Shown piece after piece: positions 1 to 64,000 of a stretch of 64,000 nt of DNA. The stretch is from the NCBI RefSeq assembly GCF_019656055.1, contig NZ_BPKY01000002.1, positions 124,001-188,000 of the forward strand, written 5' to 3'. Source of the stretch: Leuconostoc miyukkimchii. Lineage in GTDB: Bacteria > Bacillota > Bacilli > Lactobacillales > Lactobacillaceae. The position numbers were made by a program, and so were the translations under genes. Within the stretch, counting starts at the first letter, position 1. Each line of letters starts with the position of its first letter. Below the pieces are notes generated by a model. That model did no database searches. It was not told where the DNA came from and worked only from the letters and a program-made list of their open reading frames with translations.

Positions 1-1
1 C

Positions 2-508
2 CATGATTTGTCTGCCCTACTAATCGTAGACACAGGACAAATTGATGTTTTAAATATTAATGATAGTGGTCAAGAGCTGCTTTTGTATTCATTGTATAGC
101 CATCAAGTTGATGTCGAGGCATCTTTGTTTACTGATGCCACACATCACCATTTTGCGCGTGCTAAAACAGACGCCCAAGTATGTATGATTCGCCGCACAG
201 ATTTCCAAAAATTATTACACGATCATCCAAAACTAGCTTTAACAATGCTGAATACGTACGGCACACGTTTAACAGAATTAGAACAACGTCAGATTAGTTT
301 GTCATTACAACGCGCAGATGAACGATTACTCAATTATTTACACGAAATTGCCGCTATTCAGATGAATAATACCTTTGAACTATCCGTCACAAAAAAGGAA
401 CTAGCAGCTTCATTACACATTACACCAGAAACACTGAGCAGATTATTTCAAAAGCTAACCCAAAATGGTCACATCAAACTTAACAGACGAGAAGTCACAC
501 TACTTTAA
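2..508 (+). CDS. Crp/Fnr-family transcription regulator (5' end cut off by window)
   Basis: The frame is open to the first base of the window, so the N-terminus is missing; the visible TTG at position 8 lies mid-domain and is not a credible start. The visible part covers the second half of a cyclic-nucleotide-binding-like beta roll, a long dimer helix, and a C-terminal Crp-type winged helix (recognition region around ITPETLSRLFQKL). Only one Cys is visible (in AQVCMIRR), so the cysteine cluster of a classical oxygen-sensing FNR is not seen here, though the absent N-terminus could hold others. The family binds DNA as a dimer and responds to redox or small-molecule signals. The ligand is unknown. 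Family call sure, function not. Confidence 0.85.
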   Translation, partial: HDLSALLIVDTGQIDVLNINDSGQELLLYSLYSHQVDVEASLFTDATHHHFARAKTDAQVCMIRRTDFQKLLHDHPKLALTMLNTYGTRLTELEQRQISLSLQRADERLLNYLHEIAAIQMNNTFELSVTKKELAASLHITPETLSRLFQKLTQNGHIKLNRREVTLL

Positions 509-633
509 TTTTTCAGTCAGCGACCGTTCTTAATAACTTTATTTTCTGAAATATCCACCAAATCAATTACCAAAAACTTGAAAAATTATACTAAACTAAG
601 TTTCTTATAAACACCAGTAATTCAATAGTTAAC

Positions 634-674
634 AAAAAATGCCATTAAGTGATTAAAAATCACCTCGTGGCATT
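634..674 (-). terminator. Intrinsic terminator closing the PTS operon
   Basis: The outer stem AATGCCA/TGGCATT and inner stem GTGATT/AATCAC flank a small loop. Read on the minus strand the hairpin ends in a run of six T, just past the end of the 99-residue membrane protein. The plus-strand side has only TTTT, so it may also end the Crp/Fnr transcript weakly. Confidence 0.75.
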
Positions 675-712
675 TTATAATATTTAACAACTCATCGCTG
701 CATCTAGAATTA

Positions 713-1012
713 TCATGTTCTAGAATGGCGACGCTCCTCTTCATAACGATCAATTACTTTGCTAACATTTTTTCTACCGCGATAAATCGTATAACCAATC
801 ACAATAATGAGTAGCACACTCACTAAAGAGATGCCAATACCTGCACTAAAAATCCAAATGCTCTTATTTTTAAAGAAATACATGACTAATATGCCTATGC
901 CCACCAACAACGAAAACATTGATTGCCATTGACGTAAGTTGCGAAGCATCTTTTCTTGGAATAGTATTTCTGTTTGATATCCTTGATCAATATTTTCAAC
1001 ACGCTTCGTCAT
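713..1012 (-). CDS. Small two-helix membrane protein, last gene of PTS operon, function unknown
   Basis: A 99-residue protein that I do not recognise. It has a charged N-terminal part (about 1-30), two hydrophobic helices (about 31-47 and 52-77) joined by a short Lys/Asn turn, and a basic-acidic tail ending EEERRHSRT. A good ribosome binding site (GAGGTAA) precedes the ATG. It begins 20 bases after the end of the IID gene and is followed by a terminator, so it is probably transcribed with the mannose-type PTS. It does not look like the DUF956/ManO protein often found at the end of such operons. A role beside the permease is only suggested by position. Confidence 0.7.
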   Translation of the reverse strand: MTKRVENIDQGYQTEILFQEKMLRNLRQWQSMFSLLVGIGILVMYFFKNKSIWIFSAGIGISLVSVLLIIVIGYTIYRGRKNVSKVIDRYEEERRHSRT

Positions 1013-1032
1013 AAAAATTACCTCACTAGTTA

Positions 1033-1890
1033 CTAATATGTTAAGCCTGGATTAAAGAAACCAATTAGCACGCCGACCAATGCAACAACCACTAAAATCA
1101 GCATCACCTTAATTGGCGAAATATTCTTTTTAGCCATTAGCCACCAGCACAGAACAATGAATCCTGCTGTTAATAATCCTGGATAAACAGAATCAAGTTG
1201 ATTTTGTAAAACGAGATAGGCTTTACCAGACGAATTTTTTAATTGAAATGATGTTCTAACTGTTACCCAAGTTGCAGCAACACCACCGACAACCATACCT
1301 CCAATTGTAGCGATTGCCTTTCGAATAGCCTTACCTTGCGCACCAATTAAAATACCAACAGCTTTATCACCTAACTCATAACCTTTGAAAAACGCAAATC
1401 GCATACCAAAGTAACCAAGCAAATTCCATACAATAATATAAAATATTGCGCCAAGCGGTGATCCACCCTCAGACATACCTAATGCAATACCTAAGATAAC
1501 TGGAATTAATGTTCCCACGACAAGTGAGTCACCAATACCGGCAATAGGACCCATCAATCCGGCACGCAAACCATTAATGGTTGTGTCATCGACACCACCT
1601 TCATTAGAGATTCCTTGATTAGCTCGCGCTTCTTCCAAACTGGCAGTGATACCCACGATGATTGTTCCTAATTGTGGTTCAGTATTGAAGAAAGCGGTAT
1701 AAGTCTTCATCGCCTTCTCTTGATCTTCTTTATTATCGTATAATTCCTCAACAATAGGTAACATCGATGTTAAGTAACCAAATGTTTGCATGTGTTCTTG
1801 AGAAAATGCAGTTAAATGACCATAAAACCAGTGATGGAAAGCTTTATTTAAAGTTTTACGAGAAAGTGTCTTTTTATCGATAGTTGCCAT
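1033..1890 (-). CDS. PTS mannose/fructose/sorbose family IID component
   Basis: A 285-residue IID membrane subunit; with IIC it forms the sugar channel of a mannose-family phosphotransferase system. Family signs are the N-terminal region with NKAFHHWFYGHLTAFSQEHMQTFGY, the segment GLMGPIAGIGDSL and hydrophobic helices in the C-terminal half. I chose the ATG of MATIDKK at 1890 because GGAGG lies 9 bases upstream, inside the acidic tail of IIC; the longer frame would start inside IIC without a site. It begins 1 base after the IIC stop, so the two are translationally linked. The sugar cannot be read from sequence; mannose/glucose is the usual substrate of this branch. Confidence 0.93.
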   Translation of the reverse strand: MATIDKKTLSRKTLNKAFHHWFYGHLTAFSQEHMQTFGYLTSMLPIVEELYDNKEDQEKAMKTYTAFFNTEPQLGTIIVGITASLEEARANQGISNEGGVDDTTINGLRAGLMGPIAGIGDSLVVGTLIPVILGIALGMSEGGSPLGAIFYIIVWNLLGYFGMRFAFFKGYELGDKAVGILIGAQGKAIRKAIATIGGMVVGGVAATWVTVRTSFQLKNSSGKAYLVLQNQLDSVYPGLLTAGFIVLCWWLMAKKNISPIKVMLILVVVALVGVLIGFFNPGLTY

Positions 1891-1891
1891 T

Positions 1892-2752
1892 TTAAATATC
1901 CTCCTCTTCCTCGTCGTCATCTAAAGTGCCACCACTAGCAGGTGCTGCCGCCTGTCGATTCGTACTAATTGCCATATCTAACTTGTAGAAAATCAATGCG
2001 AAGATAAGTGATATCACGGTTACTGAAACAAGGTTTAATTTTAACGATGCTGCTAAAGTGAAACCAACAAAGAATGGAATAAAATCAAATGGCCCATCTA
2101 CGATTTGCTTTAACAAAATTGCAATACCAACACAGGGTAGCAATGCTCCGACTGTAAACAAGGTTTTCATTGGAATACCATCCATTGGTAATGCTGTCTT
2201 GAGAGCTTGAACTGCGCTCGAACCAAAATGCGTCATTAACAACGTTGGAATGAATGAGAAAAACAAGTGTGAGATCCAAGGATATCCCCAATCAACCGCA
2301 TATAACTTTTTAAAATCACCTTTTTCTACCGCACGCCAACCCATGTGCTGCCAAACTAAGTTCATAGTGGCAGTACCATAGAATAGGACTGTACCGACAG
2401 TACCTACCAATGTTCCCATCGACTTAGCTAAATCTGCTGCATTACCTGAGGTAGCAGACAAACCTTGCGCATGAATTGCCACCATAGCTAACGGTATGCC
2501 GATATATGAAACAGCACGTAAATCAGCAGAAACCGTGCCGCCTGGTGTAACCAAGGCAATATACACCAACTGCATCGCCACACCAGCTGCAATACCCGTT
2601 TTTAAATCACCTAATATCAGGCCACTAACTAACCCACCAACTAATGGTCGTCCTAATGTATAGTTACCAATTGTTGATCCTGCCATACCTGGCATAGAAG
2701 ACAAACTGGCAAAAATGCCAAGAATACTGGCTTGTATCCAACTAATTGTCAT
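1892..2752 (-). CDS. PTS mannose/fructose/sorbose family IIC component
   Basis: A 286-residue polytopic IIC subunit. Typical family segments are GRPLVGGLVSGLILGDLKTGIAAG and QLVYIALVTPGGTVSADLRAVSYIGIPLAM near the N-terminus, followed by further hydrophobic helices. The ATG at 2752 has an AAGGG site 9 bases upstream. The last residues are a very acidic tail (LDDDEEEEDI), and the coding of that tail also carries the ribosome binding site for IID. A similar acidic tail ends the IIA protein of the same operon. The gene is third in IIA-IIB-IIC-IID order. Confidence 0.94.
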   Translation of the reverse strand: MTISWIQASILGIFASLSSMPGMAGSTIGNYTLGRPLVGGLVSGLILGDLKTGIAAGVAMQLVYIALVTPGGTVSADLRAVSYIGIPLAMVAIHAQGLSATSGNAADLAKSMGTLVGTVGTVLFYGTATMNLVWQHMGWRAVEKGDFKKLYAVDWGYPWISHLFFSFIPTLLMTHFGSSAVQALKTALPMDGIPMKTLFTVGALLPCVGIAILLKQIVDGPFDFIPFFVGFTLAASLKLNLVSVTVISLIFALIFYKLDMAISTNRQAAAPASGGTLDDDEEEEDI

Positions 2753-2776
2753 AGCTCTAATCCCTTCTACCTAAAA

Positions 2777-3271
2777 TTATAAATTAAATTTCTTTTTAAA
2801 ATCGTCCCAATAGCCAATTGAAACATCAGGTAATAGTTGAAACTTAACCTGATAGCCTGCGCCTTGAATGGCTTCAAATGCAACAGCCTCTTCTGGAAGA
2901 ATTGATTGGTTATTGCCTAACTTGATAGCATTAGGTCGATCATTTGCTGGACCAACAATCACTTTTTTAACATCGCCGGGTACAAAGCCAAAATCGACTA
3001 AAATTGTTTTCATATCTTGGGGTGTTTTCGTAATCAAAAAGTATTGTCGATCAGATGCCAATACTTGTTGCGCTTTTTCCTTAAAATGTGCTAAGGTCCA
3101 CACAAAAGTTTTTTTCTCCGAAGCACTCTTAAAGGCGTCTTTTAAAACTGGATTTGTTGCCGCAGCATCATTGACAGCTATCAACCCATCACACGGAAAT
3201 TCCTTTGCCCAACGTGTCACCGTTTGTCCGTGGATAATTCTATCGTCAATACGTACAAATGAAATACTCAT
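2777..3271 (-). CDS. PTS mannose/fructose/sorbose family IIB component
   Basis: A 164-residue cytoplasmic phosphocarrier that takes phosphate from IIA and gives it to the incoming sugar. The N-terminus VRIDDRIIHGQ holds the phosphorylated His (H14), as in all mannose-family IIB proteins. It is encoded as a separate protein, not fused to IIA as in E. coli ManX. The ATG at 3271 has AAAGGA about 11 bases upstream. It lies 15 bases after the IIA stop and 24 bases before IIC, in one operon. Confidence 0.94.
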   Translation of the reverse strand: MSISFVRIDDRIIHGQTVTRWAKEFPCDGLIAVNDAAATNPVLKDAFKSASEKKTFVWTLAHFKEKAQQVLASDRQYFLITKTPQDMKTILVDFGFVPGDVKKVIVGPANDRPNAIKLGNNQSILPEEAVAFEAIQGAGYQVKFQLLPDVSIGYWDDFKKKFNL

Positions 3272-3286
3272 AATATATTATTCCTT

Positions 3287-3721
3287 TCAAATATCATCTT
3301 CATCTTCATCTGATTCCTCAGTCAAAGTAAATTGTTTCACTGCTGCTGTTGCTTCTTTCAAAACAACTGGCACTAATTCATCTTCATTTAAGCTATCTTT
3401 TAGAATCGCTGCATTAAGTGCCATTGGAAAATTCATACCGCCTAATATGGTTGCTTTTTCCAGTTTATCTTCTTGGCTTAATATATTAATAACCTCAGTT
3501 AAAGGACTACCACCAATAATATCGCCTAACACAATCAGTTTCGAATCTGCGTTTAGTTCAGTGAGGAGTGCCCTAAACCGATCTCCAAACACTTTAACAT
3601 CATCATCGGACTGTAACCCTATCGCCTTAACTGTTTCAATGTCATCACCAATGAACATGCTAAGTGCATCCTTTAAACCCTCTGAAAATCTACCATGACT
3701 CACCAAGATTAGATAACTCAT
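3287..3721 (-). CDS. PTS mannose/fructose/sorbose family IIA component
   Basis: A 144-residue IIA phosphocarrier, first gene of the operon. LILVSHGRFSEGL carries the active His (H9), and the domain continues with LGDIIGGSPLTEV. It accepts phosphate from HPr and passes it to IIB. The C-terminus is a strongly acidic tail (EESDEDEDDI) beyond the usual domain end, echoing the IIC tail. A GGAGG site lies 6 bases before the ATG. The promoter and a perfect cre site are directly upstream, so catabolite control by CcpA is likely. Confidence 0.94.
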   Translation of the reverse strand: MSYLILVSHGRFSEGLKDALSMFIGDDIETVKAIGLQSDDDVKVFGDRFRALLTELNADSKLIVLGDIIGGSPLTEVINILSQEDKLEKATILGGMNFPMALNAAILKDSLNEDELVPVVLKEATAAVKQFTLTEESDEDEDDI

Positions 3722-3757
3722 TTCTTCCCTCCGCGTATGTAATATATTCGGCTTTTT

Positions 3758-3773
3758 ATGTAAGCGCTTACAT
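3758..3773. promoter_or_regulatory. Catabolite-responsive element (cre) of the PTS operon
   Basis: ATGTAAGCGCTTACAT is a perfect 16-base palindrome and matches every position of the Gram-positive cre consensus WTGNNARCGNWWWCAW. It lies just downstream of the predicted -10 (3786-3791, minus strand), where bound CcpA/HPr-Ser-P would normally repress transcription. Confidence 0.88.
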
Positions 3774-3785
3774 GACCTAACTCAT

Positions 3786-3814
3786 ATTGTACGCTTAATT
3801 TTCATAAAACACAA
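3786..3814 (-). promoter_or_regulatory. Promoter of the mannose-type PTS operon
   Basis: On the minus strand, -35 TTGTGT (3814-3809), a 17-base spacer and -10 TACAAT (3791-3786). The start would fall near 3779, with the cre site overlapping the first transcribed bases. No sigma-54 -24/-12 element was seen, unlike LevR-controlled mannose operons. Confidence 0.65.
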
Positions 3815-3878
3815 CAATTGTTTAACACTTAAATATCATTTTTTATCATGATAATGCCATTTTAAAAAATTTAGAACC

Positions 3879-3922
3879 AAAATAACCGGTTAAACAAATT
3901 ATCTTGTTTAACCGGTTATTTT
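3879..3922. terminator. Bidirectional terminator between topA and the PTS promoter
   Basis: A perfect 19-base inverted repeat (AAAATAACCGGTTAAACAA and its complement) with a 6-base loop. T-runs flank both sides. It follows the topA stop and separates it from the PTS promoter. Confidence 0.85.
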
Positions 3923-3960
3923 GATCCTAAGCTACTAGGATTGTATATTTTGCCAAGAAA

Positions 3961-6066
3961 TTACTTGCTAGACTTGACTTCTTTATCTTTTTCAGATGTT
4001 TTTGGTGTCGTACCATCAGCCAACGTTTCTGACGTAGGCTTGTCCCATGATACGAAATCACAATCTGGATAGCGCGAACAACCATAAAATGTTCGTTGCC
4101 GCTTTGTTTTACGCTCAATAATTTGTCCTTTATGGCATTTTGGACACGGTAATCCGATTTCTTTAATAATTGTTTGTGTGTTACGACAATCCGGAAATCG
4201 AGCACAAGCGTAGAATTTGCCATAGCGGCCCATTTTAACAATCATCGGTGCACCACAAATTTCACAATCTTTTCCAGCAAGTTCATCATGCATGATAACT
4301 TTTTCTAGTGTTGTTTCTGCATGTTCGACTTCTTTTGAAAAAGGCTTGAAAAATGAATCAATGACAGGAACCCACTGCTTATCACCTGTCTCAACTTCAT
4401 CTAGTTCTCTTTCAACGCTAGCTGTAAATTTAGTGTCGGTAATATCTGGGAAGTTATTTTCAACAATTGTTTGAACAATTTCACCTAATTCAGTTGGTAC
4501 AAATTTACGTGCATCAATTCGAACGTAGTTACGTCGCTGAATTGTATCTAATGTTGGGGCGTAAGTGGATGGTCGCCCAACACCATTTTCTTCCAGCGCT
4601 TTAATTAAAGTTGCTTCAGAATAACGCGCTGGTGGTAATGTGAAATGCTGTTCGGGATTAATATTGACAAGCTTGACGAGATCACCTTCTGATAAACTAG
4701 GTAATGCATTATCTTTCTCTTTAGCAGATGGGTAGGCTTTGGTAAAACCTTGAAACTTTGTTTTGGAACCATTTGCCCTAAAAATAACACCGTTTTGCTC
4801 AATTGTAACAGCCATTGTATCCAAAACTTCTGGTGTCATTTGACTAGCAACAAAACGTGACCAAATGAGCGAATACAGTTTAAACTGATCCGGTGTCAAT
4901 TTGTCCTTTATCATTTCTGGTGTGCGCGTCACGTCAGTTGGACGAATAGCTTCATGGGCATCTTGTGCGCCCTCTGGCATTTTACCTTGAATGGGCTTGT
5001 GTTGTGAGTACGCTTCTCCCCAAGTATCATGTATATACAAGGCAGCTGCATTACGTGCAATTGATGATATACGTGTTGAATCTGTACGCATATAAGTAAT
5101 CAACCCAATTTGACCAATACCACGACCCAAGTTGACACCTTCATATAATTGCTGCGCTGCCATCATCGTTTTGCGTGTTCGAAAATTCAACTGTGTGTTG
5201 GCTGTTTGCTGCATAGTTGATGTTGTGAAGGGTTGCTGTGGATTACGTTTACGTTCCTTAGCGTCAACTTTCACAATGTTAAAATCAGCTGTACGGTCAA
5301 TCCTACCAAAAACCGCTTGTACACTCTCATTATCTGGCAAAGGCTGTTTCTTATCATCAAATCCATAGAAAGCAGCTTTGAATTTAGAACGTGATTTTTT
5401 AAATTCTGAATCTAACGTCCAGTATTCTTCAGGTTCAAAGGACTGAATTTGACGCTCACGTGCGATAATCAATCCAAGTGCAACTGACTGAACACGACCG
5501 GCAGATAGACCACGCTTTACAGTTTTCCATAAGATTGGTGAAATTGAATAGCCAACTAACCGATCTAAAATTCGGCGTGCTTGTTGTGCATCCACAAGAT
5601 CTTGATTTATTTGGCGCGGTGTTTTAAAAGCATTTTTAATCGTGTCTTTTGTAATTTCATTAAATACGACACGATTAGGCGTTTCTGAGTCTAAATTTAA
5701 AATATGCTGTAAATGCCAAGCTATTGCTTCCCCTTCACGATCTGGATCGCTAGCAAGAAAGACTTTTTTAGCTGCCTTCGCCTCTTTACGCAGTCCCTTA
5801 ATAACATCCCCCTTACCGCGGATGTTAATATATTTTGGATCGTAATCGTGTTCGACATCAACGCCAAGCGTTGATTTGGGCAGATCACGAATATGTCCTA
5901 AACTGGCAACAACTTTATAAGAACTACCAAGATATTTTTCTATTGTTTTAGCCTTGGAAGGACTTTCAACGATCACAAGATTTTTCTTTACTTTAGATCT
6001 TTTACGTTTCGTTGTTTTTTTAGCAGTACCTTTTTTAATTGTTTTTTTATTTTCTGTTTCTACCAT
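3961..6066 (-). CDS. topA: DNA topoisomerase I
   Basis: A 701-residue type IA topoisomerase that relaxes negative supercoils. After a Lys/Arg-rich N-terminal extension (about 1-28) comes the Toprim domain ([16 protein letters not shown], then [12 protein letters not shown] near 108-118). The catalytic Tyr is Y325 in [12 protein letters not shown]. The C-terminus has two Cys4 zinc ribbons (CEICG...CARFPDC and CPKCH...CSRYPDC). Length is normal for Firmicutes. The ATG has AAGG 9 bases upstream. It follows dprA by 40 bases, the common dprA-topA arrangement. Confidence 0.97.
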
Positions 6067-6106
6067 TAAACTATGCCTTATAATTTACTTCTTATTATAC
6101 AGCATA

Positions 6107-6973
6107 TCAGATTGTACCAAGTAATTGGACACTTTCTATAATATCTTGCGATTTTGTCACTGTTTTTGCACCTAAACTCAACAATTCGTTTGTACCTTGT
6201 GACTCTTGTGAGAAAATTGATCCAGGTATTGATAAAACATCACGATTGTTTTGTAATGCTGAATTGGCAGTAATTAAACTACCCGATTTCATCTTGGCCT
6301 CAATCACTAGAGTTGCCGAAGACAATCCAGCAATAATGCGGTTTCGAGCAGGAAAGTGCGCACGGTGTGGTCCTGTGCCAGGTAAATATTCACTCAGTAT
6401 CAAGCCTTGTTTTGCAATTTGACTTTGCAAAGAGGCATTGCGTCTAGGATACACAACATCGGTCCCTGTACCAACAACAGCAATTGGAACACCACTATTT
6501 GCAAAAGTAATCTGGTGAGACATGACATCGATTCCTTGTGCTAAGCCTGATACAATAGCAATACCAGCGTTGACAACAGATGGCAATAAGTAACGTAAAC
6601 TATTCATACCATACGAAGTAGCCGATCGTGTTCCCACAACTGATAGGCTTGGTAAATTCAAAGCCTCTAAATGACCTTCATAAAACAATATTAATGGTGG
6701 CTGATATATTTCTCGTAAGCGCTGTGGATATGCGTGATCATAGTAAGTAATGTATTTTTCTTCAATACCTTGTGCCTTTTCTAGAGCCATATCATATGTT
6801 GCTTGAATCTGACGGTACTTGCTATCATTGCTTATATGCAATATCAAATCTAGTGGCCATGGATAACAAGTCGGTAAACTGGCATTATCTATAAGTTTAA
6901 TGATACGGGTTTCTGTTGCGATACCAATGCCACTTGTCAGACGAATAGCGAGTAATTGTTGTTGTAAATTCAT
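6107..6973 (-). CDS. dprA: DNA-processing protein DprA
   Basis: A 288-residue DprA/Smf protein, which loads RecA on incoming single-stranded DNA during transformation. The Rossmann-like domain is clear: LSVVGTRSATSYGM (about 114), GIAIVSGLAQGIDVMSHQ, VPIAVVGTGTDVVYPRRN, FPARNRIIAGLS and GSLITANSALQNNRDVLSIPG. The N-terminal part (1-75) is the usual helical region; there is no long C-terminal winged-helix extension. A GAGGAG site lies 6 bases before the ATG. It is upstream of topA on the same strand and probably co-transcribed. Confidence 0.95.
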   Translation of the reverse strand: MNLQQQLLAIRLTSGIGIATETRIIKLIDNASLPTCYPWPLDLILHISNDSKYRQIQATYDMALEKAQGIEEKYITYYDHAYPQRLREIYQPPLILFYEGHLEALNLPSLSVVGTRSATSYGMNSLRYLLPSVVNAGIAIVSGLAQGIDVMSHQITFANSGVPIAVVGTGTDVVYPRRNASLQSQIAKQGLILSEYLPGTGPHRAHFPARNRIIAGLSSATLVIEAKMKSGSLITANSALQNNRDVLSIPGSIFSQESQGTNELLSLGAKTVTKSQDIIESVQLLGTI

Positions 6974-7056
6974 ATTATTCTCCTCAGAAAATAATACGTT
7001 TGATGACAGAATGCGTCACAAAAAAATTAAAACCATCAGTAATTTAAAAACACCAC

Positions 7057-8937
7057 TCAACCTTCCGCAATTTCACTTAAATATTCCCACCGATTCATTT
7101 TTTCATCAAGTTGTGATTCAAGCTCATCCAGTTCTTTTTGGAGCAAACCTAATTTAACATAATCCGTGCCATTTTCAGCCATTTCATTTGGTATAGCAGC
7201 AATCCTATCTTCGAGCTGTGAAATCTCATCTTCAATTGTTGCCCACTCCTTTTTCTCATTATAAGTGAGCTTTTTCTTTTGTACTGTGAGTGTTTTTTTC
7301 TTTTCAACGTTTACTTTTTCAATAACATTCTGTTTGTCATCAGCGTGCAAAGCTAAATACTGACTAAATAAACCATCATAACGATCAACAACACCATTAC
7401 CCTGAAACATGTATATTTGATTGGCAACTTTATCTAAAAAGTAGCGATCATGCGATACTGTTATTACTGCGCCAGCAAAGCCAGACAAGAAGTCTTCCAA
7501 TACAGTCAATGTACCAATATCTAAATCATTAGTTGGTTCATCAAGCAACAATACATTAGGTTGTTGTAGTAGCAATTTTAGTAAATAAAGTCGCCTTTTT
7601 TCACCACCTGATAGTTGTCGAATCAGCGTACCATGCATAAATGGTGGAAACAGAAATTGTTCGAGCAATTCAGACACACTCACTTGATTACCATTCTTAT
7701 CTGTCACAGATTCCGCAACATCTGATAAGTAACTAATGACACGCTTATCATCGGGTATGTCTTCGGTTTCCTGAGTGTAATAAGCTATTTTAACAGTTTC
7801 ACCTAACTCTATTATTCCAGTTGTTAATGGTATTCGCCCAGCAATGGCATTAAGAAATGTTGATTTACCAGCACCATTTTCACCTGTAATACCAATACGA
7901 TCACCAGCAGCAACACGTAAATTAAAATCATTTAAAATCGTATTATTATCAAATTTAATCCCAGCATGTTCAATAACAATGACTTTTTTGCCCAAACGTT
8001 GTTGACCTAAACTAACTGTCACATCGTCATCCAACTTTAAGCTACCCATTTGCGATTCAAGCTCTGAAAAAGCATTTTCTCGTGCTGTTTGTTTCGTTGT
8101 ACGTGCTCGTGCTGATTTGCGCATCCACGCTAACTCTTGTTTATAAAGTTGTTGTTGCTTATGTTCAGCAATTTTACTTTGCTCAACACGTTGAGACTTA
8201 CCAATCATATAATCCTGATAGTTGCCCTTATATTCATAAAGGTCACCAAATGATAATTCAAAGATGCGCGTTGTAACTGCATCTAAGAAATAACGATCGT
8301 GTGTAACTGCCATGACAGCGCCATGATAATTTGCCAAATATTTTTCTAACCATGTAATAGAGTCAAAGTCTAAATGGTTGGTGGGCTCGTCCAAAATTAG
8401 TAAGTCCGGCGCCTCAATTAATACTTGAGCTAACCCGACACGTTTCCGCTGACCGCCCGACAATTCACTAATTTTACGTTGTAATTTAGGCATGTGCAAC
8501 TGTGTTAAAATGGCTTTAATTTGAGCTTCTGTGGTCCACGCCTCATCTCTGTCCATTGCATTTTGTGCATCCTCAAATTTTTGTGCAACTTGGACATCTG
8601 TCGGATTTTTTCCAAACTGTTCTAATGCATATTGATATTTCCGAATTGTTTGAAAAACTGGTTGCTCGCCAGATAAAATAGCATCCATGACCAAAGCGTT
8701 ATCATCCAAATCTGGATTTTGTTTTAAATAACCAATGCTATAGTCATTTTGTTTCACAATTTTACCAGAATCAGCCGGATTAATCTGAGAGATTGCATTG
8801 AGCAAAGAAGTTTTCCCGGATCCATTAACCCCAATCAAGCCAATGCGATCGCCTTCTGTAATTAAAAAAGAGATGTCATTAAACAACACTTTTTCACCAT
8901 ATGTACTTTTTAAATTTTCTACTCTAAATTGTTTCAT
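7057..8937 (-). CDS. ABC-F family ATPase (Uup-like)
   Basis: A 626-residue soluble protein with two ABC domains and no membrane segments. Domain 1 has Walker A GVNGSGKTS, signature LSGGQRKRV and Walker B LLILDEPTNHLD. The linker region is rich in Gln/Lys helices. Domain 2 has GENGAGKST, LSGGEKRRL and VLLLDEPTNDLD. The last 90 residues form a charged coiled coil (KKKLTYNEKKEW...LQKELDELESQLDEKMNRW), as in Uup and related ABC-F proteins that act on ribosomes or branched DNA. The first domain keeps the usual EPTNHLD. The start region is unusual (a TATAAT only 7 bases before the ATG). Confidence 0.93.
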   Translation of the reverse strand: MKQFRVENLKSTYGEKVLFNDISFLITEGDRIGLIGVNGSGKTSLLNAISQINPADSGKIVKQNDYSIGYLKQNPDLDDNALVMDAILSGEQPVFQTIRKYQYALEQFGKNPTDVQVAQKFEDAQNAMDRDEAWTTEAQIKAILTQLHMPKLQRKISELSGGQRKRVGLAQVLIEAPDLLILDEPTNHLDFDSITWLEKYLANYHGAVMAVTHDRYFLDAVTTRIFELSFGDLYEYKGNYQDYMIGKSQRVEQSKIAEHKQQQLYKQELAWMRKSARARTTKQTARENAFSELESQMGSLKLDDDVTVSLGQQRLGKKVIVIEHAGIKFDNNTILNDFNLRVAAGDRIGITGENGAGKSTFLNAIAGRIPLTTGIIELGETVKIAYYTQETEDIPDDKRVISYLSDVAESVTDKNGNQVSVSELLEQFLFPPFMHGTLIRQLSGGEKRRLYLLKLLLQQPNVLLLDEPTNDLDIGTLTVLEDFLSGFAGAVITVSHDRYFLDKVANQIYMFQGNGVVDRYDGLFSQYLALHADDKQNVIEKVNVEKKKTLTVQKKKLTYNEKKEWATIEDEISQLEDRIAAIPNEMAENGTDYVKLGLLQKELDELESQLDEKMNRWEYLSEIAEG

Positions 8938-9039
8938 ATTCCCATTATACCCAATATTCGTCCTTTTTATCGGCTTATTTTTTTGTTATACTAAGATAAA
9001 TATGTCACAAGAGGACATTTTAGTCACAGGAGACTAGTC

Positions 9040-9978
9040 ATGCAACTTACAGCTAATATACAGAGCTACAACTTTGATCATGTGTTACTGAACGCTGCTG
9101 GTGTGATGTGCCAGACAACTGCTGAAATTGACACTGTTTTAGCATCAAAACACACAGGATCAGTCGTTACAAAATCTGCAACGCTAGCCAATCGTAAAGG
9201 GAATCCTTCACCCCGATACTATGAACTCAAAAATGGATTAGGTACAATTAATTCAATGGGACTACCTAATGAAGGTTTTGATTATTACATGAATTATGTA
9301 GCGACTAAAGCGACTGAGAAACCGATTTTCTTTTCTATTGGCGGCTTATCTAAATCTGAAAATATCAACATGCTGCATCAATTACAAGATTCTGATTTTG
9401 CAGGTCTTATCGAATTAAACCTGTCATGCCCTAACGTACCCGGAAAACCACAAACTGCCTATGATTTTGAGACAACGGAAGAAATATTAACTGATGTTTT
9501 TTCATTTTTCAAGAAACCTTTAGGTGTTAAATTGCCACCATATTTCGATATCGTTCATTTCGACATGATTGCCAGTATTTTAAACAAATTCCCTTTGGCG
9601 TTTGTGAATACAATTAACTCGATTGGTAATGGCTTAGTCATTGACGAAGCTACAGATACTGTCGTCATCAAGCCAAAGGATGGATTTGGTGGTATTGGTG
9701 GTACTTTGGTTAAAGCAACTGCACTGGCTAATGTGCGTGCCTTAAGACAACGATTAAACGAAGACATTAAAATTATTGGTACAGGTGGCGTTACAACTGG
9801 TCGTGATGTATATGAACATATTCTGTGTGGCGCTGACTTGGTTGAAGTCGGTTCTCAATTAGCTATTGAAGGTATCGAAGTGTTTGAACGGTTAGAAAAC
9901 GAACTCAGAGAAATCTTGACAGAAAAAGGTTATCATTCATTGGCAGAGGTCCGTGGACAACTAAAAGTAATTTCATAA
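9040..9978 (+). CDS. pyrD: Dihydroorotate dehydrogenase, class 1A (fumarate-type)
   Basis: A 312-residue soluble FMN enzyme that oxidises dihydroorotate to orotate in pyrimidine synthesis. The class 1A pattern is clear: [31 protein letters not shown], and the catalytic Cys at position 130 in [14 protein letters not shown], the same number as in Lactococcus PyrDA. The FMN phosphate site [12 protein letters not shown] and [10 protein letters not shown] are present. Class 1A enzymes use fumarate and need no PyrK. AGGAG lies 8 bases before the ATG. It stands alone, away from other pyr genes, and ends in a terminator. Confidence 0.96.
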
Positions 9979-9983
9979 TACGC

Positions 9984-10020
9984 AAAAAGCAACTAGTTGA
10001 TAAACAGCTAGTTGCTTTTT
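9984..10020 (+). terminator. Terminator of pyrD
   Basis: Inverted repeat AAAAAGCAACTAG / CTAGTTGCTTTTT with a short loop, just after the pyrD stop and ending in a T-run. Confidence 0.85.
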
Positions 10021-10040
10021 ATTTGCTATGAACTACAATA

Positions 10041-10075
10041 AAAAAATCAAGTACCCATGTTATGGTTACTTGATT
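10041..10075 (-). terminator. Terminator of ackA
   Basis: On the minus strand the stem AATCAAGTAACC / GGGTACTTGATT (one imperfect pair) is followed by a run of seven T. Confidence 0.75.
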
Positions 10076-10106
10076 GAGCATTCATAATTCACATACTTTG
10101 AGAGCC

Positions 10107-10145
10107 TGGCTAAAATATTGTTATAAAAACAACAATATTCAGCCA
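10107..10145. repeat. Stem-loop directly downstream of ackA
   Basis: An inverted repeat TGGCT..AATATTGTT / AACAATATT..AGCCA begins 14 bases after the ackA stop. It has no T-run on either strand, so it is not a standard terminator; it could protect the 3' end of the ackA mRNA. Confidence 0.5.
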
Positions 10146-10158
10146 TTATTTCAATCTA

Positions 10159-11406
10159 TTAACGTAAAGCTTCAACATCGCGTGCAATCATTAATTCTTC
10201 ATTTGTTGGAATTAATAAGCCAGCAACGGTTGAATCTGCCGTAGTCAATAGTGTTTCTTTTCCTCGGACTTTGTTTGCTTCAACGTCAAGCTTTACACCA
10301 GCAAATGACAAGGCCTCTAACACTTTTGCACGTGTTACAATATCATTTTCTCCAATACCGGCTGTGAAAATAATGGCATCCACACGACCAAGTTCTGCAA
10401 AATATTGACCAGCATATCGGATAACACGATCGTAGAATATATCAAGTGCTAACTTTGCATGTGTGTTTGTTTCTTGAACTTCTTCTAAGTCACGCATGTC
10501 ATTTGAAATAGTTGAAATGCCCAGTAAACCAGATTTTTTATTCAATACTGATAACATTTCTTCATTTGTAAGACCTTCACGTTCTTGAATATAATAAACT
10601 AATGATGGGTCAACATCACCTGAACGTGTAGCCATTGTTAAGCCAGCTAATGGTGTGAATCCCATTGAAGTATCATATGACTTACCATTTTTGATAGCTG
10701 TAATAGAAGCACCCGCACCCAAATGGAATGAAATAGCATTAAATTCATCCAATGGAATGCCTAATTTTTTAGCTGCACGTTCAGTGACATAGCGATGTGA
10801 TGTGCCATGTGCACCATATTTACGTGCACCATAACGTGCATAATATTCATAAGGTATACTATACAGATAGTTCTTTTCTGGCATAGTTTGATGGAAAGAA
10901 GTGTCAAATACAGCAACTGAAAGCGCATCAGGCAACAATTTTTGGAAGGCACGAATACCCATAGCGTTTGCAGGGTTATGTAAAGGTGCATAATCAGCTA
11001 ATCGATCAATTTTTGTCAATACTTCGTCATTAACAACAACTGAATGGTTAAACCATTCACCACCAGCAACAACACGATGACCAACACCTGTGATTTCATT
11101 GAAATCTTTCACAATGCCCAAATCAGTCAATTTTTGCAACAAAAGATTAATTGCTTGATCATGGTTTTTGATTGGCATCTCATGTTCAAACTTTTGACCA
11201 CCGTCTTTTGTGAGTGTGATATTTCCCTCTTCAGCACCAATCAAACGCTTTGGTTCGATATCTTTACCGTATTTAATCGAAATTTCAGCATTATCTTGTC
11301 CGATACGCTCAATAATTCCTTGCATCAATACCGTCTCTTCAGGCATCTCCAACAATTGAAATTTAAGTGATGAGCTGCCGGCGTTTACCGCCATAACTTT
11401 TGACAT
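10159..11406 (-). CDS. ackA: Acetate kinase
   Basis: A 415-residue acetate kinase that makes ATP and acetate from acetyl phosphate, the end step of the phosphoketolase route in heterofermenters. Family motifs run from VMAVNAGSSSLKFQLL at the N-terminus through GHRVVAGGEWF, SVAVFDTSFHQTMP, GTSHRYV, ISFHLGAGASI and FTAGIGEN near the C-terminus. It is slightly longer than the usual 395-405 residues because of an insertion near 50-75. AAAGG lies about 9 bases before the ATG. A single-gene unit flanked by stem-loops. Confidence 0.97.
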   Translation of the reverse strand: MSKVMAVNAGSSSLKFQLLEMPEETVLMQGIIERIGQDNAEISIKYGKDIEPKRLIGAEEGNITLTKDGGQKFEHEMPIKNHDQAINLLLQKLTDLGIVKDFNEITGVGHRVVAGGEWFNHSVVVNDEVLTKIDRLADYAPLHNPANAMGIRAFQKLLPDALSVAVFDTSFHQTMPEKNYLYSIPYEYYARYGARKYGAHGTSHRYVTERAAKKLGIPLDEFNAISFHLGAGASITAIKNGKSYDTSMGFTPLAGLTMATRSGDVDPSLVYYIQEREGLTNEEMLSVLNKKSGLLGISTISNDMRDLEEVQETNTHAKLALDIFYDRVIRYAGQYFAELGRVDAIIFTAGIGENDIVTRAKVLEALSFAGVKLDVEANKVRGKETLLTTADSTVAGLLIPTNEELMIARDVEALR

Positions 11407-11553
11407 TATGTTCTACCTTTTTACCCTTTTAAGTATATTCATAACACACTATCGTTGCTATGTCATAGTATCATTGTAACATTTTTTAGGATAAAGGACA
11501 TGTTGTTATATGTTACAATATTTATACACATAAAATCGTTACGCAGGTATAAC

Positions 11554-12456
11554 ATGATTAAAAAATGGCTATTAAGCAATTTAATTGGTGTAGGAATCAC
11601 TATTTTCGTTTTAATCACAACATTTGGATTAGTTTTCTCTCTAGTTAATAAGAACAAAATCACAACAAGACCAAACAATGTACAGTTTCGCCAAGGACCA
11701 GGTCGACAATACAAATCTACAGCCGCACTTAAGCGTGGCACGAACCTTATTATTCTAAAAAAAACACGTGGTTGGTATCAAGTCAGACGCACTGATAACG
11801 AAAAAATCGGCTGGGTCGCTGGCTGGGTCGCTGAATCAAACGCACTGCGTACCGCGACTGCTATTAGTGAATCAACAATTATTTTGGATCCTGGACACGG
11901 CGGTAAACCAGGTCAAGAATACAATGGTTTGTCCGGTGATAATGGTTCATCCTCTGCCAACGGAAAATTTTTCGAAAAAACATATACACTACGTACCGCG
12001 CGACACATAAGAAATGCATTACAAGAACAGGGTGCACGTGTATTTATGACTCGCGACAAAGATGTCCTTATTCCGTTACTACATATTCCCCGATTAGCTG
12101 AAAAATATCAGGCAGATGCACAAATTTCAATTCATTTTGATCATGCTGGTAATGAAAATGGCGCAACATCAGCCAGTGGTGTTTCTCAATACTACTATCA
12201 TCAAAACGGTAAGCCACTGACTACAGCTCTTAATAGCGCGCTTAACGATTTACCAATTGGCAATCGTGGCATGGATAAGGCGCAATATGTTGTTTTAGAT
12301 AGAGTCAGCCGACCAGCAACGTTGCTCGAATTAGGTTACATTAATAATCCTTCTAATTTTAAATACATTAGAACAGCTAAATATCAAAAAGATGTATCCA
12401 AATTAATTGTTCGCGGATTAACATCATACTTTAACCAAAATACGGAGATGAAATAA
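11554..12456 (+). CDS. Membrane-anchored N-acetylmuramoyl-L-alanine amidase with SH3 domain
   Basis: A 300-residue cell-wall hydrolase. The chosen ATG (MIKKWLL) has AGG 7 bases upstream; the frame stays open upstream but without a site. An uncleaved N-terminal membrane anchor (about 7-31) leads to a bacterial SH3 domain (about 36-90, NVQFRQGPGRQYKSTAALKRGT) and an Amidase_3 domain from about 104. Zinc and catalytic motifs are ILDPGHGGKPG, the Glu in GKFFEKTYTL, SIHFDHAG and LLELGYINNPSNF. It should cut the amide bond between muramic acid and the stem peptide outside the cell. The next gene starts in its stop codon. Confidence 0.92.
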   Translation: MIKKWLLSNLIGVGITIFVLITTFGLVFSLVNKNKITTRPNNVQFRQGPGRQYKSTAALKRGTNLIILKKTRGWYQVRRTDNEKIGWVAGWVAESNALRTATAISESTIILDPGHGGKPGQEYNGLSGDNGSSSANGKFFEKTYTLRTARHIRNALQEQGARVFMTRDKDVLIPLLHIPRLAEKYQADAQISIHFDHAGNENGATSASGVSQYYYHQNGKPLTTALNSALNDLPIGNRGMDKAQYVVLDRVSRPATLLELGYINNPSNFKYIRTAKYQKDVSKLIVRGLTSYFNQNTEMK

Positions 12457-12755
12457 TGGTATTATTTAAGAAAAGCAAGCAAGCCTTTGAAAACAGTATC
12501 GCTAACCAAACCACAGAACAAGTTGAAGAACATTTAGATGGTATGCTCGTTCAGCCCTTTGCATATAAAAAGTTATTGATTATCTATCGCATTGAACAAT
12601 ATCCTAGCACAAGTAATCATATAGACAATCGTATACTTGAATTTGATAAGAAAGAACCCTTATCAGAACGACGTTATAATGAAATTATATCGCGTTTAAA
12701 AAATGACGATAGTGACCGTATTGCTATTGTTAACATATTACCATTAGTTGACTAG
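12456..12755 (+). CDS. Small conserved-looking protein coupled to the amidase, function unknown
   Basis: A 99-residue soluble protein I cannot place. It starts in the overlap TAATG with the amidase stop, with GGAG 8 bases upstream, so it is translated with the amidase. It has no membrane segment or Cys. The N-terminal part is charged (VLFKKSKQAFENS), the middle has a hydrophobic strand KKLLIIYRIEQYP, and the end is DRIAIVNILPLVD, suggesting a small alpha/beta fold. A terminator follows at once. Confidence 0.8.
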   Translation: MVLFKKSKQAFENSIANQTTEQVEEHLDGMLVQPFAYKKLLIIYRIEQYPSTSNHIDNRILEFDKKEPLSERRYNEIISRLKNDDSDRIAIVNILPLVD

Positions 12756-12777
12756 ACGTTAATATTTCTTTGAAGCA

Positions 12778-12822
12778 AAAAATCCAACAACCAGACATAT
12801 TGTCTAGGTTATTGGATTTTTA
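12778..12822. terminator. Bidirectional terminator between convergent genes
   Basis: Stem AAATCCAA..AACC.AGACA / TGTCT.GGTT.TTGGATTT with T-runs on both sides. It serves the amidase operon (+) and the glyA-fthC operon (-). Confidence 0.8.
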
Positions 12823-12842
12823 TTTGTAGTGCGCGATATACT

Positions 12843-13385
12843 TTAAGTATTATTTTGATTCAAAATCTTAGCTACCTTTTGGTCATGTGGTTCCATTGGT
12901 AATGATTCTAGCAGTTGTATATTTAAAGCTAACGACACAGTCTCACCTTTAAAATTAACAAGGAATCGGTCATAGTAGCCAGCGCCATACCCTAATCGGC
13001 TTCCATGCTTAGTAAACGCCAATCCCGGTACAATTGCTAAATCAATGGCATCACTGTCAACAGTCTGATTGCTTACCGGCTCTTTAATATTCAGCTGCCC
13101 AGTTCTTAATTCGGAATCTGATTTAAATTCAACAAATATCATTTGCTTATTTATAATTTTAGGAACGACTATCTGCTTATTTTCTGCCCACGCACGTGTA
13201 ATAATTGGTTGCGTGTTTAATTCCATAGCCGTACTCAGTACAACAGCAATAACTTGAGCATTATGCCACTGTACTGAAGCAAATAATAATTCACGTAATT
13301 GTGCCTCTTCTTGTAACCTACTTGAACCACTATATTGATTTAGACGCTTTTTTTGTTCAAGACGCACCACATCCTTATGCAGCAT
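12843..13385 (-). CDS. fthC: 5-formyltetrahydrofolate cyclo-ligase
   Basis: A 180-residue enzyme of the YgfA/MTHFS family, which turns 5-formyl-THF into 5,10-methenyl-THF with ATP. The signature GSRLGYGAGYYDRFL (about 130-144) holds the ATP/substrate loop; IDLAIVPGLAFTKHG just before it is also typical, as is the basic N-terminal helix (EQKKRLNQY). Upstream glyA, 39 bases away on the same strand, makes 5,10-methylene-THF. SHMT also produces 5-formyl-THF as a by-product that inhibits it, so the pairing makes biochemical sense. Confidence 0.93.
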   Translation of the reverse strand: MLHKDVVRLEQKKRLNQYSGSSRLQEEAQLRELLFASVQWHNAQVIAVVLSTAMELNTQPIITRAWAENKQIVVPKIINKQMIFVEFKSDSELRTGQLNIKEPVSNQTVDSDAIDLAIVPGLAFTKHGSRLGYGAGYYDRFLVNFKGETVSLALNIQLLESLPMEPHDQKVAKILNQNNT

Positions 13386-13424
13386 ATTTTCCCTTTCAAT
13401 TATAGAAAAAGTCGGCCTGGGTCA

Positions 13425-14657
13425 TCATTCAAATAAATGTGTCATAGCCAAAGCCTCGGCCTGTTGCTTAACATCTTTTAGTATTTTTGGATCCTCATAA
13501 TTATGAATGGCAGTGACAATTAATTCAGCAACTTTTCGGGCATCAGCTTCTTTAAATCCACGCGTTGTGATTGCTGGTGTTCCAATACGAATACCAGAAG
13601 TGACAAATGGACTCAATGTTTCATTTGGTAATGCCTCTTTGTTGGTTGTAATGGACACAGTATCCAACAACTCTTGTGTTTGCTTACCATTGAGACCAGT
13701 CTTTGTTAAATCTAAGTTAAACAAGTGGTTATCTGTGCCACCAGCAACAACACGAATATCTTCAGTACTGTTAAAAACATCTGCCATAGCTTGGGCATTT
13801 TTAATAACTTGCGCTGCATATAACTTAAACTCTGGTTGCAAGGCTTCGCCAAACGCAATTGCTTTACCTGCGATAACATGTTCTAATGGTCCACCCTGCG
13901 AGCCAGGGAAAATGGCAGAATTCAACTTTTTAGCATACTTTTCCTGAGATAAGATAACACCACCACGTGGTCCGCGTAATGTTTTATGTGTTGTTGATGT
14001 CACAACATCAGCAATACCAACAGGATTAGGATGTAACCCAGCTGCGACCAACCCGGCAATATGTGCCATATCAACCATCAAATAAGCACCAACCTCATCG
14101 GCAATTTCACGGAATTTAGTAAAATCAATAATACGTGAGTAGGCAGATGCACCAGCTACAATTAATTGTGGCTTAACTTCACGTGCTTGACGAGCAATTT
14201 CATCATAATCCAGTTGCTCTGTTTCAGGATTCAGACCATACGTGTAAGAATCATATATCTTACCCGAAAAGGACACTTTGGCCCCATGAGTAAGATGCCC
14301 ACCGGCATCTAAATTCATACCAAGAATTTTGTCTCCTGGCTTCAAGAAAGCCATATAGGCTGCTGCATTTGCTTGTGAACCAGAATGTGGCTGCACATTA
14401 GCATATTCTGCTCCAAAGAGTTCTTTTAAACGATCAATAGCAAGTTGCTCCACGACATCGACATATTCTGTGCCACCATAGTAACGCTTGTATGGATAAC
14501 CTTCGGCATACTTATTTGTTAAAACAGAGCCTTGTGCGGCGCGAACGCTTTGTGAGGCAAAGTTTTCTGAGGCAATCAATTCAATCGTGCGATTTTGACG
14601 AGCACCTTCTTGTTGAATAGCGCTCCAGACTTCGGGGTCGTGTTCTTTAAATGACAT
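13425..14657 (-). CDS. glyA: Serine hydroxymethyltransferase
   Basis: A 410-residue PLP enzyme that interconverts serine and glycine with THF, the main one-carbon source. Motifs include [36 protein letters not shown], the PLP lysine K225 in [14 protein letters not shown], and [16 protein letters not shown]. Length is standard. AGGAGA lies 5 bases before the ATG. It probably forms an operon with fthC. I saw no riboswitch in the 114 bases upstream. Confidence 0.97.
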
Positions 14658-14771
14658 GTTCTTCTCCTAATACATTAATAAGTTAAGTATAACGTATTTA
14701 ACATTGATTTCTAGATAAATTATACGGATTATTACGAATATTTTTTAAAAATAGATGATATAGTTTGTATT

Positions 14772-16232
14772 TTACAAAATTTCATGACGCAGCGTCGTCA
14801 AAATTTGCTTAGCATCTATTAATTGCTTGTGCAAAACAGGTTTATCAAATAACTCACTAATTTGATTTGGAATAGCTGTTGACGTTGCTTCAGCAAGTTG
14901 TTCGAGCGCATCATGACCTGATTTAGGTGAAATATTTAACGCCTGTAACACTGTTTGGGAAAATTTGTACGGACTAGCTGTTGCCGCAATAAGTGTCGGA
15001 CCAGACACAGCTATTTTTTCATATACATAACGTCCTACAGCTGTATGTGGGTCGATTGTATAATCAGTTGTGTCTCGAGAATGTTTAATTGTTTGCAATA
15101 CCTGTTCTTGTGACGCGAAGCCCGCAGTAAATTTATTTAACTTGTCACGCGTGTCAGTTTTTAAGACATACTCGCCTTTTTCAGCCAAAGAAGTCATATA
15201 TTCTCGAATTTCAGTACTATTTTGTCCACTAGCAAAGTACAATAATCTTTCTAGGTTACTGGATACTAAAATATCCATAGCTGGCGCATTAGTGACCTTA
15301 AAATCACGCTTGCTATTGTACTTACCTGTTGTGAAAAAATCAGTTAATACATTGTTTTCATTTGAAGCAACCACAAACTGCTTAACAGGCAAACCAATCT
15401 GACTTGCATAATAAGCTGCCAACACATTACCAAAATTACCAGTTGGTACAACAATGTTAATTTCCTCTCCTGGTTTAATTCTTTCTGATTTAACAAGCTG
15501 CGCATATGCATATATATAATACACAATTTGTGGCACTAAGCGCCCAATATTAATTGAATTCGCTGATGAGAAACGCATGTTTTTAGCATCTAAATCATGG
15601 GCTAATGCCTTATCAGAAAGCAAAGTTTTAACTGCTTTTTGTGCATCGTCAAAATTGCCAGTAATTGCGATAACATGTGCATTTTCTGCAGCTTCACTCT
15701 GCATTTGCTGTTTTTGAATATCACTGACGCCCTCTTCAGGGTAAAAAACAACAATTTCCGTTTGATCCACGTGACCAAACCCACTCATTGCAGCTGTACC
15801 TGTATCCCCAGAAGTTGCTGTTAAAATAACAATTTTATCATTAATTGCTTGTTTTTTGGCAGCAGCTGTCATTAAATGTGGTAACGCCTGCAATGCAATG
15901 TCTTTAAATGCGAGTGTGGGGCCATGAAATAATTCAATATAAGTCAAATCATCCTCATTGTGAAGCGAAACAATATCTTCTGTTGTCCATTGTTCACCAT
16001 AAGCCTTGTTGATGATATGATCAATTTCAGACACACTAAAATCATCAAAAAAGGCGTCAAAAATCAATGTCGCCAAATCTGAGTATGTTTGCGTTCGAAG
16101 TGTTGACCAGTCAAGGGCTAGGTTTGGCCAGTGCTCTGGTACGTACAGTCCACCATCAGGTGCAATACCATTTAGAATCGCCTGACTTGCTGTTACTGCT
16201 GGCGCCTGTCCACGTGTAGAAATATATTTCAT
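14772..16232 (-). CDS. thrC: Threonine synthase
   Basis: A 486-residue PLP enzyme that converts phosphohomoserine to threonine. The N-terminus MKYISTRGQAPAVTASQAILNGIAPDGGLYVPE is typical of the long (yeast/E. coli-like) form, and the PLP lysine is K110 in GPTLAFKDIALQAL. TSGDTGTAAM and VVPTGNFGNVLAAYYA are the cofactor phosphate and glycine-rich loops. AAGGA lies upstream of the ATG. It is divergent from the hom-thrB-aspartokinase genes, with a 110-base shared control region. Confidence 0.96.
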   Translation of the reverse strand: MKYISTRGQAPAVTASQAILNGIAPDGGLYVPEHWPNLALDWSTLRTQTYSDLATLIFDAFFDDFSVSEIDHIINKAYGEQWTTEDIVSLHNEDDLTYIELFHGPTLAFKDIALQALPHLMTAAAKKQAINDKIVILTATSGDTGTAAMSGFGHVDQTEIVVFYPEEGVSDIQKQQMQSEAAENAHVIAITGNFDDAQKAVKTLLSDKALAHDLDAKNMRFSSANSINIGRLVPQIVYYIYAYAQLVKSERIKPGEEINIVVPTGNFGNVLAAYYASQIGLPVKQFVVASNENNVLTDFFTTGKYNSKRDFKVTNAPAMDILVSSNLERLLYFASGQNSTEIREYMTSLAEKGEYVLKTDTRDKLNKFTAGFASQEQVLQTIKHSRDTTDYTIDPHTAVGRYVYEKIAVSGPTLIAATASPYKFSQTVLQALNISPKSGHDALEQLAEATSTAIPNQISELFDKPVLHKQLIDAKQILTTLRHEIL

Positions 16233-16268
16233 GTATGCAACTTCCTTTTATCCATAGCTTTTCATTAA

Positions 16269-16277
16269 ATTATAACA
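16269..16277 (-). promoter_or_regulatory. Extended -10 promoter of thrC
   Basis: TGTTATAAT on the minus strand is a perfect extended -10, placed 37 bases before the thrC ATG; no good -35 is present. The hom promoter must lie in the same AT-rich 110-base region but I could not fix it. Confidence 0.5.
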
Positions 16278-16342
16278 AATAACTACAAAATTATGAATAA
16301 TAATGATAAAATTATAGGAATAACTGATTGAAGGAATGGATT

Positions 16343-17629
16343 ATGGATATTGGAATTGGACTCTTTGGCTTAGGCACAGTTGGCAGTGGCGTCGTTAAAA
16401 TCTTACAAGAAAATGCCGATCAAATTACAAAACGAACAGGTTCTCGACTCAGCGTTAAGCACGCCGTTGTTCATAATTTGAATAAAGAACGTACAGGGTT
16501 TATTCAAAATTTCCCCATTACAGATAATGCAACAGATATCTTAAATAATCCTGATATTCAAATTGTTGTTGAAGTCATGGGTACATTAGATCAGGCTTAC
16601 GATATTATAAAACGCGCGCTAAATGCAAAAAAACATGTGGTCACAGCAAATAAAGACCTTATTGCCAGCCGTGGTCAAGAACTCGTAACCATTGCAGAAA
16701 CTAATGGTGTTGACCTGTTCTTCGAAGCTGCAGTCGCGGGTGGCATTCCAATACTACGTACATTGTCAACGAGTTTCACAGCAGATGAAATTTCTCGCGT
16801 TGCCGGTATCATTAACGGTACGAGTAATTTTATTTTGACACAAATGACGACTAACAATTTAGCATACGCCAATGCCTTAAAATTAGCACAAGATATGGGC
16901 TTTGCCGAATCAGACCCAACAAATGATGTCGAAGGCTTTGATGCGGCTTACAAATTAATTATCTTATCCAACTTTGCTTTTGGCGTGCAACCTGTTTTAG
17001 GTGATTTAGCTATTACTGGTATTGCAAACGTGACAGACGCTGATATTGCTGATGCAAACGCCTTTGGCTATGCTATTAAATTGTTAGGCGTTGCCCAACG
17101 CGTGGGTGATACCAAAGAAGCAATTAGTATCGAAGTATCGCCTCAACTTGTACCATTTAGTCACCCGTTAGCGACTGTCCATAACGAAAACAATGCGGTG
17201 CTTGTTAATGGTGAGTCAGTTGGCGAAGTCATGTTATATGGTCCAGGTGCAGGTGAAATGCCAACTGCTAACTCAGTTTTAAGTGATTTAACAAATGTTG
17301 CCACTGACTTAGCGTTAAATACACCTGGACATCCTTTTAACTCATTCAATCAAGATCTCGACTTGGCAAAGCCCTCACAAAGAATCGCACGCCGATTTAT
17401 CGTTGTTGAAGTTGATGACACACCTGGTGCGATGTATTCCGTTACTGGGATGTTTGCTGCAGCAAAAATTAGTTTTACAGACTTAAAACAGACACCAGCT
17501 GCTAACGGCACGGCACGAATGGTTGCGCTAACACATCCAGCAAGCGATGCACAATTAAACGTCATTAAAACAACCATCCGCAATGCTGATGGTATCAATC
17601 TAGCTGCGGAGTATAAATTATTCTCATGA
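16343..17629 (+). CDS. hom: Homoserine dehydrogenase
   Basis: A 428-residue NAD(P)H enzyme that reduces aspartate semialdehyde to homoserine. The Rossmann motif is GLFGLGTVGSGVV, followed by VVEVMGTLDQAYDIIKRALNAKKHVVTANKDLIA and the catalytic region AGIINGTSNFILTQM...GFAESDPTNDVEGFDAAYKL. A C-terminal ACT domain (about 350-428) indicates feedback control, as in B. subtilis Hom. I start at ATG 16343 because AAGGA lies 7 bases upstream; the frame extends to a TTG at 16328 that overlaps that site. The stop overlaps thrB by 4 bases. Confidence 0.96.
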   Translation: MDIGIGLFGLGTVGSGVVKILQENADQITKRTGSRLSVKHAVVHNLNKERTGFIQNFPITDNATDILNNPDIQIVVEVMGTLDQAYDIIKRALNAKKHVVTANKDLIASRGQELVTIAETNGVDLFFEAAVAGGIPILRTLSTSFTADEISRVAGIINGTSNFILTQMTTNNLAYANALKLAQDMGFAESDPTNDVEGFDAAYKLIILSNFAFGVQPVLGDLAITGIANVTDADIADANAFGYAIKLLGVAQRVGDTKEAISIEVSPQLVPFSHPLATVHNENNAVLVNGESVGEVMLYGPGAGEMPTANSVLSDLTNVATDLALNTPGHPFNSFNQDLDLAKPSQRIARRFIVVEVDDTPGAMYSVTGMFAAAKISFTDLKQTPAANGTARMVALTHPASDAQLNVIKTTIRNADGINLAAEYKLFS

Positions 17630-18507
17630 TTAAAATTATAGTTCCTGCTACAAGTGCAAACATTGGTCCAGGTTTTGATTCTCTAGGTGTTGCGCTAAAC
17701 CTCTATTTAACTTTAGAAATTCACGAAGAAACTAACTTTTGGGTTGTAGATCATGATTTTGAAAATGCAATGCCACATGATGCGACACACTTCATCGTTA
17801 AAACAGCGCTCTCACTAGCACCCAACATCACACCACACCACATCATTGTTAAATCAGATATTCCACTTGCTCGTGGTTTAGGATCCTCGTCATCTGCTCT
17901 CTTGGCTGGATTGGCAATGGCCAATGTTTTAGCTGATTTGAAATTATCTGATGAACTACTATTAGAGCATGCAACAAAACTTGAAGGACATCCTGATAAT
18001 GTCGCACCTGCTTTATTTGGTGGCGGTATTGCTGCCTACTATGACGGTTTAAGACTCTATCACGCACCGCTCAAATTACCCGATTTTGTTGATTTTATAA
18101 CATTTATTCCTAATTATAAATTATTAACTTCTGCAGCGCGTGCTGCATTACCACAGAACTTGTCATTTAAAGAAAGTGTTGCTGCCAGTGCGATTAGCAA
18201 TACTTTGATTGCTGCGCTCTATGCTGATGATTTCGTAACCGCACGGGAATTAATAGAACAAGACCATTTTCATGAAACTGCCCGAGCTGATCTTGTGCCA
18301 CATTTAGCAGTGATTCGTCGCATAGCACATGATTTAGATATTACTGGCACCTATTTATCGGGAGCAGGTCCAACAATTATCACTATTGTGCCAAAAAATC
18401 AGTCAACTGATTTACTATTAGCGTTATCCAAAGCCAATTTGCCCGGTCAAATACATCGTCTCCAACAGGACTTCAATGGTCTAACAATTATGAAAGAAGA
18501 AAAATAA
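17626..18507 (+). CDS. thrB: Homoserine kinase
   Basis: A 293-residue GHMP kinase that phosphorylates homoserine. The N-terminus IIVPATSANIGPGFDSLGVALN and the ATP loop PLARGLGSSSSALLAGLAMAN are diagnostic, and the C-terminal GHMP motif is TYLSGAGPTIITIV. The ATG overlaps the hom stop (ATGA), and the next gene starts 2 bases after its stop, so the three genes are translated as a unit. Confidence 0.96.
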   Translation: MIKIIVPATSANIGPGFDSLGVALNLYLTLEIHEETNFWVVDHDFENAMPHDATHFIVKTALSLAPNITPHHIIVKSDIPLARGLGSSSSALLAGLAMANVLADLKLSDELLLEHATKLEGHPDNVAPALFGGGIAAYYDGLRLYHAPLKLPDFVDFITFIPNYKLLTSAARAALPQNLSFKESVAASAISNTLIAALYADDFVTARELIEQDHFHETARADLVPHLAVIRRIAHDLDITGTYLSGAGPTIITIVPKNQSTDLLLALSKANLPGQIHRLQQDFNGLTIMKEEK

Positions 18508-18509
18508 GT

Positions 18510-19871
18510 ATGAAAGTTTCAAAGTTTGGCGGTTCATCACTCGCTGATGGACGACAACTACAACGTGTTTTTGATATTATACAATCAGACGAAGATCGTA
18601 AAATAGTCGTTGTATCCGCACCAGGAAAACGGTTTAAAGATGACACAAAAGTTACAGACTTACTATTAGCTTACGCAAAAGCAACCGTAGAAGACACCGA
18701 TGCATCAGAAATTGTTGAAACAATTAAAAATCGTTATCATGCTATCGGTACATATTTCAAATTACCAGCATACGAACTAGCTGACCTTGATGAACAAATT
18801 GATCACCTTTCAACAAAACACTACCGCTCATTTGATTATCTTTATGCTGCATTTGCAGCACATGGTGAATATTTAAATGCTCAACTTGTAGCAAAAGTAT
18901 TTAGTCATCTTGGCGTACCCGCACGATTCGTTGATCCAAAGGAATTGGGCTTATTAGTAGATGAAAATGCACGATCCGCTAATTTTGATGTCAAGTCATA
19001 TACGACAATTGCTCAACTCGACCTCAGTACGAGTGAACGTCTTATTGTTCCTGGTTTCTTTGGTTATACAAAAAACGGTGACATGGCAACTTTTTCTAGA
19101 GGCGGCTCTGACATCACTGGTGCCATTTTGTCTCGTGGTTTAAGTGCTGATTTGTATGAAAACTTCACAGATGTCAGTGCTATTTACGCGGTTAATCCTA
19201 CAATCATTGATAATCCAGCAGCAATTAAACAAATGACATATGACGAAATGCGGGAGCTTTCATATGCGGGATTTGCTGTTTTCCATGACGAAGCCATTAT
19301 CCCAGCTATTCAGGGTGGTATTCGAATCAATATTAAAAATACCAATGAACCTGATGCTCCTGGTACATTTATCGTACCACCAACAGAAGTCCAGCAGTCA
19401 GCACCCGTGACTGGTATTGCTAGCTCTAACCGTTTTGCAGCTTTATACATACATCGCTATCTTTTAAACAAAGCTGTAGGATTTACATTACGAATTTTAG
19501 AAATTTTAAAACGCCACAATATTTCTTATGAGCATATGCCCTCTGGCATTGACGATTTAACAATTATTTTCGACAAAACAAGTCTGTCACAAGAACAAGT
19601 TGACGGCATGTTAGCTGATATAGCTGCAGATATTAAACCGGATACCTTAAAATGGATACCAAGTTACGGTATTATCATGGTTGTTGGAGAAGGCATGCGA
19701 AATCGTATTGGTGCACTAACAGAAATTGTATCACCATTGAAAGAACATGGTATTAGTTTACAGATGGTCAATCAAGGCTCTAGCGAAATCTCAATTATGC
19801 TTGGAATTCAACCTGATTTAGCTGACCAAGCAGTAAAAGCTATTTATAACAACATCTTTAAAAATAAATAA
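18510..19871 (+). CDS. Aspartate kinase (monofunctional, ACT domains)
   Basis: A 453-residue aspartokinase making aspartyl phosphate, first step of the threonine/methionine/lysine routes. KFGGSSLADG is the N-terminal substrate site, FSRGGSDITGAILSRGL the nucleotide site, and two ACT domains follow (about 305-453; for example GEGMRNRIGALTEIVSPLKEHGISLQMVNQGSSE). Length and sequence type resemble the B. subtilis YclM/ThrD kind, so threonine control is likely given the hom-thrB context. It is the last gene before a terminator. No aspartate-semialdehyde dehydrogenase is in the window. Confidence 0.94.
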   Translation: MKVSKFGGSSLADGRQLQRVFDIIQSDEDRKIVVVSAPGKRFKDDTKVTDLLLAYAKATVEDTDASEIVETIKNRYHAIGTYFKLPAYELADLDEQIDHLSTKHYRSFDYLYAAFAAHGEYLNAQLVAKVFSHLGVPARFVDPKELGLLVDENARSANFDVKSYTTIAQLDLSTSERLIVPGFFGYTKNGDMATFSRGGSDITGAILSRGLSADLYENFTDVSAIYAVNPTIIDNPAAIKQMTYDEMRELSYAGFAVFHDEAIIPAIQGGIRINIKNTNEPDAPGTFIVPPTEVQQSAPVTGIASSNRFAALYIHRYLLNKAVGFTLRILEILKRHNISYEHMPSGIDDLTIIFDKTSLSQEQVDGMLADIAADIKPDTLKWIPSYGIIMVVGEGMRNRIGALTEIVSPLKEHGISLQMVNQGSSEISIMLGIQPDLADQAVKAIYNNIFKNK

Positions 19872-19915
19872 AAAACAATGTTTGAGCCTACTTCTAGGTT
19901 CAAACATTGTTTTTT
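19872..19915. terminator. Bidirectional terminator between aspartokinase and ansA
   Basis: An 18-19 base stem (AAAAACAATGTTTGAGCCT and its near complement, one G-U) with a 6-base loop and T-runs on both sides, between convergent genes. Confidence 0.9.
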
Positions 19916-19919
19916 ATTT

Positions 19920-20888
19920 TTACAATTGGTGTAAATAATCATAGAGATCATTATCACTGAGCTGATTATTTAATCCAATTAATAGTTTTAAACGTGCTTT
20001 TTGACCATTGATGCTTGTTGCAAAAATGGCTCCATCTCTTTCCAATTGTACACCGCCACCTAAGTAATCATAGACAGGTTCAGCAACACCATTAAAGCTT
20101 CTTGAAACAATCACTACAGGTATGTGACGGGACAAGAGATATAAAACACCAGTCGCAGCCTCTCTGGATAAATTACCAGCTCCCAGCGCCTCAATCACTA
20201 AACCATCAATATGTGATGCAGCAAGTAGCTCCAATAACTGCCCATCCATCCCAGCATATGCTTTCAGAACAGGTATCGTTTTTTGAACATCAGTTATCGG
20301 CAACACATGTCGATGTGGTAAATTGTAAAAGTATATCACTTGACGCTTCGTTAAAAGTCCCATCGTTCCACTAATTGGCGAACCAAATGTTGCGACATTA
20401 GTCGTATGAGTTTTTGTTACAAATCGTGCTGCATGAATTTCATCATTCATTACTACTAATACGCCACGGTTACGTGAACCATCGTTTACTGCAACACGTA
20501 ATGCTGATTGATAATTGTAGATACCATCTGATCCTAATTCATTTGAGGATCGCATAGCGCCTGTCATCACAATCGGGAAGTCCACAGATAATGTACTATC
20601 TAGAAAAAATGATGTTTCTTCTAACGTATCCGTACCATGTGTAATCACAACACCATCAAAATTATCCTCTGCATCCAAAATACGGCGTTGCAATTGCAAC
20701 ATATGAACTGGGCCAATATGCTCACTTGGTAAGTTAAAAATACTTTCGACAGTTAAATCAACATTTGGTAACGTTGTTTTAACGCCGGTTAATGGATTTT
20801 CTAGTCCCGTTTCGACATCACCATCTTGGTCCTCATGCATTGAAATTGTACCGCCCGTATGCAAAACTAGGATCTTTTTAATTGTCAT
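19920..20888 (-). CDS. ansA: L-asparaginase, type I (cytoplasmic)
   Basis: A 322-residue asparaginase that releases ammonia from asparagine. Both catalytic Thr motifs are seen: HTGGTIS near residues 10-16 and THGTDTLEET with T86/D87. MTGAMRSSNELGSDGIYNY and GLVIEALGAGNLS are also typical. No signal peptide, so it works in the cytoplasm. GAGAG lies upstream of the ATG. It follows recO by 13 bases and may be read with the era-recO genes. The product aspartate feeds the neighbouring aspartate-family genes, though they are on the other strand. Confidence 0.93.
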   Translation of the reverse strand: MTIKKILVLHTGGTISMHEDQDGDVETGLENPLTGVKTTLPNVDLTVESIFNLPSEHIGPVHMLQLQRRILDAEDNFDGVVITHGTDTLEETSFFLDSTLSVDFPIVMTGAMRSSNELGSDGIYNYQSALRVAVNDGSRNRGVLVVMNDEIHAARFVTKTHTTNVATFGSPISGTMGLLTKRQVIYFYNLPHRHVLPITDVQKTIPVLKAYAGMDGQLLELLAASHIDGLVIEALGAGNLSREAATGVLYLLSRHIPVVIVSRSFNGVAEPVYDYLGGGVQLERDGAIFATSINGQKARLKLLIGLNNQLSDNDLYDYLHQL

Positions 20889-20901
20889 AATATTCTCTCT
20901 T

Positions 20902-21675
20902 CTATTGCCTGAAATTTTTTAGTGTATTTTGCCATGAATGCATTTGTTCAATGAATTTTTTTGCACGTGGCTTTAAGCCAACTTGGTTTTCATAAATATG
21001 ATCTATAACACGCTGCAAACCTCTTTTTGTAGTAGATGACATTTTTATCTGATTAACTCTTCTGAGATCTATAACACTAAACTGTCTTAAATAAAAAACT
21101 GTTTTTTGATCTAACATTAATCGATGATCATCTAAATCATAATGGTTTTCGGAAATAATACCATTATATTTTTCTGAGTAATCAAATCGTCCATCTGATT
21201 GACCACTCAGCGGATCTGCTTGCCAATTTGGTGCTACACCCAAAGGAACCAATAATTGAATTTCAAAAATATTAGCAATAATTTGTGGATCTAGCCCTTC
21301 ATCAATTTTACGAAATGCTAAAATAATCTGATTATACCAGCGTGTAAGCGGCTCACCTTCGTCAAAAGTTTCATCAATTAAACTGGCGATTAAAGCAGCG
21401 TACGCATTTGCTTCAATATCATCAATCAACCTTTGATAAATGGTTAGCTGCTGAACATCATTAACATATCCTAAACCTGTCTCTTTTTTAGGAAATGCAC
21501 CATCAAATGTCACTACAGCATACGGCTGCATCGCCGCACTTAAATGTGACTTCGGCTTTTTTGCTCCTCTTGCTAAAAAAGTTCGCAGCCCACTTGTTTC
21601 TGTGAGAATACGAACTAATAAGTCATTATCTTTATAATTTCTAACGTATAGAACAACACCTTTGATTACTGTCAT
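20902..21675 (-). CDS. recO: DNA repair protein RecO
   Basis: A 257-residue RecO, which with RecR loads RecA on SSB-coated DNA. The N-terminal OB fold is plain (GVVLYVRNYKDNDLLVRILTETSGLRTFLARGAKKPKS), followed by the helical domain. The zinc-finger cysteines of many RecO proteins are absent, as is common in lactobacilli. It lies 47 bases downstream of era, the usual Firmicutes order. Confidence 0.92.
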   Translation of the reverse strand: MTVIKGVVLYVRNYKDNDLLVRILTETSGLRTFLARGAKKPKSHLSAAMQPYAVVTFDGAFPKKETGLGYVNDVQQLTIYQRLIDDIEANAYAALIASLIDETFDEGEPLTRWYNQIILAFRKIDEGLDPQIIANIFEIQLLVPLGVAPNWQADPLSGQSDGRFDYSEKYNGIISENHYDLDDHRLMLDQKTVFYLRQFSVIDLRRVNQIKMSSTTKRGLQRVIDHIYENQVGLKPRAKKFIEQMHSWQNTLKNFRQ

Positions 21676-21722
21676 TATTTACCTTCATCGGTGATTAAAG
21701 ATGTGAAAATGTTGAACTTTGA

Positions 21723-22634
21723 CTAATAGTCGTCTCCACTATAGCCCAAAGTTTGTAATGCTTGTGGTCGATCACGCCAGCGAGGTTCAACTTTGACCCA
21801 CGTTTCAAGGAAAACTTTATCTCCCATCAAGCGCTCAATGTCTTTACGCGCGCGTGTCCCGATATCTTTAATCATCGCACCTTGTTTACCAATAATAATA
21901 TTTTTTTGAGTTGGTCGCTCCACAATAATAGATGCCTGAATATGAATTTTTTCTTCATTTTCACGTGCAATTTTATCGATTACTACAGCAACTGAATGCG
22001 GTACTTCTTGACGCGTTAATTGTAATACTTTCTCTCGAATTAACTCGCCAATAACGAAGCGTTCTGGATGATCTGTTAGCTGGTCAGAATCAAAATATTG
22101 TGGCCCTTCTTCAAGACCAGCAACAATGTTTTCTAACAACTCCGGTACATTATCACCCTCGCGGGCAGAAATAGGAAAAACTTCAGTCCATTGCGGTGCA
22201 TCTTCTTGGTAACTGTCAATAACAGTTAATAAATCTTGTGGTGCAATTAGATCAACCTTGTTAATTAATAAATAAATTGGTGTATTTTTAATATCTTTTA
22301 AACGATTAATGATATAATCATCACCGCGTCCACGTGGCATAGCAGCATCGACAACAAGCCAGATAGCATCTGCTTCGTGTAGCGCCGAAAAAGCAGACTT
22401 AACCATAAAATCACCCAATGAATTCTGTGGTTTATGCACACCAGGTGTATCAATAAATACAACCTGCGCATTGTCTGTCGTATAAATACCTTGAATCTTA
22501 TTACGTGTTGTCTGTGCTTTATCAGACATAATAGCAATTTTTTCACCAACGATACGGTTAAGTAATGTTGATTTTCCTACATTTGGACGGCCAATAATGG
22601 CAACAAATCCTGATTTGAAAGGTGTTTCTGTCAT
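21723..22634 (-). CDS. era: GTPase Era
   Basis: A 303-residue GTPase that binds 16S rRNA and helps 30S assembly. G motifs are [12 protein letters not shown] (G1), [10 protein letters not shown] (G3) and INKVD (G4); the C-terminal KH domain carries [30 protein letters not shown]. The ATG at 22634 has only a weak, distant AGG site, and a stop codon lies six codons upstream in frame, so no better start exists. It is 128 bases after dgkA, so it may have its own promoter. Confidence 0.96.
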
Positions 22635-22762
22635 AAATAAATGCGACGCCTAGGTCGACTTTCTCCTGTTTTAAAAAGGGCCAAATATCAACCCCATTTC
22701 TTGCAATAATATTTTATAAATCAAAAAATTCACATTACATACATAATAATACAACTAATTTA

Positions 22763-23236
22763 CTATTGGAATTGATGCAGTAAATCTGAAAAGTTCGTTA
22801 CAATACCAAATTGTCGCCATACATAGGGTTGAAATATGATTAATAAAATGATAATTTCAACACCCACAGCAACTAATACTTCTCCCGCAGCAACGTCCTT
22901 GGCAAGTTTTGCTAGCGGATGATACTTTTTCTCAACAACTAAGTCTACCACAGCTTCAATAATTGTGTTTAAAAATTCGCTAAGAATAACAATGAAAATT
23001 GCCATTGTTACCCATAACCAGTCGGCACGATAGAGACCATAGTGTAGCCCTGCCACGAGTATCAAAAACGCTAGCACAACATGAATTCTCATGTTGCGTT
23101 CACGAACCAAAATCATCCAAATACCATTTAATGAATTACGCAAAGCCTTAAAAAAATTACCGTTACGTGCAGTCTGGGCCTTTTCTTGATCTGGTATTCC
23201 TTCTAATTCTGTTTGTTCCCTATCTCTTGAGGCCAT
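22763..23236 (-). CDS. dgkA: Diacylglycerol/undecaprenol kinase family protein
   Basis: About 157 residues of a small integral-membrane kinase; in Gram-positives this family phosphorylates undecaprenol to recycle the wall lipid carrier. FFKALRNSLNGI, then three hydrophobic helices, with the core motif SEFLNTIIEAVVDLVVEKKYHPLAKLAKDVAAGEVLVA. The N-terminus is longer than usual, with a charged stretch. I prefer the ATG of MASRDREQ (23236); the frame continues upstream inside ybeY, and an ATG two codons earlier is also possible. It overlaps the end of ybeY by 17 bases. Confidence 0.88.
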   Translation of the reverse strand: MASRDREQTELEGIPDQEKAQTARNGNFFKALRNSLNGIWMILVRERNMRIHVVLAFLILVAGLHYGLYRADWLWVTMAIFIVILSEFLNTIIEAVVDLVVEKKYHPLAKLAKDVAAGEVLVAVGVEIIILLIIFQPYVWRQFGIVTNFSDLLHQFQ

Positions 23237-23708
23237 AATCATCCAAAATCTTTCGTTGCAAATCAAACATTTCTTTTTCCGCTGCATCATTAATCATGTG
23301 GTCATAACCATTCAAATGTAAAAAGCCATGCACAACCAAAAAACCAAGTTCACGTTCATAGCTATGACCTAAATATTCGGCTTGTGATGCAATAATATCG
23401 ACAGAAACTAAGATGTCACCAATGTTTTTAGCAATATCTACTACCCAATCATCCTCAGATGATACATTGAAGACATCATCGCCTTCCTCTATTGCAAAAC
23501 TAATGACATCAGTTGGTTTGTCGACACCACGATACTCACGATTATAACGTTGAATTTCATCGTTATTAACAAACGTGACAGACATCTCTGTATTTTCTGG
23601 TAATGATAATGTAGTACCCGCAAAATTCAGGATCGCTCTAACTAAATCTTTATGATACGGACTTATACTGTCCTTTGTTTGATCAATTATTGCTAAATCC
23701 ATTATCAC
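23220..23708 (-). CDS. ybeY: Endoribonuclease YbeY
   Basis: A 162-residue metal-dependent RNase for 16S rRNA 3' maturation. The zinc motif HGFLHLNGYDH (about 137-147) gives the three His ligands. It overlaps the end of phoH by 26 bases and the start of dgkA by 17 bases, the conserved phoH-ybeY-dgkA-era cluster. Confidence 0.95.
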   Translation of the reverse strand: MIMDLAIIDQTKDSISPYHKDLVRAILNFAGTTLSLPENTEMSVTFVNNDEIQRYNREYRGVDKPTDVISFAIEEGDDVFNVSSEDDWVVDIAKNIGDILVSVDIIASQAEYLGHSYERELGFLVVHGFLHLNGYDHMINDAAEKEMFDLQRKILDDYGLKR

Positions 23709-24693
23709 TTTGCTCCTTTTTTAAAGCTGCAATTTTTTTCTCGGCTTCATCATATGCATTGACTATTAACCCAACCACTGGATGACGTACAACATCAGCA
23801 CTACTGAAATTAACAAATGAAATTCGATTAACAGCTTTTAAAATCCGTTGCGCAGCAATAAGACCTGATTTAGCACCGCGTGGTAAGTCAATTTGAGAAA
23901 TATCACCATTCACTATCATCTTTGATCCAAATCCAAGACGTGTGAGAAACATTTTCATTTGCTGATTAGTTGTATTTTGTGCTTCATCTAAAATAATAAA
24001 GGCATCATCAAGTGTTCGTCCGCGCATATAGGCTAATGGTGCAATCTCGATAACCCCGCGATCCATTAATCGTTGCGTATGTTCTGCACCAATTATTGCA
24101 TTCATTGCATCATAAATGGGTCGCAAATATGGATCAACCTTTTCCTTCAAATCACCAGGCAAAAATCCAAGGGATTCTCCTGCTTCAACGGCTGGTCGCG
24201 TAATAATAATTCGCTCAACTTCACCACGCTTAAGTGATGAAATTGCCATAACAACAGCTAAATATGTTTTTCCTGTTCCAGCAGGACCAATACCAAAAGT
24301 GATATCACTTTTTCTAATTGACTGAATATATTGCCGTTGACCAAAATTTTTGACACGAACTGCACGACCCTTATTGTCTCTGATGAGTGTTTCAGAGTAC
24401 AAATCACCAAAGTATTCCAATGTGCCACGCTGCGCCATCGTTACCGCACTAACAACATCCGTTGCCGAAATGCTAATTTGATGTTTTATTAAATCAGTTA
24501 GTTCACTTAATACAGCTTTTGCTAGCTGCACCTTGTCTTCATCCCCAGAAATAGTCATTTGATCGCCACGTGCGTGCAACTGAACTATCAAACCTTCTTC
24601 TATCAAACGCAGAAAATTATCATTAACACCAATTAATTTTGTTTGTTGTTCTGCATTTTCAAATTTAAAAATTTGCTGTATTTGTGCTGACAA
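23683..24693 (-). CDS. phoH: PhoH family ATPase
   Basis: A 336-residue PhoH-like ATPase (PhoH/YbeZ), which works with YbeY in RNA metabolism. Walker A is GPAGTGKTYLAV, Walker B is AFIILDEAQNTT, and the N-terminal 100 residues contain a KH-like region. The start is a TTG at 24693, with a strong AGGGGA site 9-10 bases upstream. First gene of the phoH-ybeY-dgkA group. Confidence 0.95.
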   Translation of the reverse strand: MSAQIQQIFKFENAEQQTKLIGVNDNFLRLIEEGLIVQLHARGDQMTISGDEDKVQLAKAVLSELTDLIKHQISISATDVVSAVTMAQRGTLEYFGDLYSETLIRDNKGRAVRVKNFGQRQYIQSIRKSDITFGIGPAGTGKTYLAVVMAISSLKRGEVERIIITRPAVEAGESLGFLPGDLKEKVDPYLRPIYDAMNAIIGAEHTQRLMDRGVIEIAPLAYMRGRTLDDAFIILDEAQNTTNQQMKMFLTRLGFGSKMIVNGDISQIDLPRGAKSGLIAAQRILKAVNRISFVNFSSADVVRHPVVGLIVNAYDEAEKKIAALKKEQSDNGFSNN

Positions 24694-24730
24694 ATCACAG
24701 ATCCCCTTTATATTGTTTCTTTTAATTTTA

Positions 24731-24753
24731 ACACAAAAAAAGGGCTAATGCCC
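24731..24753 (-). terminator. Short terminator of amtB
   Basis: On the minus strand a 4-base all-GC stem GGGC/GCCC with a 4-base loop is followed by T7, directly after the amtB stop. Short, but the T-run is good. Confidence 0.5.
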
Positions 24754-24754
24754 G

Positions 24755-25951
24755 TCATTCAACTGTTAAATCATGTAGAATGTCATCATACCCTCTTTCC
24801 TCTTCGGCTGGTGTTAAGCGAAGTGGTGCTGCGATTAATTCTGTAATTTTGGCTAAAACAAATGTACCGATTGCAGCAAATGCTACTGTAAATAAAATCG
24901 CTACAATCTGTTTCCAAAGCAAAGACAAATCACCATTAATTACACCAGCCACGCCACCAATACTTTTATCTGCGAACACTGCGGTCAAAATGGCACCAAC
25001 AGCACCACCAATACCGTGAATGCCAAAGGCATCCAATGTATCATCGTATCCAAAACTATTTTTTACAAATGTGATAGCTGAAAATCCAACAAAACCCGCT
25101 ATTAGACCCATGATGACCGCTGCCCATGGTGCCACAAATCCTGCTGCTGGTGTGATTGCAACTAATCCAGCCACACCACCACTTGTGATCCCAGCTAAGG
25201 TAGATCGACCAAGTAACTTATATTCAGCTATGCCCCATGCTAGCACGCTTACGGCTGAAGCTAGCCATGTATTAACGAGTGCTAAAACAGCAGTTCCATT
25301 CGCAGCTAATGCTGACCCTGAATTAAATCCAAACCACCCTACCCAAAGCAAGGCACCACCAATTAGGACATATGACGGTCTAACTGGGATATGCTTATCA
25401 TGGTGACGATGACCTATCATTAGGGCCAAAACTAGTCCTGTTACACCACTAGAAATATGAACAACAGTACCTCCAGCAAAATCAATCGCACCAAGTTTGG
25501 CCAGCATACCGCCACCCCAAACCATATGTGCTAATGGAGAGTATATGAAGATCAACCATAACGTTATAAATACAATCATTGCTTTAATACGTACACGACC
25601 AATAACTGATCCAGTAATAATAGCTGCCGTTATGATTGGAAACATACCTTGGAACAAAGCAAATGCGCCATCAGGAATCGTTAAATCTTTAGTTGATTGC
25701 GTAAAAGATACATTTGTCATGAACATATGATTTAGATTGCCAATTACGTTACCACTGCCACCGAAGGCTAACGAATAACCAACAATAAACCAAACTAACG
25801 TGGCAATACCAATAATGAGGATTGGTACAAACATTGTATGCAATAAATTCCGCTTTTCACCTAATCCACCGTAGAAAAGTGCTAATCCAGGCGTCATTAA
25901 CCACACTAACGCTGAAGATATTAACACCCATGCTAAATCACCTGTGTTCAT
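24755..25951 (-). CDS. amtB: Ammonium transporter
   Basis: A 398-residue Amt/MEP/Rh channel with about eleven hydrophobic helices. Family segments include FYGGLGEKRNLLHTMF, GGTVVHISSGVTGLVLALMIGHRHHD (with the pore His pair region) and DALGIHGIGG-like DDTLDAFGIHGIGGAVGAILTAVF. It conducts ammonia/ammonium into the cell. AGGAG lies 8-9 bases before the ATG. No glnK gene is adjacent, and I did not find a clear GlnR box upstream. Single-gene unit. Confidence 0.96.
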   Translation of the reverse strand: MNTGDLAWVLISSALVWLMTPGLALFYGGLGEKRNLLHTMFVPILIIGIATLVWFIVGYSLAFGGSGNVIGNLNHMFMTNVSFTQSTKDLTIPDGAFALFQGMFPIITAAIITGSVIGRVRIKAMIVFITLWLIFIYSPLAHMVWGGGMLAKLGAIDFAGGTVVHISSGVTGLVLALMIGHRHHDKHIPVRPSYVLIGGALLWVGWFGFNSGSALAANGTAVLALVNTWLASAVSVLAWGIAEYKLLGRSTLAGITSGGVAGLVAITPAAGFVAPWAAVIMGLIAGFVGFSAITFVKNSFGYDDTLDAFGIHGIGGAVGAILTAVFADKSIGGVAGVINGDLSLLWKQIVAILFTVAFAAIGTFVLAKITELIAAPLRLTPAEEERGYDDILHDLTVE

Positions 25952-26061
25952 AAAATCTTACTCCTTCACATTTCAATGTAATAATCATAACAGCTAGACC
26001 AATTATAGTGTTTTAATTATGGCAGGTTTTATAACATACGGTGATTTTTGATTTTTAGACA

Positions 26062-26096
26062 TAAAAAAAGTACTCTTGACTATTCAAAAGTACTTT
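26062..26096 (-). terminator. Terminator of pyk
   Basis: Stem AAAAAGTACT / AGTACTTTTT with a loop of about 13 bases and T7 on the minus strand, downstream of pyk. Confidence 0.8.
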
Positions 26097-26127
26097 TTGA
26101 AAATTCTATTAAATAAAATTATACCAT

Positions 26128-27549
26128 TTATACTGTTTGAACAGTAATCATGTTTGTTGTACCAGATTGTGACATTGGTACACCAGCGGCAATAACAATT
26201 GTATCACCTGAGTTAGCCAAACCTTGTTCTTTAACAGCTGTTTTAGCCAAAGCGATCATTTCATCAATTGTTGATGGTGCATCGTAAACAACAGGCACAA
26301 CCCCATAATTCAAAGTCAAACCACGTTGTACACGTTCTGAGTATGTAACAGCTAATACATTAACATCAGGACGGTGCTTTGAAACCATACGTGCAGTATA
26401 GCCTGAATTAGTTGATACAACAACAGCTTTAGCACCAACGCTACGTGAAATACGTGTTACAGCAGATGCAACAGATTCAGTTGCACTTGACTCATCAAAT
26501 AGAATTTCTTGATGACGGCCATTCTCACGTAATGAAGTTTCAGCTTTTTCGTTGATTGCAGCCATTGTAGCAACAGATTCAACTGGATAATCACCATTAG
26601 CTGATTCGCCTGATAACATTGTTGCATCAGTACCGTCAAATACGGCGTTGGCAACATCCGAAGCTTCGGCACGTGTAGGACGTGGGTTTTCTTCCATTGA
26701 ATCAAGCATTTGTGTTGCTGTAATAACAGGCAATCCAGCTTTGTTCATCTTACGAATCATGTCTTTTTGAACCAAAGGCACATTTTCGGCAGGAATTTCA
26801 ACACCCATGTCACCACGAGGGACCATCAAGGCATCTGAAACTTTCAAAATCGCGTCAAGATTGTCAATACCTTCTTGTGACTCAATCTTAGGAATAATTT
26901 GAACATGTTCCATGTTCTTTTCCTTCAACAATGCACGAATTTCGAGCACGTCTTCAGGCTTACGAACGAATGATGCAGCAATATAGTTGATCTCATGATC
27001 CAAACCAAAACGGATGTCATCAGCATCTTTTTCAGTGATACCAGGCAAGTTAATTGAAACACCTGGTGCGTTAACACCCTTACGTGATCCCAAGATACCA
27101 TCATTATCAATACGAACAACAAGTTCACGATTAGCAACGTCCTTTTCAAGAACAGTTGTACCAAGCAAACCATCATCAAACAAAACTTGTCCACCAACTT
27201 GAACATCATCGAACAAACCTGCATATGTTACTGCAATTTTGTCTTTTGTACCTTCAAGGTTTTCGTCCATTGCAATACGCAATGTGTCGCCTGTGTGGAA
27301 TTCAATCTTGCCATCAGCTTGTTTTGTTGTACGGATTTCTGCACCCTTTGTGTCCAACAAAATACCAACAGTTTTACCAGTAATTTTTTCAGCTTCGTGA
27401 ACTGCATTAATACGGCCCAAATGTTCTTCATGGTCACCGTGTGAGAAGTTAAAACGGAATACATTAGCACCCGCTTGAATCAACTTTACGATTGTTTCGA
27501 CATCTGATGATGACGGACCAAGTGTTGAGACGATTTTCGTCTTTTTCAT
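26128..27549 (-). CDS. pyk: Pyruvate kinase
   Basis: A 473-residue pyruvate kinase making pyruvate and ATP from PEP and ADP. Motifs: KIVSTLGPSS, FRFNFSHGDHEEH, LDTKGAEIRT, IPKIESQEGIDNLD, the catalytic segment MVPRGDMGVEIP, ITATQMLDSMEENPRPTRAEASDVANAVFDGTDA. It lacks the extra C-terminal PEP-utiliser-like domain found in bacilli and many lactobacilli. AGGAG lies 9 bases before the ATG. Downstream of dnaE but with its own promoter-like sequence. Confidence 0.97.
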   Translation of the reverse strand: MKKTKIVSTLGPSSSDVETIVKLIQAGANVFRFNFSHGDHEEHLGRINAVHEAEKITGKTVGILLDTKGAEIRTTKQADGKIEFHTGDTLRIAMDENLEGTKDKIAVTYAGLFDDVQVGGQVLFDDGLLGTTVLEKDVANRELVVRIDNDGILGSRKGVNAPGVSINLPGITEKDADDIRFGLDHEINYIAASFVRKPEDVLEIRALLKEKNMEHVQIIPKIESQEGIDNLDAILKVSDALMVPRGDMGVEIPAENVPLVQKDMIRKMNKAGLPVITATQMLDSMEENPRPTRAEASDVANAVFDGTDATMLSGESANGDYPVESVATMAAINEKAETSLRENGRHQEILFDESSATESVASAVTRISRSVGAKAVVVSTNSGYTARMVSKHRPDVNVLAVTYSERVQRGLTLNYGVVPVVYDAPSTIDEMIALAKTAVKEQGLANSGDTIVIAAGVPMSQSGTTNMITVQTV

Positions 27550-27600
27550 GGTTAAATAGCTCCTTAGTTATCTTGGTTGTTGCTTGTGCAACGTTACCCA

Positions 27601-27630
27601 AAGTCTATTTTATACATTATTAGCCTTTTA
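27601..27630 (-). promoter_or_regulatory. Probable pyk promoter
   Basis: On the minus strand, TTGTAT, a 17-base spacer and TAAAAT lie between dnaE and pyk, about 55 bases before the pyk ATG. Reasonable match but no further support. Confidence 0.4.
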
Positions 27631-27643
27631 TACAAGTGCAATA

Positions 27644-30600
27644 TTATTGAGTTCTACGGAACACAATATTGTCATGACCCAACAATGTTGACAATTCAAT
27701 GATGATAGCGGTTTCATCATTCATCCAAAAATTTGAATCCAATTGTTGTTTTTTTTCAATACTTTTCCAGTAAATCACCACAGGATTGTTACCAGGATGT
27801 TTTTTGAGAATATCAATGACATCACTCCGATTGTCAACAGTATCATGAACATCATCAAATTGTAGAAACCACGTGCCATTTTCTGGTGACTTAATGTCTG
27901 CAACGTTTTGAATACGGTTAGCGACAACTGATAATTTACCATTATAGCTATCAACTTTACCGTTAATTTGCACAATTGTCCCTGGTGCTAATAAATCACT
28001 TACTTTCTTAAACAGTTGGTTAAATATGGTTATGCCGATTGTCCCTGTAATATCAGAGACATTCAAAAATGCCATTTCATCACCTTTTTTAGTACGTGTT
28101 TTACGCATACTATCAACAATAACAACCATTTTGATTATTTGGCTTTTTTCTGTTAAATCGATAATTTGCTGGAAATTTTGATTAGTAATCAATTCAGAAT
28201 ATGCGTCTAGCGGATGTCCAGACAAATTAACCCCAATGACTTCTTTTTCGTGGGCTAATTTTTCAGTTGGTGTCATATCATTAATTTTTTTAATTTTAGT
28301 TTCATTTAAAATCAAGTCCCCAAAACCAGCTGCCTCAATTAAATCCGGCAACGCTGTGACTAATTCAACTCTATTGTAACCAAAGGCATCTAGTGCTCCC
28401 GCGTATACCAACTGTGCCAAAATATCTTCTTTACGAAATTTATCTGGCAAACGTTGTATAAATGATTGAATAGATTTAAACGAACCATTGGCTTGTCGTT
28501 CTTCTAATACAGCGGAAACAAAATCAGTTCGAACACCTCGAATATTATTTAGTCCCATCTGTAGTTGTTGATTTTCAGCTGTCCACAAACGCTGTGATTG
28601 ATTAATATTTGGTGATTTAATCACAATATGTCGTTTTTTTGCTTCCATGACGTAAGTTCGTATTTTATCCGTTGAACCAAGATTAGCGTTTAAAAGTGCT
28701 GTAAAGAATGCGCTTGGATAGTGAGCCTTCATATACGCCAGCTCAAAAGACAATTTGCTGTATGCAACTGCATGTGAGCGGTTAAAACCATAATTTGCAA
28801 ACTCATCAATGTATTCAAAAATTTGCTCAGCTTGTGTACTATTATGTCCTAAAGCAACTGCACCATTCACAAATTGCTCATGCATTTCTGCCATCTTTTC
28901 TAACTTCTTTTTGGACATTGCACTACGCAATAAATCGGCTTCACCCAGTGAAAAACCAGCATATGTTTCTGCCACTAACATGACCTGCTCTTGATAAACA
29001 ATAATGCCAAATGTTGGTGCTAAAATTGTCTTTAAACTTGCATCTAAAAGCGTGATTTGTTCTTGACCATGTCGTCGCTTAATAAATGATTCAATATTAC
29101 GGCTAGGTCCTGGACGATAAAGCGCATTGACTGCTACAATGTGCTCGAACGTTCTGGGCTTTAATTGCCGTAAAACATTTTTAATGCCTGCTGATTCAAA
29201 CTGGAAAATCCCATTTGTATCCCCTTTAGCATACAAAGCTAAAGTCTTAGGATCATCAAGTGGCACTTGATTAATATTAAATTGTTCAGGTAACTGGTTT
29301 TTAGCATAATAAAGTGCCTGCGCTAAAATTGTTAAATTCGAGAGACCTAACACATCAATTTTAAGTAAACCCAAATCCTCAACTGAGTTTTTTTCAAACT
29401 GGGTCAATAGTCTACCATCGGTTCCAGACTGTACAGGTAAAGTTGTTACTAATGCATCTGAACTCAATACAACACCAGCGGCATGCGTTGAATAATTACG
29501 TGGTAGTCCTTCAATTTGTCGTGCTACTTTAAGTAGTAACTCACCATTATCAATCTCAGATAAGGTTGTTTGTAATGCTTTTGATTCCTTCAGTGCATCT
29601 TGAATAAATACTTTACGTCCTTGTTTACCCTGTGGTACTGCGTTACTAATACGGCTCATCATTTTCTGAGATACGCCAAACACACGTGCAGTATCACGCA
29701 ATGCCTGTTTAGCAGCCAAAGTGCCAAATGTTAAAATCTGTGCAAAGTTACGTTGACCGTACTTATCATGGAGATATATTAATATTTCCTCTCGCTTGTT
29801 GTCTGGCCAATCAATATCAATATCTGGCATTTGAACTCGTTCAGGATTTAAAAAACGCTCAAACAGTAGCCCAAATTGTAATGGATCAACATCAGTAATC
29901 CGCAAAACATATGAAACTAAAGAACCTGCAGCTGACCCACGACCTGCACCCATTTGAATGTTTTGTTTGTGAGCAAAATTAACAATATCCCAAACAATCA
30001 AAAAATAATCATTAAATGCTAGATTATCAATAATTTCTAGTTCATATTGTATACGCTTTTTATACTGCTCAACGTTAACTTGGCGACCTCTTAGACGTAT
30101 CAATAAACCCTTTTCCACAATCTCTTTTAAGTATTGACCTGATGTTTGATCACTATTTGGAATTTGGAAGCTTGGTAAAGTTGCTGTTTGCTTAAATGTC
30201 ATGTCAACCTGACTATTTGATACCAGTATCTCATTATTTAAATAAGCAGTTTTCAATGCATCATTAGCTAAGTAAGTCTTTTTGACATCATTAAAGTCTT
30301 CTAAAATATGTGTCCCTAATTGTTGTGCAAGTAACTTAATGCCATCGAGTTTTATATTGGCATCGATGGCTTTTAACACCTGGGTCGTAAACGCATCCTC
30401 AGGATTCAGATAATCCACATCATCTAGAGCAATCAATTTTATATGATTGTTGCGACTAAAGTCAATCAATCGGTCTTGAATTTGTGTGGCCAGTTGTGGG
30501 TTAATTCCTAAATATAAATGATTGAGATCAATATGTGTGATTAATTGTTGCAAATAGCTAGTCGACTCATTATATTGGGAAGCGATAAATTGCGATAGCT

Positions 30601-30985
30601 CACTATCGTTTGGTAGAATGACCGTGATACCATTTAAATGTGGTGCAATCACGTCTAATGTCATGCTATTGGATTTTGTTGTCATTTTTGCCGATGAAAT
30701 CCACATAAGATTCTGATATCCTGTTTGGTTCTCAGCAATCAGTACTAGAGGAAACGCCGTGGCTGTATTAACCAAGCCGTTAATTTGCAAGGTTATTCCA
30801 AAAAGTGGTTTGATATTGTGCTTCTTTGCTTCTCGGTAAAAATTAACAGCACCATACATCACATTAATATCTGTCAATGCAATGGCTTCATAATGACGGG
30901 CTTTTGCTGTTTGAATAATTTGTTCAATTGTATTAGGATTTTTTAATAAGCTATAAGCGCTCACAATCTGTAATGGTGCGTACAT
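27644..30985 (-). CDS. dnaE: DNA polymerase III subunit alpha (DnaE)
   Basis: A 1113-residue replicative polymerase subunit. It has an N-terminal PHP domain (YAPLQIVSAYSLLKNPNTIEQII; the usual DHN is DIN here), a polymerase core with MPDIDIDWPDNKREEIL carrying the catalytic Asp, GAGRGSAAGSLVSYVL, and a C-terminal helix-hairpin-helix plus OB fold. This is the DnaE type that works beside PolC in Firmicutes. I start at ATG 30985 (MYAPLQ) because GGAGG lies 5 bases upstream; the longer frame would include that site. Confidence 0.95.
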   Translation of the reverse strand: MYAPLQIVSAYSLLKNPNTIEQIIQTAKARHYEAIALTDINVMYGAVNFYREAKKHNIKPLFGITLQINGLVNTATAFPLVLIAENQTGYQNLMWISSAKMTTKSNSMTLDVIAPHLNGITVILPNDSELSQFIASQYNESTSYLQQLITHIDLNHLYLGINPQLATQIQDRLIDFSRNNHIKLIALDDVDYLNPEDAFTTQVLKAIDANIKLDGIKLLAQQLGTHILEDFNDVKKTYLANDALKTAYLNNEILVSNSQVDMTFKQTATLPSFQIPNSDQTSGQYLKEIVEKGLLIRLRGRQVNVEQYKKRIQYELEIIDNLAFNDYFLIVWDIVNFAHKQNIQMGAGRGSAAGSLVSYVLRITDVDPLQFGLLFERFLNPERVQMPDIDIDWPDNKREEILIYLHDKYGQRNFAQILTFGTLAAKQALRDTARVFGVSQKMMSRISNAVPQGKQGRKVFIQDALKESKALQTTLSEIDNGELLLKVARQIEGLPRNYSTHAAGVVLSSDALVTTLPVQSGTDGRLLTQFEKNSVEDLGLLKIDVLGLSNLTILAQALYYAKNQLPEQFNINQVPLDDPKTLALYAKGDTNGIFQFESAGIKNVLRQLKPRTFEHIVAVNALYRPGPSRNIESFIKRRHGQEQITLLDASLKTILAPTFGIIVYQEQVMLVAETYAGFSLGEADLLRSAMSKKKLEKMAEMHEQFVNGAVALGHNSTQAEQIFEYIDEFANYGFNRSHAVAYSKLSFELAYMKAHYPSAFFTALLNANLGSTDKIRTYVMEAKKRHIVIKSPNINQSQRLWTAENQQLQMGLNNIRGVRTDFVSAVLEERQANGSFKSIQSFIQRLPDKFRKEDILAQLVYAGALDAFGYNRVELVTALPDLIEAAGFGDLILNETKIKKINDMTPTEKLAHEKEVIGVNLSGHPLDAYSELITNQNFQQIIDLTEKSQIIKMVVIVDSMRKTRTKKGDEMAFLNVSDITGTIGITIFNQLFKKVSDLLAPGTIVQINGKVDSYNGKLSVVANRIQNVADIKSPENGTWFLQFDDVHDTVDNRSDVIDILKKHPGNNPVVIYWKSIEKKQQLDSNFWMNDETAIIIELSTLLGHDNIVFRRTQ

Positions 30986-31061
30986 TAGGCCTCCGCTAGG
31001 TTTCATATACTAATACGAAACTTTGTTCCCTTTAATTATACACGAAAAACATTAAAAAAGG

Positions 31062-31089
31062 TTGCGCTTTTTTCTAAAAAGCGTATGAT
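31062..31089 (+). promoter_or_regulatory. Promoter of the small membrane protein gene
   Basis: TTGCGC (31062-31067), a 16-base spacer and TATGAT (31084-31089), followed by GAGGTGG and the ATG at 31114. Confidence 0.6.
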
Positions 31090-31113
31090 AGTTTTGTAAA
31101 GAGGTGGACTAAT

Positions 31114-31314
31114 ATGAAATTCATTACTGTAGCTGTCTGGTCAGCAATTTTTGGTGAAATTGTGGGATATATTGTTTCTCAATTATCACAAGGAACATAC
31201 TCATTCACGACTGTTGCCATTGTATCAATTATTGTTGGTGAAATTGCAGTCGTTGCAATACCTGCAATATCTGGATCAGCTGTACCTAAAAACGTTACCA
31301 CTGACGAACAATAA
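31114..31314 (+). CDS. Small membrane protein, DUF2929/YjzD-like
   Basis: A 66-residue protein with two hydrophobic helices (about 3-23 and 32-52) and a short polar tail. The pattern MKFITVAVWSAIFGEIVGYIV fits the DUF2929 family, which is found next to dnaE in other lactobacilli; the function of that family is not known. A strong GAGGTGG site, promoter and own terminator show that it is a real single-gene unit, divergent from dnaE. Confidence 0.82.
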   Translation: MKFITVAVWSAIFGEIVGYIVSQLSQGTYSFTTVAIVSIIVGEIAVVAIPAISGSAVPKNVTTDEQ

Positions 31315-31320
31315 CAAAAA

Positions 31321-31351
31321 TAAAAAGGCCGCTATCTTAGTGGCCTTTTTA
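31321..31351 (+). terminator. Terminator of the DUF2929-like gene
   Basis: Stem AAAAAGGCCGCTA / TAGTGGCCTTTTT (one G-U) with a short loop and T-run. Confidence 0.88.
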
Positions 31352-31404
31352 TTTTTTAAATCATTTTCAAGTCTTAGTACCTAGCAAGATATTTGTAAAA
31401 AAAT

Positions 31405-32286
31405 TTATTGCCATGCAGCTAATAACTCGTTAATTGTTAGCTGCCCTGGTGCGCTCATAGATGTACCATCAAGGACTGCAAATGTCATTTCAGACCCAAA
31501 ACGGTACCCTTCAATACGTGATCGACGTCCGAGATCACCCATGCTAATAGTTACCAGAGATTGACTAATAGCTGTTTGATTTGTATCATCTAAAAGTCTT
31601 TGAACATCCTGCTCATCGTTTGGTGTCACAGCTAACTTAATAATATCAGCGCCACTTTTAGCCATATCTTCTATAATTTCTGCAACATTTGGTGTCTCAT
31701 TAAAATCATGGTACGACAAAATCAGAGGAATGTTCAACGATCTAGCGACTTGGAAAATTTTATCGCGCAAGTCACTATCCAATGTATACTCAACATCAAC
31801 GGCAGTAAAATGATAGCCAGATTGTAATGCAGCTATTACAAACGTCGTATATTCCATGGGTGACATTTCACCTTTACCACCTTGTGCCTTTGTCCGATAG
31901 GTTAAAATGATTGGAAAACTACCAATTGTATTAAATAATGATCCCGTCAATTCTTTTATAATTTGGACATTCATGATTGGCCAATTGGCATTAAATTCTT
32001 GTTGCGCTGCATCCATTTCTGACATCAACTTTGCTTCCGTCATTGCCGAAACTTCCTTTTGTGCAAGTTCAGCTTGCGCGCCAGCTTTCACTTGTTGCCA
32101 CATCACTGGCCGACTAAAATCATCAGCAATATAATCAGCTCGCCACTCAACAATATCTGGATTTTGTTCCTGTAATTTTTGGGCAAAGGGTGTTATTTTA
32201 TAGTTTGGACCAAGTGTTAGAGGCACTGCAATAATAGGCTTGTGATTAATACTTTTTGGTAAATGAAACAATTCGCGTAATGTCAT
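31405..32286 (-). CDS. aroD: 3-dehydroquinate dehydratase, type I
   Basis: A 293-residue enzyme that dehydrates 3-dehydroquinate to dehydroshikimate by a Schiff base. IVEWRADYI, the catalytic His in LILSYHDFNETP and the Schiff-base Lys in IIKLAVTPN are present, as is ISMGDLGRRSRIEGYRFGSEMTFA. It is about 40 residues longer than the usual 250; the excess is a charged helical insertion around 62-100 (rich in Ala, Gln, Glu), after the first strand region. The ATG at 32286 overlaps the stop of the upstream gene (ATGA). Last gene of the aromatic operon. Confidence 0.93.
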   Translation of the reverse strand: MTLRELFHLPKSINHKPIIAVPLTLGPNYKITPFAQKLQEQNPDIVEWRADYIADDFSRPVMWQQVKAGAQAELAQKEVSAMTEAKLMSEMDAAQQEFNANWPIMNVQIIKELTGSLFNTIGSFPIILTYRTKAQGGKGEMSPMEYTTFVIAALQSGYHFTAVDVEYTLDSDLRDKIFQVARSLNIPLILSYHDFNETPNVAEIIEDMAKSGADIIKLAVTPNDEQDVQRLLDDTNQTAISQSLVTISMGDLGRRSRIEGYRFGSEMTFAVLDGTSMSAPGQLTINELLAAWQ

Positions 32287-32837
32287 TTTATTTGATAAAC
32301 GACCCAAATCATGGATGGCTTTAATTGTTGCCGTACACTGTATTTTGGATCTTCACTTTCTGGTAGTTTTATAAATTGTGTTTCTGATACAATTGTAAAC
32401 CGATTTTGATCATTTATAAAGTCTGACATTGCCACCGGTTTACTTGATACAAAACGCAACGATGGTCCCCAAGCATTATCCAAATTATGCGTCCTCAAAT
32501 AATGGCGTAATAAACCTTCTGTCGCAGCATGAATAACTGCGACATTTCGGTCAAATTCTGTATTTTCAATTAAACTTAGCGTCATTAATGGCAACGAAAA
32601 AGTGGTCACAATGTCTAATCGTTCCCATTGTAAATAATTTACATCAGTCCAATTTAACTCCGGTACTGTATTGGATTTAAAAGCAACAGGCATAATGATT
32701 TGTTCACCAATATAGTCATCTAGATGTAGCAAAATTTCTTCAAAACTCTGGTGTAAAATTAATTTTTGATGTGTTAAATAATGTTGTGCTGCCAGTTCTG
32801 AATCTGTCCCTTTTGGACCTAATGTGTGTAATTTCAT
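32283..32837 (-). CDS. Prephenate dehydratase-like protein, short and divergent
   Basis: A 184-residue protein. HTLGPKGTDSELAAQHYL (4-21) matches the N-terminal signature of the prephenate dehydratase fold, and NDQNRFTIV (142-150) aligns with the NxTRF active-site motif, but the key Thr is Asn (N145). The PIENS-type motif is replaced by MPVAFKSNTV, and there is no ACT domain. Position between the chorismate mutase fusion and aroD, with 4-base overlaps on both sides, says it acts on prephenate. It may make phenylpyruvate by a divergent enzyme, or be a BacA-like prephenate decarboxylase; I cannot decide. No other pheA is in the window. Confidence 0.7.
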   Translation of the reverse strand: MKLHTLGPKGTDSELAAQHYLTHQKLILHQSFEEILLHLDDYIGEQIIMPVAFKSNTVPELNWTDVNYLQWERLDIVTTFSLPLMTLSLIENTEFDRNVAVIHAATEGLLRHYLRTHNLDNAWGPSLRFVSSKPVAMSDFINDQNRFTIVSETQFIKLPESEDPKYSVRQQLKPSMIWVVYQIK

Positions 32838-33634
32838 CTTTTTAACTGTTTATTTTCTTTATGAATAGCAGAAGTCGTTAATATTGTCATGACATCATCA
32901 ATCATCTCATCTGTAATATCTTCTGAATGTTCAAAGTCATATTTTAATAATTCGCGCATGGTTGACATACGCGAATGCTGAACTGCATGCATCCCAAATT
33001 TTTCTTTATAGTCTGCTACCGATGATACAACCTGCATGCGTTTTTCAATGATTTGAAAAATCTGTCGATCATAAGCATCAATTTCTGATCGTAATTGTAG
33101 CAAAGCTAATTCATCTTCGTTAGAACTAAATAATGCCACAATTTCTGCAGCAATACGTTCAGGTGTTTTGCCAATAGTCTCGACTGTAAAATTCGCTACT
33201 GATTGATATTTGGGGTCACGTTGTTGCCATAAATTAAAGAACTCCGCTGCTGATTTTTCTTGTAATAATGGCCGTTGCCCTTCAAGTAGCAAACGACTAA
33301 TTGTACTCTCCAAGTTACCATGTAAATAAATGACCGTCGCTGGCGAGTCGCGCAAAATGTTGAGATTTTCATCACGTTCGATAACGCCGCCACCTGTCGC
33401 CACAACACCATTAAACATTTGCACTTTTGAAAGTACTTGTGTCTCAAGTTCACGAAAACCGTTTTCTCCTCTTTCGAGAAATATATCTGAAATACGCTGA
33501 TTGGCAATACGCTCTATTTCTAAATCAATATCTAAAAATTTTGACTGATGCTGACGTGCTATTTCTTTGCCAACCGTTGTTTTACCAGCACCCATAAAGC
33601 CAACCAGCATTAACGTTTCTGGTTCTTTAATCAT
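32834..33634 (-). CDS. Shikimate kinase fused to chorismate mutase (AroQ type)
   Basis: A 266-residue two-domain protein. Residues 1-170 are shikimate kinase: Walker A GFMGAGKTT (12-20), LDIDLEIE, FRELETQVL and ATGGGVIE (79-86), LEGQRPLL. Residues about 176-262 are an all-helical AroQ chorismate mutase: LRSEIDAYDRQIFQIIEKRMQVV then VADYKEKFG and HSRMSTMRELL. One chain thus performs steps on both sides of aroA/aroC. I start at ATG 33634 since GAGG lies 6 bases upstream; a GTG four codons earlier is inside that site. It overlaps tyrA by 8 bases. Confidence 0.92.
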   Translation of the reverse strand: MIKEPETLMLVGFMGAGKTTVGKEIARQHQSKFLDIDLEIERIANQRISDIFLERGENGFRELETQVLSKVQMFNGVVATGGGVIERDENLNILRDSPATVIYLHGNLESTISRLLLEGQRPLLQEKSAAEFFNLWQQRDPKYQSVANFTVETIGKTPERIAAEIVALFSSNEDELALLQLRSEIDAYDRQIFQIIEKRMQVVSSVADYKEKFGMHAVQHSRMSTMRELLKYDFEHSEDITDEMIDDVMTILTTSAIHKENKQLKR

Positions 33635-34487
33635 TGTGTTCCTCACTTAATAAATTTTGTCGTGATATTTGAGCTGACTGGATCAACGCTATCAGATTTG
33701 TCAGATCATTTTCAAGTAAAGTTGTATTAAACGCTTGTAACTCAGTTATAAGCGCCTGATTATTGGCTACGACACTGTCTTTATTGCTAAGTAGTATATC
33801 AGCCCATAGTTTTGGATCACTTGCTGCAATACGAGTGGTGTCTTTAAAACCACCTGCAACATAATTCCCAAATCTTTCCGAAGGACCGAGTTGTTTTACC
33901 GCAGTATTCATTAATGCAAATGCAGCAATATGAGGCACATCGCTAATGACTGCCATGAGATTATCGTGAGCAGCAACATCAATTTCTTTAAATTTTGCTT
34001 GAATTGGCGTTAAAATAGTTTTTAACCGATTTATATGGTTCATCCCTAATTTATTTGCTGTCAAAAAATAAGGTGCGCCATCGTATAAATTGCTATTTGC
34101 ATAATCAATGCCACTTTGGTGTGTCCCAGCCATGGCATGTCCGCCAATAAAAATTTGATGCCTTAGTTCTGAATTAGCAATGGCCATGATGTCACTCTTT
34201 GTTGATCCTGTATCAGTAATGATGACATCTTTTTTAAGCGACATTTTTGATAGTTCTACCATCGCTTGCTTAATGAGCGATACTGGTGTGGCTAAAATAA
34301 TCACATCAGCATTCACGGCAACATTAGCCAATGTTGTTGAAACTTGAGATACAATGTGGTGCTTCAATGCATAAACTCGTGTGGATTCAATCACATCCAC
34401 GCCAACAACGTGATTTTCCGGCTGTTGATTTAAAATTAAAGCTAACGATGCACCCATCTCACCCAGTCCTTGAATGACAATATTCAT
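33627..34487 (-). CDS. tyrA: Prephenate dehydrogenase
   Basis: A 286-residue NAD-dependent enzyme that converts prephenate to 4-hydroxyphenylpyruvate for tyrosine. N-terminal Rossmann IQGLGEMGASLALIL, then VIILATPVSLIKQAM, TDTGSTKSDIM, GGHAMAGTHQSGIDYA and the helical C-terminal dimer domain. No ACT domain, so the enzyme may be less feedback controlled than in B. subtilis. The ATG overlaps the aroA stop by 4 bases. Confidence 0.94.
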   Translation of the reverse strand: MNIVIQGLGEMGASLALILNQQPENHVVGVDVIESTRVYALKHHIVSQVSTTLANVAVNADVIILATPVSLIKQAMVELSKMSLKKDVIITDTGSTKSDIMAIANSELRHQIFIGGHAMAGTHQSGIDYANSNLYDGAPYFLTANKLGMNHINRLKTILTPIQAKFKEIDVAAHDNLMAVISDVPHIAAFALMNTAVKQLGPSERFGNYVAGGFKDTTRIAASDPKLWADILLSNKDSVVANNQALITELQAFNTTLLENDLTNLIALIQSAQISRQNLLSEEHND

Positions 34488-35779
34488 ACCATCACCCGCG
34501 ATAAATCTTCCAAAAATCCAGGATATGACACACTAATTGCATCTTCTCCAGTTAAAACAACATCGCCAGCCGTTATTAAGGCTGCTATCGCGTTCATCAT
34601 ACCAATACGGTGGTCACCATGAGAATCTAACAACGCACTTTCCTCTGGTACACGTAACGGTGTCCCACCATGAATAATCATGCCGTCAGGTAATGCGTCG
34701 ATATCCGCACCTATTTTTGTCAACTCAGATATCACCGTCGCAATACGATCAGTTTCTTTAACCCGTAATTCTTCGGCACCAGTAATCACTGTATCGCCTG
34801 TGGCCTGTGTTGCTGCCAATGCAATAATTGGCAATTCATCCACTGCACTAGGTATATCTCTTGATGTGATATTTATACCGTTTAAATTTTGTGCATGTAC
34901 CGTTATATCAGCTAAAGGTTCCCCCGACGTGGTAATCTCTGTGATCAAAATTTCTGCGCCCATTCTTTTTAATAGCTGTAATACGCCATCTCGCGTTGGG
35001 TTAATACCAACATTTTTAATTGTTAATTTTGAGTTAGGGGTAATCAGACCAGCAACAATAAAAAAGGCTGCACTGGAGATATCTGAAGGCACACTAATTT
35101 TTTGCCCAATTAATTTAGGCTGTTTAGACACTGTAATGACACCGTTTTTTGAAGTTATTTCACCACCAAATTGGCGTAGCATACGTTCTGTATGATCACG
35201 AGAAGCAATTTTTTCAATGATTTTTGTCTCACCTTCAGCCTGCATGCCTGCTAACAATATGGCACTTTTGACTTGTGCTGATGCAATAGGCATGTCATAA
35301 GTAATCCCTGATAAATGATCATTAGCGTGAATAGTGCCAGGTAAGGTTTCATTTTCAGACAAACTAATTTTAGCGCCCATTAGTGCCAGTGGTTGACGAA
35401 CACGTTTCATAGGTCTTTTACTCAACGATTGATCACCAATTAATTGCATATCAAATGGTAGGCGACTTAACAAACCCATAAGCAAGCGTGTCGATGTCCC
35501 TGAATTTCCCATGTCTAAAGGCTTTTCAGGTTTAACAAAATGATTAATACCTTGACCTGTTATGCGGACGTTGGTACCTTCATGCCAAATTTCAACACCT
35601 AAATTTTTAAAAACACCCATGGTATGTAAGACATCATCTGATGTCAAAAAATTTTCAATTTCTGTTACACCGTCAGCAATCGCACCAAACATTAATGCAC
35701 GGTGTGATATTGATTTATCACCAGGCACAGTCATAACACCACGCAAGCCATTTTTTTCAGCGTGCAATAATTTGATCAT
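34484..35779 (-). CDS. aroA: 3-phosphoshikimate 1-carboxyvinyltransferase (EPSP synthase)
   Basis: A 431-residue EPSP synthase joining shikimate-3-phosphate and PEP. PGDKSISHRALMFGAIA, LDMGNSGTSTRLLMGLL, QSLSKRPMKRVRQPL, AQVKSAILLAG and the C-terminal ELRVKETDRIA and DSHGDHRIGMMNAIA segments are all present. AAGGA lies upstream of the ATG. It is separated from aroC by 93 bases without a recognisable signal. Confidence 0.96.
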   Translation of the reverse strand: MIKLLHAEKNGLRGVMTVPGDKSISHRALMFGAIADGVTEIENFLTSDDVLHTMGVFKNLGVEIWHEGTNVRITGQGINHFVKPEKPLDMGNSGTSTRLLMGLLSRLPFDMQLIGDQSLSKRPMKRVRQPLALMGAKISLSENETLPGTIHANDHLSGITYDMPIASAQVKSAILLAGMQAEGETKIIEKIASRDHTERMLRQFGGEITSKNGVITVSKQPKLIGQKISVPSDISSAAFFIVAGLITPNSKLTIKNVGINPTRDGVLQLLKRMGAEILITEITTSGEPLADITVHAQNLNGINITSRDIPSAVDELPIIALAATQATGDTVITGAEELRVKETDRIATVISELTKIGADIDALPDGMIIHGGTPLRVPEESALLDSHGDHRIGMMNAIAALITAGDVVLTGEDAISVSYPGFLEDLSRVMV

Positions 35780-35872
35780 TTTACATTTTCCTTTTTATCA
35801 TTACAAAACATCTCAATAGTTCACTTTACTAATTCATTGCAATGCTTTGCTCAATGTTATTAAAATCACGTA

Positions 35873-37051
35873 TTAAAAGTTCAAAACTTCTTCACGATAT
35901 TGCGCTACCTGTTCTTTCATTCGGTCAATATTGTCTGCATCAAATTTATCTAACACAGATTTAGCCAACTCAATTGCCACCATGGCTTCTGCAATAACAG
36001 CTGCTGCCGTAACAGCTGTTGTATCTGAGCGCTCGATGGATGCACGATGTTCCTGATGTGTATCAATATCAACAGATCTCATTGGTCGATACAATGTTGG
36101 AATCGGTTTAACAACTCCTCGCACAACGATTGCTTCACCAGTAGTCATACCACCTTCAAATCCACCTAAATTATCCGTTCCACGATAGAAACCGCGATCC
36201 TTGTCCCAAAAAATTTCATCCATAATTTGATCACCATATTTTTCAGAGTTATCAAATCCGCCACCAAACTGTACACCCTTAAAAGCATTAATACCAACAA
36301 TTGCACGTGCTATTTTGCCATCTAATTTTTCATCTGCAGACACATACGACCCTAAACCGACAGGCATCCCCGTAGCAATGACTTGCACTTGTCCACCAAC
36401 CGTATTCGCGTCCCGCTTTGTTTTATCAATGACTTCGCGAATTGCCACATCTGCTTCTGCATTTAAAGCACGCGTAGGGAAATTTTCAGTCACTTCACGT
36501 AACTCTTGCAAGTTTTTATATTTTGTTAATGTCGTTAAATCTGATTTGGCAGGGCCAACATTGACAACAAAGCCATGAACGTCAACACCAATTTCAGCTA
36601 ATAATTTTTTTGCAACAGCGCCAACCGCAACACGCATCGTTGTTTCACGTGCTGATGAGCGCTCTAGCACATTTCTTAAATCGCTTTGATGACGATATTT
36701 GATACCGCCAACTAAGTCAGCGTGACCTGGACGTGGCCGCAGAACCTTACGAAGCGTGTTCTCCGATGTTGCTGGTTCGTTAGGTGCCATAATTTTAGAC
36801 CAGCTATTATGGTCGTCATTATGCACATTTAATGTCAGTGGTGACCCTAATGTCAATTGGTGGCGAACACCTGTCAAAAATGTGACTGTATCTGTCTCAA
36901 TTTTTTGACGTTCACCTCGTCCATATGCATGTTGTCGACGAGCTAATTGCTCATTAATATCTTCTTGCGTAATATGTAACCCTGCGGGAATACCTTCAAT
37001 AACGGCAATTTCTTCTGGACCATGACTTTCACCTGCTGTTGTATATCTCAT
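35873..37051 (-). CDS. aroC: Chorismate synthase
   Basis: A 392-residue FMN-dependent chorismate synthase. RYTTAGESHGPEEIAVIEGIPAGL, RRQHAYGRGERQKIETD, RPGHADLVGGIKYRHQSDLRNVLERSSARETTMRVAVGAVAK and GGFEGGMTTGEAIVVRGVVKPIPT are the family blocks. Standard length for the Gram-positive form. A moderate site (AGAGA) precedes the ATG. The enzyme needs reduced flavin. Confidence 0.97.
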   Translation of the reverse strand: MRYTTAGESHGPEEIAVIEGIPAGLHITQEDINEQLARRQHAYGRGERQKIETDTVTFLTGVRHQLTLGSPLTLNVHNDDHNSWSKIMAPNEPATSENTLRKVLRPRPGHADLVGGIKYRHQSDLRNVLERSSARETTMRVAVGAVAKKLLAEIGVDVHGFVVNVGPAKSDLTTLTKYKNLQELREVTENFPTRALNAEADVAIREVIDKTKRDANTVGGQVQVIATGMPVGLGSYVSADEKLDGKIARAIVGINAFKGVQFGGGFDNSEKYGDQIMDEIFWDKDRGFYRGTDNLGGFEGGMTTGEAIVVRGVVKPIPTLYRPMRSVDIDTHQEHRASIERSDTTAVTAAAVIAEAMVAIELAKSVLDKFDADNIDRMKEQVAQYREEVLNF

Positions 37052-37105
37052 ATTTATCTCTTGTTCCAGACATCAAATGATTATCCGGACACTTTCCTTT
37101 CAAAA

Positions 37106-38167
37106 TTATCCTATAAATGTTGGCATATCATCTATTTTTTTAACCATAAGTATTGGTTTACCAACACCTTCTAAACCAACTAAATGTAACAACCCACCAT
37201 GATTTTTCTTATCATTAATTAAACGATCAAAGAAATCGGGCGTACCAATTAATTTTGATGCTGTAGGTAAACCGACAGTTTCTAATCTATCTTTTAATTC
37301 AGAAGCCATATCACTAGGTGCGATGCCATCACGGACCATACGATTAGTTATTGCCACCATTCCGATAGCAACAGCCTCACCATGTCGTAGTTCCCCGTGA
37401 GCTAGTAACTCAATTGCGTGTCCAATGGTATGGCCAAAATTAAGATACTGTCTCTGACCTGCTTCTTTTTCATCAGCCATTACGATTTTTGCTTTATACG
37501 CAATTGAACGCTTTGATAATTCCTGTGCATTTTCACGAATGTCATTGATTGATCGAATTTTCCCAGTAAAATCAAAAAATTCGCGGCTATCAAGAATAGC
37601 AGTCTTAACAACCTCACCATATCCCTCCACTAAATCACGGTCTGTCAACGTTTTGAGGTAAGTACTGTCTACCAATACTAAGTCTGGTTGGTAAAAAGTA
37701 CCGGCAATGTTTTTGGTGTGATCCAAATTAACAGCTGTTTTACCACCAACTGAAGAATCTACTTGTGCAGTGAGCGATGTTGCAATCTGGATAAAAGCAA
37801 TACCGCGCATATATAGTGAAGCCACTACACCACCTAAATCACCAATCACGCCACCACCCAAAGCAATTAAACCATCCCCACGTGTGAAACCTTCATCAGC
37901 CAATTGCGAGATAATTTGTCCAACCACTGTTAACGACTTAGACTGTTCTCCAGCAGGCACTTGTAAAGGAACAACGTTAAAGCCTGCTTGTTCAAGTTGC
38001 TTTTGCGTATCATTAAGATAAAGTGGACCAACATGACTATCTGTTAACAACGCCACCTTTCTAGATGACCAAACTGATCTGACTTCTGATCCGATTTTTT
38101 GATGCAAATCATTGCTAATTTTGACATCGTAAGCCTTTTTATCAAATGAAACATGTACAACTGACAT
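37106..38167 (-). CDS. aroB: 3-dehydroquinate synthase
   Basis: A 353-residue NAD- and metal-dependent enzyme that cyclises DAHP. VPAGEQSKSL, the NAD loop GGGVIGDLGGVVASLYMRGIAFIQIATSLTAQVDSSVGGKTAVNL, KNIAGTFYQPDLV and the metal-binding His segments LNFGHTIGHAIE and LRHGEAVAIGM are clear. AAAGGG lies upstream of the ATG, and the gene is 59 bases after the DAHP synthase gene on the minus strand. Confidence 0.97.
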   Translation of the reverse strand: MSVVHVSFDKKAYDVKISNDLHQKIGSEVRSVWSSRKVALLTDSHVGPLYLNDTQKQLEQAGFNVVPLQVPAGEQSKSLTVVGQIISQLADEGFTRGDGLIALGGGVIGDLGGVVASLYMRGIAFIQIATSLTAQVDSSVGGKTAVNLDHTKNIAGTFYQPDLVLVDSTYLKTLTDRDLVEGYGEVVKTAILDSREFFDFTGKIRSINDIRENAQELSKRSIAYKAKIVMADEKEAGQRQYLNFGHTIGHAIELLAHGELRHGEAVAIGMVAITNRMVRDGIAPSDMASELKDRLETVGLPTASKLIGTPDFFDRLINDKKNHGGLLHLVGLEGVGKPILMVKKIDDMPTFIG

Positions 38168-38226
38168 ATTTGATTCCCTTTCCTAATTAGAAGTTATTCA
38201 TCCTGAAAAAAGCGACAACAAATTTT

Positions 38227-39216
38227 CTATACTATATCATGTATTTTTTTAATTTTATCAGCTAATTTTGCAAAGGCGCTTGGTGTTAAAGCTTGTGCAC
38301 CATCCACAAATGCATGCTCTGGATCATCGTGTATTTCAGTCATCAATCCTTGAGCTCCAGCAGCAGTGGCAGCTAACGCTAATGGCGCAACAAATTTTGC
38401 AACGCCAGCAGCATGTGACGCATCAGCGATAACAGGATAGTGTGTCAAACTTTTCAAAACTGGTATTGCTGATATATCAATCGTATTACGCGTATATTTA
38501 TTATCGTATGTGCGAATACCACGTTCCATCAAAATAATTTGAGTGTTGCCCCCTGCTGCAATATATTCAGCCGCGTTAAGTAAATCATCTATTGTTGCTG
38601 ACATGCCACGTTTTAAAACAACTGGTTTGCGCTTTTGCCCCAATGCCTTTAATAGCGCAAAGTTTTGCATATTCCGTGTCCCAACTTGGAATATGTCTGT
38701 ATAACTATCCACTAAATCAACATTTTTTGTATCCAAAATTTCTGTAACCATATCCATTTCAAGCACATCAGCTGCAGCACGATGTGCTTTCAATCCAACC
38801 TCGCCATTACCTTGAAAAGAGTAAGGCGACGTCCGTGGTTTAAAAGCACCGCCACGCAAAATTGTTGCACCAGCAGCCTTAACACTACGACCCATTTCAA
38901 GCACATGCGCTGAACTTTCAATAGAATCAGGACCAGCCATAAATACGAAATTATTACCACCAATTATCGCATGTTTCGTTTTGATGATGGTGTCTTCAGG
39001 ATGAAAAGCACGTGATGAAACAATTGCTTGATGATGATTTGTGATTATTTCAACAATATCTTGTGAAATTTCATTCAATATATTTTCATCAAGACTTTTA
39101 ACACCCGCCAGAGCAACCCGATTATCATGCACAAAGACTGGTTTAATTGGGTTTTTATCATCTAGCTTATTTGCAATTTTTTGTGCAGCATTGTTGCTTT
39201 TTGTAATTAAAATCAT
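38227..39216 (-). CDS. aroF: DAHP synthase, type I-beta with N-terminal regulatory domain; unusual metal-site residue
   Basis: A 329-residue 3-deoxy-7-phosphoheptulonate synthase joining PEP and E4P. Residues 1-75 are a ferredoxin-like domain of the kind that carries feedback inhibition in the Thermotoga enzyme. The barrel starts at NNFVFMAGPDSIES; LRGGAFKPRTSPYSFQG, QVGTRNMQNFALL, PVVLKRGMSAT, DASHAAG and GLMTEIHDDPEHAFVDGAQAL follow. The metal-binding Cys of GPCSVE is Asp97 here. AAGGA lies upstream of the ATG. One base separates it from aroE. Confidence 0.94.
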   Translation of the reverse strand: MILITKSNNAAQKIANKLDDKNPIKPVFVHDNRVALAGVKSLDENILNEISQDIVEIITNHHQAIVSSRAFHPEDTIIKTKHAIIGGNNFVFMAGPDSIESSAHVLEMGRSVKAAGATILRGGAFKPRTSPYSFQGNGEVGLKAHRAAADVLEMDMVTEILDTKNVDLVDSYTDIFQVGTRNMQNFALLKALGQKRKPVVLKRGMSATIDDLLNAAEYIAAGGNTQIILMERGIRTYDNKYTRNTIDISAIPVLKSLTHYPVIADASHAAGVAKFVAPLALAATAAGAQGLMTEIHDDPEHAFVDGAQALTPSAFAKLADKIKKIHDIV

Positions 39217-39217
39217 A

Positions 39218-40045
39218 TTATTTTCCTTTTATTGTTTGTCCCATTAGTTGTCGATCAGCATGACGATTGAACCAAAATTCAAAACTCAAAGCGCCCTGAC
39301 CTACCAACATCGACAAACCATTTTGTGTGAGTAGTTGATTTTTACTTGCAGATTTTAAAAGTGATGTTTGTTGATTGCGATAAATCATGTCAACAACCAT
39401 AGCATGCTGAGGTAATAACCCAACTTGATGATCCGTCAACAATGTTCTCGCATCATTCATACCAACCGTTGTTGCATTAATTAATAAATCAGCCTTACCT
39501 AATGCATCTGTTAGCGCACGATTATCTGATAGATCTGCTAATTCTCCAATACCTTGACTCAGATAAGCAATCGCTGTTTCTCTCTGAGACCAACCAACAT
39601 GTGGCCGATTAAATGCTGTCAAATGTCGTACACCATATTGTTTTGCTGTAGCAATTACTGCTCTGGCCGCACCTCCGGTACCTAAAATTACGACATTTTC
39701 ATGCGGTTGATTAGGGTTAATACTTTGCCAAAACCCGTCACCGTCCGTATTTGTTCCAATCAGCCGACCATTAAGGTTCTTAACTGTGTTAACAGCTTGA
39801 AGCCGTTGTGCCAATGGCGTTAGTTCATCAAGGTACGCTATAATGTCTGATTTAAACGGCGTAGATACATTAAATCCCCCAACGTTTAATAACTTCAAGC
39901 CCGAAATTGTAGATGCTAGATTGTCTGGTTGAACATCAAACATGTGATAATATGCATCGATGCCATATTTAGAAATCATTTTATTTTGCATAGCAGGTGA
40001 TTGCGAATGTCCTGCTGGGTGCGCTATTAAACCATAGATTGTCAT
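39218..40045 (-). CDS. aroE: Shikimate dehydrogenase
   Basis: A 275-residue NADPH enzyme reducing dehydroshikimate to shikimate. GLIAHPAGHSQSPAMQN, the catalytic Lys in GGFNVSTPFKSDII, LQAVNTVKN, GTNTDGDGF and the Rossmann loop VILGTGGAARAVIATA are seen; DLLINATTVGMN and VVDMIYRNQQTSLL follow. The ATG has GGAGAG upstream, within the last codons of tkt (2 bases apart). Confidence 0.95.
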   Translation of the reverse strand: MTIYGLIAHPAGHSQSPAMQNKMISKYGIDAYYHMFDVQPDNLASTISGLKLLNVGGFNVSTPFKSDIIAYLDELTPLAQRLQAVNTVKNLNGRLIGTNTDGDGFWQSINPNQPHENVVILGTGGAARAVIATAKQYGVRHLTAFNRPHVGWSQRETAIAYLSQGIGELADLSDNRALTDALGKADLLINATTVGMNDARTLLTDHQVGLLPQHAMVVDMIYRNQQTSLLKSASKNQLLTQNGLSMLVGQGALSFEFWFNRHADRQLMGQTIKGK

Positions 40046-40046
40046 T

Positions 40047-41981
40047 TTATCTCTCCAAATGATGTTTAATTCTTTTTACAATCGCACTTGCGTTTAAACC
40101 ATAGTGATTTAATACTGTTTGTGGTGCTGCACTCATCCCAAACTGGTCAATGCCAATAATCAATCCGCTACTACCAGCCAGTGCTTGCCAACCAAGTGTT
40201 GTTCCTGCCTCTATTATCACATTTTCTGCACCATCTTTGGGGATGATTTGCTCTTTTTCATTTTGTTTCAGAGATAAGAAACGTGCCAAATTTGGGATTG
40301 AAATGATACGATTACTCATATTTAATTGCTGACTCACTTCAACTGCGAGCTGAACTTCTGAACCAGAAGCAATTAAATTAACACGTGCACTTTTTTGTTC
40401 ATGAATTATTGTTGCACCGCGATCTATGGCCAATTTTGCCTGCTCTATACTACTATGAATGCCGATAGGACCTCGACTTAATATCAAAATGGTTGGTCGG
40501 TTTGTTGATTCTAAGGCTTGTTTCCAGGCTGCTATGATTTCTTCTACTGTCCCCGGCCGCAAAACATCAACACCTGGAATTAGGCGTAAACTCATAATTT
40601 GTTCAATCGGTTGATGCGTCGGCCCATCTTCACCTACAGTGACACTATCATGTGTAAAAACATAAATGGCAGGTACCTTTTGTAATGCGCTTAAGCGAAT
40701 AGCCGCTTTCATATAATCTGAAAAAGCGAGAAACGTCGCACCAAATATTTTTGTGCCACCATGTAATGCAATGCCATTCATAATTGTTCCCATACCAAAC
40801 TCTCGTACACCAAAAGCAATATTACGACCAACACGATTATTTTGCGTAAACAAAGAGGAGTCACTAATTTCCGCAAGTGTTGAAGCAGCCAAGTCAGCCG
40901 AGCCACCCCAGAGTTGTGATAATTGTTGTGCAAAAGATTGCAACACGATGTTTGAAATTTTACGTCCCGCTTGGATTTTATCTCCAATCATTAAGTTGGG
41001 CATTTCAATATCTTGATTTAGCATTTTTTGGTAGGCCAATATTTCAGATTCATTTGATGGCTGTTGACTTAGCAATCGCTTTTGTATACGTTGTCGCATA
41101 TCTTGTAAAATCTTCTGGTCTATTTCAAAGTTATTAATATCTACTTTTAATTTCTGTGCTAATGCCTTTAGTTGCTCTTGATTAAGTGGTGTTCCATGTG
41201 CTTTATTTGTCCCAGCATAGGGACCAAATTCCCCTATCACTGTTTTCACAGCAATCAATGTCGGCCGTGAAGATTTCTTAGCTGTTTCAATAGCATCATG
41301 AATCAACACCAGATTATTACCATCAGCGATTTCAATTGTCTGCCAGCCATAACTTTCAAAGCGCATTAAGTTATTTGATGTATCTGACCTACTCTTTTCA
41401 CCATCCAAACTAACTTGATTATCATCATATAAAACAATCAATTTAGAAAGATTTTGTTGACCTGCTAATGAGGCTACCTCATGACTCACACCCTCCATTA
41501 AATCACCATCGCTAACTAATGCAAAAGTGAAATGATCAATCACAGTTGGAAATTCATCATGAAGTTTTGCTTCTGCCATAGCCATACCAACCGCCATGCC
41601 AAATCCTTGTCCTAAAGGTCCTGTTGTCGCTTCAACACCAGGTGTGATACCAACTTCGGGATGTCCAGGTGTGATTGCGTTCGGATTCCTAAATTCAGAT
41701 AGATCATTGGATGTAATATTAAACCCAGCTGCGTATAATGTGGCATATAATAATGCTGCACCGTGTCCAGCTGACATGACAAATCGGTCACGATTGATCA
41801 TGTCAGGATTTTTTGGATCAACAATTAGCTGATTAGCATATAATTCATATAAAATCGGCGCAGTTCCCAGGGCAATGCCCGGATGCCCAGAACCAGCCTT
41901 TGAAATCATATGATTAGAAAGTAATCGTAAGTTGGCAATTGTTTCTAATGCTATGTTAGATTTTATTTGTTCTTTAATCAT
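40047..41981 (-). CDS. tkt: Transketolase heading the aromatic operon
   Basis: A 644-residue thiamine-diphosphate enzyme. SKAGSGHPGIALGTAPILYELY, SAGHGAALLYATLYAAGF, the TPP motif LVSDGDLMEGVSHEVASLAGQQNLSKLIVLYDDN, FGVREFGMGTIMNGIALHGG and HDSVTVGEDGPTHQPIEQIMSLRLIPG are family hallmarks. It should supply erythrose-4-phosphate, the partner of PEP in DAHP synthesis, which fits its place as first gene of the aro operon. It may not be the only transketolase in the genome. AGGAG lies 8 bases before the ATG, directly after the second attenuator hairpin. Confidence 0.95.
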   Translation of the reverse strand: MIKEQIKSNIALETIANLRLLSNHMISKAGSGHPGIALGTAPILYELYANQLIVDPKNPDMINRDRFVMSAGHGAALLYATLYAAGFNITSNDLSEFRNPNAITPGHPEVGITPGVEATTGPLGQGFGMAVGMAMAEAKLHDEFPTVIDHFTFALVSDGDLMEGVSHEVASLAGQQNLSKLIVLYDDNQVSLDGEKSRSDTSNNLMRFESYGWQTIEIADGNNLVLIHDAIETAKKSSRPTLIAVKTVIGEFGPYAGTNKAHGTPLNQEQLKALAQKLKVDINNFEIDQKILQDMRQRIQKRLLSQQPSNESEILAYQKMLNQDIEMPNLMIGDKIQAGRKISNIVLQSFAQQLSQLWGGSADLAASTLAEISDSSLFTQNNRVGRNIAFGVREFGMGTIMNGIALHGGTKIFGATFLAFSDYMKAAIRLSALQKVPAIYVFTHDSVTVGEDGPTHQPIEQIMSLRLIPGVDVLRPGTVEEIIAAWKQALESTNRPTILILSRGPIGIHSSIEQAKLAIDRGATIIHEQKSARVNLIASGSEVQLAVEVSQQLNMSNRIISIPNLARFLSLKQNEKEQIIPKDGAENVIIEAGTTLGWQALAGSSGLIIGIDQFGMSAAPQTVLNHYGLNASAIVKRIKHHLER

Positions 41982-41992
41982 AAATTTCTCCT

Positions 41993-42031
41993 AATAAAAA
42001 ATCGTACTAGTTGATTGCACCTAGCACGATT
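41993..42031 (-). terminator. Second leader terminator (T2) of the aromatic operon
   Basis: On the minus strand, AATCGTGCTAG / CTAGTACGATT (one G-U) with a 10-base loop GTGCAATCAA, then T6, ending only a few bases before the tkt ribosome binding site. Its 5' arm and loop resemble those of T1. Confidence 0.82.
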
Positions 42032-42054
42032 TCTTAAAACAGAGGTTTTCTGCC

Positions 42055-42095
42055 AAAATAAAAAGTCACCAAGTGATTGCATTCCACTTAGTGAC
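42055..42095 (-). terminator. First leader terminator (T1) of the aromatic operon
   Basis: On the minus strand, GTCACTAAGTG / CACTTGGTGAC (11 pairs, one G-U) with a 9-base loop GAATGCAAT, followed by TTTTTATTTT. Its 5' arm can instead pair with an upstream segment (42116-42126), so it looks conditional. Confidence 0.88.
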
Positions 42096-42109
42096 TAAAC
42101 CCTAAAAAG

Positions 42110-42177
42110 CTTCTGGTCGCTAAGTGCGTCGTTTTACCGACGCACTTAGCATGCGACGGTTCTACATAAACCAGAAG
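42110..42177 (-). promoter_or_regulatory. Attenuator control hairpin of the aromatic operon leader
   Basis: Inner stem CTAAGTGCGTCG / CGACGCACTTAG (12 perfect pairs, loop GTAAAA), a flanking GTCG/CGAC, and an outer stem CTTCTGG / CCAGAAG whose 5' arm is made of the Phe and Trp codons of the leader peptide. The 3' arm (CACTTAGCGAC) can instead pair with the 5' arm of T1 (GTCACTAAGTG) with 10 of 11 matches. This gives mutually exclusive structures as in classic amino-acid attenuators. Confidence 0.8.
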
Positions 42178-42215
42178 TAATAATAACTATTAATTTTTAA
42201 GATTTGTTTTTCCAC
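42162..42215 (-). CDS. Aromatic-rich leader peptide of the shikimate/aromatic operon
   Basis: A 17-codon frame, MEKQILKINSYYYFWFM, starting at GTG (42215) with AAGGA 10 bases upstream (42230-42226) and ending in TAG. Six of the last seven residues are Tyr, Tyr, Tyr, Phe, Trp, Phe. It lies 22 bases after the predicted transcription start and just before a set of alternative hairpins. The expected role is as a sensor: ribosomes pausing on these codons when aromatic aminoacyl-tRNA is short would alter the RNA fold. The peptide itself probably has no function. Confidence 0.8.
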   Translation of the reverse strand: MEKQILKINSYYYFWFM

Positions 42216-42243
42216 GATTTTATTATCCTTATTTGATGTATTA

Positions 42244-42272
42244 ACTATACAACTTCAAATGATAAATGTCAA
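42244..42272 (-). promoter_or_regulatory. Promoter of the aromatic operon
   Basis: On the minus strand, perfect -35 TTGACA (42272-42267), a 17-base spacer and -10 TATAGT (42249-42244). The start would be near 42237, giving a leader of about 255 bases before tkt. Confidence 0.88.
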
Positions 42273-42303
42273 CAGTGTTATTAAAATAAAATGTGATTTA
42301 CCC

Positions 42304-42849
42304 TCACTTGACATATCGACGTATAACACTATACACTATTGCAACAATATACACACCAATGATGCGATCAAAATAATCTGTACCAACCTGTACCAAAAAA
42401 ACAGAAGCAACTTGATTCAAGCCTAATCCGTGCAGTACTTGCACAATCATACTCGAACCAGATGACGTAATACCATGAAATAAAATAACAGTGATCACCG
42501 TACTAACAATTGTAGCCGGTACAGAGATAACTAACGCCCACCACCAAATTTTTTTGACTTCTGTGGCCCTGACTTTTTTATATACTAAACCAGACACTAG
42601 CGCTGTTGTTATTTGACTAGGCATGAAATAAATTGAAAAAAGATCCCCAGTGGTACCATTAATAATTGCTGTTAGAACACCTGTAATAATGCCACCAATT
42701 GGTCCAAAAATGGCACTGCCAAGCAAAGTACCAACTGTATCTAAATAAATAGGTAAACGTGCGTAAAGGGCAATATGACCACCAACAATATTAATGACTA
42801 TAAATAGTGCCGTTAACGCAATTTTTTGAGATGACACATATTTTTTCAT
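42304..42849 (-). CDS. ECF transporter S component, probable queuosine/7-deazaguanine precursor uptake
   Basis: A 181-residue membrane protein with about six hydrophobic helices, of the size and type of substrate-binding (S) subunits of energy-coupling-factor vitamin transporters: LFIVINIVGGHIALYARLPIYLDTVGTLLGSAIFGPIGGIITGVLTAIINGTTGD. The shared ECF ATPases and T subunit are not in the window. It is translationally coupled (ATGA) to the nucleoside-hydrolase gene and lies in a transcript with a preQ1-type riboswitch, so I infer a queuosine-related substrate (a QrtT-like role). Without that context only ECF S component could be said. Confidence 0.8.
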   Translation of the reverse strand: MKKYVSSQKIALTALFIVINIVGGHIALYARLPIYLDTVGTLLGSAIFGPIGGIITGVLTAIINGTTGDLFSIYFMPSQITTALVSGLVYKKVRATEVKKIWWWALVISVPATIVSTVITVILFHGITSSGSSMIVQVLHGLGLNQVASVFLVQVGTDYFDRIIGVYIVAIVYSVIRRYVK

Positions 42850-43844
42850 GATAATCGCTCCAAGCCGGTTGCAATGCGACTTAATTCAGAATCAATTAAA
42901 TCAGCCTCACATCCCAATAATCCACTAACAATATAGACCATTGCTTGTTTCGCATCAATATCTTGTAAAATTTTTGTATTGGCTGGTTTTTGCCAAAAAT
43001 CAGCGATGTCTACAATACTTTGTCCCAGCGCAACACCAGATGTTGCAATAGCGACATATTTATGAATGTGACGCGCTATTTCCGGATGTAGTACATAAAC
43101 AATCACTAAAGGATCATTGATGACCGCACCTAAAACATGTTCTTGATCCCAATGAAATTGAAAATAAAACTGTATAATTTTATTAACAAAATCAGTTTTT
43201 GGACTATCAATATATTGCATTAATTGCAGTATATTGGGCGTTAACAAAATTTGACGTGTGACATCAAGTGGTACCAGTTCGATTTCAATTGGACTATTTT
43301 TGAAAACAAAATCTGCTGCATCTGGATCAACCCAAAAGTTATACTCAGCAACAGGTGAAGTATTGCCATGACTCTTATAAGCACCACCCATAACAACAAG
43401 TCGTGATATATGTTGCCATTTAATCGGTTGTTGTTGGATAAACTGCGCAACATTTGTTAGTGGACCAAGTGCTAAAAACCACACATCTGAATGATGAGAT
43501 AACAGATCTGCGTACCCTGCCTGTGCATCCATTGTACTGGCCCTCACCTCAGTTACTGCCGGTATATTGCTATCGCCTAATCCATCCATGCCATGTGTGT
43601 CTTGAGCACTCGTATATGCATGTTTTAATGGCACGGTCGCCCCAGAAAATACTGGGATATCTAATCGCCGAGCTTCTCGTAGAACTTTCAATGCGTTTTG
43701 AACGCCAATACTTGTTGGCACATTGCCCTCAACAATTGAAATACCAATAACATCTAATTCTGGTGAATTTAGTGCTACTAGTATTGCAAGGCTGTCATCG
43801 ATTCCGGGGTCAGCATCAATAATCACTTTATGCTTTTGCATCAT
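42846..43844 (-). CDS. Inosine/uridine-type nucleoside hydrolase family protein, variant active site
   Basis: A 332-residue nucleoside hydrolase. The calcium-binding motif DADPGIDDSLAI (10-21), EGNVPTS, HGMDGLG (84-90), LALGPLTNVA and VVMGGAY are present, but the catalytic His of the usual HDP segment is Asn (N243 in VINDPLVIVY). This suggests an altered substrate. Upstream is a preQ1-type riboswitch and downstream an overlapping ECF S component, so a QueK-like hydrolase releasing queuine or a related base is likely. Two adjacent ATGs exist; the second (43841) is better spaced from AGGAG. Confidence 0.85.
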   Translation of the reverse strand: MMQKHKVIIDADPGIDDSLAILVALNSPELDVIGISIVEGNVPTSIGVQNALKVLREARRLDIPVFSGATVPLKHAYTSAQDTHGMDGLGDSNIPAVTEVRASTMDAQAGYADLLSHHSDVWFLALGPLTNVAQFIQQQPIKWQHISRLVVMGGAYKSHGNTSPVAEYNFWVDPDAADFVFKNSPIEIELVPLDVTRQILLTPNILQLMQYIDSPKTDFVNKIIQFYFQFHWDQEHVLGAVINDPLVIVYVLHPEIARHIHKYVAIATSGVALGQSIVDIADFWQKPANTKILQDIDAKQAMVYIVSGLLGCEADLIDSELSRIATGLERLS

Positions 43845-43865
43845 CTCTCCTACCTTTCAAGGTTA

Positions 43866-43899
43866 CTTGGTTTTTTATCCTGGGCAGTTTACGAACCAG
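43866..43899 (-). ncRNA. PreQ1 class I riboswitch (putative)
   Basis: On the minus strand a short stem CUGG/CCAG encloses a 12-base loop UUCGUAAACUGC, followed by an A-rich tail AUAAAAAACCAAG. This is the compact H-type pseudoknot layout of preQ1-I aptamers (compare GGUUC...CCC then AUAAAAAACUA in B. subtilis). The aptamer ends about 22 bases before the start codon, followed by a small CCUU/AAGG hairpin next to the ribosome binding site, so control is probably translational. Recognised by eye, not by a covariance model. Confidence 0.75.
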
Positions 43900-43959
43900 T
43901 CCAATACAATGTATTGATTTTGATAAATGCTTATTAAGTGTATCAAAAATCAGAACATA

Positions 43960-43992
43960 ATAAAACCCAAAACACTAGGTTTTGGGTTTTAT
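43960..43992 (-). terminator. Terminator of degV
   Basis: Stem AAAACCCAAAAC / GTTTTGGGTTTT with a 5-base loop and T-rich tail on the minus strand, 7 bases after the degV stop. Confidence 0.85.
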
Positions 43993-43998
43993 TGTGCT

Positions 43999-44850
43999 TT
44001 AACGTGCGTGGTACAAAATAGATAATGCACCAACACCTGTATGTGTTGATATGATAGGACCAGTTGTAGTCACTTCAATTTTAATGTCAGGCCAAATTTT
44101 ATTTAATCGTGCAGCCATTTTCTCAGCAACTTCTGGCACGCCAGCATGAGAAACGCCAATAGCTAACATTTCAGAATATTCTTGCATTTTAGAAATGACA
44201 CCATCGTTAAACTTACTAATTGCTTTCATACCACGCCCTTTGGCAACGACCTCAACAGCACCTGTCTTGTCAACAGTGGCACCAACCTTGATATTAAGTA
44301 AATTACCTATAAGACCCGACGTCTTACTCAAACGGCCACCAGCAACCATGTTATCAAGCGATGTGAAGCTAAGATACGTGTGGGAATCTGAGCGTACCTG
44401 TTTAACTTCCGTTAAAATTTCATCCATTGTAGCACCATCTTGTGCCATCTTAGCTGCAGCTAACACAGAAAAGGCCTGTGATCGATCAGCATTTAGTGTG
44501 TCAAACGTTGTAATTTTTGCAGACGTCAAAGCAGCTGCTTGTTCTGCCGCATGGACTGTTCCTGATAGACCTGAAGAAATATGTAAACTTAAAATCTCAG
44601 AATCAGGATTTTTTTCATGAATACTGTCGTACACGTCTTGAAATCTTCCAATTGATGGTTGAGAAGTTTGTGGCAGACTATGAGTTTTTAGCATCTTGTC
44701 TAAAAACTCATCGCGTTGAATCGTCACACCATCTTCATATACAACACCATCAATTTGAACCGTCAACGGTATAACAGTAATGTCGTACTGCTTAATTTCT
44801 TCTGGTGTCAATGCAACCGCTGAATCTGTAACAATCTTAATGTTAGCCAT
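43999..44850 (-). CDS. DegV family fatty-acid-binding protein
   Basis: A 283-residue DegV protein. The family binds a fatty acid in a cleft and can present it to fatty acid kinase. IKIVTDSAVALTPEEI, ITVIPLTVQIDG, TSQPSIGRF, LSLHISSGLSGTVHAAEQAA and the C-terminal GVGALSILYHAR are typical. I start at ATG 44850 because GAGGG lies 5 bases upstream; the frame runs on into folA. It begins 7 bases after the folA stop. Confidence 0.93.
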   Translation of the reverse strand: MANIKIVTDSAVALTPEEIKQYDITVIPLTVQIDGVVYEDGVTIQRDEFLDKMLKTHSLPQTSQPSIGRFQDVYDSIHEKNPDSEILSLHISSGLSGTVHAAEQAAALTSAKITTFDTLNADRSQAFSVLAAAKMAQDGATMDEILTEVKQVRSDSHTYLSFTSLDNMVAGGRLSKTSGLIGNLLNIKVGATVDKTGAVEVVAKGRGMKAISKFNDGVISKMQEYSEMLAIGVSHAGVPEVAEKMAARLNKIWPDIKIEVTTTGPIISTHTGVGALSILYHAR

Positions 44851-44857
44851 TTTTCCC

Positions 44858-45358
44858 TCAATTCTTACGCTCGTATCTTTCAACGACAAACGCATAATCA
44901 TTTTTTTCATCTTTTTCGTGTGACTGTCGACTCACCAAATCAAATTGATTTAAATCTATGTCATCCACGAATGTATCACCATTCACTACACTGTCTACTC
45001 GTGTCACAATTAAATCTGTCGCATACGGCATGAAAGTACGATAAATTGACGCACCTCCAGCAATTGATACATCTCTTTTCTCATTTTTAATCACATCTAG
45101 TACTTCTGAAACAGAATGCGTCACTAACACATCGTCAAAAGGTATTTGCCAGTCTGTTTGTCGCGTCAACACTAAGCTCGTTCGTTTCGGCAAAGGTCGA
45201 CCAATACTCTGCCATGTCGTACGACCCATAATCATTAAAGTGTTTGTTGTTTCTTCACGAAATAATTTCAAATCATCTGCTATATGCCACGGCAAACTAC
45301 CATTCTTTCCAATAGCATGATGTTTGTCTTCTGCCCACACCATTTTAATTTTTGTCAT
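44858..45358 (-). CDS. folA: Dihydrofolate reductase
   Basis: A 166-residue DHFR that regenerates tetrahydrofolate. VWAEDKHHAIGKNGSLPWHIADDLKLFREET, IMGRTTWQSIGRPLPKRTSLVLTR and VSIAGGASIYRTFM are the cofactor and substrate segments. Standard length. It begins 1 base after the cca stop and is followed by degV, so cca-folA-degV are one transcript. No thyA is adjacent. Confidence 0.96.
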   Translation of the reverse strand: MTKIKMVWAEDKHHAIGKNGSLPWHIADDLKLFREETTNTLMIMGRTTWQSIGRPLPKRTSLVLTRQTDWQIPFDDVLVTHSVSEVLDVIKNEKRDVSIAGGASIYRTFMPYATDLIVTRVDSVVNGDTFVDDIDLNQFDLVSRQSHEKDEKNDYAFVVERYERKN

Positions 45359-45359
45359 A

Positions 45360-46559
45360 TCATTTTAATTCCTTTACGTAGGTTATTAATGATTCAAAAG
45401 TATTTTCAATTTTCCCTGACACAACTGCATTTTCGACTATTTTTAACACACGTCCCATTTTGGGCCCTGGTTGGACGAGATTTTCTATTTGTAAGTCACC
45501 ACCATTAATGGCCAATTCTGATGCCTTAGAAATCGGTAAAGTGTCAAATACCCGCTTCACCGACTGAATAATTTTCTGAGGTGTTTGCAATAAGTGTAGT
45601 ACTTCTAATAGATCTTCTTGATACGAATAGACTTGATACAATTCAAATTTACTAATGGATTTAATACGACGTGCAACAGGTGCAATTAAGGTGACAGCTT
45701 TTGCGTTTTCATGACTCATTTTCCACACACGCATAAAATAGTTCATCTCTTTGACACTTAATTCTGAACGTGTTAATAAATGTACCCACGCAACCCGCGT
45801 ACTATGCGCTTGATTATCATTAAGATCTGATATAATCAACGATAAGTCCCACAAATCAATGTCGCCAGGTATATATTTTATAACCCGATCGTCAACAGCA
45901 GTTTGGAGACTTTTGGCTGCTAATGGCCCTGTCAATAACTTTTCAAATTCTACACGTATACGTTCTACTGCAATTTTTTCAAGGTTTGGTGCTAATTTCT
46001 GAAGTGCTGTTTGGGTTTCTAGATCGATATCAAATCCAAGTTGTGCACTAAAACGCAAAGCTCTCATCATGCGTAATGCATCTTCTGTAAAACGAACCTC
46101 AGCATCGCCAACTGCGCGAATAATCCCCTTATTCAAATCTAATAGACCGTCAAAGAGATCCACAATTTCACCAGTATGTGTCATTGCCAAAGCATTAATT
46201 GTAAAATCACGTCTTTTCAAATCTTCTTCAAGACTACGCACAAAAGTTACTTTATCTGGTCTGCGAAAATCTGTATATGTTGATTCAGTTCGAAATGTTG
46301 TAATTTCATATCCCTCACCATAATCCAAAATCATCACTGTTCCATGTTGAATACCAGTGTCAACAGTCTTATCAAACAAAGATTTTACTTCTTCAGGAAA
46401 TGCTGAAGTAGCAATATCGACATCATGTATTGGTTTATTCAAAATCATATCACGCACTGCACCACCAACAAAGTAGGCTTCAAATCCAGCATCTTCAAGT
46501 CGCTTCAAAGCAGGTCTAGCATCAAGAAATTCCTGTGGCAATGTGTTAATTTTCATCAT
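45360..46559 (-). CDS. cca: CCA-adding tRNA nucleotidyltransferase
   Basis: A 399-residue class II nucleotidyltransferase that builds the 3' CCA of tRNA. Head motif YFVGGAVRDMILNKPIHDVDIATSAFPEEV, TFRTESTYTDFRRPDKVTFVRSLEEDLKRRDFTINAL, and RMMRALRFSAQLGF are classic; no HD domain is seen. AAGGA is 5-8 bases before the ATG pair. It follows the TPR gene by 80 bases. Confidence 0.96.
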   Translation of the reverse strand: MMKINTLPQEFLDARPALKRLEDAGFEAYFVGGAVRDMILNKPIHDVDIATSAFPEEVKSLFDKTVDTGIQHGTVMILDYGEGYEITTFRTESTYTDFRRPDKVTFVRSLEEDLKRRDFTINALAMTHTGEIVDLFDGLLDLNKGIIRAVGDAEVRFTEDALRMMRALRFSAQLGFDIDLETQTALQKLAPNLEKIAVERIRVEFEKLLTGPLAAKSLQTAVDDRVIKYIPGDIDLWDLSLIISDLNDNQAHSTRVAWVHLLTRSELSVKEMNYFMRVWKMSHENAKAVTLIAPVARRIKSISKFELYQVYSYQEDLLEVLHLLQTPQKIIQSVKRVFDTLPISKASELAINGGDLQIENLVQPGPKMGRVLKIVENAVVSGKIENTFESLITYVKELK

Positions 46560-46639
46560 TAAAAGTCCTTAATAAAATTATACCAAAAAATAAACGAAGA
46601 ATACCTATTATATTCAAACAAATATCAACTTGTAGCCAT

Positions 46640-47905
46640 TTAAAAAGCTAAATCTTCCAAACGAATTTGCATGTCCGCATCATTTGGTTCCAAAAACAAG
46701 TACTGTTTCATCGTAGAAATTTCTTGATTTTGTTCCCCCTGCTGATGATACCATGCAATCAGGTCTAGTAAAAAGAAAGTATTGTCTTGTAGGGATACTG
46801 ATGCACTTTCCCAATATTCTTGCGCTTTATCATCGTTTCCCGTAGCTTGGTAGGCACGAGCTAAGTACCAATAAAAGTTCGGATCAATTATGTCATCAGA
46901 CAAACATTGCGTCAACATTGTAATCAGTTCATCAAATCTTTTCTGTCCCAACAACAAATCAGATAAAATAATCATTGTTGTGACATCAGAGTCGTCAAGT
47001 ACCAGAGCTTTACGATAATATTTCTCTGCTGTTATTGTATCACCTATTTTTTCAGCAGCTAAGCCGGCCAAACGATACAACTGGGTATTAGTTTCATCTT
47101 GTGCTATACCAGCTTGGTATGTCCTATAAGCATCATCTAACTGTTTCACTTTTTCATACGCTTGACCTAACAAAGGATAGACAGAAGTATACCCAGGATC
47201 AAGCTCTAAAATATTATTAAAAATACGAATACTTTCATTTTCACGATTATTTTCTTGATATAAAATTGCCAATTGAAATCTTGTATCTATTGTCATGGTG
47301 TCTAATTTAATTTGTTCTAGATAACCAATGGCGTTTTCGTAATTACCTACTTGCGCATAAGCAACACCAATACGTGCGACAATATCAACACGGCTCATTT
47401 CACGTCTCCCTTTTAATAACAAGGCGCGGTAACGTGTAATAGCCTTTTGATAGAACTGATTTGCATAATAAAATTCGGCCAATGCAAATTGAATCACTTC
47501 TTCTTCAGGCGCAATTTTTTCAGCTTGTAATAGACTATATTCAGCGGACTCATTTAGTCCTTCTGTTTGATAAATATCGGCCTTCACAAGCAAAGAACGC
47601 AAGTAAGATGTAGAGCTGGGCTGAATTTGTGCTAAATAATTTTGCGCCTCATCAATTTCACCATCTTCAATAGCTATATCAGCTAGTGCGGCCCTAATTT
47701 CATCTTCTTCTGGGTATTTTTCTAATAGTTTTTTATAAGCACGTCTTGATTGATTTAAGAAGCCAAGCGCATACAGCTCCTCAGCCAAACTATAAATCAA
47801 ATCTTCATTGTCATGTCTCAATGCTTGTGTGAATAGTCGTTGTGCCTCTTCTAGTTGGCCACCAGATAACGCATCCAACATTTGTTGTGCATAATTTGTT
47901 TCCAA
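46640..47905 (-). CDS. Tetratricopeptide repeat protein (YpiA-like)
   Basis: A 421-residue soluble protein made of about eleven TPR-type helix pairs (for example SRRAYKKLLEKYPEEDEIRAALADIAIEDGEIDEAQNYL and ALVLDDSDVTTMIILSDLLLG). It is a scaffold with no catalytic motif. The start is TTG at 47905, with GGGAG 7 bases upstream; the next ATG is eight codons in and lacks a site. Similar TPR genes sit near hup and cca in other lactobacilli. Function not known. Confidence 0.85.
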   Translation of the reverse strand: METNYAQQMLDALSGGQLEEAQRLFTQALRHDNEDLIYSLAEELYALGFLNQSRRAYKKLLEKYPEEDEIRAALADIAIEDGEIDEAQNYLAQIQPSSTSYLRSLLVKADIYQTEGLNESAEYSLLQAEKIAPEEEVIQFALAEFYYANQFYQKAITRYRALLLKGRREMSRVDIVARIGVAYAQVGNYENAIGYLEQIKLDTMTIDTRFQLAILYQENNRENESIRIFNNILELDPGYTSVYPLLGQAYEKVKQLDDAYRTYQAGIAQDETNTQLYRLAGLAAEKIGDTITAEKYYRKALVLDDSDVTTMIILSDLLLGQKRFDELITMLTQCLSDDIIDPNFYWYLARAYQATGNDDKAQEYWESASVSLQDNTFFLLDLIAWYHQQGEQNQEISTMKQYLFLEPNDADMQIRLEDLAF

Positions 47906-48041
47906 AAATTTGCTCCCTTACCGATATATATTAGCACATGATTAGTGCCATCATTTGATCAACATATCATTTTAACATAAAAGTTCTTGTAACCTTGTTC
48001 AAATTATCATTAAAAATACAATCAAATCATATTGTAGCATA

Positions 48042-48070
48042 CAAAAAACGCTATCCTACTTAGGATAACG
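48042..48070 (-). terminator. Terminator of csbD
   Basis: Stem CGTTATCCT / AGGATAGCG (one G-U) with loop AAGT and T6 on the minus strand, 13 bases after the csbD stop. Confidence 0.85.
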
Positions 48071-48082
48071 CTGCACTATAAT

Positions 48083-48310
48083 TTATTTTCTTAAATTTTC
48101 AACGCCATCTTTAACTGCTTCGATGGCATCTTCTGCTTTGTCTTTCACAGCTTCTGTAGCATCGGAAACTTTATCTTTTGCTTTTCCAAAGAATCCCTGT
48201 GCCTTACCCTCTGCTTCACGACCTTTATCGCCGGTAACCTTACCTTCAACTTCCTTTGCTTTACCTGCAACCTTGTCCTTGGCGTTATCAAACTTATCTT
48301 CAACTGACAT
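48083..48310 (-). CDS. CsbD-like stress protein
   Basis: A 75-residue, highly charged, Lys/Glu/Asp/Ala-rich protein with no hydrophobic core. [35 protein letters not shown] is the CsbD motif, followed by an amphipathic repeat tail ([29 protein letters not shown]). The family is induced by general stress; its mechanism is unknown. GGAG lies upstream of the ATG. Its own terminator shows a single-gene unit. Confidence 0.9.
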
Positions 48311-48407
48311 ATGATATTCTCCTTGAAATTATTTGATGTTACAAGGTAATTTTAACATAAATAGAAAAAAATGTATATTAATAAGCTTTTTATCTAATTT
48401 ATCGCTA

Positions 48408-48437
48408 ATAAAAAAGCAATTCCCAAAAGAATTACTT
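48408..48437 (-). terminator. Terminator downstream of hup
   Basis: Stem AAGTAATTC / GAATTGCTT (one G-U) with a 6-base loop and T6 on the minus strand, 105 bases after the hup stop. The long 3' untranslated stretch (48438-48541) contains a small ACGG/CCGT hairpin and no coding frame I can support. Confidence 0.7.
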
Positions 48438-48541
48438 TTCATTATATCGAATTCCAACAGATTGTACGGCATAAACCGTCACCTTACCGTTATTGTTTCC
48501 AATAGCTTATTGAAATTATAATATTAATCGAATGCTATAAT

Positions 48542-48817
48542 TTACTTAACAGCTTCCTTCAAAGCTTTACCAGGCTTAAATGCTGGTACCTTTGATGCAG
48601 GAATTTCGATTTCTGCGCCAGTTTGTGGATTGCGGCCTTTACGAGCTGCACGATCGCGAACTTCAAAGTTACCAAATCCAATTAATTGAACCTTTTCGCC
48701 ATTTTTTAAAGCTGATTCGATTGAGGCAAACACTGCATCAACTGAGGCAGTAGCATCTTTCTTTGTCAAACCTGTTGCTTTTGCAACTGAATCTACTAAT
48801 TCTTGCTTGTTAGCCAT
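48542..48817 (-). CDS. hup: DNA-binding protein HU
   Basis: A 91-residue histone-like [92 protein letters not shown] in outline: helical dimer core, then the beta-arm with the conserved RNPQTG tip (about 61-66). AGGAG lies 8 bases before the ATG. It has a leader of more than 100 bases after der with an imperfect TGAAAT/ATTTCA hairpin. Confidence 0.97.
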
Positions 48818-48992
48818 TTTTGCTTCTCCTGGAAATATTTATTAACCGTCGAGCGGTTGTTGAAATGTGTCGAAACATTATTTCATGTAACTAGAATAAC
48901 ATAAGAAAGCCCCAATGTGTAGTGTTTATGCGGGTTTTAGGTGTTTCGTAATGTTTTTGTTACATAAAAACCACGTTTATGACAAAATTTAA

Positions 48993-50306
48993 TTACTTTC
49001 GTGCCCGAACAATTAATTTAATTGGCGTTCCCGTGAAATCAAAGGCTTCTCTAATTTTATTTTCTAAAAAGCGCTCATATGAAAAATGCATTAATTCAAC
49101 ATCATTAACAAAAATAACAAATGTTGGTGGCTGAATTGCTACTTGGGTTGCATAGTATACACGTAAACGACGGCCATTGTCCGAAGGTGTTGGATTAACA
49201 GCAATCGCATCCATAATAACATCGTTTAGCGTTGAAGAAGATATACGCTTACGATGATTATTATCAACATCTTTTACAAGCTGAGGCAAACGATCTAAAC
49301 GTTGACCAGTTTTTGCTGATACAAAAATAATGGGTGCGTAATCTAAAAATTTGAATTCAGATCGAATTAAATTTTCAAACTCTTTCATTGTGTGATCATC
49401 TTTTTCAACGGCATCCCACTTGTTGACAACAATGATCATAGCGCGTCCAGCTTCGTGTGCAAATCCGGCAACGTGTTTATCTTGTTCTCGAATACCCGCT
49501 TCTGCATCAATTACCATTAATATCACATTACTGTTATCAATAGCTTTAAGCGCACGCATAACTGAATACTTTTCAGTATTTTCATAAACTTTTCCGCGTT
49601 TACGCATACCTGCAGTATCAATCATAATGAATTCATCGCCATCAGCCGTTACAAATCGCGAGTCAATAGCATCACGTGTTGTTCCCTCAATACTTGAGAC
49701 AATAACACGTTCTTCACCAAGCATAGCGTTCACAATAGAAGATTTTCCAACATTTGGCCTGCCTATGATACTAAACTTAATTGCACTCTCATCATCTTGC
49801 TCTGCCGCTTCGTCTGGAAAATGTTTAACCACTTCATCAAGTAAATCACCTAATCCAAGTCCATGCGATCCAGAGACTGGTAACGGTTCACCTAATCCAA
49901 GTGAATAGAAATCATAAATATCTTGACGCATTTCAGGATTATCAACTTTATTAATTGCTAAGACAACTGGCTTATCAGTCTTATATAACATCTTTGCAAC
50001 CACTTCATCGGCTGAGGTTACACCTTCACGACCAGAAGTTACCATTACAATCACGTCTGCTTCATCAATTGCCAAATCTACCTGTGCACGAATTTCAGCT
50101 AAAAATGGTTCATCCCCGAGTTCGATACCACCTGTATCAATCATCCGAAATTCATAGTTCAACCATTCTGCTGGTGCATATAAACGATCTCGTGTGACAC
50201 CTGGCTGATCCTCAACAATGGCAATACGTTCACCAGCCATACGATTAAATATCGTAGACTTTCCTACGTTAGGTCTACCAACAATTGCTACTATTGGTGC
50301 TGTCAT
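48993..50306 (-). CDS. der: Ribosome biogenesis GTPase Der (EngA)
   Basis: A 437-residue protein with two tandem GTPase domains: [12 protein letters not shown] with DTGG and NKVD, then [14 protein letters not shown] with DTAG and NKWD, and a C-terminal KH-like domain. It acts in 50S subunit assembly. A near-perfect AAGGAGGTG site lies 5 bases before the ATG. It follows rpsA after a terminator. One string in this entry is split for brevity; all motifs are seen in order. Confidence 0.97.
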
Positions 50307-50366
50307 GACGGCACCTCCTTTTTCTATTACCGTGAGCTTCCACTAATACTCACTCGATTTTTCTTC

Positions 50367-50398
50367 AAAAATAAAAGAACTGGCGCACCAGCTCTTTT
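50367..50398 (-). terminator. Terminator of rpsA
   Basis: Stem AAAAGAGCTGG / CCAGTTCTTTT with a 4-base loop and a T-rich tail on the minus strand, 13 bases after the rpsA stop. Confidence 0.85.
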
Positions 50399-50411
50399 GT
50401 TCTTACTAATA

Positions 50412-51605
50412 TTACAACTTATCTCCGAAGATATCACCCAATGTTGCTCCTGAGTCATCTCCATTTTGCTTGTAAGCAGCAATATCTGCACGTGATGCTG
50501 ATCCATCATTTCCACGACGATCTTCACGTTCTGGCTTTTCTTCTAAAGCTTTCATTGACAATGAGATACGTTCTTCGGCTGGCTTAATATCCAATACCTT
50601 AACTTGTACCTTGTCACCTGACTTCAAAACTTCTGAAGGGTTTTCGATACGTTTGTTTGAAATCTGTGATACGTGGACAAGTCCTTCAATACCAGGCAAA
50701 ATCTCAACAAAGGCACCAAAGTCCTTAACACGTTTAACTGTACCTTCAAGAACTGAGCCAGCAGCGATTTGATCTGCAGCTTCATCCCAAGGTCCACGTT
50801 GTGTTGCTTTAATTGACAATGAAATACGACCCTTTTCAGTATCCAAAGCCAAAATCTTAACATTGACTTTATCGCCCTTTGTCAAAACATCTGCTGGGTT
50901 TTTCACACGATCATGTGAAATTTCTGAAACATGGACCAAACCGTCAACACCACCCAAATCAACAAAGGCACCAAAGTCTGTCAAACGTGCAACAGTTCCT
51001 TCAACAACTTCACCAACAGACAATTTGCTAAATATTTCAGCTAATTGGGCTGCACGTTCTTGTGCTGCAACAGCCTTACGTGACAAAATCAAACGTGCGT
51101 TAGCAGGATCAATTTCAATAACTTGAGCTTTGATGTCTTTATTTCTAAATTGATTCAAGTCAGATACGAAACGTTCTGCAACCATTGAAGCAGGCACAAA
51201 ACCACGCACACCATTAACATCAACAATCAATCCACCACGTACTGCATTAATAACTTTGGCATCAACAGTATCACCTTCGCCAAAGCTCAAGTTTTCCCAT
51301 GCCTTACGAGCATCTAGCCGCTTCTTTGACAAGAGGTAAGCTACGCCCTCTTTATCACTTGTTACATTTGAGATAACAACTGCTTCGATGCTATCACCAA
51401 TTTTTAATTCGTCTGCCAGGTTGATGTTACGATCGTCTGAGTACTCACGTGCTGGCACAACTCCTTCTTCACCGGTAGGCAAACCAACTACTGCTTGATT
51501 ATCGTTGTCAATGGCTAAAAGTTCGCCTGTAACAACATCTCCCACCTTAATTTGATCTGCTGCGCTTTCGAGAGCTGCTAAGAACTCGTTGTTTGTTTCA
51601 CTCAT
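50412..51605 (-). CDS. rpsA: 30S ribosomal protein S1 (four S1 domains)
   Basis: A 397-residue RNA-binding protein with four S1 domains (about 15-85, 100-170, 185-255, 270-340), the last two with GAFVDLGGVDGLVHVSEISHD and GAFVEILPGIEGLVHVSQISN. This is the shorter Firmicutes form. I start at ATG 51605 (MSETNNEF), with GGAGG 12 bases upstream, a wider gap than usual; the frame is open further up but enters the promoter region. It lies between cmk and der. Confidence 0.95.
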   Translation of the reverse strand: MSETNNEFLAALESAADQIKVGDVVTGELLAIDNDNQAVVGLPTGEEGVVPAREYSDDRNINLADELKIGDSIEAVVISNVTSDKEGVAYLLSKKRLDARKAWENLSFGEGDTVDAKVINAVRGGLIVDVNGVRGFVPASMVAERFVSDLNQFRNKDIKAQVIEIDPANARLILSRKAVAAQERAAQLAEIFSKLSVGEVVEGTVARLTDFGAFVDLGGVDGLVHVSEISHDRVKNPADVLTKGDKVNVKILALDTEKGRISLSIKATQRGPWDEAADQIAAGSVLEGTVKRVKDFGAFVEILPGIEGLVHVSQISNKRIENPSEVLKSGDKVQVKVLDIKPAEERISLSMKALEEKPEREDRRGNDGSASRADIAAYKQNGDDSGATLGDIFGDKL

Positions 51606-51674
51606 GACGTCTAACGTCCTCCTACAATTTACACTATGAATATAGTTTACCAGAATAACTCGTTCTTGTATAGT

Positions 51675-51697
51675 AAAAAACAGCGTTTTCACGCTGT
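51675..51697 (-). terminator. Terminator between cmk and rpsA
   Basis: Stem ACAGCGT / ACGCTGT with loop GAAA and T6 on the minus strand, just after the cmk stop. Confidence 0.85.
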
Positions 51698-51700
51698 AAA

Positions 51701-52378
51701 TTATTGATGTTGTTTATTTTTGATGATTTTAGTGATTTCAGACACAACTTTTGTAATACTCAGCCCAGTGGTGTCTACTAAAATAGCATCTTCTGCCTGA
51801 ACTAACGGACTAATTTGACGATGAGAATCTTTATAGTCACGTGCTTCAATATCTTTCTTGAGTTCGTTCAAATCAGATGGCATGCCCTTGCTTAGATTTT
51901 CTTTATAGCGTCGCTCAGCTCTTTCTGACACACTGGCCACTAAGAAAATCTTGACTTGAGCATGAGGTAACACAGTTGTTCCAATATCGCGGCCATCCAT
52001 AATAACATTTTGACTATTAGCAATATCTCGTTGCCTTTTAACCAAATTTTCACGAACTGCAGCATATGAAGCAATTAATGATACATTATTTGTTACTTCC
52101 GTTGAACGAATGTCGTCAGTAACCTCTTCATCATTTAAGAACACCCGTTGAACCGGTGAACCTGGTTCAAAACGAATTGTTGTCTTAGGGAGTAACGCTG
52201 TAATCTGCTCCTCATCTTCATAAGCAAGCCCTGCAAGTTTAGTAGCCAGTGTGATCGCGCGATACATAGCACCAGTATCAACATATACATATTTTAAATC
52301 CGTTGCTAGTATTTTGGCAATAGTTGACTTACCTGCTGATGCTGGACCATCAATTGCTACTTGAAAATTTTCTACCAT
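51701..52378 (-). CDS. cmk: Cytidylate kinase
   Basis: A 225-residue kinase for CMP and dCMP. P-loop [56 protein letters not shown] and RRYKEN are the family motifs. The cmk-rpsA-der order is conserved in Firmicutes. AAAGGG lies upstream of the ATG. Confidence 0.96.
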
Positions 52379-52397
52379 ATTGTTAGTTCCCTTTAGA

Positions 52398-52952
52398 CTA
52401 TTGAATATTTAAATCTCTGCCCGCATATTGTGTATAATTGCTAACCGTCAAACCAGGATTTAACGCCACAACTTGATCTGTCGTCATACCATGCGTTACC
52501 GCAAAATTATATAATGTTTGACTTGCACCAAGCACTGCTGTTTGACCAACCGCACTAGAAGACGACGACGCTTCACTCTGACTACTACTTATTTCTTCAC
52601 TTGAAGAAACCTCTGAACTGACTTCTGAGCTCGACTCAACACTACTTGTTTCTTCTGCTGAACTCGAAGATTCTTCAGATGTTGTTTCTGACGAAGATGT
52701 TTTTGTTTCTGATGACGATGTACTTTTACGACTCACTGATGTTGCTGCTTGTTGTTTTGGTTCGTTGCGATGAGAAAAAAAGCCATAAACCGGCACACTT
52801 GATAATATAGCAAAAGCAAGCACAATCAAAAAAATTCGCAAACCTTTGTGTTCAGTGGACTTTTTGTCATTTTCACGGGCAAACTTCGGTTCCACTTTTT
52901 TCTTTTTTGATCTTGCAGATCGACTCATGTTGTTTGGGTCAAAATCGTTCAT
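52398..52952 (-). CDS. Membrane-anchored Ser-rich protein with LysM-like C-terminus
   Basis: A 184-residue envelope protein. A basic N-terminal part ([16 protein letters not shown]) is followed by one membrane helix (about 38-58), a low-complexity linker of Ser, Thr and Glu (about 70-135) and a C-terminal LysM-like domain ([27 protein letters not shown]...AGRDLNI). With the positive end inside, the linker and LysM lie outside and may bind peptidoglycan. GGAGG is upstream of the ATG. It precedes cmk by 19 bases, as in other lactobacilli. Substrate or partner unknown. Confidence 0.88.
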
Positions 52953-53028
52953 TATAAAACGACCTCCATTAATATATATTCACTTAAAATTTTACCACAC
53001 AGTGACATCAAGTGTTCATAATGTTTGA

Positions 53029-53616
53029 TTAAGATGTCAATTTATTTTGTAGTGGCTTTAACATTGATAACACAATAAGGCTAATACCACCCCAAACGAT
53101 ACCTTGTATGAGATTAAATGGTAAAACCATGGCAATAAAATATCGACCCAAACCGATAATATTTGCAATATCAAAATGTGCAAATTTAGCATATAATGGC
53201 ACCGCAATAAACCAATTCATTAAAATGGCAGCACCTGTCATTCCAATTGTTGCCACGCTAACTGCCAACAAACTTCTGCCAATATTTTTAGTTGTGAAAT
53301 ACGGCATAATCCAAAACAAAATCAAAGAAAAAACAATCACAGCTATTAAATTAACAGGCAATCCCAGGTAAGTATTAATACCCTCATTTGCTAATATTAA
53401 TTTGAGTATTGTTCGTAAAACAACTGTCCACATCGCAGCAGAAACGCTAATCCAATAGCCAGCAAGGATCACCGGAATAATTGAAAAATCCAAATTCAAA
53501 AAACTAGCTCCTGGAATAATTGGTACTTGTGGAAATAACATTAAACCAAACGATATCGCGCTCAATATCGCAACTAGGGTTAATGTTTGTGTGCGCGTTA
53601 CTTTAGAAATAGACAT
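53029..53616 (-). CDS. ribU: Riboflavin ECF transporter S component RibU
   Basis: A 195-residue membrane protein with about six helices; RibU binds riboflavin for uptake by the shared ECF module. LVAILSAISFGLMLFPQVPIIPGASFLNLDFSIIPVILAGYW and GIVWGGISLIVL-type segments are typical. I start at ATG 53616, with GAGG 6 bases upstream; the longer frame would read through the riboswitch. The FMN riboswitch in front confirms the substrate. Confidence 0.94.
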   Translation of the reverse strand: MSISKVTRTQTLTLVAILSAISFGLMLFPQVPIIPGASFLNLDFSIIPVILAGYWISVSAAMWTVVLRTILKLILANEGINTYLGLPVNLIAVIVFSLILFWIMPYFTTKNIGRSLLAVSVATIGMTGAAILMNWFIAVPLYAKFAHFDIANIIGLGRYFIAMVLPFNLIQGIVWGGISLIVLSMLKPLQNKLTS

Positions 53617-53626
53617 ATTTGGCCTC

Positions 53627-53668
53627 AAAAAAACTGCGCAATTTGTCAGGGTATCACAAAAAGGCAGT
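53627..53668 (-). terminator. Conditional terminator of the FMN riboswitch
   Basis: On the minus strand, ACTGC / GCAGT with an inner TTTGT/ACAAA stem, followed by T7, between the FMN aptamer and ribU. It is the expected expression platform: FMN binding should favour termination. Confidence 0.75.
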
Positions 53669-53687
53669 CTTAACTTTCTTTTTTTAA

Positions 53688-53814
53688 CTTCTTTATACCC
53701 GACTTTACGGTCGGCTCCGGATTTTGACCAGATCAACTGCTTTCGCAGGTCGCGGGCTTACCATATCATGTATGTCTCACCGCCGGTTGGGAATTACACC
53801 CGACCCTGAAGTAT
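53688..53814 (-). ncRNA. FMN riboswitch (RFN element)
   Basis: The conserved blocks appear in order on the minus strand: CTTCAGGGTCGGGTG, AATTCCC, ACCGGCGGT, AGCCCGCGA, TGATCTGGT, TCCGGAGCCGACCGT, AGTCGGGT and a closing AAGAAG. It precedes ribU. Binding of FMN should shut off riboflavin uptake. Confidence 0.97.
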
Positions 53815-53868
53815 ATTCAATTGTACTTGAATCTCATCTTACCAAAAATAGAAATTAAAAACAACTAC

Positions 53869-54618
53869 TTATTTTCTACGATAATTTTTGTAGTCTTCAG
53901 CTTTCAATCGCTTAATCTCGGCACCAGTTAACTTACGATACTCTCCAGATTGCAGACCCACTAAATCAAAAAAAGCATACTGCTCTCGTGTCAGTTTAAC
54001 CACGGGTAACTTAACTTTTTGTAACATATCTTTCACTTGATGATTACGACCCTCATGAATAATCACACGAACCATACTTGTTTTCTTGTCTTTATCAACT
54101 CGTTCAACTGTCACACGAGCAGGTGCAGTTTTACGCCCCTTAATAACAACACCATGTTTCAATGGTGCTAACTTTTCATCGGTTGCAATGCCTTCAACCT
54201 TTGCAGCATAAACTTTATCCACTCGTGACTTAGGATGCATTAACTGATTAGCAATGATGCCGTCATTAGTCAATAAAAGCACACCTGTCGTATCATAATC
54301 CAAACGGCCAACCGGATAAACGCGTTGACTGACATCACTTAAAATATCAATTACAGTCTTACGACCCTTATCATCATTACTTGTTGTCAGGACGCCACGT
54401 GGTTTATTTAATAAATAATAAACCAGTTTTTCGCGTCCTTCAATAGGTGCACCATCTACTTCAACAGTGTCACTTGGTTCAACTTTCATGCCCAGTTCGG
54501 TAACAAGTTGACCATTAACTTGAACACGGCCCTTACTAATTAATTCTTCGGCACCACGCCTTGAGGCTAACCCCGCTTGCGCAATAACTTTTTGTAAACG
54601 TGTTGCTTCTTCAGACAT
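53869..54618 (-). CDS. rluB: Pseudouridine synthase RluB family
   Basis: A 249-residue 23S rRNA pseudouridine synthase. N-terminal S4 RNA-binding domain (RLQKVIAQAGLASRRGAEELISKGRVQVNGQLV) and catalytic domain with the active Asp in PVGRLDYDTTGVLLLTNDG. It overlaps the end of scpB by 8 bases. Last gene of the xerD-ribT-scpA-scpB-rluB run. I see no clear terminator before the riboswitch of ribU. Confidence 0.95.
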   Translation of the reverse strand: MSEEATRLQKVIAQAGLASRRGAEELISKGRVQVNGQLVTELGMKVEPSDTVEVDGAPIEGREKLVYYLLNKPRGVLTTSNDDKGRKTVIDILSDVSQRVYPVGRLDYDTTGVLLLTNDGIIANQLMHPKSRVDKVYAAKVEGIATDEKLAPLKHGVVIKGRKTAPARVTVERVDKDKKTSMVRVIIHEGRNHQVKDMLQKVKLPVVKLTREQYAFFDLVGLQSGEYRKLTGAEIKRLKAEDYKNYRRK

Positions 54619-55213
54619 GCTCGTTCTCTTCTTCCGTTTCTAAAGCGCGTGATTCAAACGCACTTGTGAATAGTTCTCCACCCTCATCCTCAATCTCTAA
54701 TGTATCAAAATCCGGTAGTGGTGGTAACTCTGATAATTGTTTTAAGCCAAAATAATCTAAAAATTCAGCTGTTGTACCGTATGTGATAGGTCGACCTGGT
54801 TCATCTTTTCGACCTTTTGACACAATTAATTGACGCATAATTAATTTTTGTAATGTACCCGACGACTTTACACCACGAATTTCATCTATTTCAACTCTTG
54901 TAACTGGCTGCTTGTAAGCAACTATCACAAGTGTTTCAAGTTGTGCTTGTGACAAGGTTGCACTAGTCGATGCGTCAAAGTAACCTTTTACTATTACGCC
55001 CAGTTCAGATTTTGTTACCAAACGATAGACACCATCTAACTCACGAATTTCTAAAGCACGTGATAAATCAGTATTATACTTTGCGGATAATTCATCAATT
55101 AATGCAATCACTGCTATCTTATCAAAACGAGTTATACTGGAAATATCCTCAGTGGTGATACCTTCATCCCCTGCCACAAACAACAAGGCTTCTACTTGAG
55201 CTAAATTATTCAT
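54611..55213 (-). CDS. scpB: Segregation and condensation protein B
   Basis: A 200-residue winged-helix partner of SMC-ScpA in chromosome condensation. VEALLFVAGDEGITTEDIS, LVIVAYKQPVTRVEIDEIRGVKSSGTLQKLIMRQLI and YGTTAEFLDYFGL are characteristic. It overlaps scpA by 8 bases and rluB by 8 bases. Confidence 0.95.
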   Translation of the reverse strand: MNNLAQVEALLFVAGDEGITTEDISSITRFDKIAVIALIDELSAKYNTDLSRALEIRELDGVYRLVTKSELGVIVKGYFDASTSATLSQAQLETLVIVAYKQPVTRVEIDEIRGVKSSGTLQKLIMRQLIVSKGRKDEPGRPITYGTTAEFLDYFGLKQLSELPPLPDFDTLEIEDEGGELFTSAFESRALETEEENEHV

Positions 55214-55982
55214 TTTCGTCCAACTTTTTAATTTTTAAAAATATTTCTGATTGTGTATTGTTTTGATGTAATGTTACTTTATCTTCTTTAGCCATTTCAA
55301 GCAATGCTAGAAAAGTCATGACCAATGATTCACGACCATAAACATTATCAAAAAGCGATTCAAACGTTATCATATCGCCTACATTTTGGATACGAAATCG
55401 CGCGTTAATATGATTAATCGCCGTTGCCATCGTATACTTCTCACGATTCACATGTCGAATAATAGCGCGTTCCTTATTCTTTTTATTTAATAGATTTGCA
55501 AATGCCATTTGCAAATCTATTAATCCAAGACCTGGAACAAGCTTTGTTTCTAATTTAAAATCATCTGGTACAAGCATCGGTAGTCGTGCAAAAGATTGTT
55601 GATTATGGTTCTCACGTTCACGTAACTTGTCACTTGCGATTTGAAACTGTTTATAAGTTAACAGTTGATTCATGAGCTCTTCTCGTGTATCAAAATACGT
55701 TTCTTCCGTGAAATCTTCTTCAAATATTTCTTGTGGTAACAATTCAGATGATTTGATTTGCACTAACGTTGCCGCCATAACCAGATAATCACTTGCGACA
55801 TCTAATTGCATATCCTGCTGTGCTTGAATAAAATCTAAATATTGTTCTGTGATAGTTGCAATGGGCAAGTCAAAAATATCCACTTCTGATTTTTTGATTA
55901 AGTGCAATAATAGATCCAACGGGCCTTCAAATTCGCTTATTTTAATTGTTAAACTGTTGGTTCCGATGTTGCTTTTCTCCAT
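55206..55982 (-). CDS. scpA: Segregation and condensation protein A
   Basis: A 258-residue kleisin of the SMC complex. ISEFEGPLDLLLHLIKKSEVDIFDLPIATITEQYLDFI and DYLVMAATLVQIKSSELLP are the N-terminal SMC-neck binding part; the C-terminal winged helix starts near 175. The ATG at 55982 has no good ribosome binding site and lies 34 bases inside the upstream acetyltransferase-like gene, so translation is probably coupled to it. Confidence 0.94.
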   Translation of the reverse strand: MEKSNIGTNSLTIKISEFEGPLDLLLHLIKKSEVDIFDLPIATITEQYLDFIQAQQDMQLDVASDYLVMAATLVQIKSSELLPQEIFEEDFTEETYFDTREELMNQLLTYKQFQIASDKLRERENHNQQSFARLPMLVPDDFKLETKLVPGLGLIDLQMAFANLLNKKNKERAIIRHVNREKYTMATAINHINARFRIQNVGDMITFESLFDNVYGRESLVMTFLALLEMAKEDKVTLHQNNTQSEIFLKIKKLDENE

Positions 55983-56317
55983 TTATTAATCAATTTTTGA
56001 TTATCTAGTGTTCCCATAATAAACGCTGTTTGGTTTTGCATCTGGAACTCAGATAATATCGAAAAATAGTTAGTAACCGTCCGTGATTCAGGCGTTAGGG
56101 CAACATGTCGTATGAGCGCAATATCTTGAGATAAGAACTCAACGCCTAAAACACCCTGTACGCGGCTATCACTTTGCCAAATATAGAGGCGCCTTGTATC
56201 GCGATCATTGTACCAAGCAATTTCTGCATTTAAATGAGATAATTCTCGCAATCCTGGTAACAGCGATAAAATACCCATAACTGTTTTTTGATTGTCATTT
56301 CTAGCTTGTGTTAACAT
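55949..56317 (-). CDS. RibT-like small GNAT acetyltransferase
   Basis: A 122-residue protein at the ribT position between xerD and scpA. It begins MLTQARNDNQKTVMGILSLLPGLREL, and the strand LIRHVALTPESRTVTNYFSIL stands where the acetyl-CoA region of a GNAT fold is expected, but the glycine loop is degenerate. Its substrate is unknown. Call rests on position plus weak pattern. Confidence 0.65.
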   Translation of the reverse strand: MLTQARNDNQKTVMGILSLLPGLRELSHLNAEIAWYNDRDTRRLYIWQSDSRVQGVLGVEFLSQDIALIRHVALTPESRTVTNYFSILSEFQMQNQTAFIMGTLDNQKLINKWRKATSEPTV

Positions 56318-56361
56318 TATTTCTCCTAAACACTTTTTGTTGCGGAGTTAGATACCATAGC

Positions 56362-57258
56362 TTATGCTCTAGGGTGGAAATTGTCATACACTTCGCTTAA
56401 TCTTTTCTTTGAAATATGTGTGTATATTTGTGTCGTTGAAATATCTGCATGTCCTAAAAGTTCTTGGACAATTCGCAAATCAGCACCATTTTCAAGAATA
56501 TGTGTCGCAAAAGAATGTCTTAGTGTATGTGGCGAAACATCTTTATTGATGCCAGCTGCTAGGACTAATTTTTTTATAATTTTCCAAACACCTTGGCGGC
56601 TCAGTTGGTCACCACGATCATTTAAAAAAACAAACTGAGACTCTTTTTCTTTTAATAAGGCCAATCGGCTACTAGAAAAATATTTTTCTAACCATTCCGC
56701 AGCAACTTCTCCAATTGGTATAATACGTTCCTTATCACCTTTTCCAATTGTTTGAATTAAACCAAGTTGTAAATGTAGATCACTCATCTTTAAATTGACC
56801 AGTTCACTGACACGTAAGCCCGTGGCATAAAGCACTTCAATTAACGTACGATTACGGACGCCCAGTGGTGTTTGTTCCGTTGGCACATTCAACAATGCGT
56901 CAATTTCTTCTACACTAAGTATTGATGGCAAATGTTCCGCTTTCTTAGGTGGCTTCACATCGAGCATTGGGTTATGTAAAACAATCTTTTCTTGAAATAG
57001 ATAACCAAAGAATTTTCTCAGAGATGTCACCATACGAATAACAGAATTATTTGATTTACCAAGTTCGTTTAACTGACCTAACCACGACAAAATAACAACA
57101 TGATCAATTTGATTAAGGCGCAGTTGTTGTGTCGTTACATAAGCGCCAAATTGTTGCAAATCCTGATGATAACTTTTAATTGTATTATTTGATAAACCAC
57201 GTTCTATTCGAATATAATGTAAATAATCTGCGATTGCGTTATCTATTTCTTGTGTCAT
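56362..57258 (-). CDS. xerD: Tyrosine recombinase XerD
   Basis: A 298-residue site-specific recombinase resolving chromosome dimers. An N-terminal SAM-like domain (YLHYIRIERGLSNNTIKSYHQDLQQF) and a catalytic domain with R in ATGLRVSEL, HTLRHSFATHILENGADLR, the H of LLGHADISTTQIYTH and the nucleophile Tyr there. XerD, not XerC, by its place before scpA-scpB. It starts in the TAATG of the cvfB stop. Confidence 0.94.
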   Translation of the reverse strand: MTQEIDNAIADYLHYIRIERGLSNNTIKSYHQDLQQFGAYVTTQQLRLNQIDHVVILSWLGQLNELGKSNNSVIRMVTSLRKFFGYLFQEKIVLHNPMLDVKPPKKAEHLPSILSVEEIDALLNVPTEQTPLGVRNRTLIEVLYATGLRVSELVNLKMSDLHLQLGLIQTIGKGDKERIIPIGEVAAEWLEKYFSSSRLALLKEKESQFVFLNDRGDQLSRQGVWKIIKKLVLAAGINKDVSPHTLRHSFATHILENGADLRIVQELLGHADISTTQIYTHISKKRLSEVYDNFHPRA

Positions 57259-58124
57259 TATTTCTCGATCAGCTTGATACCATCATCTGTTTGTTCAATA
57301 ATACGAGCCTTGTATAGATGTCCAAGTGCGCGTTTGAACTGGCTTTTACTAAAACCAAATTGTCGCTTAATAGCTTCAGGGTTACTTTTATCATTGAATG
57401 GCAAAAAATGATCCGCACGGCGCTGTAATTGTAACAGCAAAAACTGGGCATCTTCATCCATTGTCTTGTACGCCAAAGGTTTCAGAGAAAGGTTCAATGC
57501 ACCATCTTCTCGTACCCCAATAACACGTGCATCAACAACCTGACCTAAACGTGGTTCGTCATCACGTTGTGAAGGGTGAATAAAACCAAGATAATATTCA
57601 TCAGTTATCACCAATGTTCCTGCTATTTTATTACGATAAACAGTTGCTTTAACCGTTTTTGATTTTAATTCCTGTGGTGCGCGACGTGATACAGCATCAA
57701 TAATCTGCTGTTGTGCAATTTCTCCCCATAGTCGACCTTTATTATCTTCTTTCATGGCTAACATTAATTTATCACCTTTTTGTGGCCACAAAGTTGAGAT
57801 AGTTGGTAAATCATCTAGAGAAACGACCAAATCCTTATTTGGTAATCCGATAGCTACAAACACACCAAGATCATGTCGATTAGCTACAACTGTTCCCCAG
57901 CCGTAGACATCTTGTTGTACACTTGGTATTTGCTTAGTAATTTGAAATTTATGATTTTCATTTTCGTATGCAAAACCTGTCACCAAACCACCAACTTTTA
58001 ATGGTTTTTCAAGTTCAGATTTGTCAATTTCATAAGTATTACCATCGACCTGTGCGAAAAAATACTTGTCATTTTCATCTGTTACATTTGCTTTAATTAT
58101 CGTTCCAACTGCTGGATTTGTCAT
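57258..58124 (-). CDS. cvfB: CvfB-like S1 RNA-binding protein
   Basis: A 288-residue cytoplasmic protein with S1-type domains (GTIIKANVTDENDKYFFAQVDGN; YGWGTVVANRHDLGVFVAIGLPNKDLVVSLDDLP; the segment about 140-215) and a C-terminal winged helix (REPLxFNDKS type: LPFNDKSNPEAIKRQFGFSKSQFKRALGHLYKARII). This matches the CvfB family of Gram-positive RNA binders. I start at ATG 58124, with GAGG 8 bases upstream; a GTG six codons earlier overlaps that site. An extended -10 TGTTACACT lies further up. Confidence 0.9.
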   Translation of the reverse strand: MTNPAVGTIIKANVTDENDKYFFAQVDGNTYEIDKSELEKPLKVGGLVTGFAYENENHKFQITKQIPSVQQDVYGWGTVVANRHDLGVFVAIGLPNKDLVVSLDDLPTISTLWPQKGDKLMLAMKEDNKGRLWGEIAQQQIIDAVSRRAPQELKSKTVKATVYRNKIAGTLVITDEYYLGFIHPSQRDDEPRLGQVVDARVIGVREDGALNLSLKPLAYKTMDEDAQFLLLQLQRRADHFLPFNDKSNPEAIKRQFGFSKSQFKRALGHLYKARIIEQTDDGIKLIEK

Positions 58125-58221
58125 TATTTTTTCCTCTGACACGCAACTTCACGTGTTTTCTTTAATATCTAAGTGTAACATGAATTAGTTAACATAATCC
58201 AGAAATTCGACATTGCGTACT

Positions 58222-58665
58222 TTAACCCAAAGCTGATTTTACGAGATTAGCAACTAGTTTGCCATCTGCTTTTCCTTTTACTTGCGGTGTCACAACGCCC
58301 ATTACTTTTCCCATGTCTTTTAATGTTGACGCACCTGTTTTGGCAACTGCTGCATCAACAATTGCTTTAACCTCATCCTCAGTGAGTTGTTTTGGCAAAT
58401 ACTTAGCCAAAATAACAAGTTCCGAACGTATCCCGTCTGCTAAATCTTCACGATTGCCCTTTTCAAATTCTGATAACGATTCATTACGTTGCTTAACTTC
58501 ACGAGACAAAACTGTTAGTTCCTCTTCTGAACTTAGATCATGCCCCAAGTTAATTTGTTCGTTCATAACAGTAGACTTTACCATCCGAATAACAGACAAA
58601 GCCGCCTTGTTTTTATCTTTCATAGCTTGCTTCATATCAGCGTTTAGTGTTTCTAATAATGACAT
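58222..58665 (-). CDS. GatB/YqeY domain protein
   Basis: A 147-residue free-standing YqeY. LNADMKQAMKDKNKAALSVIRMVKSTVMNEQINLG, KYLPKQLTEDEVKAIV and DMGKVMGVVTPQVKGKADGKLVANLVKSAL are typical; the fold resembles the tail domain of GatB and may bind tRNA. Located after rpsU, as in many Firmicutes, with a terminator between them that may be partly read through. Confidence 0.93.
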   Translation of the reverse strand: MSLLETLNADMKQAMKDKNKAALSVIRMVKSTVMNEQINLGHDLSSEEELTVLSREVKQRNESLSEFEKGNREDLADGIRSELVILAKYLPKQLTEDEVKAIVDAAVAKTGASTLKDMGKVMGVVTPQVKGKADGKLVANLVKSALG

Positions 58666-58710
58666 TTTTATTCTTCTTTCTTTTTATATGTTCTCATTCA
58701 TTTTACCACA

Positions 58711-58738
58711 AAAGAAAAACGCCACCAAAGTGACGTTT
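58711..58738 (-). terminator. Terminator of rpsU
   Basis: Stem AAACGTCAC / GTGGCGTTT (one G-U) with a 4-base loop and TTTTTCTTT on the minus strand, 8 bases after rpsU. Confidence 0.85.
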
Positions 58739-58746
58739 AGAACCGA

Positions 58747-58932
58747 TTAACGGCCCTTCTTTTTGTTACGCTTTTGTGCTGCTTCAGACTTCAATTTACG
58801 AGCAACTGAAGGCTTAACATAGAATTCGCGCTTACGGTATTCTTGGAGAGTACCGTCCTTTGAAACACCGCGCTTAAAGCGACGCAATGCATCATCCAAA
58901 GACTCGTTCTTACGTACGATGACCTTTGCCAT
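58747..58932 (-). CDS. rpsU: 30S ribosomal protein S21
   Basis: A 61-residue basic protein. [41 protein letters not shown] is the S21 pattern and the tail [14 protein letters not shown] is typical. GGAGG lies 7-8 bases before the ATG. Strong promoter upstream. Confidence 0.97.
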
Positions 58933-58993
58933 GTGATAACCCTCCTTTCTCGCATTTTATTTCGTTTTAACGACATGCTGTAAATACTTATTA

Positions 58994-59022
58994 AGTCTAT
59001 CAGAAATCAGACTTAGTGTCAA
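58994..59022 (-). promoter_or_regulatory. Promoter of rpsU
   Basis: On the minus strand, perfect -35 TTGACA (59022-59017), a 17-base spacer and -10 TAGACT (58999-58994), about 60 bases before the rpsU ATG. Confidence 0.85.
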
Positions 59023-59085
59023 TGTTTATTTGCCTGTAAGTCTCACCTTAAGCCCTGCTTTACACCAGAAAATGAGTTATAAAAA

Positions 59086-60582
59086 CTACAATTGATAGGC
59101 CTCTTCGTATATCTTAGTAATATAGTCCAACCAGTATTGCGGATTAAGTGATTCACCTGTCGTATCCTCTAGAATTTTGTTAGGATCAACCGCACCACCA
59201 TGACGCCAAATATGTGCTTTACGCCAATCAAAGATAGCTGAATAATCTCCTGATTTAAATATCGTTTCAAAATCCAACGTTTTTGCCATTGTGCCTCTAA
59301 ATTGTGCTGCGTAAAGATGACCTAGTGCGTAACTTGGAAAATAACCAAACGAACCGCCAGCCCAATGGATGTCTTGCAAAATACCAGTGACATCATCTGA
59401 TACATCTATTCCTAAGTATTCTTTATACTTAGCGCGCCAAAGTTCTGGTAATTCAGAGATAGCGATATCATCATTGAAAATTGCTTTCTCAATTTCATAG
59501 CGAATAATAATATGCAGTGGATAAGTTAAAGGATCTGCTTCTGTACGTATTAGTGTCGCCTCTGTTCTTATCCAAGATTTATAAAATGTATCAAATGCAA
59601 TATCATCTAGAACAGGCGAGACCACCGACTGTAGTTTTGAATATTCCACTGACCAAAATTCTTTTGACCGACCAATAATAACCTCATTGAATAAAGATTG
59701 AGATTCATGAATACTCATACTAATTGGTAATACTGACCTAACATCATCATAGATTGGGTCAACATTTTGTTCAAACAATCCATGCCCTGCTTCATGAAAA
59801 ATACCCAAGACTGCCATTTGAAAATTATGAGTATCCCAGCGTGTTGTGATACGAGCATCATCTCTATTTAGTGCTTCCATAAATGGATGAATCGTATCAT
59901 CTAATCGTCCTTTACTCAAATTATAACCCAAGCGTTGGACAGCATCCAATGCATATTGTTTTTGTTGTGCTTTCGGAATTTCACGAAATAAGAATGCATT
60001 ATCATTTTCTGTTCCTTTAGCAGATATGCGTGCTCTTAGCGTTGTTATACCATCCTTGAGTTGGTCAAATACTGCATCCAGTTTTTCGACAGTCAATCCT
60101 GGTTCATACTGATTAAGTAAAACATCATAAGGTGTTTTTTCATTTTTTTGCCACAATGGTATAAATTGTTTTAAATAGATAATGATTTTTTCAAGATAAG
60201 GCGCAAAGACTTTATAATCTCGCGCTTCCCGTGCTTGTGACCAATAATCTTGTGCTTCAGAAAGCGTCTTGTTAAAATCAATAAAATCTTTTTCCGGGAT
60301 ATTACCTATGTTATCGAAATCTTTACGTGCTTTTTCTAACACAACTTTTCCTAAATCATCTAATGAACTATCATCAGACTCTAAATCGTTTAAAATACGT
60401 TGCCGCTCTTTGCCAGTGGCCACTTGAAATAATTTTTCCGCTAAGTATGCGTCCATGTCTGCACGAAAGTGCCCAGCATCTTTAGGCATACCAGTCAAAG
60501 CATCCCAGCCTGACAAAGCGGCAAGCTGTGACAAAAGTGTCTGCTCTTTAATTGATGACCATAGGTTTTGTTGTCCTGTCAT
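59086..60582 (-). CDS. Carboxypeptidase M32 (carboxypeptidase Taq family)
   Basis: A 498-residue metallocarboxypeptidase. The zinc motif HEAGH (263-267) in GIFHEAGHGLFEQNVDP, SMSIHESQSLFNEVIIGRS with the third ligand Glu, and RTEADPLTYPLHIIIRYEIEKAIF are family blocks. No signal peptide, so it trims peptides in the cytoplasm, useful to an organism living on peptides. AGGAG lies upstream of the ATG. It lies 47 bases downstream of the transporter gene on the same strand. Confidence 0.95.
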   Translation of the reverse strand: MTGQQNLWSSIKEQTLLSQLAALSGWDALTGMPKDAGHFRADMDAYLAEKLFQVATGKERQRILNDLESDDSSLDDLGKVVLEKARKDFDNIGNIPEKDFIDFNKTLSEAQDYWSQAREARDYKVFAPYLEKIIIYLKQFIPLWQKNEKTPYDVLLNQYEPGLTVEKLDAVFDQLKDGITTLRARISAKGTENDNAFLFREIPKAQQKQYALDAVQRLGYNLSKGRLDDTIHPFMEALNRDDARITTRWDTHNFQMAVLGIFHEAGHGLFEQNVDPIYDDVRSVLPISMSIHESQSLFNEVIIGRSKEFWSVEYSKLQSVVSPVLDDIAFDTFYKSWIRTEATLIRTEADPLTYPLHIIIRYEIEKAIFNDDIAISELPELWRAKYKEYLGIDVSDDVTGILQDIHWAGGSFGYFPSYALGHLYAAQFRGTMAKTLDFETIFKSGDYSAIFDWRKAHIWRHGGAVDPNKILEDTTGESLNPQYWLDYITKIYEEAYQL

Positions 60583-60629
60583 GACATTCTCCTAATAAAT
60601 TAAATTTTAAATTATAAATATTTTATCAT

Positions 60630-61895
60630 TTATTCATCTAATTTTGAAGTATGTTTTGTGTCTGTCATTCGCCAATATACAATCAAACTAATCGCAATAA
60701 CAATTGTGACATAGACAAAAAACCAGTTTTCATGTTGTATTTTTTTCAAATATAATGCCAGATATTCAACCGTACCACCAAATATAGCAACCGTCAGACC
60801 ATAAGGTAGCCCAACACCCAACGCTCTTATTTCCGTTGGAAACATTTCTGCCTTAACCACAGCATTAATTGAGGTATAACCAGTGACAATAATTAAACCA
60901 GCCATCATAAGCAAAAAAGCAACCCAACCACTTTTTGTATGAGAGAGTAAAGTTAAGATTGGAATTGTTAACACTGTACCCAATATACCAAACCAAAATA
61001 GTAGCGGTTTGCGTCCAATTTTATCAGAAAGTGCGCCAGCAAATGGTTGTAGCAACATGAATATAAATAATGCCGCAAAATTAATCCATGTTACCTCTTG
61101 CTTTGGTAATCCAACTGAATTAATCATGAACTTTTGTAAATAAGTTGTGTAGGTGTAAAAGGCTATTGTGCCACCCAATGTCAAGCCAATAACTGTCAGA
61201 ACAGCCTTAGGATAGTGTAACAATTCACGCAAACTACCTTTAGCCTTTTTATTTTGTGTGCTAAATTGATCAGATTCTTCCATACTAAGCCGTAGTATTA
61301 ACACAACTAATGCGCCAAGTGCACCAATCACAAAAGGAATACGCCAGCCCCAAGCAGTTAAAGTAGTTTCAGTCATCGTCATCTGTAAAATAATTTGAAC
61401 ACCTAAAGCAATCAGTTGACCACTAATTAGAGTAACATACTGAAATGAGGCGTAAAAACCACGATGCCCGGCGCTTGCCATTTCTGATAAATAAGTCGCA
61501 GACGTACCATACTCGCCACCCAAAGATAGTCCCTGAAAAAGGCGTGCCAAAACTAATATAGTCGGTGCTACGATGCCAATTTTTGCGTAGCTTGGTGTTA
61601 ATGCAATGACAAGTGATCCAGCAGCCATAATTAATACTGAAAGCGTCAAGGCCGCACGCCGACCATGTTGATCAGCATATTTACCCAATATCAAGCTACC
61701 TAAAGGACGCATCAAGAAACCAATAGCAAATACTGCAGCAGTACTGAGTAATTCAGCCGTCTTATCGTGTGCTGGAAAAAAGGATGGTGCAAAATAAACA
61801 GAAAACGAGGCATACACATACCAATCAAACCACTCAATCAAGTTTCCCAATGACCCCTTTAAGACATTACTAATAATTTTCTTTTCTGATCGCAT
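60630..61895 (-). CDS. MFS transporter, metabolite:H+ symporter (MHS) type
   Basis: A 421-residue transporter with about twelve helices. GNLIEWFDWYVYASFSVYFAPSFFP and GKYADQHGRRAAL plus RLFQGLSLGGEYGTSATYLSEMA are the signs of the MHS subfamily, which moves organic acids or betaine-like solutes (KgtP, ProP, CitA types) with protons. The substrate cannot be told. AGGAGG lies upstream of the ATG. It is divergent from a PucR-type regulator that probably controls it. Confidence 0.92.
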   Translation of the reverse strand: MRSEKKIISNVLKGSLGNLIEWFDWYVYASFSVYFAPSFFPAHDKTAELLSTAAVFAIGFLMRPLGSLILGKYADQHGRRAALTLSVLIMAAGSLVIALTPSYAKIGIVAPTILVLARLFQGLSLGGEYGTSATYLSEMASAGHRGFYASFQYVTLISGQLIALGVQIILQMTMTETTLTAWGWRIPFVIGALGALVVLILRLSMEESDQFSTQNKKAKGSLRELLHYPKAVLTVIGLTLGGTIAFYTYTTYLQKFMINSVGLPKQEVTWINFAALFIFMLLQPFAGALSDKIGRKPLLFWFGILGTVLTIPILTLLSHTKSGWVAFLLMMAGLIIVTGYTSINAVVKAEMFPTEIRALGVGLPYGLTVAIFGGTVEYLALYLKKIQHENWFFVYVTIVIAISLIVYWRMTDTKHTSKLDE

Positions 61896-61961
61896 AGCAA
61901 CCCTCCTAATGATGTTATGTCGTAATTTAACATGATATGAAATAAACGTCTTTATACGTAA

Positions 61962-61989
61962 TGCACAATTTTAAGAAATCGCTTGTGCA
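61962..61989. promoter_or_regulatory. Inverted repeat TGCACAA/TTGTGCA between transporter and PucR-type regulator
   Basis: Perfect 7-base inverted repeat (61962-61968 and 61983-61989, 14-base spacer). The right half overlaps the -35 of the regulator promoter: TTGTGC (61983-61988), 17 bases, TAAAAT (62006-62011). A further TGCACAA lies at 63599-63605 before the permease. Likely operator of the PucR-type protein. Confidence 0.55.
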
Positions 61990-62039
61990 AATTAAACAGT
62001 TGCGGTAAAATATTAGGAAAATCATGAGGAAGTATCTTA

Positions 62040-63587
62040 ATGAAACTTAATGAAGTATTACAACATCCTTCCCTTAAAACAATTCAAGTAGCTGCTGGTA
62101 GCCGTGGCTTGAATCGTAATGTGTCTCAGATTGGTATGATTGATGCACCAGATATTATTGACTTTCTTTTTGATGGTCAACTACTTGTCACCTCAGGCTA
62201 TCATTTTACAAAAAATCCCCATTTATTATATGATCTTATTATTGCTATGAATAAGAAAAATGCCAGTGGCATCGCCATTAAATCCGGACGTTATGTTAGT
62301 GAATTGTCAGATGAAATTATCACTTTAGCAGATGAACTAAATGTGCCAATACTTTGGACACCGGCTGATGATTTTCTGTCTTTAACAGTTAAACGATTAA
62401 CTGCCGTCATTTTAGAAACACAAAACACCGAACTACGTCAAATTATTGCTATTAACCAACAACTGTCAGATTTAAATGCACAAAACATTACCTATCAGCA
62501 TTTGCTTGATCAAAGCGCTAAAGTACTAAAAACACCTTTGGCACTGTTAGATTCTCACTTTACAGCCATATATGCTAGTAGTGAGTGGGTCGCTCAGCGT
62601 GAGTTTTTGACCCATTTTTTACGACACGAATCAGGAATTGATTATCTGAACCTAAACACACCTACTCGAATTACGTTTAATCACCAAAAAATTGACATCT
62701 TATTAATTTTTTCAGCTCTAAATGAAAATAAGGCTTTTGCTGCATTTGTTGTCAATGAAGAAGAACCCTCAGATTTTCAAATGTTACGGCAGCAACAAGT
62801 TATCAACACATTAGGTTTAGCTAATTCCCGAACAGATTTATTAAATGAAACAGATTTTCGAAATCGCTCCGGATTTTTTTTAAATGTCATGCAAGGCGGG
62901 TTGAACGATAAAGCAATAGATAATTATTTACGTGATGAAAACATTGATAAGGACCGTCATTTTCAAGTTGCAATCATTGACTTTATAGAAAAAAATAAAA
63001 TTATTGAATCGCATCAATTTGAAATTCGGCAACAACTCACCCGTTGGTTTATCGCAGAACATCATTTACCTGTTTTAACATTCTCACACAGCCAACAAAT
63101 AGTACTACTCATTGATGAAGGTATTGATACAAAAGATTTTTTGCAGCAATTATTACAATTTTTAACTATCCAAAAAAAATTGCATTATCCACTCACGATA
63201 GGTTTTTCTAGAATTTTTGGCGCCATTCATAAACTAGACGAGTTATATGAACAAGCAAATAACGCATTAAAATTGACCACTCAGCAACACCCAATCATGC
63301 GATTTCGACCAAAAAACGCACAAGAGTTACTGAATTTATTGCCGAAACAAGAAAGTGATGTTTTTGTCAAAAAAATACTTGGTAATATTTTAAACAATGC
63401 CGAATTACTAGAAACTTTAAAAAGTTATATGTTTCTACATCAAAATGTTACCGCTGTAGCTGCTGCACTTTTTGTGCACCGTAATACAATTAATTACCGA
63501 TTAAAACGAATTAGCGAGTTACTCGGTGTTGACTTAGAAATGCCCGATGTTTTAGTTGATATACAGCTCGCTCTCCTTTTAATATAA
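62040..63587 (+). CDS. PucR family transcriptional regulator
   Basis: A 515-residue regulator. The N-terminal PucR domain (about 5-125) runs from LNEVLQHPSLKTIQVAAGSRGLNRNVSQIGMIDAPDIIDFL; the middle (about 150-400) includes a GAF-like then CdaR-type region; the C-terminus is the PucR helix-turn-helix (SYMFLHQNVTAVAAALFVHRNTINYRLKRISELLG). Family members sense purine or amino-acid metabolites. GAGGAAG lies upstream of the ATG. It sits between a divergent MHS transporter and a downstream amino acid permease, both plausible targets. Confidence 0.92.
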   Translation: MKLNEVLQHPSLKTIQVAAGSRGLNRNVSQIGMIDAPDIIDFLFDGQLLVTSGYHFTKNPHLLYDLIIAMNKKNASGIAIKSGRYVSELSDEIITLADELNVPILWTPADDFLSLTVKRLTAVILETQNTELRQIIAINQQLSDLNAQNITYQHLLDQSAKVLKTPLALLDSHFTAIYASSEWVAQREFLTHFLRHESGIDYLNLNTPTRITFNHQKIDILLIFSALNENKAFAAFVVNEEEPSDFQMLRQQQVINTLGLANSRTDLLNETDFRNRSGFFLNVMQGGLNDKAIDNYLRDENIDKDRHFQVAIIDFIEKNKIIESHQFEIRQQLTRWFIAEHHLPVLTFSHSQQIVLLIDEGIDTKDFLQQLLQFLTIQKKLHYPLTIGFSRIFGAIHKLDELYEQANNALKLTTQQHPIMRFRPKNAQELLNLLPKQESDVFVKKILGNILNNAELLETLKSYMFLHQNVTAVAAALFVHRNTINYRLKRISELLGVDLEMPDVLVDIQLALLLI

Positions 63588-63598
63588 TTTATGCATAA

Positions 63599-63605
63599 TG
63601 CACAA
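63599..63605 (+). promoter_or_regulatory. TGCACAA motif upstream of the permease gene
   Basis: A single copy of the same 7-mer found as an inverted repeat in front of the PucR-type gene, 107 bases before the permease ATG, within TTATGCATAATGCACAA. Could be a binding half-site; chance occurrence cannot be excluded. Confidence 0.35.
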
Positions 63606-63711
63606 AAATAAAATAATTTTTGTATGAATTAAATGAGTAAATACTAATGAAAATGATAATATAGTTTCAATAACTATTTACATAGCTATTTACAAATTGG
63701 GAGGTTCATTC

Positions 63712-64000
63712 ATGATAGAATATACAGATTTAGCCATAAATGCAGATGGCACTAAGCGTGGTCTCAAAAAGAAACACGTTCAGATGATTGCAATCGGTGG
63801 CACCATAGGAACAGGATTATTCTTAGGTGCAGGAAATTCCATTGCTCGTACTGGACCTTCAATTTTAGTTGTTTATGCGGTTCTGGGAGCATTTTTCTTC
63901 CTCATGATGCGCGGTATTGGCGAAATGCTTTACGCAGATCCCTCACAACATACATTCGTTTCTTTTATTACTAAGTATGTTAGTCCTGGTGCTGGTTACT
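63712..64000 (+). CDS. Amino acid permease, APC family (3' end cut off by window)
   Basis: The first 96 residues of a transporter. The N-terminus GLKKKHVQMIAIGGTIGTGLFLGAGNSIARTGPSILVVYAVLGAFFFLMMRGIGEML shows the first helices and the GGTIGTGLF loop of the APC amino-acid permeases (lysine/aromatic/GABA permease branch). GGGAGG lies 7 bases before the ATG at 63712. It is downstream of the PucR-type gene on the same strand after 124 AT-rich bases. Confidence 0.9.
   Translation, partial: MIEYTDLAINADGTKRGLKKKHVQMIAIGGTIGTGLFLGAGNSIARTGPSILVVYAVLGAFFFLMMRGIGEMLYADPSQHTFVSFITKYVSPGAGY

Follow-up and report, generated by a model that had tools for sequence, protein, structure and literature searches.

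The window (the whole stretch of DNA that was analysed, 64,000 nucleotides) carries an operon of ten genes, all facing the same way and either overlapping or separated by no more than 93 bases, that opens with tkt and continues through the common aromatic pathway:

40047-41981, minus strand: tkt, transketolase, the first gene (TIGR00232)
39218-40045, minus strand: aroE (shikimate dehydrogenase models, the best of them under their cut-offs)
38227-39216, minus strand: DAHP synthase (TIGR01361)
37106-38167, minus strand: aroB (TIGR01357)
35873-37051, minus strand: aroC (TIGR00033)
34484-35779, minus strand: aroA (TIGR01356)
33627-34487, minus strand: tyrA, prephenate dehydrogenase (models under their cut-offs)
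32834-33646, minus strand: shikimate kinase fused to a type II chorismate mutase (Pfam SKI and CM_2)
32283-32837, minus strand: unrecognised 184-residue protein at the place expected for pheA
31405-32307, minus strand: aroD (TIGR01093)

The 184-residue protein (32283-32837) has no match in NCBIfam at 1e-8, Pfam at 0.01 or PHROGs at 0.1, and matches the PDB only at E 0.88. Its start, GPKGTDSELAA, resembles by eye that of prephenate dehydratase, so that it may be a strongly diverged or decayed PheA. A terminator scan 3' of aroD returned one minus-strand site, at 31083-31065.

The leader locus lies on the minus strand between an ECF-transporter gene and tkt, which starts at 41981:

42304-42849, minus strand: ECF-transporter gene upstream of the leader, on the same strand (Pfam PF12822)
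42244-42272, minus strand: promoter TTGACA - 17 nt - TATAGT, matching 11 of 12 consensus positions
42162-42215, minus strand: leader peptide frame of 17 codons, GTG start and TAG stop, MEKQILKINSYYYFWFM, with AAGGA upstream (open reading frame and alignment)

The first-pass annotation had placed here a consensus promoter followed by a GTG-started frame of 17 codons with its own AAGGA site, ending in YYYFWFM, and both were recovered (TTGACA-17-TATAGT at 42272-42244 and the frame at 42215-42162, minus strand). A consensus scan of a 1001-base stretch gives eight promoter-like sites where 4.0 are expected by chance, so the case for the promoter rests on conservation: its TTGACA is invariant in 16 of 16 aligned leaders. 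The GTG start of the frame aligns with ATG in other species. As expected of an attenuator, a short frame with a ribosome site and a start codon is present between promoter and tkt, and its codon run YYYFWF, kept in kind across genera, spells out the end products of the tkt-aro pathway. In the leader no match to an Rfam family attains the gathering score; at E values up to 5, seven matches fall in 41900-42350, all far under their gathering scores, the best being CTV_rep_sig (E 0.037, 14 of 100 bits).

The predicted fold of the leader RNA (42235-42050) has an energy of -61.5 kcal/mol, where shuffled sequences average -34.6 (z -7.3). It contains a chain of mutually exclusive folds, I / P / P3:M5 / M / M3:T5 / T, made from the following elements:

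42171-42177, minus strand: segment a, CTTCTGG, within the Tyr-Phe-Trp codons, pairs with a'
42110-42116, minus strand: segment a', CCAGAAG followed by a T-rich stretch, pairs with a
42136-42160, minus strand: early hairpin I (segments 1:3), starting at the second base past the stop codon (fold and native-versus-swapped test)
42116-42157, minus strand: large hairpin P (segments 2:4), 13 + 3 pairs, which excludes hairpin I (fold and native-versus-swapped test)
42116-42126, minus strand: P3, the 3' arm of P, which can pair with M5 (42095-42085) at 10 of 11 positions with one A.C mismatch
42064-42096, minus strand: hairpin M with a U tract, terminator-like (terminator scan, folds and pairing tests)
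42064-42076, minus strand: M3, the 3' arm of M, which can pair with T5 (about 42027-42018) (native-versus-swapped test)
41993-42032, minus strand: second terminator T (hairpin 42032-41999 and a T tract), directly before the tkt ribosome site (fold)

The 12-pair hairpin proposed at first, GCTAAGTGCGTC:GACGCACTTAGC, is present, and its outer stem a:a' joins CTTCTGG (42177-42171), which sits in the Tyr-Phe-Trp codons, to CCAGAAG (42116-42110). The intrinsic terminator proposed with it stands as the hairpin 42096-42064 with its U tract, although not as the only terminator: it is the middle hairpin M, and T follows before tkt. T was seen in the folds and in 16 of 16 aligned leaders; the consensus scan did not pick it up. 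The arms of M and T are alike, as if one hairpin arose from the other, and their loop regions (42081-42074 in M and 42019-42012 in T, minus strand) hold the identical octamer TGCAATCA.

Within Leuconostoc, a YYYFWFM-type frame lies upstream of tkt in 17 of 19 genomes (tkt itself was found in 18), reading YYYFWFM in 16 of the 17 and YFYFWFM in L018; leaders L020 and L021 belong to one fragmented genome. Of the remaining genomes, G015 is without a tkt match and has a variant frame, MNKNSLKNNNYFYFWFI, before aroE, and in G003 the contig starts only within the tkt match, with no copy of the leader pattern in the assembly. Across 16 aligned leaders the columns TAC-TTC-TGG-TTT-ATG-TA and the CCGTCGC past the stop codon are invariant, third codon positions included, and the 3' arm of the large hairpin and the 5' arm of the middle hairpin are nearly all invariant, even though the transketolases of the genus are only 64-71% identical to that of the window. 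Native 1:3 pairing would explain the invariant second G of GTCGG in Leuconostoc, which P leaves unused.

Leaders of this type stand before aromatic-pathway genes in ten genera of the family and before an aminotransferase in an eleventh, with two looser cases in addition. The 46 leaders examined (39, and 7 found later) come from 12 genera within the family and one outside it, in another family; one of the 12 and the outside genus are represented by the looser cases L143 and L142. A strict pattern matched 20 of 397 family genomes, in three genera, and its reversed control had no match in the table. A scan of named genomes gave 14 stretches, from ten Leuconostoc, two Convivina, one Lactobacillaceae MAG and one Bacteroidales genome; the last (L046) was rejected as a chance match because it lies inside a coding frame. 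A loose pattern matched 183 of the 397 genomes; its reversed control also matches in many, so that a loose match alone means nothing. We therefore read the loose matches at 30 loci and in 20 stretches, of which 49 gave short frames, and kept a frame where an aromatic-type gene or an aminotransferase lay downstream (11 kept, 38 dropped). Seven further loose-pattern picks were all kept, and the tally of leaders, taken from the matches listed, is to be read as 'at least'.

RNA models were searched as well. Model R1, run on 395 genomes of the order at E<=0.01, matched 12, of which seven are leaders; the matches in G142, G400, G456, G505 and G676 were dropped, no aromatic frame being seen there. 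Model R2, built from 12 leaders with no Leuconostoc among them, matched 13 of 385 genomes (11 clear and two looser, L142 and L143), recovered the leader of the window at E 1.7e-5 and added two genera with a leader before tkt (FYYYWFLQ and FYYYWFIQ). R1 misses G031, where R2 finds a leader, and the spread is thus a lower bound. A plasmid search returned, among the 20 matches listed, the tkt coding sequence only.

The genes downstream vary. In genera other than Leuconostoc we found the frames MQQFNNSNLNSYYYYWFRK before aroE, MTKSTRYYYYWFI before aroC, MAKINRKINRFYYYWFW before DAHP synthase and MTINTNLQLNSYYYYWFT before tkt, and frames ending in YYYFWFFHKHL or YFYFWFFHKHL before a class I/II aminotransferase. 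Pfam confirms the DAHP synthase at L106, the transketolase at L107 and the aminotransferase at L070; the others were named by reading translations. The looser cases both precede transporters and are without a Trp codon, which is kept in 44 of the 46 leaders. L142, from another family of the order, has the leader MINSILLPLSSFYYGYFR (FYYGYF; near 1500 on its minus strand), which keeps the pairing plan and precedes a TrpX-like ABC binding protein (308.7 bits, under the model cut-off of 390). In L143 the leader YYFGYF (from about 1469) precedes a PTS_EIIC_2 membrane protein, which hints at a link of that protein to aromatic amino acids.

The pairing plan is retained across these leaders with changed letters. 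Of 39 leaders, drawn from nine genera, 38 have the outer stem a:a' paired at each of its seven positions (counting G-U), a' being seven bases that lie 23 to 58 nt past a; in the exception, L101, one position is mismatched. Where codons change, the other arm changes to match (CTTCTGG:CCAGAAG, CTATTGG:CCAATAG, CTACTGG:CCAGTAG, TTACTGG:CCAGTAA and CTTTTGG:CCAAAAG). Hairpins M and T are both in the minimum-energy fold of 21 of 23 leaders, with M missing in L067 and T missing in L022.

To compare the alternative pairings, each segment was paired with its own partner and with the partners of other leaders, over 20,000 permutations. Native pairing was stronger than swapped pairing for P3:M5 (mean -14.2 against a cross-genus -9.4 kcal/mol, p<5e-5, 14 leaders; p=0.00025 in an earlier run of 12), M3:T5 (-12.0 against -7.0 kcal/mol, p<5e-5, 14 leaders), 1:3 (-15.0 against -8.5, p<5e-5, 16 leaders) and 2:4 (-23.5 against -12.2, p<5e-5, 16 leaders). 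These tests treat related leaders as exchangeable, and the arms of M and T were set by eye from the folds; the safeguard is pairing between non-partners, which gave p=0.08 for P3:T5 and p=0.22 for M5:T3 (14 leaders), and p=0.99 for 1:4 (16 leaders). By this comparison, terminator and antiterminator are mutually exclusive, and two successive alternative pairings, P3:M5 and M3:T5, stand between the first stem and the terminator, as in a his-type relay.

The pairing of 42126-42116 with 42095-42085, claimed at first for 10 of 11 positions, is there with its one A.C mismatch. On its own it is within chance in the window, where 8% of shuffled partners do equally well, and it is the comparison across genera that carries it. 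Among 12 leaders subjected to the shuffle test of P3:M5, eight fell below 0.05 and four above it, namely the window (0.083), L041 (0.09), L120 (0.11) and L067 (0.77). In seven of seven later-found leaders, M5 is what P3 pairs with best within the 60 nt after it, and the fractions of shuffles as good are 0.038, 0.232, 0.028, 0.016, 0.342, 0.042 and 0.004 (five of seven below 0.05). P3:M5 is broken at the same relative place in 11 of 14 leaders, with A opposite C in eight of these; it has two mismatches in Convivina and is poor in L067.

As long as segment 4 has yet to be made, hairpin I forms in each of the 25 non-g13 leaders folded (-10.9 to -17.5 kcal/mol; L106 was left out, and the three g13 leaders, all of one genus, have no such stretch). 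Its first base falls inside the stop codon or at most three bases past it in these 25 leaders, and once segment 4 is made, 2:4 (P) replaces hairpin I in that fold. A two-state model in which P competes with M only is kept as one link and rejected as a complete account: from the aromatic codons a ribosome falls short of the inner stem of the large hairpin, and the leaders also keep hairpin I, M3:T5 and the second terminator. The first-pass annotation had named loss of the aromatic codons or of the alternative pairing in relatives as the result that would count against it. That loss was looked for and did not occur: peptide, outer stem and P3:M5 are kept within the genus and, in other letters, in other genera.

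We read the leader as a ribosome-mediated transcription attenuator for the common aromatic pathway with a his-type layout, and put the probability of this reading at roughly 0.8, on the strength of comparative and folding analyses. At the level of sequence, the comparisons establish its anatomy, its conservation and the joint maintenance of its mutually exclusive pairings; from these we infer that it responds to all three of Tyr, Phe and Trp and controls all ten genes. A ribosome would translate the short frame while RNA polymerase makes the leader. When charged Tyr, Phe or Trp tRNA is short, it would stall on UAU-UAU-UAC-UUC-UGG-UUU, and with its A site on the third Tyr to Trp codons it would cover segment a and leave segment 1 free. 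Hairpin I (1:3) would then form first and keep segment 2 off segment 4; free segment 4 (P3) would take M5 and so block M, and M3 would pair with T5, so that terminator T fails too and the operon is transcribed. When the amino acids are ample, the ribosome would reach the stop codon and cover segment 1, allowing P (2:4), M and T to form and transcription to end. Without translation the outer stem a:a' would close over the first hairpin, and transcription should likewise end. The original idea of a leader-peptide attenuator is supported by the conserved peptide, the outer stem and P3:M5, and is extended here to a relay that includes I and T.

Part of the same conservation could reflect nascent-peptide arrest of the TnaC kind, in which the peptide itself, on binding of a free aromatic amino acid, arrests its ribosome and the arrested ribosome determines the fold. 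The constancy of YYYFWFM in 16 of the 17 genus leaders upstream of tkt (YFYFWFM in L018) and of Trp in 44 of 46 leaders would suit such a peptide. However, the peptide ends differ across genera (FHKHL, RK, LQ, IQ, T, V, G or M after WF) and the core itself varies (YFYFWF, FYYYWF, FSYYWS, YYFWS, FYYGYF), whereas the aromatic codon run and the RNA pairing are kept. Arrest by a plentiful amino acid would also have to give termination. We regard arrest of this kind as improbable.

The attenuator that we favour was also examined by masked equilibrium folding, with an assumed ribosome footprint reaching 11 nt past the first base of the A-site codon, in the leader of the window and nine others (values at two transcript lengths) and in three g13 leaders. 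In the window at equilibrium, P, M and T form whatever the ribosome state: P3:M5 reaches 0.07-0.17 with the ribosome stalled (0.12 for the Trp stall), 0.07 at the stop codon and 0.00 without a ribosome, and T is at least 0.92, so that equilibrium folding did not show the switch in this leader. With M5 made, P3:M5 exceeds 0.3 in some stalled state in three of ten leaders (L101, L062 and L107). In L107 the third-Tyr stall (0.37) lies above the stop state (0.19), whereas the first-Tyr (0.06) and Trp (0.09) stalls lie below it.

In the three g13 leaders the frame runs through P and stops inside P3. With T5 made, P3:M5 is 0.77-1.00 in every stalled state and 0.00 at the stop codon in all three; without a ribosome it is 0.06, 0.09 and, in L073, 1.00. 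M3:T5 is 0.30-0.84 in the stalled states against 0.71 (L070), 0.04 (L071) and 0.60 (L073) at the stop codon, so that this second link is cleanly switched in L071 only; in L070, M wins (0.91-0.99) once M3 is made. As an energy check on the alternative states, which had been proposed at the outset, these values favour the first link in all three g13 leaders and do not support it in the window at equilibrium. The direction of the switch, from stall to read-through, follows classical logic and is supported in part by these computations.

The full-length RNA forms T in every state of 13 of 13 leaders (0.65-0.98), so that read-through must be kinetic. Barriers were estimated with findpath, a heuristic that ignores pseudoknots and gives upper bounds: 8.8-14.8 kcal/mol for I to P (14 leaders) and, in 13 leaders (L106 and L067 left out), 8.6-19.0 kcal/mol for P3:M5 to M and 7.5-13.5 kcal/mol for M3:T5 to T. 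In the window the barriers against leaving the read-through path are 9.7, 10.0 and 11.3 kcal/mol, giving lifetimes of about 7, 11 and 92 seconds if the prefactor is taken as 1e6 per second; transcription from segment 4 to the end of T (116 nt) takes about 3 seconds at an assumed 40 nt per second. With a prefactor of 1e7 the first of the window lifetimes drops below 1 second, and with 1e6 the last lifetime is below 1 second in L070, L101 and L117. Under these assumptions, kinetic trapping of the read-through folds in the window is possible.

Because the window at equilibrium barely separates the Trp stall (P3:M5 0.12) from the stop state (0.07), and L107 even places the stop state (0.19) above the first-Tyr and Trp stalls (0.06 and 0.09), the same parts might work with the opposite sign, a ribosome parked at the stop codon freeing P3 and giving read-through. 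This we judge no more probable than peptide arrest. Hairpin I starts at the stop codon or at most three bases past it in 25 non-g13 leaders, where a ribosome would block I and favour P; P3:M5 in the g13 leaders has the classical sign; and it would be odd for abundance to turn on a biosynthetic operon.

In most leaders folded, M and T form at equilibrium whatever the ribosome state, and an upstream gene (42304-42849) lies on the same strand, as might be expected of constitutive partial terminators that set a level or stop read-through from that gene, with the leader frame incidental. The leader has its own conserved promoter, however, and the frame, the aromatic codons and four alternative pairings are kept across genera, which makes this account somewhat less probable again than a switch of opposite sign. 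A T-box, TRAP or metabolite riboswitch, elements common for these genes in Firmicutes, is the least credible alternative by some way: the genome holds 27 T-box matches, but none of the 27 is in the window, and no Rfam match in the leader attains its gathering score.

The T-box matches of this genome (RF00230, 10 of the 27 above cut-off) bear on a second part of the pathway. About 80 bases separate the end of one of them (74 bits, under the cut-off) from the downstream trpB of a trpB-D-C-F-A-E-G cluster (L144, G000:C1:394500-401500), in which trpB was named by model, trpE by a chorismate-binding match and the others from reading translations. With this T-box before the trp cluster and the leader before tkt, the common pathway appears to be run by a leader peptide and the trp branch by a T-box, which would place two different RNA regulators within one pathway of one genome. 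Elsewhere in the window, an FMN riboswitch (53682-53817, minus strand, 99 bits) lies before a membrane-protein frame (53029-53736); as a guess, that frame is perhaps a riboflavin transporter subunit.

At slightly better than even odds, we see in these leaders a hitherto undescribed regulon for aromatic amino acids, run by leader peptides and spread across the Lactobacillaceae, possibly reaching one further family of the order. One leader would pool the supply of Tyr, Phe and Trp by way of six folds in relay, each of which excludes the one after it; the hairpin at the stop codon would be the first switch, distinguishing stalled from finished translation, and the signal would be carried about 113-150 nt to a distant terminator. 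In one genome the common pathway would be under this device and the trp branch under a T-box, and elsewhere the device would also front an aminotransferase and transporters. Our literature search, with subscription journals mostly outside its coverage, recognised no description of this leader, and the aromatic leader with its hairpin relay seems undescribed; a 2003 comparative paper, reportedly on aromatic regulation in low-GC Gram-positives, could describe such a leader.

Lactic acid bacteria are usually credited with T-boxes for their amino-acid genes, and the attenuator proposed here would put classical ribosome-mediated attenuation at the head of their aromatic pathway. If this is true, one short peptide would serve to pool all three amino acids. 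With the pairing plan kept under changed letters, compensatory mutations can test every link of the relay, and the T-box before the trp genes of the same genome allows a side-by-side comparison. The leader also gives a means of searching for aromatic regulons when food and gut bacteria are annotated.

In the enterobacterial his operon attenuator, the pairings A:B, C:D and E:F alternate with B:C and D:E. The leader described here resembles it in being a chain of alternately pairing segments from leader peptide to intrinsic terminator, which a stall on the control codons would shift by one. Unlike the his attenuator, it has control codons for three amino acids, serves another operon in another phylum, and has at its stop codon an extra hairpin in competition with the first stem. 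With the E. coli trp and pheA leaders it shares aromatic control codons in the first stem, and here as there the position of the ribosome would decide on the terminator; those leaders, however, each serve a single amino acid and a terminal branch with fewer switches, whereas the present one heads the common pathway. At the outset, leader-peptide attenuation had been taken as typical of Proteobacteria, and T-boxes or TRAP as the usual control of such operons in Firmicutes. The absence of a T-box from the leader held, but leader-peptide attenuation has already been proposed in Firmicutes (PMC9413887, PMC2965389, PMC8632094). Leaders for trp and ilv genes are also described in Actinobacteria (PMC1262725), and in 2010 the authors of another paper stated that they knew of no shown leader-peptide attenuation outside Proteobacteria and Actinobacteria except ermC (PMC2965389). 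For his genes of Firmicutes, such attenuation in place of a T-box or repressor is proposed; these leaders differ from ours in serving histidine genes and in the taxa concerned, namely bacilli, the B. cereus group, some Eubacteriales and Erysipelotrichales (PMC9413887, PMC2965389). The closest likeness in pathway is the uORFC-13-1 motif, proposed before aroF in Acholeplasma as a Phe-codon uORF with a terminator, which shares with our leader a frame with one or more Phe codons and a terminator before DAHP synthase; it covers Acholeplasma and environmental sequences only (24) with at least one Phe codon, and the accessible text of its description mentions neither a Tyr/Trp run nor a relay (PMC8632094), whereas the leader described here joins Tyr, Phe and Trp codons to a relay of six folds.
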